Shown: positions 1 to 64,000 of the stretch, in pieces | How positions within the stretch are numbered: position 1 is the first letter of the stretch | Layout of the letters: each line of letters begins with the position of its first letter | Assembly (NCBI GenBank): GCA_903847205.1 | Contig: CAINDA010000022.1 | Location: 1-64,000, forward strand | From: an uncultured Bacteroidota bacterium | GTDB lineage: Bacteria; Bacteroidota; Bacteroidia; 2-12-FULL-35-15 | Length of the DNA: 64,000 nucleotides | Reading direction: 5' to 3' | Notes under the pieces: generated by a model | Database searches by the model: none | Seen by the model: only the letters and a program-made list of their open reading frames with translations | What the model was told of the DNA's origin: nothing | Translations under genes and position numbers: made by a program

Positions 1-131
1 CTTACTTTGAAAAAATAAATGGTAAAATAGTTCTAAAAATAGCACTAAATAAGAAAAGGCGTGCTTGGTTTTCTGGAATATGGAATCATTCAAAATTGTT
101 TGAATTTCCTTTTCATTTTTCTAATGCGTAA
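1..131 (+). CDS. 3' end of an unrecognised protein (partial)
   Basis: The reading frame beginning at base 3 is open for 42 codons and stops with TAA at 129-131. The visible tail is basic and then aromatic (KKRRAWFSGIWNHSKLFEF). It reads like the end of a real protein rather than chance AT-rich sequence, but no family is recognised. The gene enters from outside the window, so its start and length are unknown. It lies about 100 bp upstream of the deacetylase gene on the same strand. Confidence 0.45.
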   Translation, partial: YFEKINGKIVLKIALNKKRRAWFSGIWNHSKLFEFPFHFSNA

Positions 132-231
132 TCTGGGTTTATGAAGTATCATATTTATTGGGCATTGGAGAATTTTGAATTATTTAACATTTCTATTAAC
201 TCACTATTAACTAATTTTCGCTGCTAAATTT

Positions 232-2727
232 ATGAAATGTATGAAACGGTTTTTTTTATTAAGCTTTTGTTTGATTAGTTCATTGGCCAAAGCTCAGAAC
301 TCCCCTCAGCAGAATGCAGCAGAAATTTTACAGACACTAAAAAAGCTGAACACTGTTGGCGCTGTGCTATATATAGCCGCTCATCCGGATGATGAAAACA
401 CACGCTTGTTGGCTTATCTGGCTAAGGAACAAAACTTAAGAACAGGTTATTTATCACTGACACGCGGTGATGGCGGGCAAAATTTAATTGGTAAAGAGCA
501 AGGTGATGAGCTCGGTTTAATACGTACACGGGAACTCCTTGCTGCGCGCAGAACAGATGGTGCTGAACAATTTTTTACTCGCGCCAATGATTTTGGTTTT
601 TCTAAAAATCCACAGGAAACTTTTTCCATCTGGAACAAGGACAGTGTGCTTGCAGATGTGGTGCTGGCAATCCGCAAGTTTAAACCCGATGTTATCATTT
701 GCCGTTTTCCTACTACCGGTGAAGGTGGTCATGGGCATCACACAGCTTCGGCTATACTGGCAGTGGAAGCCTTTGACGCCGCAGCCGATCCTAAAAGATT
801 TCCTGAGCAATTGGCAAATACACAGGTATGGCAGGCGAAACGCATCTTCTGGAACACTTTTAATTTCGCTGGGTTGAACACTACTTCACCAGAACAATTA
901 AAAATTGATGCCGGGGTGTTTAGTCCTTTGTTAGGAAAAAGTTATGGCGAGATTGCTGCCGAAAGCCGCTCTATGCATAAAAGTCAGGGATTTGGTTCCG
1001 CCAAAACAAGGGGTGAGGCAATCGAATATTTCAAACAGTTAAAAGGTGATACGGCAGCAAAAAATTTATTTGAAGGAATTAATCAAACCTGGACTCGGTT
1101 TGCTCCTGCTTCAAAACTACAAACGATGATAGACGATTGTATTAAAAAATACAATCCGCAGGCTCCCGAAAACAGTGTGCACGATTTGGCTGCCATTTAT
1201 AAACAACTTCAGCAATTGGATGAAAGTGATGCAAACATCCGTTACTGGAAACAGTTGAAATTAAAAGAAGCCGAAACACTTCTGCTTACCTGTTCCGGTT
1301 TATGGATGGAAGCCTGTGCTTCAGATTATATGGGTGTTCCGGGCAATGAGGTGATTATCACTACACAAATTATTGCAAGAAATAGAAGTGAAATCAAACT
1401 AAATGGAATTTCTTTTTTCAATCAGACAGATACAAGCACAGCGCAGTTTTTAAAGCAGGATGAATTATACACTTATAAGCATAAAGAAAAATTAGGTGCG
1501 GGCGCACCCTATTCAAACCCATACTGGTTAAATGAAAAGCACCCCATTGGTATGTATGTAGTAAACAACAAACAGTTGATTGGCAAACCTGAAAATGATC
1601 CTGCAGCCAAAGTAACTTTTGATGTAACAATAAATGATTTGCATTTAAAAATTGAAAGGGGGTTGGTTTATAAATATACCGACCCTGTGAAAGGTGAGAT
1701 ATATCGCCCTTTTGAAGTATTGCCGCCTTGCACTATAAATATTTCTGATAAAGTATTTGTATTCAGTTCCCCAGGTTCTAAAGAGGTTCAGTTCACCGTA
1801 AAAGCAAATGTATCGAATGTAAATGGGACCGTGCAAGTAAAAGCTCCTGAAGGCTGGACTGCTGCCATTAAAAATCCTGAATTCAAATTAATAAACAAAG
1901 GTGATGAAGCCCTTGTGCAAGCTACCATCACTCCTGGAAAAAGCTGCATTGATGGTAAGTTGCTGGTTTCGCTCAATATCGGCGGTACTCTATTTACAAA
2001 GAGTATCAAGCGGATAGAGTACGACCACATTCCTTACCAGTTTATTTTAAGTAATGCAGAAGCAACACTTGTAAATATTGATTTAAAGAAAACAGGAACT
2101 GTGATTGGCTATATTCCAGGTGCGGGGGATGATGTACCAGCCTGTTTAAAGCAGATTGGATATGATGTTACATTATTAACAGATGATTTGCTGGCAAAAG
2201 AAAATTTATCGAAATACAATTGCATCATCACGGGAGTGCGCGCATACAATACCAATGAGCGCTTGCAGGTATATTATAATAAGTTAATGGAATATGTGAA
2301 AAATGGCGGCAACCTGATAGTGCAATACAATACGAATACCCGAATTGGTCCCGTAGTGGCTCAGATTGGACCTTATCCTTTCACTGTTTCAAAAGACCGG
2401 GTAACGGATGAACATGCTGAAATGCGGTTTATAAACCCGAAGCACACAGTTTTAAATTATCCGAATGTGATAACACAAAAAGATTTTGACGGATGGATAC
2501 AGGAACGCGGAATTTATTTGGCTGCTGACTTTGATAAAAATTATGAAGCCGTATTCTCTTCCAACGACCCTGGTGATAAGCCAAGCGATGGTAGTGTAAT
2601 TACTGTAAAATATGGTAAAGGTAATTTTGTTTATACCGGCTTGGTGTTCTTCCGGGAGCTGCCGGCAGGCGTTCCTGGAGCATACCGTTTATTTGTAAAC
2701 CTATTAAGCATGCCAGCCAATAACTGA
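232..2727 (+). CDS. secreted PIG-L (LmbE-like) family deacetylase
   Basis: The 831-residue protein starts with a signal peptide (first about 21 residues, ending SLAKAQ). A PIG-L/LmbE N-acetylglucosaminyl deacetylase domain follows, with the zinc motif HPDDE at residues 51-55 and a histidine cluster GEGGHGHH near 165, which is expected to complete the metal site. The middle is beta-rich and resembles NPCBM/NEW3-type domains. The last about 200 residues (from GTVIGYIPGAGDDV) look like the glutamine-amidotransferase-like fold found at the end of long Bacteroidota members. It probably removes acetyl groups from amino sugars in the periplasm or outside the cell. ATG at 241 is an alternative start. 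It is the first gene of a coupled set with the small membrane peptide and the symporter, which suggests uptake of the product. Confidence 0.9.
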   Translation: MKCMKRFFLLSFCLISSLAKAQNSPQQNAAEILQTLKKLNTVGAVLYIAAHPDDENTRLLAYLAKEQNLRTGYLSLTRGDGGQNLIGKEQGDELGLIRTRELLAARRTDGAEQFFTRANDFGFSKNPQETFSIWNKDSVLADVVLAIRKFKPDVIICRFPTTGEGGHGHHTASAILAVEAFDAAADPKRFPEQLANTQVWQAKRIFWNTFNFAGLNTTSPEQLKIDAGVFSPLLGKSYGEIAAESRSMHKSQGFGSAKTRGEAIEYFKQLKGDTAAKNLFEGINQTWTRFAPASKLQTMIDDCIKKYNPQAPENSVHDLAAIYKQLQQLDESDANIRYWKQLKLKEAETLLLTCSGLWMEACASDYMGVPGNEVIITTQIIARNRSEIKLNGISFFNQTDTSTAQFLKQDELYTYKHKEKLGAGAPYSNPYWLNEKHPIGMYVVNNKQLIGKPENDPAAKVTFDVTINDLHLKIERGLVYKYTDPVKGEIYRPFEVLPPCTINISDKVFVFSSPGSKEVQFTVKANVSNVNGTVQVKAPEGWTAAIKNPEFKLINKGDEALVQATITPGKSCIDGKLLVSLNIGGTLFTKSIKRIEYDHIPYQFILSNAEATLVNIDLKKTGTVIGYIPGAGDDVPACLKQIGYDVTLLTDDLLAKENLSKYNCIITGVRAYNTNERLQVYYNKLMEYVKNGGNLIVQYNTNTRIGPVVAQIGPYPFTVSKDRVTDEHAEMRFINPKHTVLNYPNVITQKDFDGWIQERGIYLAADFDKNYEAVFSSNDPGDKPSDGSVITVKYGKGNFVYTGLVFFRELPAGVPGAYRLFVNLLSMPANN

Positions 2728-2843
2728 TGAAAGAAGAAAAACCCCCGATCTTAAAAAGCTGGAAGAACCTGTATATACTGGTAATTGGGGTGTTGGTAGT
2801 ATTGATTGTTTTATTTTATTTTTTTACCAAACATTTTGAATGA
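2727..2843 (+). CDS. 38-residue single-span membrane peptide
   Basis: The ATG at 2727 overlaps the TGA of the deacetylase gene, and the TGA at 2841-2843 overlaps the ATG of the symporter as ATGA. The peptide starts MKEEKPPILKSWKNLY, continues with a hydrophobic stretch of about 18 residues (roughly 16-33) and ends FFTKHFE, so it is a one-span inner-membrane peptide. Overlapping start and stop codons on both sides argue for real, coupled translation. The function is not known. It may be an accessory subunit of the symporter, but this is inference from position only. Confidence 0.7.
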   Translation: MKEEKPPILKSWKNLYILVIGVLVVLIVLFYFFTKHFE

Positions 2844-4534
2844 GCAGTATCGACTGGTTGGTATTAAGTATTACGCTATTATCCATTGTTCTATACGGAC
2901 TCTGGAAGAGTCGTGGTACAAAAAATATTGATGGATTTTTATTAGCGGATAAACAATTGCCTTGGTACCATGTAGGTTTATCAGTAATGGCAACACAGGC
3001 AAGCGCCATTACTTTTTTATCAGCTCCGGGACAGGCATATACCGATGGAATGCGCTTCGTGCAATTTTATTTCGGTTTACCTCTGGCCATGGTGGTGCTT
3101 TGCATCACGTTTATTCCTGCATTCCAAAAGTTAAATGTATATACCGCTTATGAGTATTTAGAAAAACGATTTGATAATAAAACGCGTTCACTTACAGCAT
3201 TTTTATTTCTGTTGCAAAGAGGACTTTCTACGGGCATTACCATTTATGCCCCCGCTATTATTTTATCAACTATTTTAAATATTGATATTACATATACTAT
3301 TTTATTTAATGGTTTGATTGTTATCCTTTACACGGTATATGGCGGTACTAAAGCGGTTTCATACACACAGTTGTTCCAGATGGGAATTATTTTTTTCGGA
3401 CTTTTTCTGGCAGCGTGTATGGTAGTTCATCTGTTACCCGCTAATGTGGGCTTTATAGATGCCTTACAAATTGCCGGAAAGATGAACAAGCTGAATGCAA
3501 TTGACACCAAGTTTGATTTGAACAACCGATACAATATCTGGTCTGGTATAATCGGCGGCTTTTTTTTACAGCTTTCTTATTTTGGTACCGACCAATCGCA
3601 GGTGGGGCGATACCTGACAGGCAAATCAATTACGGAAAGCCGTTTGGGTTTAATTATGAACGGCTTGGTTAAAATCCCGATGCAGTTTTTAATTCTGCTG
3701 ATAGGCACACTGGTATTTACATTTTATCAATTCCACCAACCACCCGTATTCTTTAATAAAGTGGAGGTGAACCGAATTGAAAACAGCACTTATAAAAATG
3801 AATATAAAGTATTGGAGAATAAATACCTGGCAGCGTGTGTACAAAAACAAGAAAAAGTCGTTGACTTGGTGAATGCCTTGCATACAAAGGATGAACGGGC
3901 TATCGATAAAATCCGTACAGAGCTCCAGCAAAGGGATGAACAAACTACTTCTATCCGTAAAGAAGTAACACAACTGATGGAAAAAAATAATCCCAAAGCA
4001 GATACGAATGATACCAATTATATTTTCTTAGGTTTTGTTACACATCAATTACCAATAGGTATTGTAGGATTATTGATAGCCATTATTTTCCTCGCGGCTA
4101 TGGGCTCTACAGCCAGCGGGTTGAATTCTCTGGCATCTACTACAGTAGTTGATTTTTATAAACGCGTTTTTTATAAACAGGCAAGTGATAAAAATTATTT
4201 ATCTGCATCCCGCTGGGCAACAGTTGGCTGGGGCTGCTTTTGTATTTGTATTGCATTTTATGCAAACAAACTTGGTAATTTAATTGAAGCCGTAAATATA
4301 TTAGGCTCTTTGTTTTATGGTACTATATTGGGAATTTTTCTGGTAGCCTTTTATATGAAAAAAATTAAAGGGACAGCGGTGTTTTATGCAGCCCTTATTG
4401 CGGAAGCAGCAGTAATACTGGTTTGGCTAAGTAATGTGATGGTTTTTTTGTGGTTGAATGCAGCAGGCTGTTTATTAGTGATGGGGCTTGCATGGCTGCT
4501 GCAAAAGTTGATGGTCAAGCCTGTTGTGAAATAA
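2840..4534 (+). CDS. sodium:solute symporter (SSS family)
   Basis: The 564-residue polytopic membrane protein has the SSS (SLC5-like) layout. The first helix begins at SSIDWLVLSITLLSIVLYG, followed by a DGFLLADKQLPWY segment typical of the family and the conserved STASGLNSLAS stretch near residue 425. About 13 membrane spans are apparent. A charged insert between about residues 305 and 390 (KVLENKYLAACVQKQEK onward) is predicted helical and outside the membrane, and is seen in Bacteroidota members. It would co-transport sodium with an organic solute. Coupling to the PIG-L gene suggests a sugar or amino-sugar derivative, but the substrate cannot be read from sequence. A bidirectional terminator follows immediately. 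Confidence 0.92.
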   Translation: MSSIDWLVLSITLLSIVLYGLWKSRGTKNIDGFLLADKQLPWYHVGLSVMATQASAITFLSAPGQAYTDGMRFVQFYFGLPLAMVVLCITFIPAFQKLNVYTAYEYLEKRFDNKTRSLTAFLFLLQRGLSTGITIYAPAIILSTILNIDITYTILFNGLIVILYTVYGGTKAVSYTQLFQMGIIFFGLFLAACMVVHLLPANVGFIDALQIAGKMNKLNAIDTKFDLNNRYNIWSGIIGGFFLQLSYFGTDQSQVGRYLTGKSITESRLGLIMNGLVKIPMQFLILLIGTLVFTFYQFHQPPVFFNKVEVNRIENSTYKNEYKVLENKYLAACVQKQEKVVDLVNALHTKDERAIDKIRTELQQRDEQTTSIRKEVTQLMEKNNPKADTNDTNYIFLGFVTHQLPIGIVGLLIAIIFLAAMGSTASGLNSLASTTVVDFYKRVFYKQASDKNYLSASRWATVGWGCFCICIAFYANKLGNLIEAVNILGSLFYGTILGIFLVAFYMKKIKGTAVFYAALIAEAAVILVWLSNVMVFLWLNAAGCLLVMGLAWLLQKLMVKPVVK

Positions 4535-4566
4535 AAATCCCCGTACATTGTACAAGGATTTTTATT
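4533..4566. terminator. bidirectional intrinsic terminator
   Basis: Arms AAAAATCC (4533-4540) and GGATTTTT (4556-4563) pair around an inner GTAC...GTAC stem. It lies between the converging symporter and DUF2911 genes and carries a T run on either strand. Confidence 0.7.
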
Positions 4567-4584
4567 ACCGATGCGGGTAATTAA

Positions 4585-5439
4585 TTATTTATTTTCAATC
4601 ATAAGCTTTTGTGCCATTGCTGCATAATCATCATTTTTAGCATCCTGTGCTAAAGCAACTGTTTTTTCAGCACTTAGCTTTCCTGCTGCCTTATCTTTTA
4701 ATTTATACTCAATTTTTGCTTTCAACATCATTATATAAAAAGCTTTCGGATTTTGTTCAACAGCCTTATCTATCCAAGCTAAAGCCTGCTTTAAGTCCTT
4801 GCCGTTGTCATAATAATAACCGGCGGCCTGAAAATAAGGGCGGTTGTCTGCCGCTACATTAGCATCTATATTCTTCATTATTTTAGCATCAATATCGGCA
4901 GTAAGCTTAATAGGAATACGTGTGTTTTCCCATAATAATTCAATGGTTGCAGAAGCAGCAGATATATCAGCAAAGTTAATGGTAAATGTTTCTACTTTAT
5001 TTCCTAAAGCAGTTGGTTTTACTTTAAAGCGCAGCACTTCATTTTCTGGTTTATAATCAGCTACGTTTCCTGCTAACGTAAGATCTTTATATAGCATAAT
5101 ATCCCAACTATCTTTATTTGGAACAGTGTATATTCCATATGTACCGGCCTTTACATCGTTTCCTTCTAATTTTATATCATCAGAAAAAGTGATTTTTGTA
5201 GTCGCATTGGCACCGGTACGCCATGTTTTTCCGAAAGGAACGACATCACCAAATATAACACGGCCTTTAATACCTGGACGAGAGTACTCAAGACTAACCT
5301 CACCTAATGCAAAATTTTGTTTTAAAGTTTGTGACGGGCTTGGTGCAGGAACTTTTAATTGTTGTGCTTGTGTGCTTAAACTCATAAAGCTGCACGCTGC
5401 GATGGCTAATGCGCCAATTATTTTATTCGTTTTAATCAT
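4585..5439 (-). CDS. secreted DUF2911 family protein
   Basis: The 284-residue protein has a clear signal peptide (MIKTNKIIGALAIAACSFMS, cleavage after TQAQ). The DUF2911 core follows (about residues 25-175), recognisable from the run SLEYSRPGIKGR, then GKTWRTGANATT, and GTYGIYTVPNKDSW. The last about 100 residues are helical and TPR-like (QALAWIDKAVEQNPKAFY). DUF2911 proteins are common exported proteins of Bacteroidota without an assigned activity. The gene stands alone, converging on the symporter across a shared terminator. Confidence 0.9.
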   Translation of the reverse strand: MIKTNKIIGALAIAACSFMSLSTQAQQLKVPAPSPSQTLKQNFALGEVSLEYSRPGIKGRVIFGDVVPFGKTWRTGANATTKITFSDDIKLEGNDVKAGTYGIYTVPNKDSWDIMLYKDLTLAGNVADYKPENEVLRFKVKPTALGNKVETFTINFADISAASATIELLWENTRIPIKLTADIDAKIMKNIDANVAADNRPYFQAAGYYYDNGKDLKQALAWIDKAVEQNPKAFYIMMLKAKIEYKLKDKAAGKLSAEKTVALAQDAKNDDYAAMAQKLMIENK

Positions 5440-5772
5440 GCTGATTTATTTTTATTGGTTTAGTTTAATTACTTGGCTAGTTTTAAACTTTGGCGAAGGT
5501 AAGAACATTTTAGAAGTTTAAGGTTTATAGAGTTAATTGATTTCTTTACTTCCAAAATTCAAAAAACCGGAAGAACAAATCCACTCACCCCACTGACAAA
5601 ACATAACTTGATGTTTTTCGTTTTTTCGGGAATAGCCGCAAGATTATCTCGAATATTTAATTTTAAACTGTACAATTTGGGAAAGTACTGTGGCAAAAAA
5701 TGTATTTCAGGAAATAAAACAGGTCTATTTTTGATGAAATATTAATCGCAACAAAATAATGACTTTTGCTTT
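5440..5772. other. intergenic gap, upstream of the DUF2911 gene
   Basis: This AT-rich gap holds the upstream region of the leftward DUF2911 gene and the 3' flank of the lipoprotein gene. A near-consensus -7 element (TACCTTCG on the minus strand, about 5490-5505) could serve DUF2911. Nothing else is recognisable. Confidence 0.4.
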
Positions 5773-7083
5773 TTAATTTGTCTCCACAACTAATTCCATG
5801 TTAGATGAAATCAATCCAGGAACATAAAAGTTAATATTTTCAAGTAAAGAATTTGACGAAGCCGGTACTGTAATATTTGCAATCTGTTGTTTGTTATTAC
5901 TAAAAGTTAAATATGTCTCTAAAATGGGATTACTTCCTACTTTTAGCGGGGCATGCCAAGTAAATCCGGGTGAAGTCTGTGAATAAAGTGTGTGTACTAA
6001 ATACAATGTCACATTTCTTGAGTGTGATTCAGTATTTACAAATTTCAAACTGAAATTATAAAAACAACCATAATTTCCATAAGAACGAGATGAAGAGTTG
6101 TTTATAACCCCTGTCGCTGATGCGTTTTGATTTTGTAAGAGTAAACTATATGAAGCACCGCCCTTCTGCGCTGTATTCAAACATAAGCCAACATTTCCTT
6201 TCCGATTAGGCAAATTCAATACCGTTGTTCCAGTCCAAACCGATCCATCGTAAATTCCGCATTCTCTTCCAAAAGTTGTCGGAGTTTCCTGAATAAAATT
6301 ACCTGAAGCATGCTGGTTCGATTGAGCTAAATTGAATGCGGTATTTGGATTAGAGCTTGTTGAAGCGATTACATAAGCGAAACAATTTTCTGTACCAGCG
6401 GAAGAATGGGAGTTGAATTCAAAACGCCCATCAATTGTTTTTGAAGGACTCAATTTTATTACGGCAACACTATAATAATTCACAGTTGCATGTCCTGGTA
6501 TATATGGGCTTATATTTTTATTCATAAAGTTCTGTGTAAACGCACCCTGCATCCAGCTTTCTGTAACTTTATAAGATGGGCCGAAACCCCTTCCTCCATT
6601 TCCGTTAAAATTGCTTGAGGTATAAATAACTCCCTTACCATCCAACAAGATTCCTGCAGTGTTGGGATTAGAAACAATTATATGTATATAAATATCACTG
6701 CTTGTTGCATTCTGATGATATAGGTACATATTAAATTTTCCGTTCAAGGGTATTTTTGATGTTGAATTCGAAATATCGGGGTTGCGAAATAACCACCCTT
6801 GACTGCTTATTTGTTCAGGGTTATTGCTGACCACCAAAGGAGCCCCGCCCATTGCATAACCCAAACTTTGCAAATTGCCTGGAGGAAGCATGTGAGAAGA
6901 AAACACACCATAATAAAAATGAGAACTGTCTATAAAATAAGAATTAAATGACCTTTCGTTTCTGCTGCCAGAATTAACTGATGTATCTTCAGGTTTTGCT
7001 AAATTCTCCTTTTCATTCTTTTTGCATCCGAGAAAAAAGGCTGTCAATAAAAGCGCCAGTATGATGTTTTTAATATTCGTCAT
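5773..7083 (-). CDS. orphan lipoprotein, weak DUF3370-like pattern
   Basis: The 436-residue protein has a lipoprotein signal peptide with lipobox AFFLGC (Cys20), followed by a charged linker (KKNEKENLAKPEDTS). The rest is beta-rich, with many Asn, Ser and Gly residues. Three short patterns recall the cyanobacterial DUF3370 family: a 'NGKFNMYLYHQNA...IYIHIIVSNPN' stretch near residue 115, a 'G-x-x-DGSVWTGT' stretch near 290, and a 'YGNYGCFYNFSLKFVN' stretch near 350. This link is from memory of the family pattern and is not firm. It is probably surface-anchored or periplasmic. It stands alone between two gene-poor gaps, and no partner gene suggests a role. Confidence 0.6.
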   Translation of the reverse strand: MTNIKNIILALLLTAFFLGCKKNEKENLAKPEDTSVNSGSRNERSFNSYFIDSSHFYYGVFSSHMLPPGNLQSLGYAMGGAPLVVSNNPEQISSQGWLFRNPDISNSTSKIPLNGKFNMYLYHQNATSSDIYIHIIVSNPNTAGILLDGKGVIYTSSNFNGNGGRGFGPSYKVTESWMQGAFTQNFMNKNISPYIPGHATVNYYSVAVIKLSPSKTIDGRFEFNSHSSAGTENCFAYVIASTSSNPNTAFNLAQSNQHASGNFIQETPTTFGRECGIYDGSVWTGTTVLNLPNRKGNVGLCLNTAQKGGASYSLLLQNQNASATGVINNSSSRSYGNYGCFYNFSLKFVNTESHSRNVTLYLVHTLYSQTSPGFTWHAPLKVGSNPILETYLTFSNNKQQIANITVPASSNSLLENINFYVPGLISSNMELVVETN

Positions 7084-7754
7084 GGTTTTATAATTCGTTT
7101 TAGCAGCAATTATAATTAAATCAATCTCGAGTTAAAGTAAAAGTTTTATTAAATAAAATTTATTTTTTATTTGTATTTTAAATTATTCTTAAAGCAATAA
7201 TACTGATTACTTTATAAGTGTCAAACATTTCTATCAAATTTATCCTGGTTGTTTTTAAAAAATAAACTATATATATTTAAGCACAGGGATCAATGTTTTT
7301 GCACCTTATTGTCGGCTCAAGTCCTACTCTTGGTATAAAAAGAGACAAGCATTTCATCATGACACTTTTCTTTTTTTTTACTAACATTTTGAAATGTGCA
7401 GTTTCGATGCCGATTTTTACTTATTTTTTTTATAAATTTAAACACCCATTTGTGTAATGCCGGCAAAAATTTTGGTACTTTTTAATGCGCTCAAAATCAT
7501 TCGAAATGTTTGATAAATCCACGCCTTCGGGTACTTAGAGCGACCTTCTTTTTTACCGCAATTTTTTCGTCAGGTGTGAGGTTTAGGTGTGAAATTCGCT
7601 GTTTTTATCTACTGTTCATGTCCCTTTAACTAACCCAGCATACTTAATTCAAGAAATTACTTTTTTGAATCTGTGTAAAAATTATTTTTGCGTGTTTCCA
7701 AGTTCAAAATTTCTTATACTTCTTTAAAAGATTTTATGCCGTATATTAGCCATT
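7084..7754. other. gene-poor gap with decayed, att-like sequence
   Basis: No gene fits this stretch. At 7311-7335 a segment resembles the 3' end of a tRNA: the arm GTCGG / CTCAAGT loop / CCTAC, then TCTTGGTA. It is followed by an A-rich segment and a T run like a worn terminator. At 7508-7544 there is one copy of a 37-bp sequence repeated at 8737. The rest is AT-rich with no signal seen. Confidence 0.35.
7508..7544 (-). repeat. 37-bp dispersed repeat, copy 1 (decayed coding fragment)
   Basis: It aligns without gaps to 8737-8773 (29 of 37 bases). Read on the minus strand, both copies give a related peptide: 'VPEGVDLSN' here and 'WVPHGLDLSN' in the other copy. Copy 1 has a stop codon where copy 2 has Trp. 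The pattern suggests remnants of one unknown coding sequence flanking the DUF1826-like gene. Confidence 0.5.
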
Positions 7755-8453
7755 ATGATAGATTTATCTCGAACTGCAAATCAAATTCACTATGTCACGA
7801 ATTTTCAAGAACTTGTTTCCACGCCTTTTCACAAAGAAATTAATGCTATTTGCTGGACTCGTAAACTAATAGGTGATTTTTCTGAGATTGCTAATAAGAT
7901 AGAACTAAACAGAAATATAGTTTCGCTTGATGAGCATGAGCTTTTTGAACTTCAGTTAAGTGAGCAGGGGCGGCTTGCGCGTGAATTTCTTTTAAATGAC
8001 ATGATGTTGTTGGAAGCTCATGGCGCGTCTCCAATCCTAAATCTGATCAAGTGCTATGATAGAGATGATGCCTGCCCGTTTTTCCCAACCGATGTTTATT
8101 CTTTTCATGTAGATCGCTCTCCGATACCAATCGATACCTTTTTATGCACTTACTATGGCGAGTCGAGTGAAATATTGCCAAATTCACAAGCTGAACAAAA
8201 AGTGCTCGTTCCCGAAATACGTGATGAACTCAAAAAAATATATCGTGGAGCCGATGAAGGATTTGAATCATTTTTAAGCGGCAATTTCTTTGATCTGCAT
8301 TATCTGCCAAAACCAGAGGCTCACCCTATCAGCCTTGGCCTTGGCAATTTATGGAGGCTGGCAGTTGATCATCCTGAAAGTACAGTCCCTCCATGTCTTC
8401 ACCGTGCGCCAAAGGAAAAAAATGGACAGAGCCGGCTGTTGATGATCTGTTGA
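7755..8453 (+). CDS. DUF1826-like protein, possible 2-oxoglutarate/Fe(II) oxygenase fold
   Basis: The 232-residue soluble protein has no signal peptide. It has the ordered landmarks I associate with DUF1826: an early 'INAICWTRKL' strand (residues 29-38), 'CPFFPTDVYSFHVDRSPI' around residue 115-130, then 'DTFLCTYYG', and 'PPCLHRAPK...RLLMIC' at the end. The H-x-D pair (FHVD) plus the distal HR (CLHRAP) has the spacing of a metal-binding 2-oxoglutarate oxygenase, which is inference. It has no operon partners. It sits between decayed fragments and two related 37-bp repeats, so it may have arrived by transfer. Confidence 0.55.
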   Translation: MIDLSRTANQIHYVTNFQELVSTPFHKEINAICWTRKLIGDFSEIANKIELNRNIVSLDEHELFELQLSEQGRLAREFLLNDMMLLEAHGASPILNLIKCYDRDDACPFFPTDVYSFHVDRSPIPIDTFLCTYYGESSEILPNSQAEQKVLVPEIRDELKKIYRGADEGFESFLSGNFFDLHYLPKPEAHPISLGLGNLWRLAVDHPESTVPPCLHRAPKEKNGQSRLLMIC

Positions 8454-8519
8454 TGCCAACTCATTGATGGCAGCGATATTTTAATAAATTTCAAATATTA
8501 ATTTTTAAACTATAATTTT

Positions 8520-8618
8520 ATGAAAAAGGCAATTTATTAATTATACCTTCTTTCATATTTATTAATGCTTACGGGCAAGTTATCTAGTATTTGATCCTGC
8601 AGATGGAGATGAATAAAT
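8520..8618 (+). pseudogene. frameshifted N-terminal remnant of a secreted protein
   Basis: The ATG at 8520 opens as MKKAIY and then stops. Neighbouring frames continue with signal-peptide-like text (IPSFIFINAYGQV) and then VFDPADGDE before a stop. Together this looks like the broken start of an exported protein. The wider gap 8454-9033 holds nothing intact. Confidence 0.3.
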
Positions 8619-8736
8619 AAAAATATCTTCATAAAAAATTATTAGACAAATCTTTGCCTTGCTTTTTGTATTAAAAGATCGATTTCCAATTGCGAGAGTT
8701 CATCAGAATTCTAATCACTTGAAAATCACCAATAAA

Positions 8737-8773
8737 GTTTGATAAATCTAACCCATGTGGTACCCAGAGCGAC
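8737..8773 (-). repeat. 37-bp dispersed repeat, copy 2
   Basis: This is the partner of the copy at 7508-7544 in the same orientation. On the minus strand the frame around it stays open and reads 'SLWVPHGLDLSNFIGDFQV' before ending near 8666. It is probably the better preserved of two remnants of an unknown sequence. Confidence 0.5.
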
Positions 8774-9033
8774 GAGCCTTTCAGCGTGCAGCTCTTTTTT
8801 TATCAAAAAAAATTTGACGAGGCGCGTCCTTACTCCCTCAATATAAAATTTTCACCATCCTATATTTTTGATTCCAATCAACGGCAATTGCATTCAGCGG
8901 CATTTTTATTTGAACAGGAATTTTCAATTCTACATTATTTCATTCTTTTTGTTACTTTTTTAATTACTTACGTTATCATTGTAAAACGGGTAATATTTTG
9001 CCGGCAGACAGCCTTATAATCAAAGCAGCTAAT

Positions 9034-9600
9034 ATGAATACTTTACCAAAAAAGAATGATGAAGAAGCTGCACTAGATGAGCCTGCCTGCATAAACTTGG
9101 CTAAACAAGACCCTCTGAAGTTTAAGCCATTGTATGAAAAGTATTACGAACAAATTTTTCGATTTATTTATAACAGAATAGAGGATAAAAACCTGGCCTA
9201 TGATATTACTGCCGATGTGTTCTATAAAAGCATTTTAAAGTTACCCGCCTACGAGTATCAGCAAATACCATTTTCATCGTGGCTGTATAGAATAGCAAGA
9301 AATGAGCTTATCGATATTTTCAGGAAGAATAAAGCAGTAAGAGTTGTATCCATTAATTCTTTAAAGATTAAGGATATTATTGATGATATAGATTTAGATT
9401 ACCGCGAAGAATATAGACCGCAATTAATAAAACTGATTAAAAATTTGGATGATGATGATCTGCAATTGATTGAAATGCGGTTTTTTGAAAACAAATCATT
9501 TAAAAATATTTCCGAAATAATTGGAACTGCCGAAGCCGCTGTTAAAATGAGATTATACAGGCTGTTGAAGGAAATGAAATCTCAGCTTGCCGGCCGTTAA
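9034..9600 (+). CDS. ECF-type RNA polymerase sigma factor
   Basis: The protein has 188 residues from the ATG at 9034. An in-frame TTG at 8998 is possible but less likely. Region 2 spans about residues 20-85, with 'FKPLYEKYYEQIFRFIYNRI' and the conserved 'SSWLYRIARNELIDIFRK'. Region 4 spans about 130-185, with the helix-turn-helix 'SFKNISEIIGTAEAAVKMRLYRL'. It would direct RNA polymerase to a small regulon in response to an envelope signal. Twelve bases separate it from the next gene, a membrane protein of the anti-sigma type, so the two are almost certainly one transcription unit. Confidence 0.93.
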   Translation: MNTLPKKNDEEAALDEPACINLAKQDPLKFKPLYEKYYEQIFRFIYNRIEDKNLAYDITADVFYKSILKLPAYEYQQIPFSSWLYRIARNELIDIFRKNKAVRVVSINSLKIKDIIDDIDLDYREEYRPQLIKLIKNLDDDDLQLIEMRFFENKSFKNISEIIGTAEAAVKMRLYRLLKEMKSQLAGR

Positions 9601-9612
9601 AAAAACACAATC

Positions 9613-11202
9613 ATGAAGAACAGGAAAATAATTGTTGACAGAGAAGAACTGCCTGCTGCAGATATCAAGCCCAATATGGATTTTGATAAGGTGGTTAAAA
9701 GGGTTACAGAAGCCCCTAAATATATATCAAAAACAAAAAAGGTTATCGGCGGCATCAGCACAGGCGCGGCGATTATCGTTATAATAGTCAGCGGTATTTA
9801 TTTATCAAAAAATCAAAAAAATGAAACAGATGTAAGTCATAACTCTTCAACAGATAAAAATATTTCGAAAATGCCGGAACAATCAACAGATAAGCCTCCT
9901 GCTGATAACCCAATAAAACAAGGTGTTACAAATGCGGCGGTTAATGCAGCGCCGGGCAAACAAGCGGCAACTGCAAACACAGCTCATAACGCTTCATTAA
10001 ATACGAATGGCACTAACGGAGAAAAATATAATTCCCTGAACGACTTTTATAAAAAAACATCTTTGCCGATGCAATTATTTACAATTGCGGCAAACAGGGA
10101 CACAACAATAACCGGAGCGCAGGGTACAAAATTAGTGATAAAGGCAAATAGCTTTACCGATGCTGCAAACAAGCCTGTTAAAGGGCAGATTACCATGGCT
10201 CTTAAAGAGTGTTATACACTGGAAGATATGCTGAAAGAGGGGCTTACTACTATGGCCGATAATAAAATACTGGAAAGCGGAGGCATGATTTATTTAGATG
10301 CGAAATCAGGCGAGACACAATTAAAGCTGAAAAAATTTGAAGAAATTGAAATGTATAATCCCATACCAGAAGTGATGGCAAATACCAATATGTGTGTATT
10401 CTATGGAGAAACAAAACTTCCTGCAGGCGGTACAAATTGGAAAGCGGATAATTATTCAAGAATCCCCTACCCTGTTGCTGCCCTAACCGCAGGGAAATTC
10501 CATGATACAGCTTCCATAGACTATTTCGCCAGCCATTTCAGGTTTTCAAAAGATAAGATGATAGAAGCTTTGAAGAAAAAAGACTCTATTAAATTTTCAG
10601 TTTCTTTTAATGAGCTGATGAAGCCTATAGGATCTTCAGGCGGTGAAAAGGAGCTGAAGCCGGGAACGCCTTTGTGTGAATTTCTGTCTTTGGCTGCAAA
10701 TAATTATATCCCCCCGATACAAGGGGCGACAAGGGAAACGGCATTCGAGTTCAATGTAATGGACAAAGCAGATTATGAAAAATACCTGAGAGAATATAAA
10801 CATTATATTGAAGATAAAAATCTTAATAAAGGCAATTTCAAAATGCATTATGATGCCAGTGATGTATTTAATGCTCATAGCAATTCTCCTTTTTACATCG
10901 GTAAGATAGGATGGATTAACTGCGACTCCTATAAAGGACCGATGGTTAATGTAAACGAAATTCATTTTACTTTAAATTCCCAAACTGAAGAGGATGTGAA
11001 ATTAATTTTCTATTCCGGCAAAAGACCTTCAATAGTTAAGGCTCTGAAAACAGGTAATACATGGTGCTTCCCCAATATTCCAGTTAACAAAGAAGTTACA
11101 GTTACCGGTACATTTCTTAAGGATGGTGTAATCCAGAAAGCCTCAAAAGTTTTTAAAGCCGGAAAGAAAGAAACACTTCGCCAGCTGGAATATATGCAAT
11201 AG
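9613..11202 (+). CDS. probable transmembrane anti-sigma factor with large periplasmic domain
   Basis: The 529-residue protein has a short cytoplasmic part (1-43), one membrane span (about 44-64, VIGGISTGAAIIVIIVSGIYL), a Ser/Thr/Asn-rich linker to about 145, then a beta-rich periplasmic region. The segment starting 'TTITGAQGTKLVIKANSF' and including 'GLTTMADNKILESGGMIYL' is a module I recognise from many uncharacterised Bacteroidota envelope proteins. It directly follows an ECF sigma gene and has the right topology, so it probably holds that factor inactive at the membrane. The cytoplasmic part lacks an obvious ZAS zinc motif, so the anti-sigma role is inferred from context. Confidence 0.65.
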   Translation: MKNRKIIVDREELPAADIKPNMDFDKVVKRVTEAPKYISKTKKVIGGISTGAAIIVIIVSGIYLSKNQKNETDVSHNSSTDKNISKMPEQSTDKPPADNPIKQGVTNAAVNAAPGKQAATANTAHNASLNTNGTNGEKYNSLNDFYKKTSLPMQLFTIAANRDTTITGAQGTKLVIKANSFTDAANKPVKGQITMALKECYTLEDMLKEGLTTMADNKILESGGMIYLDAKSGETQLKLKKFEEIEMYNPIPEVMANTNMCVFYGETKLPAGGTNWKADNYSRIPYPVAALTAGKFHDTASIDYFASHFRFSKDKMIEALKKKDSIKFSVSFNELMKPIGSSGGEKELKPGTPLCEFLSLAANNYIPPIQGATRETAFEFNVMDKADYEKYLREYKHYIEDKNLNKGNFKMHYDASDVFNAHSNSPFYIGKIGWINCDSYKGPMVNVNEIHFTLNSQTEEDVKLIFYSGKRPSIVKALKTGNTWCFPNIPVNKEVTVTGTFLKDGVIQKASKVFKAGKKETLRQLEYMQ

Positions 11203-11278
11203 CCGGGCGTAAGCTGGAGCATTACATTTTCAAATCCCTTTATATAATTAACGTTAACCGCAATTTAATCAGACAGCC

Positions 11279-12064
11279 ATGAAAAAATTATTTTCTATTG
11301 CCTTATCAGTGTTATTAAGTATAACAGCTTTGGGACAAATTCCGATAAAAGAAATCAATGAATCCTTGGCAAAAATTAATGATAAACTTTATGCCTCAAA
11401 ATATGAAGTTTCAAATAAACTGTACATGGCATTTTTGAATTCTTTGAAGCAGTCGAATAAACCAAATTTGTTGTCTATTGCTCAAATTGATACTTTAAAA
11501 TGGACTGACAAGTTAACTTACAATGAGCCCTATGTTCATTATTACCACAGCCACCCGGCTTATGGAAACTATCCTGTGGTAAATATAAGCTATGAAGCAG
11601 CAAAACTTTTTTGTGAATGGATGACAGAACAATACAATGCTGCCCCAAAAAGAAAATTCAAAAAAGTACTTTTCCGGCTTCCCACAGAAAAAGAGTGGAT
11701 AACGGCTGCGCAGGCGGGGGACAGCACTGCAATTTATCCTTGGGAAGGGAAAAGCCTGCGTAATAAAAAAGGGCAGGTTATGTATAATTTTAAACGCCAG
11801 TTAAAAGATACAATGTGGATTGAAGGGAAATATGCAGAAAATATGGATGTAACTGTGCCCGTAAAATCCTATTGGAAAAACAATTTCGGACTATACAATA
11901 TGGGCGGAAATGCTGCTGAAATGATAAATGAAAAAGGAATAGCCAAAGGGGGCAGCTGGATTGATGATTCGGAATATTTAAACATTGATACTAAATATAA
12001 ATATGACGGCCGTGCTCAAACATTTGTAGGTTTTAGATATTTTGCTGAAATACTGGAAAAATAA
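11279..12064 (+). CDS. secreted FGE/SUMF1-fold protein without the catalytic cysteines
   Basis: The 261-residue protein has a signal peptide (about 1-19, ending ALGQ). A formylglycine-generating-enzyme-like domain follows, with 'ASKYEVSNKLYMAFLN', 'VNISYEAAKLFCEWM', 'FRLPTEKEWITAAQAG', 'LYNMGGNAAEMI', 'AKGGSWIDD' and 'FVGFRYFAEI'. True FGE enzymes have cysteines near the C-terminal GFR motif. Here the motif reads GFRYF, so catalysis as a formylglycine-generating enzyme is unlikely. The fold is reused in GldJ/GldK gliding-motility proteins of Bacteroidota. It is 76 bp downstream of the anti-sigma gene, probably in the same operon, and ends at a strong terminator. Confidence 0.8.
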   Translation: MKKLFSIALSVLLSITALGQIPIKEINESLAKINDKLYASKYEVSNKLYMAFLNSLKQSNKPNLLSIAQIDTLKWTDKLTYNEPYVHYYHSHPAYGNYPVVNISYEAAKLFCEWMTEQYNAAPKRKFKKVLFRLPTEKEWITAAQAGDSTAIYPWEGKSLRNKKGQVMYNFKRQLKDTMWIEGKYAENMDVTVPVKSYWKNNFGLYNMGGNAAEMINEKGIAKGGSWIDDSEYLNIDTKYKYDGRAQTFVGFRYFAEILEK

Positions 12065-12122
12065 AAATGCGTGTTGACATTGAAAAGAATCCAAAATATT
12101 TTTTTTAAAGATTACTATACAC

Positions 12123-12163
12123 AAGAGCGGCAAAGCATTTCAGCTTTGCCGCTCTTTGATTTT
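12123..12163 (+). terminator. strong intrinsic terminator
   Basis: A perfect 14-bp stem, AAGAGCGGCAAAGC (12123-12136) with GCTTTGCCGCTCTT (12143-12156), has a 6-base loop and is followed by a T-rich tail. It closes the sigma / anti-sigma / FGE-like operon. Confidence 0.85.
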
Positions 12164-12255
12164 ATTCTTTTTTAATATATCCATCATTTGTACTTAAAGC
12201 CTTATTGTTAAAAGAAATTATTCACGACATTGCTATTCATAACGAATTCGAAAAA

Positions 12256-12825
12256 TTATTTATTCTCCTTTATAATCTTTAACCCTTTTGTCCAGCGGAT
12301 TAATTCACGCAGCATAGTTTCTGCCGCTTTATGCGACGTTTCATTGGGCACAAATTCATTTTTATCATTGATGAACTGAGCGAACATCGGAAAATTAACT
12401 CCCTGCGATAAGGGAACAATACTCATTGTTGCAAGATCCGCTTTTAAACTGTTGGCGGCTCTTGTTCCGGCAGATACTCCGCCGTAACTTACAATTCCCG
12501 CTGCTTTATAAGCCCACTCGTGCATCAGGTATTCGATAGCATTGCGCAAAGGTGCCGGATAATTATAATCATACTCTGCGGTTACAAAAATAAAAGCATC
12601 AGCTTCTTCGATTTTTGCACTCCAGTTTTTTGTATAATCATGCTCATACTTTTTCATCATCGGATGAAAGGCTTCATTCATCATCGGAAGATTTATTTCT
12701 CCAAGGTCAAGAATCTCGACATTAAAATTTCCGTCTTGTTTTGCTTTCTCTTCAATCCAGCGGGCTATCATCGGGCCTTTTCTGCCGGGACGTACTGTTG
12801 AAGAAATTATTTTAAGGTTATACAT
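12256..12825 (-). CDS. NADPH-dependent FMN reductase family protein
   Basis: The 189-residue flavodoxin-fold protein begins with the phosphate-binding strand-loop 'KIISSTVRPGRKG' (residues 4-16). It continues with 'DAFIFVTAEYDYNYPAPLRNAIEYLMHEW' near 80-105, the signature region of this family, and 'KAAGIVSYGGVSAGTRAANSLK'. It probably binds FMN and reduces quinones or other electrophiles with NAD(P)H. It is cytoplasmic with no signal peptide. The gene is alone on the minus strand, downstream of the M43 protease gene by about 300 bp. Confidence 0.93.
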   Translation of the reverse strand: MYNLKIISSTVRPGRKGPMIARWIEEKAKQDGNFNVEILDLGEINLPMMNEAFHPMMKKYEHDYTKNWSAKIEEADAFIFVTAEYDYNYPAPLRNAIEYLMHEWAYKAAGIVSYGGVSAGTRAANSLKADLATMSIVPLSQGVNFPMFAQFINDKNEFVPNETSHKAAETMLRELIRWTKGLKIIKENK

Positions 12826-13128
12826 AAAGTGTTTTTTTATTTAATGTAAAGCTAAGTGTTTTATATTTAAACGAGAAACTTCCCGAACGCGTAATGTTTT
12901 TATATTAAAGTCCTGTGATCATTGGGATTGTTTCGGTTCAAATTCGCTGCGGATGTTTTCAGAGGCAGCCTGTTTGCTTTGTCTCTTTTTTTAGAGAGAA
13001 CATTTTGACAAAAAGTGTGTTGATTAACTATTTTTTACCCTGATAAGATTTAACTTAGAGCGTAGATTTAAATTATCTGCCTTCCTTTTATGAGCATCCT
13101 CAATCAAAATATTTTACTGCCAGTCAAT
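12826..13128. other. intergenic gap
   Basis: This gap lies between the protease gene's stop and the reductase gene's start, both leftward. A weak -7-like TAGCTTTA on the minus strand near 12850 could serve the reductase. No gene or clear terminator is seen. Confidence 0.35.
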
Positions 13129-15495
13129 TTATTTAAGCAGCATAACCTTTTGCGTTTGAATATTTCCATCCGTCATTATTCTGAATAAATAAATCCCATT
13201 TTTAAAAGAGCTCATATCAATAATTTTAGAGCAATCGGGGCTGCAGTCATTTATTTTATCGGAATATACCAGCTGGCCTAAATCATTTATCACCTCCACA
13301 TTAATACGATCATTTTTGCCTGAAAAATTGAGTGTAAGAATCCCCTTAGAAGGATTCGGAAAAGCTGTTACAGCGTAATTACGCATAATCGAGTTTATAC
13401 CTGTAGTTGTTAAGTTAAAGGGAACAGAGCCTGCTGAACAGCCGAATGTATTTGTAACAACAACTGTGTAGGCACCATTTGCTGCCGCTGTATAGACTGG
13501 ATTAACTGCACCATTTATCAATACACCATTCAAGTACCACTGATTACCTGAACTTGAGTTTGATGTTAATACATTTCCTGAAGGTGAAATTGACGGCACA
13601 GAAGGGGTCGCATTAACGGTAATGGTTTGCGATGCCGGAGAGCTGGAGCCAAATGAATTTGCGGCGGCAAGCGTAACCGTGTAAGTTCCGGCAGTATTAT
13701 AAACAACAGAAGGGTTTTGAAGATTTGAGGAAGATGGTGTTCCGTTTGCCATTGTCCAGATCCAGGAAGCCGGAGTGTTAGTTGAGTTATCCGTCAGGAT
13801 TACCGTCTGCCCTGTGCACACCGTTGCTGCTGAGGCTGTGAAGTTTGCTGCCGGCGGATTATCTGCAGTAATATTTATAACCGCTGAAGTGCTTGTGCAT
13901 CCGAAAGAATTTGAAACGATAACAGTGTATGATCCATTTATTGCAGTGCTGTATGTTTGATTAACCGCACCATTTATCAGTACTGAATTCAAATACCATT
14001 GATTGCCCGTTGCTGCGCTTGATGTTAATATACTGCCCGATGGCGTGATGGCAGGAACAACGGGATTGGGATTTACCGTAATAATTTTTGAAAAAGAAGA
14101 ACTGCTGCCTGCTGAGTTAGCTGCTATTAAGCTTACAGTATAAGTGCCTGCGGTATTATAAATAATGGAAGGATTCTGAACACTGGACGAAGACGGTGTT
14201 CCATTTGTCATTGTCCAGCTCCAGGAAGTCGGGGTGTTAATTGAATTATCCGTCAGCGTAACTGACTGCCCGGCGCAGACTGTTGATGCAGACGCGGTAA
14301 AATTTGATACAGGAATAAGAGCCGGACTATTGCATATACCGTTGGTTCCCAAATTTTTTCTATACGGACTGTTTTGCATTGCAGTCTGCATGCGGATAAC
14401 CTGATCATTAGTAAACATAAACTTTGAAACATCCTCGGAGTAATCCATTAAATTCATATACATAACTCCATCACCCTGATCAACGTTTCCAGTGCAGCTG
14501 CCATTCGGGTCAACATAAGGATAAATGATAGTACTGTTATTGTTATAATTTGCTTCATAGGCCGGCGGTGTATCATTGCAGTAGTCTGTTAAACAGGCTC
14601 CGTCACCCCAGAGATGGCGCAATCCAAAATAATGACCAGATTCATGACCGCAGACCTGTCCGCCGGTGTAACCTGAAATAAGAATTCCTGTGGTTCCAAA
14701 AGCTTGGCCATACATCCATATCCCATCATTTGAAGTAGTGCCTACTCCGCTTGTAATGCCTGTCAGTGTGCTTACAGCAGGAAAAGTAGTATAGCCCAAA
14801 AGGCCTGAAGCATAGGGGCGGTCGCTCACATAAATATTCATATATTTAGTATTATCCCATATAACAGCCGGTTTTAAGGTGTTGTCGAGATAAGAGTCGA
14901 AAGTTAATGAAGTAGAAGAAAGCGGGCCGGAGAATCCTTTTGTGATATAATTCACCCTGTCGATACCGGGTTCGGCGAGGATATTACCATTTGGATCTGT
15001 AACTGCCAAGCAAAACTGTATGCCTGTATTACAGGCCACAACACCATTAGTAGTATTATCAGGTGCAGGTAAATTATTTGCCTGGGCATAATCATAAAAG
15101 GGGCCGTGATTATTATACAATAAACTGTTGTATTGATTTATCCCGGCACCGTTATTAGAGTAATCCTGATTCAATACATCTATCTGAGAATTTACCTGCG
15201 CCTGTGAAATATTCGGCCATGTTCCTTCGGCCTGACCGCTGTGAATAACATGCACCACAACCGGAATCACATAGTTTGTATAGCTGGCTGCTCCCAGCAT
15301 TTTTAAATTGCTTTTATATTTTTCAACTTCTTTATTAAAGGCTTCATCCCATGAAGGATCTGGAACCTTTGTGGCACACCAGTTAAAACCTGGGGGCTGC
15401 ATATCAGAAGTTTTTTCAGTAGTATTATTTTGCTGGGCAGAAAGCGCATTACAAATTAAAAAAATGCAAATAGAAAGGATGGTGCTTTTTTTCAT
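13129..15495 (-). CDS. T9SS-secreted M43 (pappalysin/cytophagalysin) metalloprotease with PKD domains
   Basis: The start is taken at the ATG at 15495; a GTG eight codons upstream is open but adds a poor signal-peptide n-region. The signal peptide covers residues 1-20 (LSAQQ). The protease domain carries the extended zinc motif HExxHxxGxxH at 284-294 (HESGHYFGLRH) and a Met-turn region 'VMYMNLMDYSED' near 350. Two Ig-like/PKD repeats follow, nearly duplicated (each starts FTASAxTVCxGQxVxLTDNS), and then a type A T9SS sorting domain ('AVTAFPNPSKGILTLNF' to 'GIYLFRI...KVMLLK'). It is secreted across the outer membrane and likely degrades extracellular protein. Confidence 0.93.
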   Translation of the reverse strand: MKKSTILSICIFLICNALSAQQNNTTEKTSDMQPPGFNWCATKVPDPSWDEAFNKEVEKYKSNLKMLGAASYTNYVIPVVVHVIHSGQAEGTWPNISQAQVNSQIDVLNQDYSNNGAGINQYNSLLYNNHGPFYDYAQANNLPAPDNTTNGVVACNTGIQFCLAVTDPNGNILAEPGIDRVNYITKGFSGPLSSTSLTFDSYLDNTLKPAVIWDNTKYMNIYVSDRPYASGLLGYTTFPAVSTLTGITSGVGTTSNDGIWMYGQAFGTTGILISGYTGGQVCGHESGHYFGLRHLWGDGACLTDYCNDTPPAYEANYNNNSTIIYPYVDPNGSCTGNVDQGDGVMYMNLMDYSEDVSKFMFTNDQVIRMQTAMQNSPYRKNLGTNGICNSPALIPVSNFTASASTVCAGQSVTLTDNSINTPTSWSWTMTNGTPSSSSVQNPSIIYNTAGTYTVSLIAANSAGSSSSFSKIITVNPNPVVPAITPSGSILTSSAATGNQWYLNSVLINGAVNQTYSTAINGSYTVIVSNSFGCTSTSAVINITADNPPAANFTASAATVCTGQTVILTDNSTNTPASWIWTMANGTPSSSNLQNPSVVYNTAGTYTVTLAAANSFGSSSPASQTITVNATPSVPSISPSGNVLTSNSSSGNQWYLNGVLINGAVNPVYTAAANGAYTVVVTNTFGCSAGSVPFNLTTTGINSIMRNYAVTAFPNPSKGILTLNFSGKNDRINVEVINDLGQLVYSDKINDCSPDCSKIIDMSSFKNGIYLFRIMTDGNIQTQKVMLLK

Positions 15496-15537
15496 GTTTA
15501 TATTTTCTGGCAGACGCACTAATCATTTATTAAAGCT

Positions 15538-15545
15538 CAAATATA
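15538..15545 (-). promoter_or_regulatory. Bacteroidota -7 element for the M43 protease
   Basis: The minus strand reads TATATTTG, matching TAnnTTTG exactly, 43 bases upstream of the chosen ATG. No good -33 TTTG is seen at the usual spacing. Confidence 0.5.
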
Positions 15546-15767
15546 AGCCAAAATTGGAGATTGTAATTTTGGAGATGTATGATAAATTCTGAGTTTTTTT
15601 CGCTTTAGATATTTCGCTGAAATACAAGCAAAATAAAAAAGACTGCGATATTATTCCGTCTGACCCATCATTGACCGGCTGAATTTATTATCAAATCCTA
15701 GACCTTTTGAGGGCAATCAATAAAGGCTGTATTTATTATAACATGCGGGGATTTATTCTTTTTCTTT

Positions 15768-15775
15768 TACATTTG
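15768..15775 (+). promoter_or_regulatory. Bacteroidota -7 element for the OsmC gene
   Basis: The element TACATTTG matches TAnnTTTG exactly, 80 bases upstream of the OsmC start. It lies in the 360-bp gap (15496-15855) between two divergent genes, which holds nothing else recognisable. No clear -33 element is seen. Confidence 0.5.
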
Positions 15776-15855
15776 TTTTCGCCCTTCTCATTATAAAAAA
15801 GAAGCAAAGGCAGTGTTATCAATTTTAAACTATAACAATTAATTAAAAACAAACT

Positions 15856-16269
15856 ATGAAACGTACAGCAAAAGCACAATGGAAAGGCAATCTAAAAGAC
15901 GGCAAAGGTGAATTAACAACACCTAGCGGAATTTTATCAAAAACAAATTACAGTTTCAAAACCCGTTTCGAAGAAGGAGTTACCGGAACAAACCCTGAAG
16001 AATTATTAGCCGCTGCACATGCCGGCTGCTTTACAATGGCTGTTGCAGCTATTTTAACACGCCAAGGATTAACTCCGGATTCACTTAATACCGAAGCCAT
16101 TGTTTCTATGGAAGGATTAAGCATAACTGGTGTTCATTTAATTATCAGCGGATCGGTGTCCGGCATTACTGCTGATGAATTTACTGCTGTTACAAAAGAG
16201 GCTGAAAAAAATTGTTTAATATCAAAAGTGTTAAGTATCCCTGTTACTTCAGAAGCTTCTTATATTTAA
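15856..16269 (+). CDS. OsmC/Ohr family peroxiredoxin-like protein
   Basis: The 137-residue protein opens with 'AKAQWKGNLKDGKGELTTPSG', typical of the OsmC subfamily. The two redox cysteines are Cys58 in 'LAAAHAGCFTMAVA' and Cys120 in 'EAEKNCLISKVLS'. It would reduce organic hydroperoxides in the cytoplasm, with the cysteines forming a transient disulfide. The length is normal for the family. It is a single-gene unit with its own -7 element and a terminator directly downstream. Confidence 0.95.
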   Translation: MKRTAKAQWKGNLKDGKGELTTPSGILSKTNYSFKTRFEEGVTGTNPEELLAAAHAGCFTMAVAAILTRQGLTPDSLNTEAIVSMEGLSITGVHLIISGSVSGITADEFTAVTKEAEKNCLISKVLSIPVTSEASYI

Positions 16270-16297
16270 TTCTGATTCAAAAAACCAAATAAAAGAA

Positions 16298-16331
16298 CAA
16301 GCTCCTGTATAATGCAGGGGCTTGTTTTTTT
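16298..16331 (+). terminator. intrinsic terminator after OsmC
   Basis: The stem CAAGCTCCTG (16298-16307) pairs with CAGGGGCTTG (16315-16324), with one G-U pair, and is followed by a run of seven T. Confidence 0.85.
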
Positions 16332-16739
16332 AGTTCTTGCCGTTTATACTCCACACGAGCAGCGTGGCAGCGCATTTGTTCACTCCCAACGCGCGTTTCC
16401 ACAAGATGATATTGATGCGGAGGAAACAAAACACAGGTGCGGGGCTGGCCGCGAAAAGTGCGAACTGCAATTTTTTCAAGCCAAAGCGTTCGGACTTTGT
16501 GTGAAAGAAAAAATTGAAGTTGGTTTTCGTGGTCTCTTTTTCTTTGTTTCTTTCTGGAGCCTGTCCTGAGCTTTTGACGAAGGGGAGAAGCAAAAGAAAG
16601 AAAAATCACCCTGCGAAGCTAAACAGATTTTTATCGCATTTGGATACTTTATTTCACCTAAAAAGGCAAAGACAGTAAACCTTCGCCAGAAAAAAAACAC
16701 CTCAAATTGATTTTCAATCTTATACACATAATTTATTTT
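16332..16739. other. non-coding gap with dispersed-repeat character
   Basis: The first 230 bases are more GC-rich than their surroundings and end in T-rich then A-rich tracts (16540-16610) around a short repeat at 16560-16584. Frames are open on both strands, but none has a plausible protein. It looks like a dispersed intergenic element. Confidence 0.4.
16560..16584. repeat. short dispersed element of the GTCCTGAGC...CGAAGG type
   Basis: It reads CCTGTCCTGAGC, a short variable middle, then GACGAAGGG. The CTGTCCTGAGC / GAAGG pair is a short interspersed element I know from many environmental bacterial genomes, usually next to converging gene ends. Confidence 0.45.
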
Positions 16740-16747
16740 TAGCTTTG
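16740..16747 (+). promoter_or_regulatory. Bacteroidota -7 element
   Basis: The element TAGCTTTG matches TAnnTTTG exactly and lies 50 bases upstream of the lipoprotein start at 16798. No -33 element at standard spacing is seen. Confidence 0.5.
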
Positions 16748-16797
16748 CGTTTATTATTTTCAAGAGTCATCTGTGCTCCTATTTTAAAACAAAAACC

Positions 16798-17427
16798 ATG
16801 AAAAATAAAATTTACACTTCCGCTGTTCTTGTTTTTTTATTTCTTTGCTTTTCCTGCAATACCCCTAAAACAGCCGACAATAAAGAAACCGGCAAAACAG
16901 CACCAGCCAATACCGACAGCGCAGCAGCCCTTCTGTCAAAAAAATCAAAAGACACTATACTCTCGGTCGAAAATCATCCTGAAAAAAGATATGATGAAAT
17001 AGGCGAGAATTTATGGCTCAATGAAAGTTTAGGAGAGCTCAAGCAGGGACTTACCATTAAAAAAGTGATTGAACTATTGGGAGAGCCCGAAAAAAAATCG
17101 AAACTTGAAATGGATCAGGCAGACGGCGCTAATCACCAGCAATTAAATTATACAAAAAAAGGAATTGAGATAGATGCCGTTGAACAGCCTGGTGCAGGCA
17201 TTATAGTAAGTATGATTACAATTGCATCACCCTGCAGTCTAAAAACAAAAAAGAATATTGGCATCGGCAGTACTGCCGAAGAAGTTAAATCGGCCTATGC
17301 CGATGCTATTGATCCGGCAGAAACAAATGCAGATGCAATTATAGCAGGCAGTGTTTACGGCGGAATAATATTCAGCCTAAAAAATAATAAAGTGCAAACG
17401 ATTTTTATAGGCGCTGCTGGAGAATAA
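16798..17427 (+). CDS. hypothetical lipoprotein, BamE/SmpA-like repeats
   Basis: The 209-residue protein has a lipoprotein signal peptide with lipobox LCFSC (Cys20) and a Lys/Thr/Ala-rich linker to about residue 60. The folded part contains two helix-loop segments, 'LKQGLTIKKVIELLGEPEKK' (about 80-100) and 'IGIGSTAEEVKSAYADAI' (about 155-172). Both have the G-x-T-x-x-x-V pattern seen in BamE/SmpA-type small domains. This resemblance is a pattern, not a family assignment. It is an envelope protein, anchored by lipid. It has its own promoter element and no operon partner. Confidence 0.7.
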   Translation: MKNKIYTSAVLVFLFLCFSCNTPKTADNKETGKTAPANTDSAAALLSKKSKDTILSVENHPEKRYDEIGENLWLNESLGELKQGLTIKKVIELLGEPEKKSKLEMDQADGANHQQLNYTKKGIEIDAVEQPGAGIIVSMITIASPCSLKTKKNIGIGSTAEEVKSAYADAIDPAETNADAIIAGSVYGGIIFSLKNNKVQTIFIGAAGE

Positions 17428-17872
17428 AAAGAAAAACAAACTCACCGGTACTCCATCAGCTTACAAAATTGCCGTCAGCCTCCCGGTTAACAGGATAATA
17501 ACCCGGTAAAACAAAACTCAGATACTAAAAAAGACCTTCTGCTTAAGCAGAAGAGGCTGATACGTTTTGCAGGAAGCAATTTTGCTGTTGCAAAACAAGT
17601 TCACAGCATGTTAAAATGCGTTTCACATCCCTATATCTGGTACATCGGCTCCGCTTAACATAAATTCCGTACTGAAACTGCTGCAAAGGGAGCGTTAAAC
17701 TTCTTTTCGCATACCGGCAGAGTAAATTGCAGTGCTGATGGCGGCATTATTCATGCCCATGTTCAGGTAAAACGTTTGTGAAATATAATTTAACGTTCTG
17801 TTTTCTCCGACAAAAGCCCCCTATGAGAATTAATTTACACCGAAAAATACCATTTGCTTAAGCAAGAATACA
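17428..17872. other. intergenic stretch with a perfect palindrome
   Basis: No gene is seen. At 17536-17553 there is a perfect 18-bp palindrome, CTTCTGCTTAAGCAGAAG. The motif TTTGCTTAAGCAA recurs just before the tandem repeats, near 17852. The region leads into the 125-bp repeat array. Confidence 0.5.
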
Positions 17873-18372
17873 TTTTACGCCCCCGCGAACCAATTTGCAG
17901 GGCTGTAAACTAGTCCAAGAGGGCTGTAAAACAGAATTTACGTGCTGAAGAATTGGTTTTACGCCCGTAAAACACTATCACGGGGCGTAAAAACAGATTT
18001 TACGCCCCCGCGAATCAATTTGCAGGGCTGTAAACTAATCCACGGGGGCTGTAAAACAGAATTTACGTGCTGAAGAATTGGTTTTACGCCCGTAAAATAC
18101 CATCACGGGGTGTAAAAATTGATTTTACGCCCCCGCGATTCAATTTGCAGTGCTGTAAACTAATTCACGGGGGCTGTAAAATAGAATTTACGCGCTGAAG
18201 AATTGGTTTTACGTCCGTAAAATACCATCAGGGGGTGTAAAAATTGATTTTACGCCCCCGCGATTCAATTTGCAGGGCTGTAAACTAATCCACGGGGGCT
18301 GTAAAACAGAATTTACGCGCTGAAGAATTGTTTTTGCGCCCGTAAAACACCATAAGGGGGCGTAAAAATAGA
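17873..18372. repeat. four 125-bp tandem repeats, non-coding, hairpin-rich
   Basis: The phrase TTTTACGCCCCCGCGA starts at 17873, 17998, 18123 and 18248, exactly 125 bases apart. A worn fifth start falls at 18373. Units differ by scattered substitutions and no indels. Inside each unit GTTTTACGCCCGTAAAAC is a perfect palindrome (except where mutated). Across unit junctions GGGGCGTAAAA and TTTTACGCCCC form an 11-bp stem with a 5-base loop. Because 125 is not a multiple of three, the array cannot be a protein repeat. The flank 18373-18667 carries no gene. Confidence 0.9.
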
Positions 18373-18667
18373 ATTTACAGGCGTATGAGGAAGTTTTGCT
18401 GTTCAGTAAAGCCATTTCTCTAATCTGCCGTTATAAAATAATCTCCCTTCTTAATTTTTATTTATTCTAAATAAGGGGCAAATCCTTGAGCCTGTCTTGC
18501 AAAAACGGGTTTATTGAAATCTTCGCAGCTGCTGTAAGTATGCAAAATGCTTTGGAATTCGGTATTCAGTTAGGATAAGCCGGTTATTTGGGATAGGTTT
18601 GCGCAGGAAAAGCTGATATCGATTTCTTGAATTAAATAACCTATCAATGGACAAGAGAAAAACTACC

Positions 18668-18711
18668 GCTAACACTAAATGAGCGGTTTCACGGCCTATT
18701 TGGTCGTTAGC
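18668..18711 (+). other. attC-like recombination site, upstream
   Basis: GCTAAC (18668-18673) and GTTAGC (18706-18711) bracket an imperfect inverted repeat of 44 bp. Its inner arms partly pair (ACTAAATGAGCGG against GGCCTATTTGGTC). The layout matches an integron attC site, although the last core base departs from the strict GTTRRRY consensus. It ends 26 bases before the start codon of the HD-Hsp90 gene. Confidence 0.5.
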
Positions 18712-18737
18712 AGCAATTTTAAAACGCAATCACACAA

Positions 18738-21152
18738 ATGACAGACGATTATAAAGACGAATATTTACTAAGACTTTCTCAAAGCCTCTTATTTCAAACA
18801 TTAAAATCAAAATGCATTGAAAAAGATACAGAAGTTATAGCTCTAATTGAGAAAGTAGTTGATTATTCCGTTCAAAGAACTAAAACCATAATTAGACACA
18901 TGGGGGAATTTACCCTACATGACAGCGACCATTTGTTTAGAGTTCTATATTTGATGGAAAAACTTCTACCTAAAGAAGTTGTTGAAAATCTTTCAACGCC
19001 CGAATTGTTACTATTAATTGCATCTGCATTCATGCATGATATAGGAATGGCTCCTGAAGAAAAAGAAGTGTTAGCTTGGAGAAAAATTTGGGATAGTAGT
19101 GCAGAAATTGACGATGCAGAATTAGAAACTTATAATAACTTTAGAAGATACTACTATTCTAGACCAGACCAAATTAATATTATAGACAAATTAATACTTC
19201 AAGGCAAAAATAGCCAAGCTGATATAATTAAATCTTACATTATTACAGAGTATATCAGGCGTACACATGCAGAAAGAATAAAAGATATCACAGCTAGAGA
19301 TTGGAATGAAAAAATCAAATTTAGAGACAACGATTTAACTGTCGAGTTAGTACAATTATGTTTAAGTCACAATGAAGATGCTTTAAGTCTAGTTGAGTTT
19401 GACAAATATCTCATTTGTGGAGAAAACACATATGTTTGTTTACCTCTTATCGGTATCATTTTAAGGCTTTCAGATATTTTAGATTTTGATGGAAAAAGAA
19501 CGCCTTCAATTTTGTTTTCGCATCTTTACGTGAGAGAACCTATTTCTTTAAAAGAGTGGAATAAGCATCGCTCAATAGAATCTTGGGAAATTAATCAAGA
19601 TAATATTTTTTATTCAGCAAAGTGCTCTCATCCTGCGATTGAAGCATCAATTCATCAGTTTTGCGACTATATTGACCATGAATTATCTATTTGCAACAAT
19701 CTGATATCTGAACTAAACGATTTTCATAAAATTAAAAGACCTAGTCTTTTAATAAAAGTGCCGTACAAGGTTTCAAGAGATAAGATTACCACAAAAAAGA
19801 ATATTCATAACAAACCGCTATACATATACAAAGACACTCAATTCAATTTAAGCAAAAGACAAGTTATAGAACTTTTAATGGGAACTAAACTCTATGGCAA
19901 TCCAGAAGTTGCTTTAAGAGAATTAGTTCAAAATTCAATTGATGCGTGTCTTTTGAGAAAAGCTCAAGAAATAAAATGGGGAAATTTATTTCAACCAGAA
20001 ATTTCAATTAAGTATATCACAGAAAATAATGAAAAGGTTCTCATTGTAGAAGATAATGGAACAGGCATGGATCAATATATTATTGATAATTATTATTCAA
20101 AAGTAGGTTCATCGTTTTATAAGTCAACGGACTTCTATAATCTAGTTTCAGAATCTAATGCAGATTTTATACCTACTTCAAGATTTGGAATAGGCATTCT
20201 ATCTTGCTTTATGGTTGCTGATACACTTATTGTTGATACAAAAAGAGTATATGCTGAACACAAATCAAGCGACCCTCTAAATGTAACTGTTGAAGGACAA
20301 GATAGTATTTTTTGGATAAAAGATGGGAGTAGAAATTTACCAGGAACTACAACCAAATTAGTTCTTAGAGAAAGTAAAAATCCTTGGATAAATTATAACA
20401 GTGAACGATTTATAAAATCAGTAAAGAGCATAATTCCTAATCCACCATTTAAAATCAACATTATTACGGACGAAGATAACCAAAGTATTGATGAAAATGT
20501 TTTTAAAGAAATCTCAACAGAAGACTTAAAAGATTATTATTGGCAAACACATGAAAATGTAAGGTACTATACTATTAATTTTGACAATTTTGATTTAGGA
20601 ATCAAAGGCATAGCAGAAATAGGCATCTTGTTTAGAAAAAATTCTCCTGTTAATGAAATCAATCTAGAGTCAAAAGAGATCAACATAGAAGGGCACAAGT
20701 ATAATCTTGATAAGAGAATTTGGATAAGAGAAAATCAAATTGAAGAAGAATCTACATCAATAACAATTAATGATGATTATGATGTAACAACCCATAACAC
20801 TACGAGTTCAATCGCTAAATCAAAATCAAAACTATCATTGCACGGAATTGAAGTTCCGACAACATTATTTCCTGAAAGGTGGTATAAAAAAGAAAACCAA
20901 GCAATTCTTTCGTTTCCTTTTCCAATTTTGTTAATAATTGATATTTGTGGAAGAAGAGATTTAGATTTAAACTCCTCAAGAACTGAAGTAATACTCGGTG
21001 AAAAATGGGATGATTTTGAACAAACCTTGATCAAAGTAATTTGCTCAGAACTTGCAAAACAAATGAAACCAAAAGATTGGAGAATATTAAAAGAAATGTT
21101 TCACAAAATAACTAAACACCAACCATTTTTTGAAGCAATAAAAGAAATATAA
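18738..21152 (+). CDS. HD-domain plus Hsp90-type (GHKL) ATPase protein
   Basis: The 804-residue protein has two enzymatic modules and no signal peptide. The N-terminal HD-superfamily phosphohydrolase-like part (about 40-335) has HDSDH at 61-65, HD at 100-101 (MHDIGM), His177, His211 and Asp246 (LRLSDILD). The GHKL ATPase module (about 370-620) has the N box LRELVQNSIDA (Asn399), the G1 box DNGTGM at 439-444, the G2 box RFGIGILS at 482-489, and GTTT at 536-539, as in Hsp90. The C-terminal about 180 residues are unassigned. The HD-Hsp90 combination occurs in genes thought to act in biological conflict; a defence role here is inference. The gene is visibly more AT-rich than its neighbours and is bracketed by two attC-like sites, with only 7 bases between the stop codon and the second site. 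Confidence 0.88.
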   Translation: MTDDYKDEYLLRLSQSLLFQTLKSKCIEKDTEVIALIEKVVDYSVQRTKTIIRHMGEFTLHDSDHLFRVLYLMEKLLPKEVVENLSTPELLLLIASAFMHDIGMAPEEKEVLAWRKIWDSSAEIDDAELETYNNFRRYYYSRPDQINIIDKLILQGKNSQADIIKSYIITEYIRRTHAERIKDITARDWNEKIKFRDNDLTVELVQLCLSHNEDALSLVEFDKYLICGENTYVCLPLIGIILRLSDILDFDGKRTPSILFSHLYVREPISLKEWNKHRSIESWEINQDNIFYSAKCSHPAIEASIHQFCDYIDHELSICNNLISELNDFHKIKRPSLLIKVPYKVSRDKITTKKNIHNKPLYIYKDTQFNLSKRQVIELLMGTKLYGNPEVALRELVQNSIDACLLRKAQEIKWGNLFQPEISIKYITENNEKVLIVEDNGTGMDQYIIDNYYSKVGSSFYKSTDFYNLVSESNADFIPTSRFGIGILSCFMVADTLIVDTKRVYAEHKSSDPLNVTVEGQDSIFWIKDGSRNLPGTTTKLVLRESKNPWINYNSERFIKSVKSIIPNPPFKINIITDEDNQSIDENVFKEISTEDLKDYYWQTHENVRYYTINFDNFDLGIKGIAEIGILFRKNSPVNEINLESKEINIEGHKYNLDKRIWIRENQIEEESTSITINDDYDVTTHNTTSSIAKSKSKLSLHGIEVPTTLFPERWYKKENQAILSFPFPILLIIDICGRRDLDLNSSRTEVILGEKWDDFEQTLIKVICSELAKQMKPKDWRILKEMFHKITKHQPFFEAIKEI

Positions 21153-21159
21153 AAACTGC

Positions 21160-21225
21160 TGCTAACATTAACTTGCCGACACGCTCAAAAGCCGAATGCC
21201 CGGCATCGCATATTTGACCGTTAGC
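21160..21225 (+). other. attC-like recombination site, downstream
   Basis: GCTAAC (21160-21165) and GTTAGC (21220-21225) bracket a 66-bp imperfect inverted repeat containing a GC-rich inner hairpin (GCCGAATGCCCGGC). It has the same orientation and end sequences as the site at 18668, and the inner right arm is alike (TATTTGRYC before GTTAGC in both). It sits directly after the HD-Hsp90 stop codon, as attC sites do in gene cassettes. Confidence 0.5.
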
Positions 21226-21280
21226 ATGTAAACCCCCTAAAAATCGTACTGTATAAAAGCAGATTAAAAATCCCCCGCGG

Positions 21281-21329
21281 GTCGGGATTTGCAATCCCGA
21301 CAAAAGAGTTAGGGATTTGTAATCCCGCT
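21281..21329. repeat. two GGGATTTGYAATCCC palindromes
   Basis: GTCGGGATT and AATCCCGAC (21281-21301) form a perfect 9-bp stem. A second, shorter copy (GGGATT TGT AATCCC) follows at about 21312. The family recurs near 21950, 22680 and 28375-28470. Confidence 0.7.
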
Positions 21330-21523
21330 TAATTCAGTCTACAAAAGGATCACATGTTATCCATAAAATAAATCATTCCCCTCTGTATCTTTTCAAAAAA
21401 ACTGCATTATGAGTTTAAATTGCATACATTGTACAATGCAAAAGCGGAGACAAGAAACCGCGGCAGAAACAGGGCGGCACCCGAAAAGCCTTATGAGTAG
21501 GGGAAATTAAAACCTTAAATAAA

Positions 21524-21919
21524 ATGAGAACAAAAATTATTATTTCACTTGTTGTTATAGTAACAGCAATGAACTCATTTGCACAAAAACAAAACGACAA
21601 ATCGCTTTACACCCTCTGCGGTATGCAGGGAGGCAGTGATTGTAAAATAACATTAGCCGACTTTAATAAATGTAAAAAGGAATTAACACCAGTTGACAAA
21701 AAAATTACAATAGTTTCTTTTACCGTAGCAATGAGTGTTGACAGCTTGTTCGTGGATTATGAGAATACAGGCGGCGTTTTTTCTCAGAAAACAATCGATG
21801 GTATCGATAAAGCCACAAGTAATAAAAAGTTCAGCCATAAAATACTAATAGAAAGTGTTCAGGTTTTAGAAGGAGGGGTGAAGAAGAAGGTAAAAGGCAT
21901 GAATATTAAAATCGAATAA
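21524..21919 (+). CDS. small secreted protein, GldM C-terminal-domain-like, copy 1
   Basis: The 131-residue protein has a signal peptide (about 1-20, MNSFAQ) and a single domain. The pattern 'CKITLADFNKC', 'KITIVSFTVAMSVD', 'GGVFSQKTIDGI', 'KILIESVQVLEGG' and 'VKGMNIKI' fits the last Ig-like domain of the T9SS/gliding protein GldM. This was recognised by pattern, so it is moderate evidence. Free-standing copies of this domain are seen in Bacteroidota without known function. The protein is identical to that encoded 731 bp downstream. Confidence 0.75.
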   Translation: MRTKIIISLVVIVTAMNSFAQKQNDKSLYTLCGMQGGSDCKITLADFNKCKKELTPVDKKITIVSFTVAMSVDSLFVDYENTGGVFSQKTIDGIDKATSNKKFSHKILIESVQVLEGGVKKKVKGMNIKIE

Positions 21920-21978
21920 AATATTTTTTAAAACTACGCCCCCGGCATCTCTCTGGCTGAGATATGCAATCCACGTTA

Positions 21979-22006
21979 AGCGCAGCGTCCCGCTGCGCTT
22001 TTTTTA
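21979..22006 (+). terminator. intrinsic terminator, duplication unit 1
   Basis: The perfect stem AGCGCAGCG / CGCTGCGCT has a 3-base loop (TCC) and is followed by a T run. It lies 60 bases after the copy 1 stop codon. Confidence 0.85.
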
Positions 22007-22254
22007 ACCTGCATCTTGCCGGTCCAGGAAAAGGTTTGATGGACAGTTTTTGCCATTATAGCCAAGTTTACAAAAGTATCTCACACGTTATCCAGAAAAT
22101 AAATCACTCCCTTTTGTATCTTTTCAAAAAAACTGCATTATGAGTTTAAATTGCATACATTGTACAATGCAAAAGCGGAGACAAGAAACCGCGGCAAAAA
22201 CAGGGCGGCACCCGAAAAGCCTTATGAGTAGGGGAAATTAAAACCTTAAATAAA

Positions 22255-22650
22255 ATGAGAACAAAAATTATTATTTCACTTGTTGTTATAGTAACAGCAA
22301 TGAACTCATTTGCACAAAAACAAAACGATAAATCGCTTTACACCCTCTGCGGTATGCAGGGAGGCAGCGATTGTAAAATAACTTTAGCCGACTTTAATAA
22401 ATGTAAAAAGGAATTAACACCCGTTGACAAAAAAATTACAATCGTTTCTTTTACCGTAGCAATGAGTGTTGACAGCTTGTTCGTGGATTATGAGAATACA
22501 GGCGGCGTTTTTTCTCAGAAAACAATCGATGGTATCGATAAAGCCACAAGTAATAAAAAGTTCAGCCATAAAATATTAATAGAAAGTGTTCAGGTTTTAG
22601 AAGGAGGGGTGAAGAAGAAGGTAAAAGGCATGAATATTAAAATCGAATAA
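22255..22650 (+). CDS. small secreted protein, GldM C-terminal-domain-like, copy 2
   Basis: Its 131 residues are identical to copy 1. I see six base differences between the two coding regions (for example GAC/GAT, AGT/AGC, CCA/CCC, CTA/TTA), and all of them are synonymous. The duplication is therefore old enough to gather silent changes while the protein has been held constant. Both copies have the same upstream palindrome and their own terminator, so both are probably expressed. The product is exported to the periplasm. Confidence 0.75.
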   Translation: MRTKIIISLVVIVTAMNSFAQKQNDKSLYTLCGMQGGSDCKITLADFNKCKKELTPVDKKITIVSFTVAMSVDSLFVDYENTGGVFSQKTIDGIDKATSNKKFSHKILIESVQVLEGGVKKKVKGMNIKIE

Positions 22651-22710
22651 AGTATTTTTTTAAAACTAGGCCCCCGGCACCTCTCTGGCTGGGATATGCA
22701 ATCCACGTTA

Positions 22711-22736
22711 AGCGCAGCGTCCCGCTGCGCTTTCTT
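22711..22736 (+). terminator. intrinsic terminator, duplication unit 2
   Basis: It has the same AGCGCAGCG / CGCTGCGCT stem as unit 1, but the T tail is interrupted (TTTCTTT). It also lies just before the converging end of the large adhesin gene. Confidence 0.8.
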
Positions 22737-22785
22737 TAACCGGCATCCTGCCGGGGCAAGTGCCAGAGTTCAAACGAAAAACATT

Positions 22786-25700
22786 TCACCTCAGCAGCGT
22801 AACTTTCCCTTTATAACTATGCTTCTCATTTTTAAAATCAATAACCTCAATCGAATAAACGTAAATATCCCGCTGCGCTGTATCAGATCCGTGATTTGCT
22901 TTGCCATCCCAAGGGTTTTTAATATCATCGGTATAGAAAATTAAATTTCCCCAGCGGTCAAAAATCATCATTTTATATTCTTTAACAAACATTCCTTTGC
23001 CGGTAAAGCTGTCGTTGATGCCATCGTCGTTAGGGCTAAATGAATTAGGAATATAAAATACAAAGTCGGGTTCAATCACAATCGTTTGAACAGCCGTATC
23101 CATGCACCCAAAAGAGTTGGAAGTAATCAGGCGTATTTTATAAGAGCCGGTGTCGGTATAATTGCTGGGGACAGGGTAGCGCAGGATGGAGCTGTCGCCG
23201 TTTCCAAAATTCCAATGCCAATAGTCAGCACCCTGCGATAAATTAGTAAGCGTAATCAATGCATTGGTTATTACCGCTGCCGGCGGATCAGCCCTGAAAT
23301 CAGCCTTTGGAGAAGGATACACTTGAATATGGCCGGGCATTGTTTTTGTGCCTATGCAGCCGCTGTCGGAAGTAACAGTAAGGCTTACATCAAAAACTGC
23401 GGAAACAAACACTGAATCATTGCTGTAGCAATGCTGTGTGCTGGGGCCGTTTTCAGAAGGTTTTCCATCGCCGTAATTCCATACCCAGGAAATATTTGTT
23501 CCCGGTGTGATACTGGAAGTATTTTGGAAAGTAACGCATAAAGGCGGACAGCCGATACTGTCGCTGGTTGAGAAATTCACAGCTGGATTAGGGTTTACAG
23601 TCAGGGGCTGTATTACCGAATCCACACAGCCGAAGCCTGAAGTAATAAATAGCTGCACCTGGTAAGTACCGCTTCCTGAATAGATATGAGAAGTATTACG
23701 GCTGAAATTAAGTGTACTGTTATCCGCAAAGTTCCAGCGCCAGCTGCGTATTGTGTCCGGCAATGTAAGTGTTGATGCATCCGTAAACTGCGCAGCGCCT
23801 CCTTTACAGACATTTGCACTTAAAATTTCAGCATGCGGAATTGGATGCACGGCTATACTTTTCGAAATTGAATCTTTGCAGCCGTTGGTGGTAGTAACCA
23901 GCAAAGAGGCGCTGTATGTGCCCGCAGGAGCATACGTATCACTTGGATTTATAAGAGAACTCAATGCCGAGCCGTCGCCAAAATTCCATGAGCGGGATAA
24001 AATACTTCCATTACCGGCAGCAATAAAGGAGGAGTCAGTAAAATTAACCGCCTGGCCTAAACACGCATTGTTAAATCCAAATTTTGCAATAGGAAGCTTG
24101 TAAATGGTTACAGGGGTTTGAACAGTATCCGCACAGCCCAGCATCGAAGAGTGAGTGATCAGTGTAACTGTGTAGTTTCCTGAAGCAGTATATTTATGTT
24201 TCGGGCTCCATGTCCCTGTAACAGCCGGAGAGCCGTCGCCGTAATTCCATGACCAGGATGCAATACTTCCTGTATGAGGATTAGCAGAAGTATTAACGAA
24301 TACAGAAGAATCATTAAAGCAGCTGCCGCTGAATGTAAATGCCGAAACCGGCCGATCAAATGTTTTTACAGAATCGTTAACAACGCTTGAACAGCCGTCG
24401 GCGGTAGTGCTCACCAGTGTGACATTATTAAAACCCGCACTGGAATAATAATGCGAAGGGTTTGTTAAAATGCTTGATCCGCTGCCGTCGCCGAATATCC
24501 ATAAACTGCCCGCTATTACAGCAGGAAGATTAACAGATGATGTGTTTATAAAATGCACGGTATCGCCGAAGCAGACATCATTATGTGTAAAACCGGCCGC
24601 AGGATTATTAAAAACCTTTGCCGGCTTTGTAATGGTATCAGCACATCCGAGGCTGTTGTTAACAATTAAAACAACATTGTAATTTCCGGAAACTGCATAT
24701 AAATGAGAAGGGCTCTGGGTATTATTTATCAGGCTTCCATCGCCGAAATCCCATGCCCATGAGCTGAGCGTGCCGGAAACTGCCATAGAGCTATCCGTAA
24801 AATGCATGGTGTTGTTTAAGCATACATTTAAGTTTTTGAAATTCGCTGCAGGGGCGGATTTCACAATTATGGTTTTTACTGCGGTATCCTTACAGTTTTT
24901 ATAATTAGAAATTACTTGGTAAGTGATGTTTCCCGCGGGGGCCGCTATCACCGTTTTTGCAGTATCGCTGCTTAATGTTGCTGCCGGTGACCAAAGTAAA
25001 TTCGACTGCAGGGAGGCGGTAAGTGTTAAGGTTTCGCCTTTGCAGATAGTGTCTTTGGATGATGTAATTGTTAAGTCGGCTATCGGTTCAAACCATTGTA
25101 TTACCACCATGCCGTTGCCTCCTGTTTTTATATCGCCCTGCGCGCCCACAGTCATATTATAATCATTCCCTACTCCCACCCCTGTAAGGTAATGCACATC
25201 GGTCATTTCAGGAGGGTTGATATTTAATTCCGAAGTAAATTTAATCTGACCGCCGGAAGTATATTTAAAACCCGAACCGCCTTCACCTGCATCAGCAGTA
25301 ATATCAGGAGAATGGCCGGGATGTAAACAATACGAAAACCTATGTATCCCTGAAATACCGCCGGCATAACCGCCGCCCCCGCCGCCAAAGCCTGTTGAAT
25401 TTGCTGCAGCGCTCTGTCCTGTTAAAGGCAGGTACCCTCCTGCTAAAGGGTTGTTGCCATTGCCTCCTGATGTTTCGTCATAACCTCCGGCATCTGCATT
25501 GCCTCCCCCGCCTCCTGCAATCACTCTGGCGTTTGTCTGGGTCACAGAATTAATGAACACACCGCTTAAGCCACCGCCTGAGCCCGTTTCGGAAGTAGCT
25601 GCCGCGCCCATTGAATTACCGCTTCCTCCAAATCCATACGTTCCTCTTGCTGTTTGATTTACATCCCTTGTCTCCCATCCCCCGCCGCCTGCAACAACCA

Positions 25701-28293
25701 CGTATGTTTCAGCAGGCAGCACTGCAAATTGATCCACCGTATAACCTCCGGCACCCGCCGCTGCATTGTAAGCAGTGTATCCCCCGCCCCCGCCGGCTCC
25801 CCAGGCTTTTATTTTTATGGATGTTACTCCGGCAGGTACAGTAAAATTCTGATCGAAGCCGGTGAATTTTACAGCAATGCCTTTGTTAAAGCCCGGTTCA
25901 GGTACTACCGTTTTCCACGCAATGGAATCATACCCGCATACGTAACACTGTTTTAGGGTTGCTAAATCCGGGTCGGCACAGTCTATTAAACCGTCGCCGT
26001 CATCATCAATACCATTATCAGGTATTTCCGGCTGGTAAATGCTTACAATTGTTTCTGCGGTGTCCCTGCATCCAAAGATGTTCGTTTTTATCACCTGATA
26101 GGTTCCGGAATTATTCAGCTGTGCATTTGTTATTGCCGGATTTTGCTGTGTACTGCTATAGCTGAGCGGGCCGGACCAAACGATGGCGGCGGCGGTATCA
26201 GTAAATAAATTCAGCGTGCTGCCGATTGCCACCCTTGAATTAGAACCTGCCGCTGCTATGGGAGCGGGATGAACAACAGTGTTTGATAAAGCGGTATCAG
26301 CACATCCGTCAACACTTGAAGTGATGAGTTTAACAGAATAACTGCCGGATGCAGCATAAAAATGCGCCGGATTTATTAAACTGCCGGATGCGCTGGCATC
26401 GCCGAATGTCCATAAATAAGAGGCGATTGAAGTGGATGGGTCTATGCTGGATGTATTTATAAAGTGCGAGGAATCTCCAAAACATACAGCAGCAACGGTA
26501 AAACCTGCTGCCGGCTTAAAATAAACCTTTACAGATTTTGTAATGGTATCGGCACAGCCAAAACTATTTGCAGCAATTAATTTAACAGTATAATTTCCTG
26601 CAGCGGCATATAAATGAGAGGGATTCTGAGTGTTATTTATTATACTTCCATCGCCGAAATCCCATGCCCATGAGCTGATGGTTCCAAATGCAGTGGCGGA
26701 GCTGTCGGTAAACGGAGTGGGTGTTCCGCTGCATACCTTGGTGTATTTGAAACCTGCGGCAGGTTTTGGATTAATAGATATTTTAGTTGAATCAACTGTT
26801 TTGCATCCGCTCGGATTAGTAAGAATAACTGAATATACTGTTGGTACATGAGGAGCCGCTGAAGGATTGAAAACAGCTGCGCTGCTCAAACTCAGCGCCG
26901 GAGACCAAACATAGCTGTACCCAGCCCCGTTAGGCGAAACAGTTAATGCAGCAGTTCCTCCTAAACATATTGAATCATTCGCACTCATTACAATAGGCAG
27001 CGGAACAAAAGTATTTACAATGCCGATAATTGATAGGCCGCTTAACGTATCTCCCGGCAGGCCGTCCTGGGAGCCCGTTCCGTGAATTCCTCTAATGCCA
27101 TTATTAACATTGAAAGCCACGTTAACCGGTAAAACTGTTCTGCTCCATACACTTCCCCCCCCCCCTCCGCCGGAGGCTCCTTCGGTATAGCAGGTTGTGA
27201 CTGCGCCGTTTCCTCCTTTCACATTAATATTTAAAGTTCCTGTAAAACTTGGCACATCAAGCAAAACACTGCCGCCTGCACCGCCGCCCCCTGCAGCATC
27301 GCATGTGCCGGGCAGCGCATCAAAAGCATCAGCATTAACAGCATATCCATTACCGATTATGCTGTTTGCCCTTAAAATAACAATACCGCCGCCACTGGTT
27401 CCGGGTGTTCCCTGGTTATTATCCTCCTGTCCGCCGCCCCCGCCGCCGCCTAAAAAAACTTTATTCAGCAAATTTGTATAAGGCAGGGAGTGTCCGCCAA
27501 CGCCGCCTATATCCGATGAAACACAGCTGCCGTTTGGCGCTGAATAGCCGCCATTGCCTCCGCCCCCAAAATTTGCTCCGCCCGCGCCGCCTGCATTACC
27601 ATTGTTACCGCCCCCGCCGCCATTTGCTAATTTGCCCCTCCCATTCTTTTTCAATGCATTAATATCATAAATACCCTCTCCTTTTTCTGCACCGAAATAG
27701 GAGGCCGGATCATAATAATAATCGAAACTGTTTGGGCAGGCAGCGCCCTGAACTGAAACATTGCCCCCTTTAAATCCTTTGCCTTTCGCATCAATATTAT
27801 CATTGAATGTTAACACCCCGCTGCACTCAATTACAATTACACCTCCGCTGCTGCCATTCCAAGCAGGACAGGTAAGAGGGCCTATGATTGCAGCATTTAC
27901 ATATTGGGGGACTTTTATAAGCTGCACTGCGCCTGTTACGTCATAAGAGCGCAGCAAGGGGGAGATCAGAAAAATGGTATTACCTGAAATCATTGATACA
28001 TGCCCAAATTCATAGTTGCCGCAATTATTAAGACTTATAACATCTCCAAAACCTGCTGTATTGCTGGTATCGATGGAAGCGCCTTTCATTTGAATAATCA
28101 TCACCCTGCTGCCAATAGTAAAAGCGGAGGCATCATTAACTCCTATGCCGCAAATCGAAACTGAAGTTACGGGCGTATATGAATTAACTATTCCTGAAAT
28201 GTTAGAGGTCTGAGCAAATGCAGCAGAAGCTGACAATAGCAGAATAAAGAATACACAGCTAAAAATTGTTTTGCACAATGAGTTTAAAAACAT
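22786..28293 (-). CDS. giant PKD-repeat, glycine-rich adhesin with gliding-motility-type C-terminus
   Basis: The 1835-residue protein has a signal peptide (about 1-27, SAAFAQ). The N-terminal region contains Gly-rich stretches (about 220-400). Ig/PKD domains (about 430-760) follow, then a calcium-loop-like 'DNGIDDDGDGLIDCADPD' near 770. A second Gly-rich domain (about 815-1070) and a long run of PKD domains (about 1100-1740) come next, each with 'SWNFGDGS'-type text. The end, from 'PNSFSPNDDGINDSF', is the type B T9SS / gliding-motility-associated C-terminal domain (about 1748-1835). It is therefore a large cell-surface protein exported by T9SS, probably an adhesin. It forms a leftward pair with the next large gene. 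Confidence 0.92.
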   Translation of the reverse strand: MFLNSLCKTIFSCVFFILLLSASAAFAQTSNISGIVNSYTPVTSVSICGIGVNDASAFTIGSRVMIIQMKGASIDTSNTAGFGDVISLNNCGNYEFGHVSMISGNTIFLISPLLRSYDVTGAVQLIKVPQYVNAAIIGPLTCPAWNGSSGGVIVIECSGVLTFNDNIDAKGKGFKGGNVSVQGAACPNSFDYYYDPASYFGAEKGEGIYDINALKKNGRGKLANGGGGGNNGNAGGAGGANFGGGGNGGYSAPNGSCVSSDIGGVGGHSLPYTNLLNKVFLGGGGGGGQEDNNQGTPGTSGGGIVILRANSIIGNGYAVNADAFDALPGTCDAAGGGGAGGSVLLDVPSFTGTLNINVKGGNGAVTTCYTEGASGGGGGGSVWSRTVLPVNVAFNVNNGIRGIHGTGSQDGLPGDTLSGLSIIGIVNTFVPLPIVMSANDSICLGGTAALTVSPNGAGYSYVWSPALSLSSAAVFNPSAAPHVPTVYSVILTNPSGCKTVDSTKISINPKPAAGFKYTKVCSGTPTPFTDSSATAFGTISSWAWDFGDGSIINNTQNPSHLYAAAGNYTVKLIAANSFGCADTITKSVKVYFKPAAGFTVAAVCFGDSSHFINTSSIDPSTSIASYLWTFGDASASGSLINPAHFYAASGSYSVKLITSSVDGCADTALSNTVVHPAPIAAAGSNSRVAIGSTLNLFTDTAAAIVWSGPLSYSSTQQNPAITNAQLNNSGTYQVIKTNIFGCRDTAETIVSIYQPEIPDNGIDDDGDGLIDCADPDLATLKQCYVCGYDSIAWKTVVPEPGFNKGIAVKFTGFDQNFTVPAGVTSIKIKAWGAGGGGGYTAYNAAAGAGGYTVDQFAVLPAETYVVVAGGGGWETRDVNQTARGTYGFGGSGNSMGAAATSETGSGGGLSGVFINSVTQTNARVIAGGGGGNADAGGYDETSGGNGNNPLAGGYLPLTGQSAAANSTGFGGGGGGYAGGISGIHRFSYCLHPGHSPDITADAGEGGSGFKYTSGGQIKFTSELNINPPEMTDVHYLTGVGVGNDYNMTVGAQGDIKTGGNGMVVIQWFEPIADLTITSSKDTICKGETLTLTASLQSNLLWSPAATLSSDTAKTVIAAPAGNITYQVISNYKNCKDTAVKTIIVKSAPAANFKNLNVCLNNTMHFTDSSMAVSGTLSSWAWDFGDGSLINNTQSPSHLYAVSGNYNVVLIVNNSLGCADTITKPAKVFNNPAAGFTHNDVCFGDTVHFINTSSVNLPAVIAGSLWIFGDGSGSSILTNPSHYYSSAGFNNVTLVSTTADGCSSVVNDSVKTFDRPVSAFTFSGSCFNDSSVFVNTSANPHTGSIASWSWNYGDGSPAVTGTWSPKHKYTASGNYTVTLITHSSMLGCADTVQTPVTIYKLPIAKFGFNNACLGQAVNFTDSSFIAAGNGSILSRSWNFGDGSALSSLINPSDTYAPAGTYSASLLVTTTNGCKDSISKSIAVHPIPHAEILSANVCKGGAAQFTDASTLTLPDTIRSWRWNFADNSTLNFSRNTSHIYSGSGTYQVQLFITSGFGCVDSVIQPLTVNPNPAVNFSTSDSIGCPPLCVTFQNTSSITPGTNISWVWNYGDGKPSENGPSTQHCYSNDSVFVSAVFDVSLTVTSDSGCIGTKTMPGHIQVYPSPKADFRADPPAAVITNALITLTNLSQGADYWHWNFGNGDSSILRYPVPSNYTDTGSYKIRLITSNSFGCMDTAVQTIVIEPDFVFYIPNSFSPNDDGINDSFTGKGMFVKEYKMMIFDRWGNLIFYTDDIKNPWDGKANHGSDTAQRDIYVYSIEVIDFKNEKHSYKGKVTLLR

Positions 28294-28361
28294 TTTAGAA
28301 TTAGGCTTTATATATTTAATCTGTTATTGATTTTTATTTGAATGTTTATTCCTCTTGAAAT

Positions 28362-28500
28362 CCCCGCTTGCTGAGATTTGTAATCACAGCCGAATAGCAA
28401 TGGATGCAGTCCGCGTTCAATGAAGTAAAGCCCCCGCTGGCTGGGATTTGCAATCACAGCCAAAGAGCAGCGGACTTGCAATCCACATTCAGTTATGCAA
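28362..28500. repeat. two direct copies of a GATTTGYAATCAC intergenic repeat
   Basis: Two units of about 70 bp (roughly 28362-28433 and 28434-28500) share GCTGRGATTTGYAATCACAGCC followed by AGCAR..GCA.TCC. They belong to the same short palindromic family as 21281-21329 and fill the space between the two giant adhesin genes. Confidence 0.65.
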
Positions 28501-28515
28501 AGCTCCTTATCCTCC

Positions 28516-31500
28516 CTATCTGCTTATCACAATTTTATTAAATGCCCTTCCGTTTTTACCCTCTGTTAAAAGCATATAGATGCCTTCTGCCAGCCGGCTG
28601 GTATTTATTTCGGTATTGTTTTCGGTTTCTGTTTCCAGTACTAATTTACCAAATACATCATACAGGCGCAGCGTTGTTTTGCCTGAAATTCCTTTTATGT
28701 TTAATGCATTGTCCGCCGGGTTAGGATAAATGTCGATTGTCAAAGGGCTGTTCAGCGCATCTATACCAGTTGTAATACCATTATGTTTAACATTCGACCG
28801 CGACGCAGTAAAACTCGAGCGTGTCGGGTTGCATGCACCGCCCATCATCGACGCTTCAACATAATAACTCGAATTGGGAAACGAAGCATAGTTTAAATCA
28901 GTAAACCCAAACTGGTTGCCGGTTGTGCTTCCAACAAACTGAAAATTTCCGGTTGAATTATCATCCCTGTAAACCGAGTAAGAAGATACCGGCGTGCTTG
29001 TATTCTCCACCTGGTAAGGAGTCCAGTTGAAATTACCGCCGGTGTTGGTAAGGTAAATACTGTTGTGATAATCACTAAAAAGTGAAGTTACAAAGTGTGT
29101 GTTTTTGGTTTTTAATTTATAACGGTATCCTGTTGAGTTAGGATTAGCGCCGAAATCATCAAAGGTGCTCAATGAATCATGCGCCACTGCGCCGATGCGA
29201 TGATAAACATTGGTAGTTACTTCGCGGTAAACAATAAAGCTGTCAACCGGAGCCATGTTCAAATTTGTTTTTTCCCAGACTACGATATTGTGCGTATTGC
29301 CTGCATCCACAGTTACAAGGCAGATTGGAGGTGTGGGCGGAAGCGCTCCTGCATGTATTACCTGCGTATAAGTATTGGTACAGCTGTTCGCGTCGCTTAA
29401 ATGCAAAGTATAAGTACCCGGACAAAGCCCGCCGATAGAGTCCATTGAGGATAAAACAGTTTGAATAGAATCAAGCCACTGCACCTGAATAGTTCCTGTA
29501 CCGCCCGTTAAATGGGCTGATGAGTAACCATCACAATAAAGGCTGGAGCTTTCATTCTGCGATGTAAATACGGCAGCCGGCTGCGGATTAATTGTAACAA
29601 TTACCGGCTTAATATCAGTGCATCCGCCTATGGCTGTAACTTTTATATAATCAGTACTGCTTGCTGTTACAGCGTTAGGTGATGATAAAACATTCGCTGC
29701 ACCCGCATCAGTCCAATACGTTAATACACCTCCTCCGGTGCTTCCAGATGTTACTGCAGCTGCTGTTAAATCTATTGCAGCAGGGAAACACACCGCAGCA
29801 GGATTTGTAATTACCAATACAGGCTGAGGGTTTACTGTTATTACCGCATTATCGGATGTATAACAGCCGGTGGCTGTTATGGTGGTGGTTACCGTATAGC
29901 TTGTTACAATGGGCGTACTGCCATTGTTTATAGTTGTATTGTCAGGATTAGAAACTGAGGCATCGCTCAATCCTGTGGAAGGGCTCCACGAATAAGTATT
30001 CCCGCCTGTGGCTGCAGCACCTATCCCGCCTGCTGTTCCCGAGCATAGTATTAAATCAGTGCCGGCATTTGAAACCGGAAGAGGGTTCACTACAGCTGTT
30101 ACAGGTTTTATATCGGTACACCCTCCTGCAGCTGTTACTTTAATATAACTTGTTTCGCCTGCTGTAACAGCACTTGGCGAAGATAAAACATTCACTGCGC
30201 CGGCATCAGTCCAATACGTTAATACACCTCCTCCGGTACTTCCTGCTGTTACTGCGGCTGCTGTTAAATCTATTGCATTAGGGAAACACACCGCAGCTGG
30301 ATTGGTAATTGTCAATACAGGCTGAGGGTTTACCGTTATTACTGCATTGTCAGATGCATGACAGCCCGTTGCTGTAATTGCAACTGTTACTGTATAGCTT
30401 GTTACAATGGGCGTGCTGCCATTGTTTATAGTTGTATTGTCAGGATTAGAAACTGAAGCATCGCTTAATCCTGTACTTGGATTCCATAAATAAGTATTCC
30501 CGGCTTCCGCTGCAGCGCCTATGCCGCCAGCTGTTCCCGAGCATAGTGTTAAATCAGTGCCGGCATCTGAAACCGGAAGAGGGTTCACCACAAGAGTTAC
30601 AGGCTGTATATCGCTGCAGCCTCCTGCAGCTGTTACCATAATATAATTTGTTCCGCTGGCTGCTACAGCATTCGGTGACGATAAAACATTCACAGCCCCT
30701 GCATCTGTCCAATAACTAAAGCCTCCCCCGCCTGTGCTGCCTGTAGTAACTGCTGCTGCTGTTAAATCAATTGTATTTGGGAAACACACCGCAGCCGGAT
30801 TTGTAATTACCAGCACAGGCTGAGGATTTACTGTTATTACTGCATTATCGGATGTATGACAGCCGGTTGCTGTTACAGCAGTTGTTACCGTATAGCTTGT
30901 AACAATAGGAAGACTGCCGTTGTTTACAGTCGTGTTCATAGGATCGGAAACTGCTGCATCGCTTAATCCGGTAGCGGGATTCCATGAATAGGTATTGCCG
31001 GCTGTTGCTGCAGCGCCTATACCGCCAGATGTTCCGGAACATAGAATTAAATCAAGCCCCGCATTAGAAACAGGAAGAGGGTTTACTGTTACGGTAACTG
31101 TTTGAGAAGGCCCTGTGCAGCTGCCAGCCGAAAACGTGGGGATTACCGTATAAATTACCGCTTCCGAAGAAGCTGTTGGGTTTGTTATTGTATTGTTCAA
31201 AGTATTTGTCGTTTGCAGTAGAGTACTTTCCCCTGTGGTATTTAAATTGTCGGCAGCTATCCAGGTATAGCTTGAGTAAACGTCGCTTGTTAAAGCAATA
31301 TTTACAGTTTCCCCGCTGCATATTGAAGCGGCTGCGGCACTGCTCATAACTGGTTTAGGGTTAACTAATACTGCTATGGTTTGAGGAGTTCCGGAGCAAT
31401 TGCCAAGTAAAGAAGCCGGTGTTACAGTATAGGTTACAGCTTTAGGAACTGGCAGCGTATTAATCAAAGTATTATTTAAAGTGTTTGCTGTCTGCGTTGT

Positions 31501-33258
31501 AAGGCTTTCCCCGGTTATGGCAATGCTGTCGGCAGCTATCCAGGTATAGGCCGCTGCGATGCTGCTTGTCAGCGGAATGTTTACAGCGGTCCCGCTGCAA
31601 ATTGCTGCCGAATTTGTATTCGTCATTGTTACCGTAGGCATTACAGTCAAGGTTATAGTCTGCGCAGCCCCGACACAGCTTGCATCGGTTGAGGTTGGAA
31701 TTACAGTGTATGTTACCGTTTGAGCCGCCGCCGAATGATTTGTCACAGTATTGCTTAATGTAGATGCGGCCTGGCTGGTAAGGCTTTCCCCGGTTGTATT
31801 TGAATTGTCAGCCGCTATCCACGAATAAGCGGAGACAACATTACTTGTTAATGGAATATTTACAGTGCTTCCATTGCATATTAATGCAGTGTTCGCATTG
31901 GTCATAACAGGGCTTGGGTTTACAGTTGCCGCGACATCATAGTGCGATGGGTTGGTGCAGCCGTTTGCTGTTACGCTGTATGAATAGGTAACGTTTATCG
32001 CGGAAGAAGTTGTATCAATAAGTACTTCATTCGGGTTGCCGCTTCCGCTGTTAAGCGTATTGCTGATGCCGGTTACAGCAGCTCTTGTCCATGCAAATGA
32101 TGCACCAGGGCTTGCACTCGTAGGCAGATACATAAAAGTGGTACCGCTGCAGATTGGCGGAGGTGATAATGGACTTGTTAATACCGGCGAGGACTTTATT
32201 GTAACAGCCACATCAAAGGAATTAGGATTAATGCAGTTGCTGTCAGATACCCTGTAAGAATAAGTAACATTTACTGAAGAAGAAGAAAGATCTATCAATG
32301 TTTCATTCGGGTCGTTTGTTCCGCTTGCTGCGGGATTGCTTACGGCTGCTGCAGTTCCTCTTGTCCATGCAAATGTTGAAGCTGGTGTAGTGCTTTGCGG
32401 TGTATAATTAAAAACAGTGCCGCTGCATACCGCCGGAGGCGATAATGTACTGCTCAATGCCGGAACAATATTTACAGTTGCCGTAACATTAAAAGCAGCA
32501 GGGTTTATACAGCCGTTTGCAGATACTGTATAAACATAAATAACGTCGTGAGGACTTGAAGTTGAATTGGTAAGCGTTTCGTTAGGAGCCCCCGTACCGC
32601 TGGCTGCGGTATTGCTGATACCCGGAGCAGCGCTTCTTGTCCAGCTGAAGGAAGCGCCTGTAGTTGAACTTAAAGGCAGATATCCGAAAAGCTGGCCGCT
32701 GCAGGCTTTTACGTTTGTATTGCTGCTTAAAACCGGAGCATTTAATGATGTTAATGAGGCGTGAACAGCGCCGTTCGCGTCGCCGTTTATTACAGCAGTT
32801 CCCCCGTTTCTTATAACACCGCTTGCGCTGATTGCAGAGGTTATTCCTCTCACATAAATACCGCTCATGGTAATCGCATTAAGCTCAGCGGTTCCCCCGA
32901 CAGCAAATGTTAAAGTTATAGTAGATGCATTTGTGAGGGCCGTAGAAACACCGCTTATCTCAGTACCCGTTGCAGATGCGCTGCCGGAGGTGGTAAACTC
33001 AAAATGAGCAGGTGCAGTCAGTATCATAGTTCCGGATCCTGAAATATCCCCGGCTGCACTTTCAGTAATAACAATGTTCCCCAGGCCGTACGGAATTGTC
33101 GGGAATCCGGGGCAGGCTGTAACTGTTACTGACGGTACTGTTATTGTTACCTGTGCAGATACACCGGCCGCTGTAAATAGAATAACTGCCGGAAGAAGTA
33201 TTTTAAAAACATTGAATAGTTTTTTCAGGCTGTAACTGTGGGGATAATTGTTTTTCAT
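28516..33258 (-). CDS. giant repeat-rich T9SS surface protein
   Basis: The 1580-residue protein has a long n-region signal peptide (about 1-36, GVSAQ). Three internal repeat families follow in order. The first is three 'PxxCSGTxFxYxPxS' units with 'FAWTR' (about 185-470). The second is three to four 'ICSGxxVNIPLTS...YSWIAADN' units (about 475-760). The third is three long units with 'NAGTDLxLCSGTAGGIGAAA', 'TGLSDASVSNP' and 'LTYWTDAGA' (about 770-1260). A fibronectin-like region and a type A T9SS sorting domain ('IDIYPNPADNALNIKG' to 'NKIVISR') end the protein. It probably forms an extended surface adhesin. It is transcribed from its own -7 element. Confidence 0.92.
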   Translation of the reverse strand: MKNNYPHSYSLKKLFNVFKILLPAVILFTAAGVSAQVTITVPSVTVTACPGFPTIPYGLGNIVITESAAGDISGSGTMILTAPAHFEFTTSGSASATGTEISGVSTALTNASTITLTFAVGGTAELNAITMSGIYVRGITSAISASGVIRNGGTAVINGDANGAVHASLTSLNAPVLSSNTNVKACSGQLFGYLPLSSTTGASFSWTRSAAPGISNTAASGTGAPNETLTNSTSSPHDVIYVYTVSANGCINPAAFNVTATVNIVPALSSTLSPPAVCSGTVFNYTPQSTTPASTFAWTRGTAAAVSNPAASGTNDPNETLIDLSSSSVNVTYSYRVSDSNCINPNSFDVAVTIKSSPVLTSPLSPPPICSGTTFMYLPTSASPGASFAWTRAAVTGISNTLNSGSGNPNEVLIDTTSSAINVTYSYSVTANGCTNPSHYDVAATVNPSPVMTNANTALICNGSTVNIPLTSNVVSAYSWIAADNSNTTGESLTSQAASTLSNTVTNHSAAAQTVTYTVIPTSTDASCVGAAQTITLTVMPTVTMTNTNSAAICSGTAVNIPLTSSIAAAYTWIAADSIAITGESLTTQTANTLNNTLINTLPVPKAVTYTVTPASLLGNCSGTPQTIAVLVNPKPVMSSAAAASICSGETVNIALTSDVYSSYTWIAADNLNTTGESTLLQTTNTLNNTITNPTASSEAVIYTVIPTFSAGSCTGPSQTVTVTVNPLPVSNAGLDLILCSGTSGGIGAAATAGNTYSWNPATGLSDAAVSDPMNTTVNNGSLPIVTSYTVTTAVTATGCHTSDNAVITVNPQPVLVITNPAAVCFPNTIDLTAAAVTTGSTGGGGFSYWTDAGAVNVLSSPNAVAASGTNYIMVTAAGGCSDIQPVTLVVNPLPVSDAGTDLTLCSGTAGGIGAAAEAGNTYLWNPSTGLSDASVSNPDNTTINNGSTPIVTSYTVTVAITATGCHASDNAVITVNPQPVLTITNPAAVCFPNAIDLTAAAVTAGSTGGGVLTYWTDAGAVNVLSSPSAVTAGETSYIKVTAAGGCTDIKPVTAVVNPLPVSNAGTDLILCSGTAGGIGAAATGGNTYSWSPSTGLSDASVSNPDNTTINNGSTPIVTSYTVTTTITATGCYTSDNAVITVNPQPVLVITNPAAVCFPAAIDLTAAAVTSGSTGGGVLTYWTDAGAANVLSSPNAVTASSTDYIKVTAIGGCTDIKPVIVTINPQPAAVFTSQNESSSLYCDGYSSAHLTGGTGTIQVQWLDSIQTVLSSMDSIGGLCPGTYTLHLSDANSCTNTYTQVIHAGALPPTPPICLVTVDAGNTHNIVVWEKTNLNMAPVDSFIVYREVTTNVYHRIGAVAHDSLSTFDDFGANPNSTGYRYKLKTKNTHFVTSLFSDYHNSIYLTNTGGNFNWTPYQVENTSTPVSSYSVYRDDNSTGNFQFVGSTTGNQFGFTDLNYASFPNSSYYVEASMMGGACNPTRSSFTASRSNVKHNGITTGIDALNSPLTIDIYPNPADNALNIKGISGKTTLRLYDVFGKLVLETETENNTEINTSRLAEGIYMLLTEGKNGRAFNKIVISR

Positions 33259-33275
33259 TTTTATTTTGTTTGGGG

Positions 33276-33283
33276 CAAAAATA
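33276..33283 (-). promoter_or_regulatory. Bacteroidota -7 element for the 1580-residue adhesin
   Basis: The minus strand reads TATTTTTG, an exact TAnnTTTG match, 17 bases upstream of the start codon. This implies a very short leader. No -33 element is obvious. Confidence 0.4.
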
Positions 33284-33349
33284 AAGATAAAAAACTTCCT
33301 GTGTTTTTTTACTGCGGAATAATAAAAGTTTTAAGCATATGGCCTGCAG

Positions 33350-34696
33350 CTATTTCAATCCGTATTTCTTTTTATATTTTTCGTAAAGCGCCTTTTGATC
33401 ATTATTCAAATCAATGCTGATGCCTTTTAAGTAGGCCTTTTCAACATTACTGGTGCGCATATCAAGCACGTCGCCGGTTGAAATAAAAAGGTTGGCATCT
33501 TTGCCTGCCTCAATACTTCCGGTTGTTTTATCAATGCCTAAAATTTTGGCAGTGCTTAAAGTAATTGCTTTTAAAGCCTGCTCTTTAGTTAAGCCGTATG
33601 CAGCAGCAGTACCCGCCATAAAAGGCAGGTTGCGTGTTTCCATTGCCTCCATATTGCCGTCGCTGCTGATGCAGAATAAAACACCCGCTTTTTGCAGTAA
33701 ATACGGCAGTTTGAAAGGCTGGTCCACATCATCTTCGGGATGGTCGGGCAGATCATGTACCCGCGACACAACAACTGCAATATTATTTTCGCGAAGCAGA
33801 TCAGTTACCATCCAGCTGTCCTTTCCGCCGACGATAACAGCCCTTTTCAACCCGTTTTGTTTTACAAAATTTACGGCCTCAATAATTTCTTTTACATTAT
33901 CGGCATGAATAAATAAATTCTGGCTTCCGTTGAAAAGCCCCTTCATTGCTTCGAAGCGAAGGTTTTTCTCTTTTTTAGCATCTCCTTCATTATAGGCTTT
34001 TGCATCTGCAAAAAGTTTTTTTAAATCGTTTGTCTGCTTTAAATAATCTTTGTTTTTTTCATACGGACCGTAGTAGAGATTGTCCTCATCTAAAAACTTA
34101 TGCGTCTGCATCAGCGGCCAGTTAAGGTGAATGGCATCATCTATTTTGTATGCGGCGTCTTCCCAGTTCCAGCCGTCGAGCATCATCACGCTTGAAGTAC
34201 CCGCCACCATACCGCCCCGGGGTGTTACCTGCACCATTAAAACCCCGTTGGTACGAACAGTTGGAATAATTTTCGAATCGGTATTATATGCAATTAATGA
34301 CCGTACGTTCGGCAGAATGGCTCCCACTTCTTTAAAGTCGTTTGTTGCGCGCACAGCTTCCATTTCTGATAAACCCAGAGTAGAATATGGCGCAATAATC
34401 CCTGGATATAAATGCTTTCCGGTTACATCAATTGTTTCATCATAAGATGATTTGTCAATCTTTGCAATAGCTGCATCCGCAGCAAGAATAATTTTTCCGT
34501 TTTTTATTCCGATAACAGAATTCTTTATGATGCTGTCGTTGCCGATATGTGCGATGCCGTTTAGCAGCAGAATGCTTTTGGTCTGTGCATTTGCTGTGAT
34601 GGCGGTAAAAAGGAGGAGAGATAAAACACCTCTCCCCAGCCCTCTCCTCAAGAGAGGGAGTCGAGGCTTGCAAAATAGTTTAATCATTTTTTTCAT
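33350..34696 (-). CDS. secreted amidohydrolase-family protein lacking the HxH metal motif
   Basis: The 448-residue amidohydrolase-fold protein has the N-terminal beta sandwich 'ILLLNGIAHIGNDSIIKNSVIGIKNGKI' and the family 'VTGKHLYPGIIAPYSTLGL' segment. Active members have an HxH zinc pair directly after GxID; here the residues are APYS, so metal binding is lost at that site. The C-terminal 'ALKAITLSTAKILGIDKTTGSIEAGKDANLFI' is intact. It is probably a partner or structural pseudo-enzyme of the neighbouring 1021-residue amidohydrolase. The signal peptide is odd: codons for about residues 9-24 come from a dispersed repeat, giving an n-region full of Arg, Pro and Leu before the core LSLLLFTAITANAQ. 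Confidence 0.88.
   Translation of the reverse strand: MKKMIKLFCKPRLPLLRRGLGRGVLSLLLFTAITANAQTKSILLLNGIAHIGNDSIIKNSVIGIKNGKIILAADAAIAKIDKSSYDETIDVTGKHLYPGIIAPYSTLGLSEMEAVRATNDFKEVGAILPNVRSLIAYNTDSKIIPTVRTNGVLMVQVTPRGGMVAGTSSVMMLDGWNWEDAAYKIDDAIHLNWPLMQTHKFLDEDNLYYGPYEKNKDYLKQTNDLKKLFADAKAYNEGDAKKEKNLRFEAMKGLFNGSQNLFIHADNVKEIIEAVNFVKQNGLKRAVIVGGKDSWMVTDLLRENNIAVVVSRVHDLPDHPEDDVDQPFKLPYLLQKAGVLFCISSDGNMEAMETRNLPFMAGTAAAYGLTKEQALKAITLSTAKILGIDKTTGSIEAGKDANLFISTGDVLDMRTSNVEKAYLKGISIDLNNDQKALYEKYKKKYGLK
34627..34670. repeat. dispersed CTCTCC...GGAGAG repeat inside a coding region
   Basis: CCTCTCCCCAGCCCTCTCC (34629 on) and AGAGAGGGAG (34651-34660) form the hairpin-like repeat. The same CTCTCC/GGAGAG family occupies the intergenic space 34719-34801. 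This copy lies within codons of the amidohydrolase signal peptide. Confidence 0.75.
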
Positions 34697-34718
34697 TTTG
34701 TACGTTTTTAAGTTCCAT

Positions 34719-34801
34719 TCCCTTCCTCAGAGAAGGAGTCAAGGGGTCTGCTTTTTTAAGTTTCGCCCCCTCTCCTGTGGAGAGGGGATTAAGGGGAGAG
34801 G
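34719..34801. repeat. dispersed CCCTCTCC...GGAGAGGGG repeat, intergenic
   Basis: CCCCTCTCCTGTGGAGAGGGG and flanking AAGGGGAGAGG are a short interspersed element of a type I have seen in many Bacteroidota and cyanobacterial genomes. An internal half-copy (CCCTTCCTCAGAGAAGGAG) lies at its left end. It separates the two amidohydrolase genes. Confidence 0.75.
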
Positions 34802-34803
34802 TA

Positions 34804-37800
34804 TTATTCCTCGCTCATATAATTAAATTCCATTGTCTCGCACCCATCCAGTTTCGGTTTTTTCAGAACAGGTTTCTGTATCGCCGCACCGCCTTTTTTC
34901 TCGTCTATCATTTTCTGAATTATGCGGGCACGTTCTTTCTGCATCTCCACGCGCTGTTTTACGTCCTCATCAATATCGTAATAAATCTGTCCGTCAATAA
35001 TTGTTTTTTCAGCTTTTGCATAAATAGATAAAGGATTATCCGACCACAGCACAAGATCAGCCTCTTTACCCACTTTTATGCTCCCCACTTTATTATCAAT
35101 ATGCAGCAGTTTCGCAGGATTAAGTGTTACCATTTTTAAAGCATCTTCTTCACTCATCCCTCCGTACTTAACGGATTTGGCGGCTTCCTGATTTAATCTG
35201 CGTCCCATTTCTGCATCATCCGAATTAATTGCAGTAGTTATTCCCATTTGAGTCAGCAATGAAGCATTATAAGGTATCGCATCTTTCACCTCCGCTTTAT
35301 AAGCCCACCAGTCACTGAAAGTAGAAGCGCCGGCACCATGAGCTTTCATTTTATCAGCTACCTTGTATCCTTCTAAAATATGGGTAAACGTGTTTACTTT
35401 AAATCCCATAGAATCGGCAACATGCATGAGCATATTAATTTCCGACTGCACATAAGAGTGGCAGGTAATAAAACGTTTCTGATTTAATATTTCAGCCAGT
35501 GCCTCTAATTCCAAATCCCTCCGGAAAGGTGTCGCAGCAGCCTTTTCCTTATCGGATAAGGTTTTATATGCTTTTTGCCTTGCATCATATTCTTTTGCAC
35601 GGGTAAAATAATCGTAATAGACCTGCTCAACACCCATGCGCGACTGAGGGAAACGAATAACATTAAAATCGCCCCAGTTGCTTTGCTTTACATTTTCTCC
35701 TAATGCAAATTTTATGAAGCCGTCGGCCTTTGCAAATTTCATTTCCTCCGGTGATTTACCCCAGCGCAGTTTTATTATTGCAGACTGCCCTCCGATAGGG
35801 TTTGCGGAACCGTGAAGCAGCTGTGCTGATGTTACTCCTCCTGCGAGCTGGCGGTATATATTTATATCCTCGCAGTTGATTACATCGCCTATCCTCACCT
35901 CAGCGCTGGATACATGGGTGCCTTCATTAACGCCGTTTGCAATTGCAATGTGAGAATGTTCATCAATAATGCCCGGCGTAAGGTGTTTGCCTGTGCCGTC
36001 AATTACTTTTGCGAATTCAAGCTTTGTTGCATTTATGTCATCAGCAATACGTTCAATACGGCCGTTCGCAATATATACATCCTTGTTTTTCAAAATGCCG
36101 TCGGCCTCATTGGTCCACACCGTTACATGTTTAATTAAAATAACAGCATCGCGCATTTTAAAATCACCGATAATTTTTTCGACTCCCGGGAGGGCGTCTT
36201 GTTTTTTCCCGTACGCACAGAAAGGGTATGTTATCTGGCCTATCAGGGGCATTTCTTTTTTTGCCGAATCTTTTTTGGTTTCAACAGCTGCAGCTAATTT
36301 GAAAGAAGCTTTCCAGTCAACCCAGCCGCCGTCCGGGGTTTGGCCTGTTCCGCTCATTTTCATTGTTTCATTATTTATATTTCCGCTTAAGCGGACGGTG
36401 CCCGAAGCATCTTTCGGGTTAAAAGTTATTGTAATTGAATTGCCGGCAACAGCTATATTCACAAGTGTTTTAGCTGTATCAACAGTAATAGTTCCTTTTA
36501 ATTTATCAGGCTCACCTTCAATTTTTAACAGACCGGACTTTTTGCCGGCATATTCAAAATCGTATATACCTTTCAGATCAATGGTGTTGTAATCATTGAT
36601 TTTATAGGGATTTCCCTGAACCCAGTTCTCATAAATAATTGTTTTTTCGTTAAACAAATTCCCTGATGTGATTATAAAATTGGCAATCATGCCGCTTTTT
36701 AATTTCCCGATTTTATCACTCACATTCAAAAATTCAGCAGGAGTAACCGTAAGCGATTTCAAAGCCTGTTTTTCTGATAAGCCGTATGCGATTGCCTTAC
36801 GGAGGTTTTTCCAGAAATCTTTTTTGTCTTTTAAATCGGCGGCAGTAATTGCAAATGGTATAGAATATTTTTCCATTGCAGAAGGGTTAACCGGCGCCAT
36901 CTCCCAATGTTTTAATTCGGTCATTGAAATATTTACAGCATCATAAGCATCATCAACATCATAAGCCACAGGGAAATTAAGCGGGATAATAAATCTGCAC
37001 TTAGATGCTTTTATATCATCTATGCGCTGGTATTCATTTCCCGAACCCTTGATAATATAATTTACTTTAAACTCCTCCCCTATTTTTGCTGCGCGTAATG
37101 CACTGAACTTATCAACGGTTTCAAATATCTGCGGAAGAGCCTGCAGGCCGTTAAATGCATTAAGGGTAATGTTGTAATCTTTTTTTGTTTTATTATTTTT
37201 ATACCATTCGGCATCTAAATATGTCTGCCGGAGTAAAGCAATTGCTCCCATTAAAGAAGAAGGATAATCCTGCGTTGATGTACCCTTATCAAATGAATAC
37301 ATTGCTGCAGCCTCGCTGCTTATCATCACTTCATTGGCCCTCCCCTCCCCTAACGATACAACTGCTGCAGACCCGCGTACAATGCCATCTTTATGGAATG
37401 TAAGTACGGCGCCAAAACCCATTCTGCGCATATCTTCCGCCGATTTATTATCGCTTATGAAAATTTTCTCTGCTTCTGTTTCGGCTTTTACAGCCTGGTT
37501 CCAGCCATAAGCCCCTTTTGTATTACTTTCTAACTGCGGAAATAAACCATGGGCGGCAGCCTTAGGTTCGGGCATTCCGTAATTGGTATATGCATCTATC
37601 AAAGAGGGATAAATTGATTTTCCTTTTAAATCAAATACCACTGTTCCCTGCGGAATAGCCGTCTTTTCGCCGGTGCTGACAACCAATCCATCTTTTATTA
37701 ACAATGTTCCTTTCTCGATTATTAAATCATTATCCACAAAAATTTTTGCATTTGTAAATGCATAATAGTTGTGATTAATGTTTGATGTGCCGTTAACCGG

Positions 37801-37869
37801 AAACGTTTCCTGCGCAGTAGAAAAATTGCACACAGAAATCGTAAGAATAAATAAAAATATTTTTTTCAT
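34804..37869 (-). CDS. secreted two-domain amidohydrolase
   Basis: The 1021-residue protein has a signal peptide (about 1-19, STAQE) and two amidohydrolase-fold halves. The first (about 25-420) has a degenerate metal site ('SIYPSLIDAYTNYG' in place of GxxDxHxH). A short lipocalin-like beta insert follows (about 440-545). The second half (about 580-990) has the HxH pair in 'LTPGIIDEHSHIAIANG', further histidines 'FITCHSYVQ' and 'FTHILEGYK', and Asp in 'AINSDDAEMG', so it should bind metal and be active. Substrates in this family include cyclic amides and peptides; this one cannot be told. It is the first gene of a two-gene leftward unit with the pseudo-amidohydrolase. Confidence 0.92.
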   Translation of the reverse strand: MKKIFLFILTISVCNFSTAQETFPVNGTSNINHNYYAFTNAKIFVDNDLIIEKGTLLIKDGLVVSTGEKTAIPQGTVVFDLKGKSIYPSLIDAYTNYGMPEPKAAAHGLFPQLESNTKGAYGWNQAVKAETEAEKIFISDNKSAEDMRRMGFGAVLTFHKDGIVRGSAAVVSLGEGRANEVMISSEAAAMYSFDKGTSTQDYPSSLMGAIALLRQTYLDAEWYKNNKTKKDYNITLNAFNGLQALPQIFETVDKFSALRAAKIGEEFKVNYIIKGSGNEYQRIDDIKASKCRFIIPLNFPVAYDVDDAYDAVNISMTELKHWEMAPVNPSAMEKYSIPFAITAADLKDKKDFWKNLRKAIAYGLSEKQALKSLTVTPAEFLNVSDKIGKLKSGMIANFIITSGNLFNEKTIIYENWVQGNPYKINDYNTIDLKGIYDFEYAGKKSGLLKIEGEPDKLKGTITVDTAKTLVNIAVAGNSITITFNPKDASGTVRLSGNINNETMKMSGTGQTPDGGWVDWKASFKLAAAVETKKDSAKKEMPLIGQITYPFCAYGKKQDALPGVEKIIGDFKMRDAVILIKHVTVWTNEADGILKNKDVYIANGRIERIADDINATKLEFAKVIDGTGKHLTPGIIDEHSHIAIANGVNEGTHVSSAEVRIGDVINCEDINIYRQLAGGVTSAQLLHGSANPIGGQSAIIKLRWGKSPEEMKFAKADGFIKFALGENVKQSNWGDFNVIRFPQSRMGVEQVYYDYFTRAKEYDARQKAYKTLSDKEKAAATPFRRDLELEALAEILNQKRFITCHSYVQSEINMLMHVADSMGFKVNTFTHILEGYKVADKMKAHGAGASTFSDWWAYKAEVKDAIPYNASLLTQMGITTAINSDDAEMGRRLNQEAAKSVKYGGMSEEDALKMVTLNPAKLLHIDNKVGSIKVGKEADLVLWSDNPLSIYAKAEKTIIDGQIYYDIDEDVKQRVEMQKERARIIQKMIDEKKGGAAIQKPVLKKPKLDGCETMEFNYMSEE

Positions 37870-37978
37870 AGGATTGTATTAAACCTTTCGGCTTCATTGC
37901 GTCTTCAAAAACAATACTGCAGACAACAGAGGGAGCATTTAGAGATTAGTATCATTCGGAGCCTCTCGCGGGCGCAAA

Positions 37979-37986
37979 CAAAAATA
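37979..37986 (-). promoter_or_regulatory. Bacteroidota -7 element for the amidohydrolase pair
   Basis: The minus strand reads TATTTTTG, an exact TAnnTTTG match, 110 bases upstream of the start codon. The rest of the gap to 38381 has no gene; a T-rich/A-rich near-palindrome lies at 38176-38215. Confidence 0.4.
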
Positions 37987-38381
37987 ACATTTTTATTGTG
38001 ATTTTAAATAACGCAGCAAATGAGGGTAAGACAAATTTTCCTTTTTTTAGAAAAACATATTCATTATTGCCATTGGATGAATTGGTTTGCAAAATTAAAT
38101 TTATGAAACCGTGCGCGGGGCTTGAACAAACGCGATGCTGTGTTGCCTGTGTGGAGCAATCGTTTGTTCTTGAATTTTTGTTTCTTTTTTTTCAAGAAAA
38201 AAGAAAATACACAGTTTTGAAAAGTGAAATTTTCCCGGTCAGAAGAGTGTTATTTTTATAAAAAGGGAAATTTGTCGTGCACCCAGCAAGAGAGGTATAA
38301 AAAACAAGAGGCGAGGAAACGTATTTTGATAACCGGAATCACACGTTAGCCCTATGAATGATATGAAAGAGAAGAAATAAT

Positions 38382-38412
38382 TTTCCCTGCACAGGCTTTC
38401 CGTGCAGGGAAA
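38382..38412 (-). terminator. terminator of the dehydratase-like operon
   Basis: TTTCCCTGCAC (38382-38392) and GTGCAGGGAAA (38402-38412) form a perfect 11-bp stem with a 9-base loop. On the minus strand it lies about 100 bases after the last operon stop codon. The T tail is weak. Confidence 0.65.
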
Positions 38413-38510
38413 TAGGAATTAAATAGGATAACGTTTTACTCTTAAGGAAAGAGTGTAATCTCAAGATTACAATTTTGCAGCTGCAATTAATTTATAAATA
38501 AGAAGACTGT

Positions 38511-39707
38511 TTAAACCAAAGCCTCCGCTTTTACCGGCGGCCATTGTGTTTTCATTCTAGCCAGCTTTTTTTCAATAATGCTTGCAGAGTTCTTTTTTAC
38601 GTAGTGAACTATGGTTTCTACCCTTATACGAACGCTTCCAGAAGGTTTTGTTGAGTCAAGGTCGCCAAATTTAAAAAACAAAGTGCCGGAGTTTTCTACA
38701 ATTTTTTGAGTAGGTGTAAATGTAGGCTGATCCATACCGCATTCGTAACTCGATAAGCGGATAACACAGGTAATCCAAGGGAATCTTGCAGCAATTTTTG
38801 CTGCCCACAAAATTTCATTGGTATTGCTGCTGTAAGAAGACGGCCACACATCTGAAATATCAAACGGACTTTTAATCTGTTTCTCTTTAATATCCTCTTC
38901 AAAAAGCCAGTTCATTAAGGTAGGATCAGTAGGGAAATACTGCATCCATACAATAGGGTAGCCATGCGCCTGCAAATCAGTTTCAATTTCATGCCCGATA
39001 CCTGTATCCATGTGATAAGGACGCGCAATAACCAGCACACAGGGTTTATTAGTTTTGGCACATTGTTCGAGGATATCCATGCTCTGCTTCTGCATTTTTT
39101 TATTGAAGGTATCAAGGGCATTAAAACCTATTTCCACAGCTTTTTTTGTTTCTTCATAAGTAAGATCAAATATGTCTTTTAATCCGTCAAACAATTGCTG
39201 CGGGACAATAATACGGTCGTCAAGCGTGCAGTAAGGCGAAGCGTATTTGATCTGATTTTCTACAAACACATCCTTCTCTTTCATGTAACCCGACTTTATG
39301 TTTTCTGCGCCTGCCATAACCCTTGTACAGGTGTTGTTGGCTACCACGTGCCCTTGCAGAGAGGATGGCATAGAGTAAATTAAAGGACTCAGAAGGACAT
39401 TGATTTTTTTCTTCTGTCCGAAAATAAGCTCGCCGTAATGGCCGCTCATGGCTTTAACAGGATAGCAGCAATCTACTGTGCCCCTGCCCTTGCCGAATTC
39501 GCGGGATTGCTCTTCAGACGTGTTTGAACTGAAAACAATATTTGTATATTTTATTCCAATACCTTCCAGGAACCCTATCCAAAACTGGTGGGTGTTCCAG
39601 ATATTAAGAACTTTTGGTATTCCTACACGAACGGTTGATCTGTCCTTAGACAATAACTCTTTCGAAGGCTTCCGAGCGAACGGAGTCAGCAATGTTTGGA
39701 TATTCAT
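38511..39707 (-). CDS. DUF2229-type, acyl-CoA dehydratase activase-related protein
   Basis: The 398-residue cytoplasmic protein has the DUF2229 opening 'VRVGIPKVLNIWNTHQFWIGFLEGIGI', a cysteine pair in 'GTVDCCYPVKAMSGHYGEL', 'LVIARPYHMDTGIGHEIE' mid-protein, and a final 'SSYECGMDQ' cysteine. In Firmicutes this module is fused to BadF-type ATPase domains and an HgdB-like domain in one giant protein; here the three parts are separate genes. It probably helps hold an iron-sulfur cluster. Its start overlaps the ATPase gene by 62 bases, so it is translated in step with it. It is last in the operon. Confidence 0.85.
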   Translation of the reverse strand: MNIQTLLTPFARKPSKELLSKDRSTVRVGIPKVLNIWNTHQFWIGFLEGIGIKYTNIVFSSNTSEEQSREFGKGRGTVDCCYPVKAMSGHYGELIFGQKKKINVLLSPLIYSMPSSLQGHVVANNTCTRVMAGAENIKSGYMKEKDVFVENQIKYASPYCTLDDRIIVPQQLFDGLKDIFDLTYEETKKAVEIGFNALDTFNKKMQKQSMDILEQCAKTNKPCVLVIARPYHMDTGIGHEIETDLQAHGYPIVWMQYFPTDPTLMNWLFEEDIKEKQIKSPFDISDVWPSSYSSNTNEILWAAKIAARFPWITCVIRLSSYECGMDQPTFTPTQKIVENSGTLFFKFGDLDSTKPSGSVRIRVETIVHYVKKNSASIIEKKLARMKTQWPPVKAEALV

Positions 39708-42003
39708 TTTTAATTCTTTCTATTTCTGTTTTTACTACTTTAACTTCACTTGCATCTTCTATCAGCCCTTTCGGACAGGAGTTATTTACAATCACACGCT
39801 CCCAGCCTTCTGGCGCGGGCACTTTGCTCCACGTCCTCCCCTTGGCACCGGGAAGTTCAACATCTATAAAGGTGCGCTGGCAGTTTACCGGACACCATTT
39901 ACAAACTGTATCAGGCGATGTGCTGGTTTTGTAAGTAAGTTTTTCAATTATGTCAAAGCCTTTGAATTCTGTTTTTCCTCCTTCTTCTTCATACCAGTCA
40001 GCTGCGATGAATGCTGCGCCGATTGCACCAGCTTCGCCCGAATAAGGATGAACAACAATTTCAGCATCCGGAACCTTTGATTTGATAAAATCAACCTGAG
40101 CTTTTACTACTGCCAGATTTTTATGAGTACCGCCCTGCAGAATATATTTTCTGCCTGCTGACCCCAGATTATTCAACCCTCCGGCATAAATCCAAACATT
40201 CAAAGGAAGTATGGCACATAAGGATGCAAGTATTTCTGCTCCCTGCCAGCCTTTGCGCTGCTGGTTTACAATATCGCTCTGCAAAAACACGCCGCATCCC
40301 ATAGAGAGAATTGGCATTGCACCTGCCTTAAATGCTTCTTCTGCCATGGTTTCAAGAGGTATGTTGAAACGCTCAGCAACCCCCTGCAAAAACGCACCGT
40401 TGCCTGAAGAGCACTGAGAATTCAAACGGAAGTCAGATACTGTTCCGTTTTTAAGAATCATGATTTTAACATCCACTCCTCCTACATCGCAGATACAGTC
40501 AGCATCAGGGAAGAAATGGAGGCCGGCTGTTGCATGTGCAATGGTTTCTACCACAGCGCAGTCGGCGCCGACAATATTTTTTAATAAATCTTTTCCGTAG
40601 CCCGTAACTCCAACACCGAGTATTTTACCGCCGTTAAGCGCCTGCTTCACCTCTCTGAAAAGCGCACGCGCATCCTCAATAGGATTGCCTTTGCTAAGGG
40701 CATAACAGGAAAATACAATCTCTTTTGTTTCAGGCGAAATGCAAACAGCTTTTGCAGTGGTAGAGCCAAAATCGCAGCCGATAATTACCCTGTCCAATTT
40801 ATTGCCAGTCTGAGCGGCAGTAACAGCGGGCAGCATAGCAGGAGTTGTTTCCAAGCCATGCAGTTCCCCTTTTTCATCAACTGTTGCAGTACCGATTTTT
40901 GCAGCAAGTTCATTGTTTACGATTTCAAATTCTTGAACAGCGCTGCAACTCTCACCGCTGGCTTGCTCTTCTAATTGTTTAGGAGCATTTTCAGGTGAAT
41001 ATTCGTTCATAAAGTTTTGAAGCTCTTCTACTGTGCTCCATAAACCCTGTTTTCCAGTTTTCTTTTTTTCCTCGTGCTGTCCTTCCTCTATCCACCATTT
41101 TAGTTTAGCGGAACCCTCGTAAACAGCAACTTTTGCGACCTCCCCTTTTCCTATTTCAATACACCCCATTGCACCGTAATAAACGGCTTCAGCAGGCACC
41201 AAAATTAAATCCTCAACTGGCACACCTTCCGGCAGAACAACACCGCGTTCTTTCCAGATTTTCATCAAATGAATTCTCCAGGCTTCCTGCAGCCCTTTGA
41301 AATATAAATTTGGTCCGCCTAATAATAAAATTTGAGGATAAGGAGTGTTACCGCCTGTAAGACTGGCAAGGTTCTGATAAACCACCGCTTCAAAAAGCGA
41401 AGCAATTATTTCTTCCACAGGAACACCTGCTTTTAAAAGGGTGTTAGCATCCGCTTCCGCGAATATGCCGCACTTGCTGCTGACCTTGTGAAGGGTATAG
41501 CCTTCATACCCCATCTTACCTAAAGCCTCAGGAGTAATTTGTAATTTTTTTGCAGTCTTTTCCACAAACGTTCCAGTACCGCCCGAGCAGGCAGCCTGCA
41601 TCAATACTTGTTTGTTTTTTGTTTCGCCTTCTCCGCTAAAAAAAATAGTCTTCATGTCTTCTCCGCCAATCTCGCTTACAAAGCGGACTTTGGGGTGCAT
41701 TTTTTCAACTGCAGCTGCCACGGCAACCACTTCCTGAATTATCTTTCCGCCCACTAAAGGCGCAATGAATCCGGAACCTGTACCGGTAAAAAATATTTTA
41801 TCGCGCTGCGGCGAAAACCCAAATTCTCTTTCCAGACGGCCCAAGAAATCCAAAACCTTTTCGGCCTGTTTGGTGTTGTGCCTTTCGTAGAACTGAGATA
41901 TAATTTCTCCGTCCAAAGTAGAGAGCACATATTTACAGGTGGTGCTTCCCACGTCCATTCCGCATATCAGCGGCCTGGAGTCGATTTGTGTTTCGTTATG
42001 CAT
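39646..42003 (-). CDS. two-domain BadF/BadG/BcrA/BcrD-type activator ATPase
   Basis: The 785-residue protein has two ASKHA-fold ATPase modules. The first begins 'ICGMDVGSTTCKYVLST' (about 12-28), with 'QAACSGGTGTFVE' and the cluster cysteine in 'KVSSKCGIFAEAD'. The second begins 'IIGCDFGSTTAKAVCIS' (about 405), with 'CDVGGVDVKI', 'SQCSSGNGAFLQ' and 'LSMGCGVFLQSD'. A C-terminal cysteine group 'CKWCPVNCQRTF' (about 720) may bind metal. Activators of this kind use ATP to drive a low-potential electron from a 4Fe-4S cluster to a partner reductase. It overlaps both neighbours (8 bases upstream, 62 downstream). Confidence 0.9.
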   Translation of the reverse strand: MHNETQIDSRPLICGMDVGSTTCKYVLSTLDGEIISQFYERHNTKQAEKVLDFLGRLEREFGFSPQRDKIFFTGTGSGFIAPLVGGKIIQEVVAVAAAVEKMHPKVRFVSEIGGEDMKTIFFSGEGETKNKQVLMQAACSGGTGTFVEKTAKKLQITPEALGKMGYEGYTLHKVSSKCGIFAEADANTLLKAGVPVEEIIASLFEAVVYQNLASLTGGNTPYPQILLLGGPNLYFKGLQEAWRIHLMKIWKERGVVLPEGVPVEDLILVPAEAVYYGAMGCIEIGKGEVAKVAVYEGSAKLKWWIEEGQHEEKKKTGKQGLWSTVEELQNFMNEYSPENAPKQLEEQASGESCSAVQEFEIVNNELAAKIGTATVDEKGELHGLETTPAMLPAVTAAQTGNKLDRVIIGCDFGSTTAKAVCISPETKEIVFSCYALSKGNPIEDARALFREVKQALNGGKILGVGVTGYGKDLLKNIVGADCAVVETIAHATAGLHFFPDADCICDVGGVDVKIMILKNGTVSDFRLNSQCSSGNGAFLQGVAERFNIPLETMAEEAFKAGAMPILSMGCGVFLQSDIVNQQRKGWQGAEILASLCAILPLNVWIYAGGLNNLGSAGRKYILQGGTHKNLAVVKAQVDFIKSKVPDAEIVVHPYSGEAGAIGAAFIAADWYEEEGGKTEFKGFDIIEKLTYKTSTSPDTVCKWCPVNCQRTFIDVELPGAKGRTWSKVPAPEGWERVIVNNSCPKGLIEDASEVKVVKTEIERIKNEYPNIADSVRSEAFERVIV

Positions 42004-43636
42004 AGGTTAATTCCGGCTCTTGAACGGTTACTGTTTCAGTTGCTGCAACTTCAGTCAAAACAGTTTCAGCTGCAATTGGTTTAGGAGTTACTGTTGCAGT
42101 TTTCTTCAATGTTTTAGTCAACTTGCCTTTGTATTGAGAAAGCATAGTAATATAATTCGCACCGGTACCCGCATATCCGTTATGAGGCACTTTAAAAGAT
42201 GCCTCTTTGTATTCAGGGGCATTCAGTGCTATCCATTCTAATTTTTCAGGAGTCATATTGCATTTCTTCATCACCTCATCGTATTCTTTCAGGGCGCGTT
42301 TTTTTGCCTCCGTTAAAATCATCTGACAGCGGGAGAGTGCATGTATTTCAGCATCGCCTTTTATTTCGATGGGAGCATAAAGCAATTCAGGATATTTTCC
42401 GCGGACATTTGCCATTGCACCAACCGACATGGTGTTCGGCATACATGAATAAGGTGTTAATTCGCAGGTCATGTGAGCTTTGTTATTCAGGTAAGCATAC
42501 AGCGCTTTTCCAATAAGCATGTGGCCTTCGCCGCCATCGAGACGGAAATTAAAATAGGGCGCAGCTAGTTCAGCAAGTGTTTTTTGAGAAGGCATTTCGT
42601 AAGGCATTTCATTCAATGATTTACGCATGCGGTTGTATGTCCAGTGATACATTTTTATCATCCCTTTCAGCATGAGTATTTTCTTTTTTGTGCCTTTGTC
42701 AACGTTTTTGCGTTCATTCAATGCATGCAGCGGAAACTGCATCAAGTAATCAAGCCAGACTGCAACCGGCGGCGGAATTACTTCAGCACCCTCTTTTTCC
42801 AGCCAATCTTTAATATTATAATTGCCGTCTCCCTCATGCGTCTGCAGCCAAAATTCACCGGTAATTTTTACCATTGGCTTTGCCTGAGCTTTGTTTACTT
42901 CAATGGTTTTCCATTTCGCGATAACCTCTTTAAGAGCATCGGTAAAATAATTTGATACCACATGCCAGCCGAGAGTCAGCCATTTATTGCCTTTGATTTT
43001 ATCTATAGGTCTGTTCTTGAATGCCTGATACATAATTTCAATACACTCTTTCAAAACTATATTAGTCTGGCCGGGAACAACTTCATAAGGGCGGGTTTGA
43101 AATTCAAGATCCGTTAATAAATCGCCTATGAGTATGGCCCAAACGATGCCGGTAGTCAGAGGCATGTTCACTTCCAGCCCTCCGCCTTCCTGATCACCCT
43201 GGTTTAATTCAGTCTGAGACAGAAAAAACATTCTGAAATCACGCAGGCCTATTCCGTCCAATGCCATTGAATAAGATTCTCTGTACTGCCCGAAACGGCA
43301 GGGACCGCAGGCACCCATAGTAAAATAAGCATAGTCATTAACAGCTGCCTCTTTTCCTTCTTCTTCTTTTTTCTTCTTCAGATAGTTCACCAGATTGCCG
43401 GTTGTAAAAATGGTTGGGCAGCAAGCTCCCACATCAATCAATTCTTTTCCTGTGTCCAGATCGGCACGTGTAATATTAGGCAGGGGCTCCGCTTTGTAAT
43501 TAAGATTGTGAAACGCCCCTTGAATCAGTCTTTCATGTTTCCAGGTTAATCCGCCGAAAAGAAGGGTGGTGTCTTTTCTTTGCTCTTTAGTAAATGGTTT
43601 CGGCTTGTAAGCCTTGTAATGAGGGGTTGGTTCCAT
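41996..43636 (-). CDS. HgdB-like 2-hydroxyacyl-CoA dehydratase / double-cubane reductase-type subunit
   Basis: The 546-residue cytoplasmic protein has candidate cluster cysteines in 'IDVGACCPTIFTTGN' (about 70) and 'YFTMGACGPCRFGQYRESY' (about 105-125), plus 'CELTPYSCMPNTMS' and 'LSRCQMIL' later. The pattern is that of the large activase-linked HgdB family, which includes ATP-dependent double-cubane-cluster reductases. The true substrate is unknown; no acyl-CoA ligase, CoA transferase or acyl-CoA dehydrogenase lies nearby. It is the first gene of the three-gene operon, downstream of two palindromic operators and a TetR gene. Confidence 0.85.
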   Translation of the reverse strand: MEPTPHYKAYKPKPFTKEQRKDTTLLFGGLTWKHERLIQGAFHNLNYKAEPLPNITRADLDTGKELIDVGACCPTIFTTGNLVNYLKKKKEEEGKEAAVNDYAYFTMGACGPCRFGQYRESYSMALDGIGLRDFRMFFLSQTELNQGDQEGGGLEVNMPLTTGIVWAILIGDLLTDLEFQTRPYEVVPGQTNIVLKECIEIMYQAFKNRPIDKIKGNKWLTLGWHVVSNYFTDALKEVIAKWKTIEVNKAQAKPMVKITGEFWLQTHEGDGNYNIKDWLEKEGAEVIPPPVAVWLDYLMQFPLHALNERKNVDKGTKKKILMLKGMIKMYHWTYNRMRKSLNEMPYEMPSQKTLAELAAPYFNFRLDGGEGHMLIGKALYAYLNNKAHMTCELTPYSCMPNTMSVGAMANVRGKYPELLYAPIEIKGDAEIHALSRCQMILTEAKKRALKEYDEVMKKCNMTPEKLEWIALNAPEYKEASFKVPHNGYAGTGANYITMLSQYKGKLTKTLKKTATVTPKPIAAETVLTEVAATETVTVQEPELTYA

Positions 43637-43680
43637 GTTTTTTTGTTTGGTTAGAAATCAAAAATTAAGTTTTAAAATAC

Positions 43681-43712
43681 AATAACTATACTGACACGTC
43701 AGTATAGTTATT
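43681..43712. promoter_or_regulatory. TetR-type operator O1 (perfect 32-bp palindrome)
   Basis: The left arm AATAACTATACTGAC (43681-43695), a 2-base centre AC, and a right arm that is its exact complement (43698-43712) make a perfect palindrome. It lies 45 bases upstream of the operon's first start codon and shares the core ACTGACnnGTCAGT with O2. Confidence 0.85.
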
Positions 43713-43785
43713 CTGCAAAAGCCTTGTCTATATTATATTTTTAGTGATGAACAATAAATTTATCTTGTGAATAATTAACTAAGGA

Positions 43786-43809
43786 AATGAACTGACATGT
43801 CAGTTCATT
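43786..43809. promoter_or_regulatory. TetR-type operator O2 (perfect 24-bp palindrome)
   Basis: The left arm AATGAACTGAC (43786-43796), the centre AT, and an exact right arm (43799-43809) form a perfect palindrome. The centre-to-centre distance from O1 is about 101 bp. It lies just after the regulator gene and upstream of the dehydratase-like operon. Confidence 0.85.
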
Positions 43810-43845
43810 AGGCAAACATATAAAAAAAAAGATAAAAACAAAAAT

Positions 43846-44451
43846 TTATTTCGCGAGCAGGATTCCGTTCATTCCATATTGAATTACTTCATTGGAAATT
43901 TCCTGGATAGAAGGGGGATTTTTATGGGTGATCAAATAACCGGCTACCTCTTTTACAGTGCCAAGTATAATTACCGAAGAAATTATTGTATTGCATTTCC
44001 GAACTATACCCAGCTCAATGCCTGTTTTGAGAGCATTTTCAATCATTTCCAAAATGCCGTTGTAAAAAGATGATGCTGTAACGGCTGACCGGTCATCTAG
44101 ACCTGTTGAAAGGTGAAGCAGAATTTTTGCCACTTCGGGCTGGGTGCTGATTAAGGTTAGCACATTGGTAATATTATCTTTTAATTGCTGAAGGGGATCT
44201 GGCGCGCCATCATGAATTTCGACTGGTTTAATAATATGATCGAGCTGATTTAGAAATTCTGTAAGCAAGTGATCGAATACATCGCGTTTGTGCTTGAAAT
44301 ACAAATAAAATGTTCCTCTGGCAATACCTGCATGATCTATTATATCGGTAATACTTGCTTCGTGGTATCCTTTTTTAGCAAATACGCGGCTGGCGGATAA
44401 CAAAATTTGCGATTTCCGATCTGGTACTGCTTTTTTGATTGATTTTGCCAT
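43846..44451 (-). CDS. TetR family transcriptional regulator
   Basis: The 201-residue protein has a classic TetR DNA-binding domain at about 11-60: 'DRKSQILLSASRVFAKKGYHEASITDIIDHAGIARGTFYLYFKHKRDV' in outline, with the recognition helix in GIARGTFYLYF. The C-terminal ligand domain is unassigned, although its level of detail recalls FadR/YfiR-type acyl-CoA-responsive regulators. It lies directly upstream of, and on the same strand as, the dehydratase-like operon, with two perfect palindromic operators between them. It is therefore very probably the repressor of that operon and responds to its substrate or an acyl-CoA. Confidence 0.95.
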   Translation of the reverse strand: MAKSIKKAVPDRKSQILLSASRVFAKKGYHEASITDIIDHAGIARGTFYLYFKHKRDVFDHLLTEFLNQLDHIIKPVEIHDGAPDPLQQLKDNITNVLTLISTQPEVAKILLHLSTGLDDRSAVTASSFYNGILEMIENALKTGIELGIVRKCNTIISSVIILGTVKEVAGYLITHKNPPSIQEISNEVIQYGMNGILLAK

Positions 44452-44505
44452 TTATATAAGATGACGAATTTAAAAAATTTAATCCGGTTCGGTTAAATAT
44501 AAGTT

Positions 44506-44513
44506 CAAAGATA
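44506..44513 (-). promoter_or_regulatory. Bacteroidota -7 element for the TetR gene
   Basis: The minus strand reads TATCTTTG, an exact TAnnTTTG match, 54 bases upstream of the TetR start codon. Confidence 0.5.
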
Positions 44514-44724
44514 TGAAATTTGGGTTTTTAATTATTTAACAAGGCACGGAAAGAATATTCGAGAAACTAAAAATTGGAGGGTTAAGCACAAAATATTTAA
44601 CCAGGATTTTTATAACATTTTAGCAGAACAGTGGAAATCGTGCATATAAAATTCCCGTGTTATTACGTTCAGCTGTTCCCGCTAAGGTTTATATCTGTTA
44701 TTATTAACCACTTAAACAGCACTG

Positions 44725-44757
44725 ACGGCGGGCTGTTTAACATAACAGCCGCGCCGT
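44725..44757. repeat. GC-rich hairpin between divergent genes
   Basis: ACGGCGGGCTGTT and AACAGCCGCGCCGT pair over 13 bp with one bulged G and the loop TAACAT. No T run follows, so it is not a typical terminator. It lies upstream of the cytochrome promoter in the 385-bp gap between TetR and the cytochrome gene. Confidence 0.6.
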
Positions 44758-44804
44758 TGATCTGCCGCGTTGATTGATCGTCGGTTTTATGGAAGTATTT
44801 TAAT

Positions 44805-44812
44805 TACTTTTG
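44805..44812 (+). promoter_or_regulatory. Bacteroidota -7 element for the cytochrome gene
   Basis: The element TACTTTTG matches TAnnTTTG exactly, 24 bases upstream of the ATG at 44837. It supports that start over the in-frame TTG at 44810, which would overlap the promoter. Confidence 0.5.
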
Positions 44813-44836
44813 CACGGAACCAAAAATCTAAAAAAA

Positions 44837-45448
44837 ATGATAAAAGGAATTCTCCACACACATTTAGCTTCTGTAATTTTATTTTTATTTATTTACATTA
44901 TTAAAACATTTTTGCTGCTAGCGAACAATAATGAAGGCTTAGCCAAATTCACCAAAGCCGTTAAAGTACCAGAAATGATAATATCCGCTTTATTTTTAGG
45001 AACAGGTATTTACCTGCTTACGCAGATTCCAGAAATAAACTCATTACTGATTATTAAAATCTTTGCTGTATTTGTTTCAATTCCATTAGCAATTATAGGT
45101 TTTAAAAAGAAAAACAAAGTCTTGGCTTCATTGTCATTACTACTGATAATAGGGGCATACGGCATGGCTGAGATGAGCAAGAAACAAAAACCAAAAGCTA
45201 TGCAGGGTATTTCAGAATCAAATTTAAACGGCAGTGAATTATATAACGCTGCCTGCATTTCATGCCATGGAGCTGACGGTAAATTAGGAACAATGGGTGC
45301 TGGAAATCTGGCTGCATCAACTATGGATATCTCTTCGAGAATTGAAATTATAAAAAAAGGAAAAGGGCTGATGAAGCCATTTGATGGAATATTGACTGCT
45401 GATCAAATAAAAGCCGCTGCAGAATACACACTAACGCTAAAAAAGTAA
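44837..45448 (+). CDS. membrane-anchored c-type cytochrome with SirB-like N-terminus
   Basis: The protein has 203 residues from the ATG at 44837. Four hydrophobic helices fill about residues 5-120 ('LHTHLASVILFLFIYIIKTFLLL', 'ISALFLGTGIYLL', 'FAVFVSIPLAIIGF', 'LASLSLLLIIGAYGMAEM'), the layout of the SirB family. A single cytochrome c domain follows, with heme motif CISCH (about residue 140) and a likely Met ligand in 'KGLMKPFDG'. The heme domain would face the periplasm. Its redox partner is not evident from the neighbours. It has its own promoter element and is followed 127 bases later by hflX. Confidence 0.88.
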   Translation: MIKGILHTHLASVILFLFIYIIKTFLLLANNNEGLAKFTKAVKVPEMIISALFLGTGIYLLTQIPEINSLLIIKIFAVFVSIPLAIIGFKKKNKVLASLSLLLIIGAYGMAEMSKKQKPKAMQGISESNLNGSELYNAACISCHGADGKLGTMGAGNLAASTMDISSRIEIIKKGKGLMKPFDGILTADQIKAAAEYTLTLKK

Positions 45449-45575
45449 CAGTTAAAAAGTTTTAAGTTGGAAATTTTAAAGTTCTGGATGCTTTAATAGT
45501 AAAATACTTTAAGCAAAACCTTACTCATCAAAACATCATTAAACTTTCCAACTTTGAACTTTAAACTAAAATAAA

Positions 45576-46778
45576 ATGCACGATACTTCAAAAAAACAGG
45601 AAACAGCAATACTTGTAGGATTAATCAACAGAGCTCAGAAAGAAGAAACCGCTTCTGAATATCTTGATGAGCTCGAGTTTTTGGCTGATACAGCCGGTGC
45701 AAAAGTATTAAAGCGCTACACACAGCGGCTTGAACACCCTGATTCCAGAACATTCATTGGTGCAGGAAAATTAATTACTATAGCTGGTTTTGTGAAAGAA
45801 AACAAAGTAGATATTGTAATTTTTGATGATGAGCTTTCACCTGCACAGCAGCGCAATTTGGAGAAAGAGCTGAATGAAGAAAAAGAAATCAAAGTTAAAG
45901 TAGTTGACCGCACACGTTTAATCCTCGATATTTTTGCTTCCCGTGCCAGAACCGCACATGCCAAGACCCAGGTAGAGCTTGCTCAATCCATTTATCTGCT
46001 CCCGCGCTTAACAAAAATGTGGGATCACTTAGACCGTATCAAAGGCGGTATCGGTATGAAGGGTGCCGGTGAAACAGAAATTGAAACCGACAGGCGTATT
46101 GTCCGGGACCGCATTGCTTTATTGAAAGAACGGCTTGCAACCATCGACAGGCAGATGGAAACACAGCGTAAAAACCGCGGAGAGATGATACGTGTTGCAT
46201 TGGTGGGTTATACCAATGTAGGTAAATCTACCATTATGAACATGCTCAGCAAAAGCGATGTGTTTGCTGAAAATAAATTGTTTGCAACATTGGATACCAC
46301 CGTCCGCAAAGTGGTTATTGAAAATATTCCTTTCCTGCTTTCCGATACTGTCGGATTCATCCGGAAACTGCCTACCACTCTTGTAGAATCATTCAAATCA
46401 ACTTTGGATGAAGTGCGTGAAGCTGATATATTAATGCATGTTGTAGATATCTCACATCCAGGTTTCGAAGATCAGATAAATGTTGTAAACCAAACGCTGA
46501 GCGACATCGGCGCAGGTGATAAGCCGGCAATTATGGTGTTCAATAAAATAGACGCCTTTACTTTTGATCAGAAAGATATTGATGATTTATCGCCCATTAC
46601 AAAACACAACATAAGTTTAGAACAGTTAAAAAAAACATGGATGAGCAATCTGAATGCTCAGTGCCTTTTTATTTCTGCCGTAAACAAAGAAAATATTGAT
46701 GAGTTCAAAAGCGTGCTTTATGAGAAAGTAAAAGAACTGCAGTTAAAGCGCTATCCTTACAATAAACTGTTGTATTAG
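45576..46778 (+). CDS. hflX: ribosome-associated GTPase HflX
   Basis: The 400-residue protein has the HflX N-terminal domain ('TFIGAGKLITIAGFV', 'IFDDELSPAQQRNLE', 'VVDRTRLILDIFASRA', 'KGGIGMKGAGETEIETDRR'), a coiled linker, and a G domain. The G domain has the P-loop GYTNVGKST (about 210-218), 'LLSDTVGFIRKLP' (G3), 'FNKIDAF' (G4) and 'FISAVNKEN' (G5). HflX splits stalled or hibernating ribosomes, for example after heat stress. The length is normal. The gene is alone. Its stop codon touches the end of a pseudogene on the other strand. Confidence 0.97.
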   Translation: MHDTSKKQETAILVGLINRAQKEETASEYLDELEFLADTAGAKVLKRYTQRLEHPDSRTFIGAGKLITIAGFVKENKVDIVIFDDELSPAQQRNLEKELNEEKEIKVKVVDRTRLILDIFASRARTAHAKTQVELAQSIYLLPRLTKMWDHLDRIKGGIGMKGAGETEIETDRRIVRDRIALLKERLATIDRQMETQRKNRGEMIRVALVGYTNVGKSTIMNMLSKSDVFAENKLFATLDTTVRKVVIENIPFLLSDTVGFIRKLPTTLVESFKSTLDEVREADILMHVVDISHPGFEDQINVVNQTLSDIGAGDKPAIMVFNKIDAFTFDQKDIDDLSPITKHNISLEQLKKTWMSNLNAQCLFISAVNKENIDEFKSVLYEKVKELQLKRYPYNKLLY

Positions 46779-47154
46779 TTAATAACAAATCTCTTAGCTG
46801 TATTTAAGCCATCTTTTAAAATAATATTGTAAACACCCTTTCTTAATTTTGAAACCCCCGTTTCTTAATTATGTTCTCCTTCATTTTGAGATTAATTCAG
46901 CAGCTCAGCAGCCAAATTGAATCTATCAATGCACCTGCCGTACTCCAATGAGCTGCTGTTGGAGGAGTTTTTATACTCAGTGTTTGGCTGTACGCTAGGC
47001 CTACTGTTCCGCTGGCTATAGATGTGGCGCTGTCGGGGTAGATGCCGTAATCGGTTGAGGAGGCACAAGCTGCATTTGGTGTATACTGTGCATAAGAGTT
47101 AATAATGCCTGAAGCAATAATTAACAGAGCCGCTGAAAGTAGTTTTTTTATCAT
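46775..47154 (-). pseudogene. T9SS-exported protein with the middle deleted
   Basis: The 5' part (46897-47154) encodes 85 residues with a signal peptide (about 1-22, INSYAQ) and then stops in a low-content end (DSIWLLSC). Downstream on the same strand, 46775-46860 still encodes the last residues of a type A T9SS sorting domain: 'GVSKLRKGVYNIIL...TAKRFVIN'. The body between the two is missing and the frames no longer join. It is therefore the scar of a deleted surface or secreted protein. Confidence 0.65.
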
Positions 47155-47376
47155 AGTAATGAGTTTTTCATTATTATTTTTTTATACCTATTGGTAACAG
47201 GTATAGTTAGCTGCAAATTTCAATTAGAATATAAGGAGATTCAAAATGGCAGCCGTCCTAATTTAATAGGACGAAAAGAGTAATTTCAATAGGAAAGCAA
47301 ATTGGGAGAAAATTGGATATTGATAAGGCCTTTATTTTGATTTTGGTTTTATTTGATTAATTGTTTGTTTTTTGAT

Positions 47377-47691
47377 CAGGAACATTGTTTTTAGGTCAAG
47401 AACAGTTGTTTTTGCTTCAGGAATAATTATTTCTATTACAGAAATAACTGTTTCTGACACAGGAATAGTTGTTTTTGTAATAGAAGTAGTTATTTCTGTT
47501 ATGGGAATAATTGTTTTTGTGTTGGGAATAACTATTTCTGACACGGGAATAGTTATTCCAGAAGCAGGAATAGTTATTTCCGTTATAGAAACAATTGTTT
47601 CTGATACAGGAATAATTGTTTTTGTGTTGGGAATAACTATTTCTGACACGGGAATAGTTATTCCTGAAGCAGAAACAATTGTTTTTGCCAA
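47377..47691. repeat. 21-bp minisatellite, about 15 units
   Basis: Units start every 21 bases (47398, 47419, 47440, up to 47671), with the consensus RGGAATARTTRTTTYTGNYRY. A block of about 80 bases recurs nearly exactly after 105 bases (five units). Because 21 is a multiple of three, frames on both strands stay open and would encode seven-residue repeats (for example 'GIVISDT' or 'TIPVSEI'). No start, promoter or partner supports either as a real protein. Confidence 0.85.
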
Positions 47692-47820
47692 TAAACCCAC
47701 ATTACCCTTTAAAAAGCAGTTATTAAACCTGCCGAAGATGTTTAAGGCAGTATTTATTGATTTTACATTTGGGATGAAGCTCCCTAAGGTTTCTTTTTGA
47801 AAAAGGTTAATGATTAATTT

Positions 47821-48000
47821 TTACTCAACCAAACCATTATCAATGGCGCATCGCACAAGCTCAACAACATTATGCAGGTCAAGTTTTTTCATGATATTCT
47901 CGCGATGAACTTTTACGGTTTTGGAGCTGATAAATAGTTTTTCTCCTGCTTCGGCATTGGATAGCATACTCCGCTCCCGCTTTCCAGAAGGCGGATGAAC
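47821..48000 (-). pseudogene. 3' remnant of a NarL/LuxR-type response regulator gene
   Basis: On the minus strand the frame ending at 47821 reads 'SNAEAGEKLFISSKTVKVHRENIMKKLDLHNVVELV' in pieces, a good LuxR-type helix-turn-helix. Upstream it runs into unrelated text (PPSGKRERS) with no receiver domain. Only about 50 residues of the DNA-binding end survive. Confidence 0.7.
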
Positions 48001-48092
48001 GGCAAACCTTAAATTGTTTTTAATGCAGTACAGAAGCGCAATTCACTTTATAAGCAGCTATAAATTGGAATTTTTCTTAAAATCAACTTATC

Positions 48093-49475
48093 CTATTTCA
48101 TCCCCTTCCGCTCTCTCCATATCTGATTAAACGATTTTGGCGCTGCAAGCGGAAGTTCCCTTCTCTCGCCCCAGGATTTTTTGAAGAATTGTTTCAGCAT
48201 AAAGTTTTTCAGCTTAGCGCCGCCTTTATCCATTGTAGAACGCTTCATCATTGCCCTTTTCCAAAAATGCCAAATCCAGTTTTCTGTCTTTGTTGAAAGC
48301 CCTTTCTGAACACTGTCTCTTCTGTTCGACAATAAAAGTTTATGAATATCAATTTTTACCGGGCATGTTTCAGTGCATTTACCGCATAAAGTGGAAGCAA
48401 AACTTAAATGTTTATAATCCTCCATACCCTGCAGATGTGTAGTTATAATGGCTCCTATCGGTCCGCTGTATGTTGTGCCGTATGCATGCCCTCCGATAGT
48501 TTGATAAACAGGACATACGTTTGAGCATGCGCCGCAGCCGATGCAGGACAGCGCTTGTCTTTGTTCAGTTTTATCGAGCAGTGAGCTGCGTCCGTTATCT
48601 AATAAAATTACATACATTTCCTCCGGACCGTCTGTTTCATCTGCCTGCTTTGGTCCTGTATAAATGGTATTATAAACTGTTAATTGCTGCCCGGTGCCGT
48701 GAGCAGCAAGAAGCGGCCAGAATAAATCCAGGTCAGCAATAGAAGGTATCATTTTTTCAATCCCTGCAATTGCTATATGTACCTTCGGAAATGCCAATGA
48801 CATTATTCCGTTCCCTTCGTTTTCAGTTATTGCAATTGCACCGGCATCAGCAATTAAAAAATTGGCGCCGCTCACCCCTACTTCTGCTTTCGGATACTTT
48901 CCCCTTAATTCCTGACGGACAAATTCTGTTATCTGCTCCGGGCTCCAGTCAAGCGGAGTACCCTTTTTTTCATTAAATGTTTTTGCTACGTCTTCCTTCG
49001 AAAGGTGCATAGCAGGTGTTACAGAGTGGCTGGGCGCCTCTTTGCGAAGCTGTAAAATGTATTCGCCTAAATCAGTTTCAATGCCTTCTATTCCATTTTT
49101 TTCAAGTGCCTCTTTCAGATGTATCTCCTCCGAAACCATCGATTTCGTTTTTACAATGGTTTTAGCTCCTGCCTTTTTCATAATCTGAAGCGCCTCCTTT
49201 ACGGCATCTTCAGCATCTTTTGCCCAGATTACTTTACCACCCCGTTTCACAAAAGCGGCCTCAAATTCTACCAGGTATTTTTCAAGATTCTCAATTGCTT
49301 TATGCTTTATCGCGGCTGCTCGGATTTTAGCCAGTTCTAAATCGGCAAACTGCTCTTTTCCTTCAATTGCTTTTTTTTCGTATTGCGCAATGTTATGAGT
49401 GATTTTTTTGCGGTGATCGGGATCAGCTATTTTTACTTCCGATGCTTCTAAAAATGCTTCTAATGCGTTTGACAT
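48093..49475 (-). CDS. lutB: LutB/LldF-family iron-sulfur protein (lactate utilisation)
   Basis: The 460-residue cytoplasmic protein has a large LUD domain (about 60-300; 'ANFLIADAGAIAITENEGNG', 'GIEKMIPSIADLDLFWPLL'). Two ferredoxin-like cluster motifs follow: CIGCGACSNVCP (about 310-321) and CGKCTETCP (about 363-371). LutB is one subunit of the LutABC L-lactate oxidation complex in other bacteria. No lutA or lutC is adjacent here, so the partners must be elsewhere, or the protein has another oxidoreductase role. It is the last gene of a leftward unit, 7 bases after the M28 peptidase gene. Confidence 0.92.
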   Translation of the reverse strand: MSNALEAFLEASEVKIADPDHRKKITHNIAQYEKKAIEGKEQFADLELAKIRAAAIKHKAIENLEKYLVEFEAAFVKRGGKVIWAKDAEDAVKEALQIMKKAGAKTIVKTKSMVSEEIHLKEALEKNGIEGIETDLGEYILQLRKEAPSHSVTPAMHLSKEDVAKTFNEKKGTPLDWSPEQITEFVRQELRGKYPKAEVGVSGANFLIADAGAIAITENEGNGIMSLAFPKVHIAIAGIEKMIPSIADLDLFWPLLAAHGTGQQLTVYNTIYTGPKQADETDGPEEMYVILLDNGRSSLLDKTEQRQALSCIGCGACSNVCPVYQTIGGHAYGTTYSGPIGAIITTHLQGMEDYKHLSFASTLCGKCTETCPVKIDIHKLLLSNRRDSVQKGLSTKTENWIWHFWKRAMMKRSTMDKGGAKLKNFMLKQFFKKSWGERRELPLAAPKSFNQIWRERKGMK

Positions 49476-49482
49476 AGTTTTA

Positions 49483-51015
49483 TTATTTCTTATTTGAATC
49501 CACTTTTATCCGCTCGTTTCTATTTGCAAGTTCCCAGGCAGTAAAAAAAACAAGGCGTGTGATTTTTTCCATCTTATTGAAGTTTATTTTTTCAACTTCA
49601 TCGGTTTCTTTATGATAATCGGCATGTACGCCGTTAAAATAAAATATTACCGGGATCCCATTTTTTGCAAAATTGTAATGATCCGAACGGTAATAAAAGC
49701 GATTCCTGTCCTTCTCGTCATTATAAGTATAATCCAGTTCTAAATTACTGTACGTTTTATTTGCAGTTTCGCTGATATTATGCAATTGAGAGCTTAATTT
49801 ATCCGAACCTATTAAATAGATGTAATCAGGATTATTCTCATGTCTGGGATCTACACGGCCAATCATATCAATATTCAAATCGCAGACCGTATTTTTAAGC
49901 GGATATACAGGATTTTGAACATAATAAGACGATCCCAGCAGTCCTTTTTCTTCCCCGGCAACGGTCATGAATAACATGCTTCTCCTCGGGCCGTGACCTT
50001 CTTTTTTCGCCTTTTCAAACGTTTTTGCAAGTTCAATTACAGCAACTGTCCCCGAGCCGTCATCGTCTGCTCCGTTAAATACTTTGTCCCCCTCCATCCC
50101 AAGATGATCATAGTGAGCAGTAACAACCACAAGCTGATCTTTTAAATCACTTCCTTCAACATAAGCCAGCACATTTTCTGAACCAACCTTCTCCACTTCA
50201 TTTTTTATTTTAATGGTAATCTTGGTTTTTACCAATATATTCAATGGTTTCCGGATGGCTGAAATTTTCTGTTTAATTGATTCAATAGTTTCTTTTTGAA
50301 GAATATCCTCTGCCATTTGTTTTGAAATATAAACAATAACCATGTTATCATCGGCTTCTTCAAGCTTCATTGAAGGAGATTCAATACGGCGTTTATTATT
50401 CAGCATTTCTTTTTCAATATCTTCAGAGGCTATCAGCAAAACCTTCACTTTATTCTCTCTTGCCTTTTCCAGCTTTACTTTATAGTAGGACGACCACATG
50501 GATTTTATTTTCTTTCCTGTTACCAGCGACAGCGAATCAGATGCGACAGGTTCTCCCGAAAGTATCATAACCACTTTATCTTTCACATCAACACCTTTGT
50601 AATCATCATAATTTTCATCCTGAATGCCGTATCCCAGAAACTGCACATTTTCTGCATCAATTCTTTGTTCAATCTGGCCGGGTAAATTGAAATAATCTTT
50701 ATTGCCATCGTACTTCTTTCCATCAATTAAAATTTCAGCCGGTTTTGGTAAAATTATATTCAGCATAAATTGCTGAAAGTAGGTGGTATCTTTATAAGGC
50801 GGGATACCGGCGGCTTTAAACAGCTTTGCTATATATACCGCGGCCATTTTCTGCCCTCTTTTACCTGTTTCCCTTCCCTCATAAGCATCTGACGCTATTA
50901 CATGTAAATTTTCACTCATTACACCTGCAGTGATGTTTTTTGAATAGCGCATGGCAGTGGTATCTTTTTGCTGCGCGTTAATTAAAAAGGGTAATTGAAA
51001 GAGGCAGAGCAGCAT
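49483..51015 (-). CDS. secreted M28-family metallopeptidase
   Basis: The 510-residue protein has the co-catalytic dizinc ligands of M28: His in 'VVTAHYDHLGM', Asp in 'NGADDDGSGT', Glu-Glu in 'AGEEKGLLGS', Asp in 'NIDMIGR' and His in 'YYRSDHYNF'. A PA-like insert sits in the first half ('GKKIKSMWSSYYKVKL' region). It is an exported aminopeptidase or glutaminyl-cyclase-like enzyme. The ATG at 51015 gives a signal peptide with almost no n-region (MLLCLFQLPFLINAQ). The frame is open upstream with basic residues but no ATG, so the real start may be a rarer codon near 51060. It lies between rpiB and lutB in one leftward operon. Confidence 0.92.
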   Translation of the reverse strand: MLLCLFQLPFLINAQQKDTTAMRYSKNITAGVMSENLHVIASDAYEGRETGKRGQKMAAVYIAKLFKAAGIPPYKDTTYFQQFMLNIILPKPAEILIDGKKYDGNKDYFNLPGQIEQRIDAENVQFLGYGIQDENYDDYKGVDVKDKVVMILSGEPVASDSLSLVTGKKIKSMWSSYYKVKLEKARENKVKVLLIASEDIEKEMLNNKRRIESPSMKLEEADDNMVIVYISKQMAEDILQKETIESIKQKISAIRKPLNILVKTKITIKIKNEVEKVGSENVLAYVEGSDLKDQLVVVTAHYDHLGMEGDKVFNGADDDGSGTVAVIELAKTFEKAKKEGHGPRRSMLFMTVAGEEKGLLGSSYYVQNPVYPLKNTVCDLNIDMIGRVDPRHENNPDYIYLIGSDKLSSQLHNISETANKTYSNLELDYTYNDEKDRNRFYYRSDHYNFAKNGIPVIFYFNGVHADYHKETDEVEKINFNKMEKITRLVFFTAWELANRNERIKVDSNKK

Positions 51016-51095
51016 TATTCCAAGAAAGGAATAATGTCCTGTAATTTTTATATTCGGATTATTATTGATGATATTGGGAGATATTTTTAATTAAA

Positions 51096-51533
51096 CTAAG
51101 CTGTAAAGTTTGAAATTTTACTCACTCTTTCGGTATGTCTTCCACCTTCAAACGCTATGGTAATAAATGCATCCACACATTTTTCTGCTTCTTCCGGGCT
51201 GATGCACCGGGCCGGCAATGTTAAAATATTTGCATCATTATGCTGCCTTGCTAATACTGCAATTTCAGCCTTCCAGCAGAGTGCCGCTCGTATTCCTTTG
51301 TGTTTATTGGCAGCCATATTAATGCCATTACCTGTGCCGCACATTAATATACCAAAATCCACTTCCTTCGACTCAACGCTCTTTGCAACAGGGTGGGCAA
51401 AATCAGGATAATCTGCACGTTCTTCTGAATAAGCGCCAAAATCTTTTACCTCAATTCCTTTTTGCTTTAAATAAATTATTAATTTTTCTTTTAATTCAAA
51501 ACCTGCGTGATCAGAACCAATTGCTATCTTCAT
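51096..51533 (-). CDS. rpiB: ribose-5-phosphate isomerase B
   Basis: The 145-residue protein of the RpiB/LacAB family has the N-terminal 'KIAIGSDHAGFELKEKL', 'VKDFGAYSEERADYPDFAH', 'FGILMCGTGNGINMAANKHKGIRAALC' (with the active-site Cys) and 'HNDANILTLPAR'. It interconverts ribose-5-phosphate and ribulose-5-phosphate in the pentose phosphate pathway. The length is normal. It is the first gene of the leftward unit rpiB-peptidase-lutB. Its upstream side is the AT-rich divergent region. Confidence 0.97.
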   Translation of the reverse strand: MKIAIGSDHAGFELKEKLIIYLKQKGIEVKDFGAYSEERADYPDFAHPVAKSVESKEVDFGILMCGTGNGINMAANKHKGIRAALCWKAEIAVLARQHNDANILTLPARCISPEEAEKCVDAFITIAFEGGRHTERVSKISNFTA

Positions 51534-52076
51534 TTAAAATATTTATTAATTGATAAAATAAAATACTATCTTATTCATTTGCAGTATAAAATCAGGGTAA
51601 TCAACAGCTTTTTTGGATTATTAACAATCATGTAAAGTTGAAAAATAAAAGCTTGATAATTAACACTCTAATTTTATTTTTATCAACATCAAATTTGTTG
51701 ATAAAAGACCTTTTTAATTAAAACCTTTTAAAGATTTTTCTTGGATTGTTAAATTACAGTATCCCATGTATTAATTTTTGGATAATAGAATAAAATCTTA
51801 TCAGAAATTTACATTACAAGTGAACAATTTGATAACATAAAAAAGCTTATTTTTGTCTGATATTTATTAGATCAATAGTTTATTAACAGCATGTTTATAA
51901 TGCACTATATTATTACTATTCAGCATTATAATAAATGAGAACTTTTTGATTACCCTTGCTGTTTTGTTAAGATTTAAATAATCAATGGTTTTAATTAAAA
52001 ATTTTGAACCATATTAACAGACCAACAACAACAACAATTTTATTTTAAATTTAAATATAAAAAATATATTATTGAT
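51534..52076. other. AT-rich divergent gap, candidate replication-origin region
   Basis: The 543 bases have no gene and very high A+T. They hold DnaA-box-like 9-mers TTATCAACA at 51680-51688 and its complement TGTTGATAA at 51696-51704, plus TTATTAACA at 51618-51626 and 51880-51888. Genes diverge from it (rpiB left, nadA right). No dnaA is present in the window, and the boxes differ from strict TTATNCACA, so this is a candidate only. Confidence 0.35.
51678..51706. repeat. perfect 11-bp inverted repeat with DnaA-box-like arms
   Basis: TTTTATCAACA (51678-51688) and TGTTGATAAAA (51696-51706) have a 7-base spacer. It is the most structured element in the AT-rich gap. Confidence 0.8.
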
Positions 52077-53063
52077 ATGGGTGATGATTTTTTGTCCAAA
52101 GGATTTTTAGATGTTCCGATTGATTTATCCTTAGATTTGTTCCAGGAAATAAACAAACTGAAAAAAGAGAAAAATGCAGTCATACTTGCCCATTACTACC
52201 AGGAAGCAGATATTCAGGATATCGCCGATTTTATCGGCGACAGCCTTGCCCTTTCACAGCAAGCAGCTAAAACAAATGCTGACATTATTGTTTTTGCCGG
52301 CGTTCATTTCATGGCGGAAACAGCAAAAATTTTATGCCCTGATAAAAAGGTTTTACTGCCAGATTTAAATGCCGGATGTTCATTAGCTGATTCATGTCCA
52401 GCTGATAAATTTGCAGAATTTAAATCAAAACATCCTGATCATTTGGTTATTTCTTACATCAATTGCTCAGCCGAAATAAAAGCATTAACTGATATTATCT
52501 GCACTTCTTCAAACGCTGAAAAAATTGTTGAAAGTCTGCCGAAAGATCAAAAAATTATATTTGCTCCGGATAAAAACTTGGGTGCCTATATCAGAAAAAA
52601 GACAAGAAGAGATATGGTTTTATGGGATGGCAGCTGTATGGTTCATGAAATATTTTCACTCGAAAAAATTATTAAACTAAAGAACCAGCACCCCGATGCA
52701 AAAGTTATTGCACACCCTGAATGTGAAGCTGCTGTGCTTGAAGTTGCAGATTATATAGGAAGTACGAGCGGTTTGCTGACGTATGCATCAAAATCAGGAG
52801 CGAAAAAATTTATTGTTGCAACTGAAACCGGCATATTACATCAAATGCAGAAAAATTGCCCCGATAAGCTTTTTATACCCGCTCCGCCGAATAATTCCTG
52901 TGCTTGCAATGATTGCCCTCACATGAAATTAAATACGCTGGAAAAGCTTTATAATTGCTTAAAATTTGAGCAGCCAGAGATTAACTTATCAGATGATTTA
53001 ATTTTGAGAGCTAAAAAACCTATAATCAAAATGTTAGTACTTTCAGCCCAGTTCGGATTATAG
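52077..53063 (+). CDS. nadA: quinolinate synthase A
   Basis: The 328-residue cytoplasmic enzyme condenses iminoaspartate with dihydroxyacetone phosphate to quinolinate in NAD synthesis, using a 4Fe-4S cluster. Family landmarks are '[25 protein letters not shown]', '[15 protein letters not shown]', cluster cysteines in '[12 protein letters not shown]', '[20 protein letters not shown]' and '[18 protein letters not shown]'. The length is typical. No nadB or nadC lies nearby. It is the first rightward gene after the AT-rich divergent gap. Confidence 0.97.
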
Positions 53064-53119
53064 AAATTGGAGTCTTAAAATTATTAATTGAAACTAAAGC
53101 CAAATAAAGAAATAAGTTA

Positions 53120-53770
53120 ATGAAAACAAAACTCAAACTAAAAATCCTTATATCAGGATTGTTTGTGATTGTTTACTTTGCTGGATTCGGTCAGTATTCA
53201 ACAATAAAAATCGGCTCCCAAACGTGGATGACTGAAAACTTAAATGTAAATAAATTTAGAAACGGAGATAGAATTAAAGAGGCTAAAACGAATAGAAAAT
53301 GGAGAAGATTAGGACGAAAAGGAAAACCAGCCTGGTGTTTTTATGAAAATAAAACTTTAAATGGAACAAGATATGGAAAATTATATAACTGGTATGCAGT
53401 AAATGATCCAAGGGGATTAGTGCCCTGCGGCTGGCATGTTCCAAGTGATGTTGAATGGACAGAATTAACTGAATTCTTAGGTGGGGAAGATATTGCCGGT
53501 GAAAAAATGAAGTCGGTAAAAGGCTGGAAAGAGTATATAAATAACTTTAGTAACGGAACCAACTCAAGCGGTTTTAAAGGCCTGCCCGGAGGTTATCGGT
53601 TTAGTAACGGAATATTCTTTTATATTTCTTCTTTCGGATATTGGTGGAGTTCAACTGAGGATAATGAAAATAATGCATTTTACCGCGATCAGAGTTATAA
53701 TAAAAGTAATGTAGGGAAAGATACGAATGATAAAATGGACGGACTATCAGTGAGATGCATAAAAGATTAA
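53120..53770 (+). CDS. secreted FISUMP-domain protein
   Basis: The 216-residue protein has a signal peptide (about 1-24, GFGQ). A 'major paralogous domain' of the Fibrobacter/Bacteroidota type follows: 'IGSQTWMTENLNV' near the start, 'YGKLYNWYAV', 'PCGWHVPSDVEWTELTEFLGG', 'NSSGFKGLPGGYR', 'YWWSSTED' and 'LSVRCIKD' at the end. The domain is related to C-type-lectin/FGE-like folds and is probably an extracellular binding module. It is a single-domain member with no T9SS tail. It is 57 bases from nadA but unrelated in function. Confidence 0.88.
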   Translation: MKTKLKLKILISGLFVIVYFAGFGQYSTIKIGSQTWMTENLNVNKFRNGDRIKEAKTNRKWRRLGRKGKPAWCFYENKTLNGTRYGKLYNWYAVNDPRGLVPCGWHVPSDVEWTELTEFLGGEDIAGEKMKSVKGWKEYINNFSNGTNSSGFKGLPGGYRFSNGIFFYISSFGYWWSSTEDNENNAFYRDQSYNKSNVGKDTNDKMDGLSVRCIKD

Positions 53771-53859
53771 TTATTTATTAAATAATTAATAATCAATTAG
53801 TTAAACTATTATTTTAATAATTTAATAGTTACTGTGGCTTTTTAATATAAATATAAAGA

Positions 53860-55764
53860 ATGTTTGAGGAATATGATGTTATAGTTGTTGGTGCAGGACA
53901 CGCAGGCTGTGAGGCTGCTGCAGCTGCTGCAAATATTGGTTCGCATACGTTGCTTATCACAATGAACATGCAGACCATCGCTCAGATGAGCTGTAACCCG
54001 GCGATGGGCGGAATTGCAAAAGGACAGATAGTTAGGGAGATTGATGCCCTTGGCGGTTATTCAGGAATTGTTACTGATAAAACAGCGGTGCAATTCAGAA
54101 TGTTAAATCGTTCGAAAGGCCCTGCAATGTGGAGCCCTAGAGCACAAAGCGACCGGTGGAAATTTGCTGAAGAATGGCGTTTGATGCTTGAAGCTACACC
54201 TAATCTTGACTTTTGGCAGGATATGGTAAAAGGTTTAATTATTGAAAATGGAAAAGTTTGCGGTGTCATCACCGGAATGGATATTGAAATCAGGGCAAAA
54301 TCAGTCGTGCTTACAAACGGTACTTTCCTAAATGGATTAATTCACTTAGGTGAAAAACAATACGGAGGCGGTCGTGCAGGTGAAAAATCTTCAACCGGAA
54401 TTACAGAGCAGTTAATTAAATTGGGTTTTGAAGCTGGCAGAATGAAAACTGGGACCCCCCCCCGCGTGGATGGACGGTCATTGGATTATTCCAAAATGGA
54501 AGTGCAGCACGGTGATGAAAAGCCTAATAAATTTTCATACTTAAATGTTGATCAATTTGGATTTAAAATTGAGAGAAAAGATTCTTTTTCGAATGGACCT
54601 GAGGGGCAATTACCATGTTTTGTTACTTACACAAACGATGAAGTTCATGAAATTTTAAGGACAGGTTTCGAAAAATCGCCTATGTTCTCCGGCCGGATTC
54701 AAGGTTTAGGTCCGAGATATTGTCCAAGCATAGAAGATAAAATCACACGTTTTGCAGAGCGTGACCGTCATCAGATTTTTGTAGAACCAGAAGGCTGGAA
54801 TACTATTGAAATATATGTAAATGGTTTTTCTACTTCTTTACCTGAAGATGTTCAATACAAAGCTTTGAAAAAAATTCCAGGTTTTGAGAATGTGAAAATG
54901 TTCCGGCCCGGGTATGCTATCGAATATGATTACTTCCCGCCACAGCAGTTAAATTTAACTTTGGAAACAAAGTTAATTGAGAATCTTTATTTTGCGGGAC
55001 AGATAAATGGTACCACCGGGTATGAAGAAGCCGCCTGTCAGGGATTAATGGCTGGTATAAATGCCCATTTAAAAATTGATGGAAGAGAGCCTTTTGTTCT
55101 TCAGCGTTCTGAGGCTTACATTGGGGTTTTAATAGATGATTTGGTTACCAAAGGTACTAATGAACCTTATAGGATGTTCACCTCGCGGGCGGAGTATAGA
55201 ATTCTTTTAAGGCAAGATAATGCAGATATTCGTTTAACACCAAAATCGTTTGAATTAGGGTTGGCTAAAAAAGAAAGATTGGATAGGGTTCAATTTAAGC
55301 AGGCGCAAACAAATGAAATAATAAAATATTTCAAAACAGAAAGCATTGATCCTTCAGAAATAAATCCTTTGTTGGAAGAAATAGGCTCTGCTCCCATTAT
55401 CCAAAAGGTTAAAATGTTTGGTGTTTTGGCACGCCCGATAATAAGTCTTTTAGACTTTACCATCTATTCACCCAAGGTAAGAGAATTTATTTCGAAATTT
55501 GATTCTGAAAGTATTGAGCAAGCTGAAATACTAATGAAGTATGAAGGTTATATTTCAAAAGAGCATGAACTTGCAGATAAGCAAACCCGTCTGGAAGAAT
55601 TAGTTCTTCATGATGATTTTGATTATGAAAGATTGACTTCATTATCTGCCGAAGCTCGGGAGAAATTAACTAAAGTTCGTCCAAGAACCATTGGTCAGGC
55701 ATCCCGTATTTCCGGAATTACACCATCTGATATTTCGATCTTAATGGTGTATTTAGGGCGATAA
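53860..55764 (+). CDS. mnmG: tRNA uridine-34 carboxymethylaminomethyl modification enzyme MnmG
   Basis: The 634-residue protein has the FAD-binding 'DVIVVGAGHAGCEAA' at 6-20, 'MSCNPAMGGIAKGQIVREIDALGG', 'MKTGTPPRVDGRSLDY', 'FAGQINGTTGYEEAACQGL' and 'TSRAEYRILLRQDNADIRLT'. With MnmE it adds the carboxymethylaminomethyl group to U34 of several tRNAs. The length is normal. In many bacteria mnmG lies beside oriC. The codons for TGTPPR contain a run of nine C (54455-54463). A parS-like site follows the stop codon by 7 bases. Confidence 0.97.
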   Translation: MFEEYDVIVVGAGHAGCEAAAAAANIGSHTLLITMNMQTIAQMSCNPAMGGIAKGQIVREIDALGGYSGIVTDKTAVQFRMLNRSKGPAMWSPRAQSDRWKFAEEWRLMLEATPNLDFWQDMVKGLIIENGKVCGVITGMDIEIRAKSVVLTNGTFLNGLIHLGEKQYGGGRAGEKSSTGITEQLIKLGFEAGRMKTGTPPRVDGRSLDYSKMEVQHGDEKPNKFSYLNVDQFGFKIERKDSFSNGPEGQLPCFVTYTNDEVHEILRTGFEKSPMFSGRIQGLGPRYCPSIEDKITRFAERDRHQIFVEPEGWNTIEIYVNGFSTSLPEDVQYKALKKIPGFENVKMFRPGYAIEYDYFPPQQLNLTLETKLIENLYFAGQINGTTGYEEAACQGLMAGINAHLKIDGREPFVLQRSEAYIGVLIDDLVTKGTNEPYRMFTSRAEYRILLRQDNADIRLTPKSFELGLAKKERLDRVQFKQAQTNEIIKYFKTESIDPSEINPLLEEIGSAPIIQKVKMFGVLARPIISLLDFTIYSPKVREFISKFDSESIEQAEILMKYEGYISKEHELADKQTRLEELVLHDDFDYERLTSLSAEAREKLTKVRPRTIGQASRISGITPSDISILMVYLGR

Positions 55765-55771
55765 TCATTCA

Positions 55772-55787
55772 TGTTCCACGTGGAGCA
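55772..55787. promoter_or_regulatory. parS-like site 1 (degenerate)
   Basis: It reads TGTTCCACGTGGAGCA, 14 of 16 bases matching TGTTNCACGTGAAACA. It lies in the gap after mnmG, exactly 200 bp before the perfect site. Confidence 0.7.
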
Positions 55788-55887
55788 TAAGAAACTTGGG
55801 AGGTATTTATTAATCTTTTTTGAGTTTTAATTTATTTCTTTAATTGATAATAGCCTCTAATAAATATAAAATGCAGATTATGATTTT

Positions 55888-56769
55888 ATGGAGAAATTAA
55901 ATTATTGTCCAATATGTAAATCAAGCCAAATAAAGTTGTTTTTGGTCTGTAAAGATAATACTGTTTCACGTGAAACATTTGATATTGTTGAATGTATTTC
56001 TTGTGGGTTTAAATTTACTAATCCTCGTCCAGACGAAGATAAATTAGGCGCCTATTATAAGTCAGATGAATATGTTTCCCACTCAAATTCTAGTAAGGGG
56101 TTTGTACATTCTATTTATCAAATCGTAAGAAAATATACTCTCTTAAAAAAACTTCAGCTGATTTCAAAGTATTATAAAACTGGAAATATATTAGACATTG
56201 GATGCGGAACCGGCGAGTTTTTGAAAACTTTTAAAGATGCGAAATGGAAAACATTTGGCATTGAACCTAGTTTAGATGTGAGGGAAATTGCAATTAAAAA
56301 TTACGGCTTAGATATAAGAGGGGAGGCTGAAATTAAAAAATTAGAAACTGAAGGTTTCGATGTTATAACCATGTGGCATGTATTAGAACATGTTCCTGAA
56401 TTAAATGACCGAATTGATGATTTAAAACGATTAATTAAACCCGAAGGTATAATCGTTATTGCTGTTCCCAATTGCACTTCTTTTGATGCAGATGTGTATA
56501 AAGAAAATTGGGCTGCTTATGATGTTCCCAGACATTTATATCACTTTGTTCCAAATGATATTGAAACAGTTTTCAATAATCATGGGTTAAAAGTATTCAA
56601 AGTATTACCGATGCTTTTCGATTCTTTTTATGTTTCCTTGTTAAGTGAAAAATACCGCACTGAAAAATCAAATATTTTTCGTGCACTATGGATTGGCCTT
56701 AGATCAAATATTTCGGCTTTAAAATCTGGTAAAAAATATTCCAGTCAGATTTATTTGATAAGGAAATAG
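55888..56769 (+). CDS. class I SAM-dependent methyltransferase with zinc-ribbon-like N-terminus
   Basis: The 293-residue protein starts with CPIC (7-10) and CISCG (about 36-40), a probable zinc ribbon. The Rossmann methyltransferase core follows: 'NILDIGCGTGEFLKTF' (motif I, about 105-120), 'FGIEPS', 'DVITMWHVLEHVPE' and 'GIIVIAVPNCTSFD'. This is the Methyltransf_23-type arrangement common next to mnmG-linked genes in Bacteroidota; the substrate is unknown. The perfect parS site lies inside the codons for T-V-S-R-E-T (residues about 29-34) and is read through as protein. Confidence 0.9.
   Translation: MEKLNYCPICKSSQIKLFLVCKDNTVSRETFDIVECISCGFKFTNPRPDEDKLGAYYKSDEYVSHSNSSKGFVHSIYQIVRKYTLLKKLQLISKYYKTGNILDIGCGTGEFLKTFKDAKWKTFGIEPSLDVREIAIKNYGLDIRGEAEIKKLETEGFDVITMWHVLEHVPELNDRIDDLKRLIKPEGIIVIAVPNCTSFDADVYKENWAAYDVPRHLYHFVPNDIETVFNNHGLKVFKVLPMLFDSFYVSLLSEKYRTEKSNIFRALWIGLRSNISALKSGKKYSSQIYLIRK
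55972..55987. promoter_or_regulatory. parS site 2 (perfect consensus)
   Basis: TGTTTCACGTGAAACA is the exact 16-bp palindrome bound by ParB/Spo0J. It is embedded in the methyltransferase coding region. Confidence 0.9.
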
Positions 56770-58051
56770 TTTACATTAAAAAATCCCACCTTAAATTTCT
56801 ACTTTTATTCACACTAAAGTATCAGATTATTTTTTATTTATTAAGAAGTATTTCCTCAGTTTCCAGAAGTATTTTGTTAAATATTACATTATCATTTAGC
56901 TTCGCATATACCGAATACGTTAGCCGAATTCTCATTTATTTTTTAAATACTAAATAATACATCATTGAGGCTATTTAGTAGAATATGCGAGCCTGAAACC
57001 TGTTTGAAGTGTATTTGTATTTAAATTTCAAGAAATAGCATTAAACTTCATTTTTCTGAAGCGGGCCTGGAGGGTATTGATTCTGCTGGTATTTCGTTAA
57101 CATCATTAATAGTTTTCTTTTGAGAATTCTTATTAAAATAGTTATTTCACAATAATTATGCTGATATTTCTTGAAATTTCCCTGCTTGCTTTTCTGCGAT
57201 TTTATTAAATAAACTCCGTATTAAAAAAAATTTAATTTTTGGATTAAACCAATCGACTTCGCAGAATCACTATTTTTGATCTAAATTTATAATTTTTTAA
57301 AAAATTTATAAATCAATTTTTTAATTCTTTTTTCGATTTATCGGAACCGTTGCTATGGACAAAGACTAATAAAATTTTCAGCTTTTCATCTTCGACCTTT
57401 TGTAAATGAAGAGTAGGGGAGAAATAAATTGGGGTGTTTTTTGGCGCTTTATTTCACTTTGGGGTTCCTTAGAGTGTGTGTTGTATGCTAGCTTCCAGTA
57501 AACGCCTTAGGGCTCGTTTTTCGACCTGTTTATGGGTGCAAAGCCCGTGATAATTGATATCATTTTCTTTGATTAAAATTTTCAAATTTTCTGTTTCTGG
57601 GAAAGCAAATCCTAGATATTTATCCAATGTTCTTTATTTCTTTTAATGCTATGGCTTTAGCAAAATTAATTCTGTTTAAGGTGCTGAAGCAGACTTTTAT
57701 TTGGTTTCAAAAGTTTTCCTTCCAGGAAAATTTAGGTCGCAAATAAAAAAAATTGAAAAGTTTTGCTATCATTCGCATTTTAAAGGGACCGATGAAATTT
57801 AGACTTATGTTGAATCTAAGAACAGTGTCTCATTTCAGATCAGATAAAAAAAATGGGAGGGGTGAGAGGGGAGTATTAAAAAGAAATTTTTTAATTATTG
57901 AATCGAGAAATTTTCCAACTATAAATTGTTTGTCTAATTACATTTTTTTAAAAATAAATAAAGATGATTGTAGAGATTTGAAATCAGTTTAAAAGTAAAA
58001 AAAAATAATAAACTTATTTTCGAAAGAAAAAGACAAAAACAAATTATAAAT
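56770..58051. other. long gene-poor stretch with decayed coding
   Basis: 1.28 kb of mostly AT-rich sequence. Around 56970-57015 the minus strand ends a frame with 'NTLQTGFRLAYSTK', and a related 'NTLQARFRKM' lies about 75 bases upstream of it. Both look like worn repeats of one tail. A further remnant is at 57469-57735. No intact gene is seen. Confidence 0.5.
57469..57735 (-). pseudogene. frameshifted remnant of an unknown gene
   Basis: The frame ending at 57469 reads 'LDKYLGFAFPETENLKILI' then 'YHGLCTHKQVEKRALRRLL'. Upstream the text continues in another frame as 'STLNRINFAKAIALKEIKNI'. Codon-like content across a frameshift suggests a decayed gene. The family is not recognised. Confidence 0.4.
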
Positions 58052-58804
58052 TTAGTTGGAACTGATCACTAATTTTTTTGTACTCACAGCTTTGCCATCC
58101 ACAAGAAAAGTATAAAAATATATTCCTTCATTTAATTCTGCTGCATCTATCTTTGAAAGACCCTGTTTATCTGTTAAAACAACTTCTTTTACCTTTTTTC
58201 CCAACATATCATAAAATAAAATTACACCTTTTTGGGCGTTTTCATTTAAGCTGTATTTGAATGAAATAAATCCGTTTGAAGGATTAGGAAAAGCATTGGT
58301 AATTGTACCTGCAATCTTTTCAATTTCAGGTATGCCTGTTGCAAGTTTATAATGCATTGTAAAGCATGCTGTATCGGAATAATCGGAAAGATTATAAACT
58401 TTATAATGAATATAAGTTTCTGTTAAAGGAGAGCCTTCATCAAAGTGAGCAGTGATACCCCTTGTTCCGATTAAATTGGAGTCGGCGCCAATTGTTATTC
58501 CTGTTCCCGGCTGGGTGTAGCTGGCTGCGGAGTTTGGAGGAAAACATGAAGTGCCGGTGCAAAAATAAACCGCGCAGCCAGCACCAAGCGGGGCGTTAAC
58601 AATCATCCTTGTTACCTTGAAGGTAATTATGTTTGAGGAAGTATTATGAATATCAATTTCATTTACGCTCGCTAAACCATCTGTAACGCCAACTTCAATA
58701 GTTGTGTTTGTTATATCAGCAGTTCCAACAAATAAACGCATACTCTGACCGTAAGTAAAGAGAGCGAGTGATGCCAGACAAATTGAAGTAAATATTTTCT
58801 TCAT
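58052..58804 (-). CDS. small T9SS-exported protein
   Basis: The 250-residue protein has a signal peptide (about 1-19, FTYGQ). A beta-rich domain with four cysteines (CAVYFCTGTSCF and later CFTMHY) follows. A type A T9SS sorting domain begins at 'AFPNPSNGFISFKYSL' (about 170) and ends 'GIYFYTFLVDGKAVSTKKLVISS'. It is secreted or surface-attached. The N-terminal domain resembles T9SS-linked beta-sandwich domains of unknown role. Transcription starts from a very good Bacteroidota promoter. Confidence 0.88.
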   Translation of the reverse strand: MKKIFTSICLASLALFTYGQSMRLFVGTADITNTTIEVGVTDGLASVNEIDIHNTSSNIITFKVTRMIVNAPLGAGCAVYFCTGTSCFPPNSAASYTQPGTGITIGADSNLIGTRGITAHFDEGSPLTETYIHYKVYNLSDYSDTACFTMHYKLATGIPEIEKIAGTITNAFPNPSNGFISFKYSLNENAQKGVILFYDMLGKKVKEVVLTDKQGLSKIDAAELNEGIYFYTFLVDGKAVSTKKLVISSN

Positions 58805-58843
58805 AAAATTATTTTTGGTTTAAATGCTTCGGGCTTATACCAT

Positions 58844-58875
58844 CAAATGTAAAATTAGTTACACCCATTTTCAAA
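58844..58875 (-). promoter_or_regulatory. full Bacteroidota promoter (-33 and -7)
   Basis: On the minus strand TTTG (58872-58875) is followed by a 20-base spacer and TACATTTG (58844-58851), an exact match to TTTG-N19-21-TAnnTTTG. It lies 40 bases upstream of the T9SS protein start and is the best-formed promoter in the window. Confidence 0.75.
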
Positions 58876-59022
58876 GTAAATTGAATATATTTTTTTTACC
58901 GTAGAAAATTTCCCCCTTATAAAACATGATACAAAACATAGATTAAGAGATACTTGTGGAATAAATTCGTTATGAACATAATAATTGTTTGTAATTAACC
59001 ACTAATCTATAATCTGACAAAA

Positions 59023-60726
59023 ATGAAAAAAATCTTACGAATTACAACTGTGTTTACCCTGCTATTTTCAGCTGTCCAGAGCAAGGCGCAAATTACAAAC
59101 GGTAATCTTTCTTCCGACTGGACTCTTACTGATATTAACGGTGTAAGCCAGCATTTATACGCTTATTTAAATGCGGGAAAAACAGTATTTATTGATATCT
59201 CGGCAACATGGTGCGGACCTTGCTGGGGGTATCATAACTCAGGTGCTCTTGACTCTATCTGGACATACCATGGCCCATCCGGCGCCCCAGGTGTAAGTTC
59301 TACAACTACTAACGATTGTGTTGTGATTTTTATTGAAGGGGACGGAACCACTAACAGTGCAGATTTGCATGGTACAGGTTCAAATACTCAAGGCGACTGG
59401 GTAACGGGTACAAACTATCCGATTATTGATCCTACAACTTCAACAACACCAACGGTTGATGCATTTAATGCACTTTACAGTTTAACTTATTTTCCTACAT
59501 GTATTATGATCTGTCCTGACCGCTCAATGACAGAAGTTGATCAATATTATGCCACTATGCTCTGGGCTGCAAAAGCGTCCTGCACTGCGGCAACACAATC
59601 TGTGGATGCGGAAATGTTAACTTCTTCTAATACTTCGCTTGCATCCTGCGATAGTGTAACTCCAACTTTCGTAATGGGAAATGTTGGTACCAGCCCGCTG
59701 ACATCAGCAACTGTTACACTTAAAGTTGACGGTATTTCACAAAAAGTTTTTAACTGGACAGGCAGTCTTGCTACATACGCAAATACTACTATCACTGGAA
59801 TAAAAGTCGGTTCGGCATCTTCAGGAACACATACAATTACAGCGGTAGTTTCAAATCCTAATGGCGGGGCTGATCCTACAGCTTCTAACAATTCAACAAC
59901 AGCGCATTTTGTTGTATATCCATCAGTAGGCGGTGCTTATATTTCTCAGTCATTTGAAAGTGCCGGTATTCCAAGTAACTGGATTGTTACCGCTGGCGGA
60001 ACCAGGACCTGGGATAATGCAACAAACGGTTTTAATTCCGCATCAAGCGCAACATTAAATTGGTTTCGCATCCCATCCGGACAGGTTGATTATTTGACTT
60101 TGACGCCGATGTCGTTTGCCTCGGCCACTGTGGCTTCATTACAATTTGATGTTGCTTATTCACAGTACAGTTCATCATCGCCTGAAACTGATAAATTAGA
60201 AGTTCAGGTTTCTACTAATTGCGGCACAACATGGACTAACAAATATACCAAAGCCGGAAACTTGTTAAAAACGGTTCCGCCTGATACTGCAAGCTTCGTG
60301 CCTGCCGGGCCTTCGGAATGGAGACATGAAATTGTAAATTTAACTTCACTTGCCGGACAGTCGAATGTTTTAGTACGTTTTAAAGGAACATCAAATTACG
60401 GCAACAATGTTTATATTGATAATGTTAATTTTTCTGCAACTACCGGTATTCAGGAAAATGAAACAACAATAAACAGCGTTAATGTTTATCCAAACCCATT
60501 GACAAATAATGCAAGAGTAGATTTCAGTTTAACTGAAGCGGGCAATGTATCACTTACGCTTGTAAATGAGCTTGGACAGCTCGTTTTGAATAAAGATTTA
60601 GGCAGGATGAATGCAGGTATGCAAAATTATTCATTAGATGCTGCATCTTTAAGCAATGGTTTATATTTCTTGAATATTAAGATGGGAAATAATACAATTA
60701 CAAAGAAGGTTGCAGTAAATAAATAA
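59023..60726 (+). CDS. T9SS-exported protein with thioredoxin-like domain
   Basis: The 567-residue protein has a signal peptide (about 1-22, SKAQ). A thioredoxin-fold domain with ATWCGPCWG (active-site CGPC about 65-68) and a cis-Pro-like 'LTYFPTC' follows. A CARDB-like beta domain ('PLTSATVTLKVDGI', about 210-300) and a jelly-roll domain ('AYISQSFESAGIPSNW', about 305-470) come next. A type A T9SS sorting domain ends the protein ('VNVYPNPLTNNARVDFSL' on). It is a secreted redox-type protein. It leads a rightward group of thioredoxin-related envelope genes. Confidence 0.9.
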   Translation: MKKILRITTVFTLLFSAVQSKAQITNGNLSSDWTLTDINGVSQHLYAYLNAGKTVFIDISATWCGPCWGYHNSGALDSIWTYHGPSGAPGVSSTTTNDCVVIFIEGDGTTNSADLHGTGSNTQGDWVTGTNYPIIDPTTSTTPTVDAFNALYSLTYFPTCIMICPDRSMTEVDQYYATMLWAAKASCTAATQSVDAEMLTSSNTSLASCDSVTPTFVMGNVGTSPLTSATVTLKVDGISQKVFNWTGSLATYANTTITGIKVGSASSGTHTITAVVSNPNGGADPTASNNSTTAHFVVYPSVGGAYISQSFESAGIPSNWIVTAGGTRTWDNATNGFNSASSATLNWFRIPSGQVDYLTLTPMSFASATVASLQFDVAYSQYSSSSPETDKLEVQVSTNCGTTWTNKYTKAGNLLKTVPPDTASFVPAGPSEWRHEIVNLTSLAGQSNVLVRFKGTSNYGNNVYIDNVNFSATTGIQENETTINSVNVYPNPLTNNARVDFSLTEAGNVSLTLVNELGQLVLNKDLGRMNAGMQNYSLDAASLSNGLYFLNIKMGNNTITKKVAVNK

Positions 60727-60745
60727 AATTATGTTCTTAATAAAT

Positions 60746-60793
60746 AAATCAGCAGTTTTGGGTTTTGAATCTAGGCTGCTGATTTGTTTTTTT
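60746..60793 (+). terminator. intrinsic terminator
   Basis: AAATCAGCAG (60746-60755) and CTGCTGATTT (60776-60785) form a perfect 10-bp stem with a 20-base loop, followed by a T run. It separates the T9SS thioredoxin protein from the TlpA gene. Confidence 0.75.
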
Positions 60794-60815
60794 AACCCTT
60801 TAATCTATTAATTGT

Positions 60816-61337
60816 ATGAAAAAAATAATTTCAGGTGTTCTTGCTGTATGTTTGTCCGCTTCTGTTTCAATAGCTCAGAATGCAGAAGGGAGAGCTATTC
60901 CTGCAGCTGATGTTAAAACAACGGATGGGAAAACAATCAACACTGCGAAATTTTCGAATGATGGAAAGCCCACGATCATTGATTTTTGGGCAACATGGTG
61001 CAAACCCTGCAAAAAAGAACTGGATGCCATTTCAGAAGTTTATTCTGATTGGAAAAAAGAAACCGGTGTGAAGCTGATTGCCATTTCAATTGATGATTCA
61101 AGGAGTTCAGGTAAAGTGAGCATCGATGTTAAAACACATGGATGGGATTATGAAGTTTACCTGGACGAAAATCAGGATTTTAAACGGGCAATGAATGTAG
61201 GTGATATTCCGCAGATATTTGTGATTAACGGGAAAGGTGAAATTGTATGGCAGCATGTGGGTTATGTTGACGGCAGTGAAGAACACCTGTATGATATTGT
61301 TAAAAAAGTTTTGAAAGGCGAGAAGATTACTGAATAG
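60816..61337 (+). CDS. periplasmic TlpA/ResA-type thiol-disulfide oxidoreductase
   Basis: The 173-residue protein has a signal peptide (about 1-20, SIAQ) and one thioredoxin fold. The active site is FWATWCKPCKKEL (Cys62 and Cys65 approximately), with the cis-proline in 'VGDIPQIFVING'. It probably reduces or isomerises disulfides of exported proteins. It lies upstream of DUF6029 and Omp28-type genes, a grouping I know from other Bacteroidota, and may act on their cysteines. Confidence 0.93.
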   Translation: MKKIISGVLAVCLSASVSIAQNAEGRAIPAADVKTTDGKTINTAKFSNDGKPTIIDFWATWCKPCKKELDAISEVYSDWKKETGVKLIAISIDDSRSSGKVSIDVKTHGWDYEVYLDENQDFKRAMNVGDIPQIFVINGKGEIVWQHVGYVDGSEEHLYDIVKKVLKGEKITE

Positions 61338-61408
61338 AATAATTAGCTGATGTGAAAATGTGCTGATGTACCAATGTCTTTTAGGAATTAACAAAAACAA
61401 TTTATCAA

Positions 61409-63079
61409 TTGACAGATTATAAAATAACAAACTATAAAATAACTGCATTTCTTCTTGCCGTATTTTTTATTTCTACAGCTTCAGCGCAGATTAATTTAAA
61501 TACTTCCAACAACTCAAATTTAGGGGAAGTGCATGGCAATTTTCAGGCAAATGCACAGTATTACATTCCTGATTCGGCTATCGGTGCTGCAGCGGCACCT
61601 GAAAAAATGTTAATGAATGGTTTTGCAAATATCATTTATACGAAAGGAAAATTTACTGCCGGCATCCGCTACGAAAGTTATTTGAATGAACTGCAAGGCT
61701 TCCCTGCGGGCTACAAAGGAACCGGTATTCCATATCGTTTTGCAACTTATAAATCAGATGAATTAGAAGTTACCGTTGGCAGTTTTTATGAGCAGTTTGG
61801 CAGCGGTTTAACATTAAGAAGCTATGAAGAACGCAACCTTGGCTTAGATAATGCCCTTGACGGAGTTCGTTTAAAATATGAACCCTTTAAAGGTGTTTAT
61901 CTGAAAGGTTTAACCGGCAAGCAGCGTTCTTATTTTACAACCGGCCCGGGCTTGGTGCGAGGCTTCGACGGCGAAATTCAGCTCAACGAAGCATTCAAAA
62001 AACTTGCAGATAAAAAAACGATTGTTACTATCGGCGGAAGCTTTGTAAGCAAGTTTCAGACTGATCAGGATCCTAACCTTGTACTGCCCCAGAATGTGGG
62101 TAATTCAGCCGGGCGCTTTGCTGTATCACGAAACAATTTTAAAATAAACGGCGAATACGCTTATAAAATCAACGACCCTTCATCAGATAATAATTTTAAT
62201 TATAAATACGGCGATGCTGTTTTATTACAAAGCAGTTATGCTGTGAAAGGATTTGCTGTATCATTAAGCGGATCACGCATTGATAACATGAGTTACCGCT
62301 CCGACAGAACAGCACAGCTCACCAATTTATTGGTTAACTATATTCCGGCATTGCCACTGCAGCATACATACAGCCTGCTTGCATTTTATCCCTATGCCTC
62401 ACAGGCAAAGGGTGAAATGGAATTTGCCGGCGAAATAAAATATAAAATAAAAAAAGAAACAGCACTCGGCGGTAAATACGGAACCGAAATTACCTTGAAT
62501 TATTCCGGTGCAAACAGCATAGATACACTGCAGATAAAGGGCGAAGATCCAAAGCATCTCGGCTATACATCAAACTATCTGGGTATTGGTAAAGAAGTTT
62601 ATTTCCGCGATTTATATTTAGAGATAAACAGGAAAATTAACAAAACATGGAAGGGAACTTTAATATATTCTTACCAGGTTTATAATAAAAGCATCATTCA
62701 AAAGCCCGGTTCTCCTACAATCTTTTCTCATGTTGCAGTTGCCGACATCACTTATAAACTCAAACAGGAAAGCGCGCTGCGTTTAGAGCTTCAGAATTTG
62801 GCAACCAAACAGGATCATCAGGATTGGGCTTACGCCTTGCTGGAATATACTATTAACGGAAGCTGGTTTGTTGCGGCAGGCGATCAGTATAATTACGGCA
62901 ATGAAATTACAGGTGAGCGTTTTCATTATTACATGGGCAATATAGGATTTACAAAAAACACAAACCGTATTGTTTTGAGTTATGGAAAACAGCGTGCGGG
63001 AATATTCTGCGTAGGCGGAGTCTGCCGGAATGTTCCGGCATCAAACGGTATAACACTGAGTGTAACCAGCAGTTTTTAA
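61409..63079 (+). CDS. outer-membrane DUF6029 protein
   Basis: The 556-residue protein is rich in alternating aromatic/polar strands, as in an outer-membrane barrel ('FTAGIRYESYLNELQGF', 'LEVTVGSFYEQFGSGLTLRSYEERNLGLDNALDGVRLKYEPF'). It ends 'SNGITLSVTSSF' with a terminal Phe, as in barrel proteins. The pattern is that of DUF6029. The start at 61409 is a TTG; no ATG fits before the signal peptide (ending STASAQ), so a non-ATG start is likely. It is the middle gene of the TlpA / DUF6029 / Omp28 group. Confidence 0.85.
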   Translation: MTDYKITNYKITAFLLAVFFISTASAQINLNTSNNSNLGEVHGNFQANAQYYIPDSAIGAAAAPEKMLMNGFANIIYTKGKFTAGIRYESYLNELQGFPAGYKGTGIPYRFATYKSDELEVTVGSFYEQFGSGLTLRSYEERNLGLDNALDGVRLKYEPFKGVYLKGLTGKQRSYFTTGPGLVRGFDGEIQLNEAFKKLADKKTIVTIGGSFVSKFQTDQDPNLVLPQNVGNSAGRFAVSRNNFKINGEYAYKINDPSSDNNFNYKYGDAVLLQSSYAVKGFAVSLSGSRIDNMSYRSDRTAQLTNLLVNYIPALPLQHTYSLLAFYPYASQAKGEMEFAGEIKYKIKKETALGGKYGTEITLNYSGANSIDTLQIKGEDPKHLGYTSNYLGIGKEVYFRDLYLEINRKINKTWKGTLIYSYQVYNKSIIQKPGSPTIFSHVAVADITYKLKQESALRLELQNLATKQDHQDWAYALLEYTINGSWFVAAGDQYNYGNEITGERFHYYMGNIGFTKNTNRIVLSYGKQRAGIFCVGGVCRNVPASNGITLSVTSSF

Positions 63080-63092
63080 GAAAGGATTATTG

Positions 63093-63171
63093 CCACGAAT
63101 TTCACGAATTACAGGCAGTGTTTTTTAATATTTAAGTAAAACAATTTTTATTTTAATTCGTGAAATTAGTG
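63093..63171. repeat. inverted copies of a CACGAATTTCACGAATTA motif
   Basis: CACGAATTTCACGAATTA (63094-63111) and TAATTCGTGAAATTAGTG (63154-63171) pair at 17 of 18 positions across a 42-base loop. This 'CACGAATTTCACGAATT' text is a short dispersed repeat in many Bacteroidota; here it separates DUF6029 and Omp28-like genes. Confidence 0.65.
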
Positions 63172-63203
63172 TCAATACTTTTTTTATCATTTGAAATTTT
63201 ATC

Positions 63204-64000
63204 ATGAAAAATAGTTTAATCAAGCTCCTTACACTGATTTTAATTCTCGGAATTACTTCCTGTGATTTTGTGACTCTTCCTGAAAAGGCCGGAGGAAGCC
63301 ATCCCGGCGGGACAACGGTACAGCGCAAAGTTTTGTTAGAAGATTATACCGGCCATAAATGCACCGCCTGTCCGGCTGCAGCGGTTATTGCGAATAATTT
63401 ACTTCAGACCTATGGTGAAAAATTAATAGTGATAGGTGTGCATGCTGGTTTTTTTGCCACGCCGGCTTCTTCAGGAACACAGTATTTAACTGATTTCAGA
63501 ACAGCAGCCGGAGATACGTATGACGATCCCGCCTTTTTCGGCGTTTCTTCGGTATCAAATCCTAACGGACTAATAAACCGTAAGGATTATACTCCGACAA
63601 CCACAGATCACGTAAAAGCACCCGGGATATGGGCAACAGAAGTTGCTGCTGAACTTGCAAAACCCGCCAATGCAAAAATTACAATTACTAATACATACAA
63701 TGCTGTTAACAGAAGCTTAAGCTGTGCTGTTCAATCAACCTTTTTATTTGATACTTTAACAGGAGGCCCTTATAAATTGATTGCCGTAATTACGCAAGAC
63801 AGCATCACTGCCGATCAGCTGGATGGCGGAGTTTATGTTCCAGCCTACATACACCGCCATGTATTAAGAGATAATATTAACGGTACCTGGGGAGAGGCTT
63901 TAGTTACAGGAACAATTACGGCAAATGCTGCAATTAATAAAACTTATAATTACACTTTCCCGGCTGCTTATCCTGCTGCAGGCGGAGCAAGCTCAACTTT
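63204..64000 (+). CDS. Omp28-related outer-membrane lipoprotein (partial, runs off the end)
   Basis: It starts at the ATG at 63204 with a lipoprotein signal peptide and lipobox GITSC (Cys20). The Omp28 signature follows: 'RKVLLEDYTGHKCTACPAAAVIANNL' in outline, including the CxxC-type pair CTAC, then 'GVHAGFFATP' and 'SNPNGLINR'. The 265 codons seen have no stop before the window ends. Omp28-type proteins are outer-membrane-linked, thioredoxin-like proteins of Bacteroidota. The gene completes the TlpA / DUF6029 / Omp28 group. Confidence 0.88.
   Translation, partial: MKNSLIKLLTLILILGITSCDFVTLPEKAGGSHPGGTTVQRKVLLEDYTGHKCTACPAAAVIANNLLQTYGEKLIVIGVHAGFFATPASSGTQYLTDFRTAAGDTYDDPAFFGVSSVSNPNGLINRKDYTPTTTDHVKAPGIWATEVAAELAKPANAKITITNTYNAVNRSLSCAVQSTFLFDTLTGGPYKLIAVITQDSITADQLDGGVYVPAYIHRHVLRDNINGTWGEALVTGTITANAAINKTYNYTFPAAYPAAGGASST

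What the first reader, a model, noticed from the sequence alone, without database searches (positions are those of the whole stretch)
18660..21230. HD + Hsp90-type ATPase gene that looks like a single mobile cassette
One large, AT-rich gene joins an HD phosphohydrolase-like domain to a GHKL/Hsp90 ATPase with all nucleotide-binding boxes intact. It is bracketed by two same-orientation attC-like sites and sits among repeats and duplications. HD and GHKL domains occur in NTP-dependent conflict systems, so an undescribed one-gene defence system is a fair hypothesis.
Basis: partly seen in the sequence, partly recalled or inferred. Interest (0 to 1): 0.8.

Follow-up and report, generated by a model that had tools for sequence, protein, structure and literature searches.

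The report
Mobile HD–Hsp90 gene in integron-type cassette
A single gene that fuses an HD phosphohydrolase domain to the engine of the chaperone Hsp90, and that looks like an anti-phage protein, sits between two recombination-type sites of a cassette family scattered through this Bacteroidota genome, in which no integron integrase was recognised.

Summary
The 804-aa gene at 18738-21152 joins an HD-CE domain (PF24391) to Hsp90 ATPase plus middle domains, active-site boxes intact. The bracketing sites belong to an attC-like family: a covariance model built from 12 other sites of the same genome, window sites excluded, matches the window only at 21160-21226 (E 6.7e-9) and, weakly, 18667-18712 (E 8e-4). 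The family occurs in 6 of 36 genus genomes; of 14 own sites 0 lie inside genes and 11 touch a same-strand gene. No integron integrase reaches its cut-off. A 90%-identical protein in Runella shares DNA only from one site's right core to the next site's left core, but sits there in different attC-like sites. No orthologue was found in 35 same-genus genomes. Relatives (mostly 45-63%, down to 33%) carry nine phylum labels; 17 of 52 adjoin OLD/SMC-type ATPase genes and two lie between type III Mod and Res. Best reading: a cassette-borne, probable one-gene counter-invader system; anti-phage function is inferred, not shown. By-product: Runella's four arrays end in a shared element, with a non-IntI Tyr recombinase beside two of them, so an IntI-independent, integron-like platform in Bacteroidota is possible.

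The parts
18667..18712 (+). attC-like site 1 (short form): left border of the cassette; predicted crossover just after G18706 of GTTAGCA
   Evidence: 24.1 bits, E 8e-4 with model R1 built from 12 other genome sites, a weak score; hairpin; further short sites of 44-55 nt in related genomes at 27-36 bits
18707..21220 (+). inferred mobile cassette (2514 bp), from R' of site 1 to R' of site 2
   Evidence: Runella L087 is 82% identical over 18705-21165; no further homology adjoins
18738..21152 (+). HD-CE + Hsp90-type ATPase gene, 804 aa
18903..19688 (+). HD-CE domain (residues 56-317)
   Evidence: PF24391 183 bits; invariant HD residues; model of residues 1-336, pLDDT 86.9
19845..21149 (+). Hsp90 N-terminal ATPase + middle domain (residues 370-804); no C-terminal Hsp90 dimerisation domain
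   Evidence: VIA-align Z 27.0, 341 aligned, rmsd 4.9 to TRAP1 7kcl over 370-804; invariant E395, D439, G-box, R748
21160..21226 (+). attC-like site 2 (12 model positions missing, mostly from the left arm): right border and the cassette's own site
   Evidence: 42.4 bits, E 6.7e-9; copies at 78-94% elsewhere in the genome
17739..18488 (.). five 125-bp tandem repeats just upstream of the cassette; an 80% copy of this block precedes a Tyr-recombinase gene elsewhere in the genome

Best explanation
The gene is one cassette of an attC-type gene-cassette family that is dispersed in this Bacteroidota genus. It encodes a stand-alone counter-invader protein. Shown by sequence: the cassette borders, the intact HD and Hsp90 (N + middle) active sites, the patchy distribution of the family, and neighbourhood with OLD/SMC-type ATPase or restriction genes in a good part of the relatives. 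Inferred: the Hsp90 module binds ATP and closes when it meets an infection signal (a phage protein, or a client such as a partner ATPase). This frees the HD site, which hydrolyses a phosphoester (nucleotide or nucleic acid), stopping phage growth by depletion or dormancy. Mobility is inferred to be by site-specific recombination at the GTTA core; the recombinase is not identified.
For: Cassette: model R1 (12 sites, window excluded) hits the window only at the two borders; 13 sites in the own genome at E<=0.01, site 2 included, and 6 of 36 genus genomes positive (only 131 first-look candidates per genome were scored, so counts are lower bounds); 0 of 14 own sites inside ORFs (random places 72%), 11 of 14 with a same-strand ORF within 130 nt (random 10%), 1 of 14 on the opposite strand; arm pairing 92.6% of cells against 28-34% when slid; Runella DNA homology ends at the two cores. 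Conflict protein: HD-CE and Hsp90 sites invariant in 49 sequences; nine phylum labels among relatives; 24 of 52 relatives have a same-strand gene within 150 bp upstream, and in 17 of 52 an adjacent gene falls in a BLAST cluster whose scanned member is an OLD/SMC/AAA_13/AAA_23-type ATPase; two lie between type III Mod and Res; AAA_21, AAA_23 and SMC_N match 10-11 of 114 near proteins each, 3 or fewer of 86 far ones; PADLOC mad3 14, AriA 8, GajA and Old 6 of 114 near, mad3 3 and AriA 2 of 86 far; another cassette gene of the same site family is a DRT8 reverse transcriptase.
Against: No integron integrase over cut-off in the genome (best 128.9 bits, cut-off 265), so the cassettes may now be immobile. 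Site 1 is weak, at the level of opposite-strand echoes. Shuffling 3' letters between sites leaves pairing unchanged (91.9% against 92.6%, 87 of 500 shuffles as high), so the pairing rests on conserved letters, not on covariation. The bare R-box motifs are rarer than their reversed controls. R1 finds no site in 53 relatives' loci, so relatives do not travel in this kind of cassette. No PADLOC defence model matches. Here and in Runella the gene has no defence partner. Far genes in relatives' loci include restriction genes too. Phylum labels cluster on the tree (12 changes, least 8, shuffled mean 20), so cross-phylum moves are few and some may be mis-binned MAG contigs. No activity has been measured.
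Confidence: 0.65

Rival explanations
1. A mobile cassette, but not defence: a stress-related chaperone/phosphohydrolase (nucleotide clean-up or protein quality control) useful in some habitats.
For: No partner gene within 150 bp here or in Runella; genes beside other sites of the family match varied Pfam domains (ankyrin, MerC, PIN, saccharopine dehydrogenase, one each of 40 scanned); no PADLOC match.
Against: OLD/SMC/type III neighbours in relatives; patchy distribution.
Confidence: 0.22
2. The bracketing hairpins are a dispersed non-coding repeat (REP/MITE-like), not recombination sites; the gene lies between two copies by chance.
For: No integrase recognised in the genome; many sites are single and scattered; covariation is weak, 2 of 17 pairs, and shuffles do as well.
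Against: Polarity and position next to same-strand genes, never inside ORFs; outer R-box letters vary between copies while the GTT/AAC cores do not; homology to Runella ends at the cores; C54 and C65 hold consecutive site-gene-site units.
Confidence: 0.1
3. A diverged chromosomal HtpG paralogue with a housekeeping role.
For: Residues 366-626 match Hsp90-family models.
Against: Lacks the Hsp90 C-terminal domain; the genome has a separate HtpG-type hit in a 634-aa frame at C44; no orthologue in 35 same-genus genomes.
Confidence: 0.03

Closest known systems
CALIN / integron gene cassettes (attC sites without integrase)
   Same: Genes starting shortly after a GTTA core and ending shortly before an AAC core; palindromic site with two arm pairs; genome-specific site family; two or three consecutive sites at C54 and C65
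   Different: Bacteroidota host, for which the IntegronFinder 2.0 paper (PMC9024848, passages read) reports earlier In0 only and one complete integron in Salinibacter; R-box outer letters depart from the RYYYAAC/GTTRRRY consensus (consensus recalled); not run through IntegronFinder
HD-CE (PF24391) proteins
   Same: Profile match 183 bits and conserved HD residues
   Different: Fused to Hsp90 N + middle domains over the whole C-terminal half; none of the 12 papers listed for 'HD-CE' uses it in this sense, judged by title
Hsp90 / HtpG
   Same: N-box, G-boxes and the middle-domain Arg loop (roles recalled); Z 27 to TRAP1 over 370-804
   Different: No C-terminal dimerisation domain; far below the HtpG cut-off (77 against 371 bits)
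OLD / Gabija-like and AAA_13 ATPase defence genes
   Same: Adjacent genes in 17 of 52 relatives by cluster
   Different: Absent beside the window gene

Membership tests
HD-CE (PF24391) | Match over Pfam gathering score | tested here: met
   183.4 against 27 bits
HD phosphohydrolase | Metal-binding H...HD...D residues | tested here: met
   H61/H65, H100 D101, H177, H211, D246 invariant in 49 sequences; activity untested
SAMHD1-type HD fold | Structural match to SAMHD1 | tested here: inconclusive
   Foldseek lists SAMHD1 9mr6 only at E 0.27; the VIA rows shown are exopolyphosphatase, a putative metal-dependent phosphohydrolase and PDE, Z 9.5-11.5, low for helical folds
Hsp90/HtpG | N-terminal ATPase and middle domain | tested here: met
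   Z 27.0, 341 aligned, rmsd 4.9 to TRAP1 7kcl
Hsp90/HtpG | C-terminal dimerisation domain and HtpG score cut-off | tested here: not met
   Protein ends with the middle domain; 77.3 against 371 bits
Integron gene cassette | attC-type palindrome with R and L arms at the gene's 3' end, same orientation | tested here: met
   site 2 itself lacks part of the left arm
Integron gene cassette | Match to the standard attC model (IntegronFinder) | not testable with these tools
   model not available here
Integron | IntI integrase (TIGR02249 over cut-off) | tested here: not met
   Own genome best 128.9 bits, cut-off 265; 0 of 59 genomes (own included) over it
Integron | attI site and recombination at the core | not testable with these tools
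   needs reads or experiment
Known anti-phage systems (PADLOC) | Match to a system's core protein | tested here: not met
   Only a weak match of the GHKL part to a type II REase model, E 5e-4

The most novel reading that the evidence does not exclude
Bacteroidota possess their own integron-like platform run by tyrosine recombinases that are not IntI. In Runella sp. MFBS21 four cassette arrays each end at a conserved element of up to ~160 bp with inverted repeats (a candidate attI) that touches the GTTA end of the first attC-like site, and share a 66-bp far end (partial in one). At two of them a Phage_int_SAM_5-type recombinase lies on the other side of the element, convergent with the cassettes, a polarity unlike classical integrons. 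The window's gene is a cassette that has moved between two such systems with different site families, and the arrays act as libraries that include defence genes.
Probability: 0.35. Interest if true: 0.88.

Novelty: new variant of a known kind. Interest (0 to 1): 0.72.

Why it matters
Integrons in Vibrio and on mobile elements have lately been named libraries of anti-phage genes (Darracq 2025, Getz 2025, Kieffer 2025: seen only as references and in passages of PMC12444791). A cassette system of this kind without IntI in Bacteroidota would extend that idea to another major phylum and raise the question of which recombinase moves the cassettes. The gene itself offers a one-protein test of how an Hsp90 engine could control an HD effector.

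Tried and rejected
Empty site in sister genomes: the neighbour at 15856-16269 (I call it OsmC-like from recall) is found in 15 of 35 other genus genomes, but the two neighbourhoods that I fetched share little else with the window, so no empty site could be shown. A simple R/L-arm descriptor for attC sites at relatives' gene ends was not specific (54 and 52 of 371 control genes also scored) and was dropped. A first short R-box scan of relatives gave no clear class. In one search a loose pattern for Runella sites also returned many chance matches; the sites that I name were picked by eye. Viral contigs: the first scan found nothing, the second one relative at 37% (L143). I suspected that the Gammaproteobacteria relative L108 lay in an integron because coordinates looked alike; the contigs differ. 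Seven of 49 relatives' host genomes carry a true IntI; in six of them its contigs have other lengths than the relative's, and in Methylophilus it is about 0.5 Mb away, so no relative was seen in such an array, though fragmented assemblies leave it open. Foldseek on the HD domain alone gave no match at E <= 0.001.

Papers: searches for HD-CE, for HD/Hsp90 defence and for integron-like systems of Bacteroidetes listed no paper whose title is on this protein or platform, in an open-access library only. From these lists I read none, except passages of PMC9024848 and PMC8618304; the two CoCoNuTs papers, the two, and PMC8138268 and PMC5385486 stay unread. In the eLife 2020 paper on NTP-dependent conflict systems the words HD-CE and Hsp90 do not occur in the main text. 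In the DefensePredictor paper a word search found one HATPase mention in a legend.

Rows dropped: of 56 relatives 52 went into neighbour counts (without L118, L140, L141, L142) and 48 plus the window into A4 (also without L120 with an internal stop, L121 and L136 whose span is not one open frame, L125 cut by its contig end). Near proteins: 114 of 181 listed were scanned; far proteins: 86 of 136, taken in locus order, so the sets are not random samples, and genes were mechanical ORFs of 100 aa or more. Those scans print only the 25 top families. The ten partner proteins were picked by me as cluster representatives.

Full report
OBSERVATION. The gene runs from 18738 to 21152 (804 aa). Pfam gives HD-CE (PF24391, 183 bits, residues 56-317), a weaker iHD-CE, and a GHKL ATPase domain at 389-503. 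NCBIfam gives sub-threshold Hsp90-family matches over 366-626, and solved Hsp90 N-domains are the best sequence matches in the PDB. PADLOC has only a weak match of the GHKL part to a type II restriction enzyme model (E 5e-4).

STRUCTURE. An AlphaFold model from 49 sequences (mean pLDDT 84.5, pTM 0.68) places residues 370-804 on the N-terminal plus middle domains of Hsp90: TRAP1 7kcl Z 27.0, 341 residues, rmsd 4.9; 4z1i Z 27.1, 347 residues, rmsd 9.8. The protein ends where the Hsp90 C-terminal dimerisation domain would start (domain borders recalled). The HD part alone (residues 1-336, pLDDT 86.9) has no Foldseek match at E <= 0.001; the VIA rows shown are exopolyphosphatases, a putative phosphohydrolase and PDE catalytic domains at Z 9.5-11.5, which is low for a helical fold. 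HD residues, ATPase boxes and R748 of the LNSSR loop are invariant in all 49 sequences. That E395, D439 and R748 correspond to the catalytic Glu, nucleotide Asp and middle-domain Arg of Hsp90 is from my recall.

THE BORDERS ARE A SITE FAMILY. BLAST of 21140-21330 against the own genome found eleven further copies of the right border at 78-94% identity over 45-57 nt, and a local search added one more at C54. Read out in full, these twelve are 78-81-nt palindromes: NNN-N-AAC (N mostly C or T), AAATATGC, a variable middle, GCATATTT, GTT-R-NNN. The GTT and AAC cores never vary; the outer R-box letters do. That is what site-specific insertion after G|TT predicts (recalled from integron biology). 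With the pairing given, 92.6% of cells are paired against 28-34% when slid; but shuffled letters do as well (91.9%), and only 2 of 17 pairs covary. Model R1, built from these 12 without the window sites, finds in the window only 21160-21226 (42.4 bits, E 6.7e-9) and 18667-18712 (24.1 bits, E 8e-4). Site 2 has lost part of its left arm. Site 1 is a short form with a weak score: opposite-strand echoes of good sites score 20-26 bits, and one lone place in L241 scores 26.4. Short sites of 44-55 nt recur in other genus genomes at 27-36 bits. The bare motifs GCTAAC...GTTAGC are not commoner than reversed controls.

PLACEMENT. R1 finds 13 sites in the own genome at E <= 0.01 and sites in 6 of 36 genus genomes (lower bounds, since 131 candidates per genome were scored). 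Of 14 own sites, the two of the window included, 0 lie inside an ORF (72% of 4000 random places do), 11 have a same-strand ORF ending just before or starting just after (random 10%), and 1 has one on the opposite strand. C54 and C65 show consecutive site-gene-site units; four of their five sites have an ORF starting 27-31 nt later. This is the arrangement of integron cassettes. No protein of the genome reaches the IntI cut-off (best 128.9 of 265 bits; 0 of 59 genomes over it), so the nearest label is CALIN. The Natural History of Integrons (PMC8618304, passages read) lists Bacteroidota among phyla with integrons and names off-target insertion, loss of intI and rearrangement as origins of CALINs. 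[quoted passage not shown]

THE CASSETTE HAS MOVED. Of 56 relatives found in 84,980 species genomes, the closest is Runella sp. MFBS21, 90% identical in protein. DNA homology (82%) runs from 18705 to 21165, i.e. from the right core of site 1 to the left core of site 2, and stops. The Runella gene lies between two longer attC-like sites of another type. So the same unit sits in two genomes inside two different site families. R1 finds none of its sites in 53 relatives' loci. In 35 same-genus genomes (64-100% complete) no match reaches the HD half.

RELATIVES AND FUNCTION. The full-length relatives besides Runella (33-63% identity in A4) carry nine phylum labels: Bacteroidota, Pseudomonadota, Bacillota, Ignavibacteriota, Thermodesulfobacteriota, Nitrospirota, Acidobacteriota, Kiritimatiellota and Cloacimonadota. 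On a quick tree of 49 the labels need 12 changes (least 8, shuffled mean 20), so they cluster, with a few crossings; many hosts are MAGs. In 24 of 52 loci a same-strand gene lies within 150 bp upstream, and in 17 of 52 an adjacent gene belongs to a BLAST cluster whose scanned member is an OLD+TOPRIM, AAA_13, AAA_23 or SMC-type ATPase. Of the ten partner proteins scanned seven are such ATPases, two are Mod and Res of one type III system that encloses the gene in two MAGs, and one is a conjugation ATPase. Near proteins match AAA_21 11, AAA_23 11, SMC_N 10, AAA_13 8 and AAA_15 8 of 114; far ones AAA_21 3 of 86, and none of the others is among the printed families, so at most one each. PADLOC shows the same trend, but far genes include restriction genes too. 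More distant plasmid relatives (32% and 25% identity) lie within 6 kb of Shedu and AbiEii-type genes. One gene of the same site family in G016 is a DRT8 reverse transcriptase. I therefore favour a counter-invader role; how the Hsp90 engine gates the HD site is inference.

BY-PRODUCT. In Runella, copies of an element of about 160 bp (83-91% identical; 99 bp at C18; inverted TTTGATAGCAAA repeats) touch the GTTA end of the first attC-like site at four loci, and a weaker 65-bp match lies at a fifth place. Behind the four lie rows of genes on one strand with further attC-like sites between some of them, and a shared 66-bp far end (partial at C18). At two loci (C33, C5) a tyrosine recombinase with the Phage_int_SAM_5 domain lies on the other side of the element, the two being 27% identical; at C12 and C18 none was seen. 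The Runella genome has no IntI match at E <= 1e-50. In the window's own genome an 80% copy of the tandem-repeat block that precedes the cassette lies just before a 547-aa recombinase gene at the end of contig C25. These are leads, not proof, that a recombinase other than IntI serves such cassettes.

VERDICT. An integron-type cassette carrying a probable one-gene defence protein: the kind is known, while the host phylum, the lack of a recognised IntI and the HD-Hsp90 cargo are unusual.

Noticed in passing
Runella sp. MFBS21: L087/L300, L297, L298, L299: Four cassette arrays with a shared proximal element (up to ~160 bp) and a 66-bp distal repeat; Phage_int_SAM_5-type Tyr recombinases beside two of them, convergent with the cassettes.
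   Followed up: partly
window 17739-18488 and G000:C25:70452-71242: Five 125-bp hairpin-rich tandem repeats upstream of the cassette; an 80% copy of the block precedes two Tyr-recombinase genes (547 and 288 aa) at a contig end.
   Followed up: partly
window 21350-22755: 731-bp tandem duplication giving two identical 131-aa proteins that look secreted.
   Followed up: no
window 21263-21330: GC-rich palindromic repeat (CCCGCGGGTCGGGATTTGCAATCCCGAC) with copies at 76-95% elsewhere in the genome (e.g. C35, C13, C54).
   Followed up: no
window 18414-18602: Stretch just before site 1 repeated at 76-79% at C61 and C45, in part at C43; the fetched stretches there hold no R1 site.
   Followed up: no
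L262 (G016:C58): DRT8 reverse-transcriptase gene starting 23 nt after a site of the same family.
   Followed up: partly
L104 and L106: HD-Hsp90 gene lies between type III Mod and Res genes in a Lutibacter MAG and a MAG labelled Chitinophaga pinensis, 88% identical over 5.5 kb.
   Followed up: partly
L143 (IMG/VR UViG_3300011805_000010): A 37% relative on a contig classed as viral.
   Followed up: no
L098 and L100: HD-Hsp90 genes 89% identical at DNA level beside OLD-type genes that do not align in the same DNA block; homology runs through a downstream hairpin and stops near CCG|TTA, another possible cassette end.
   Followed up: partly
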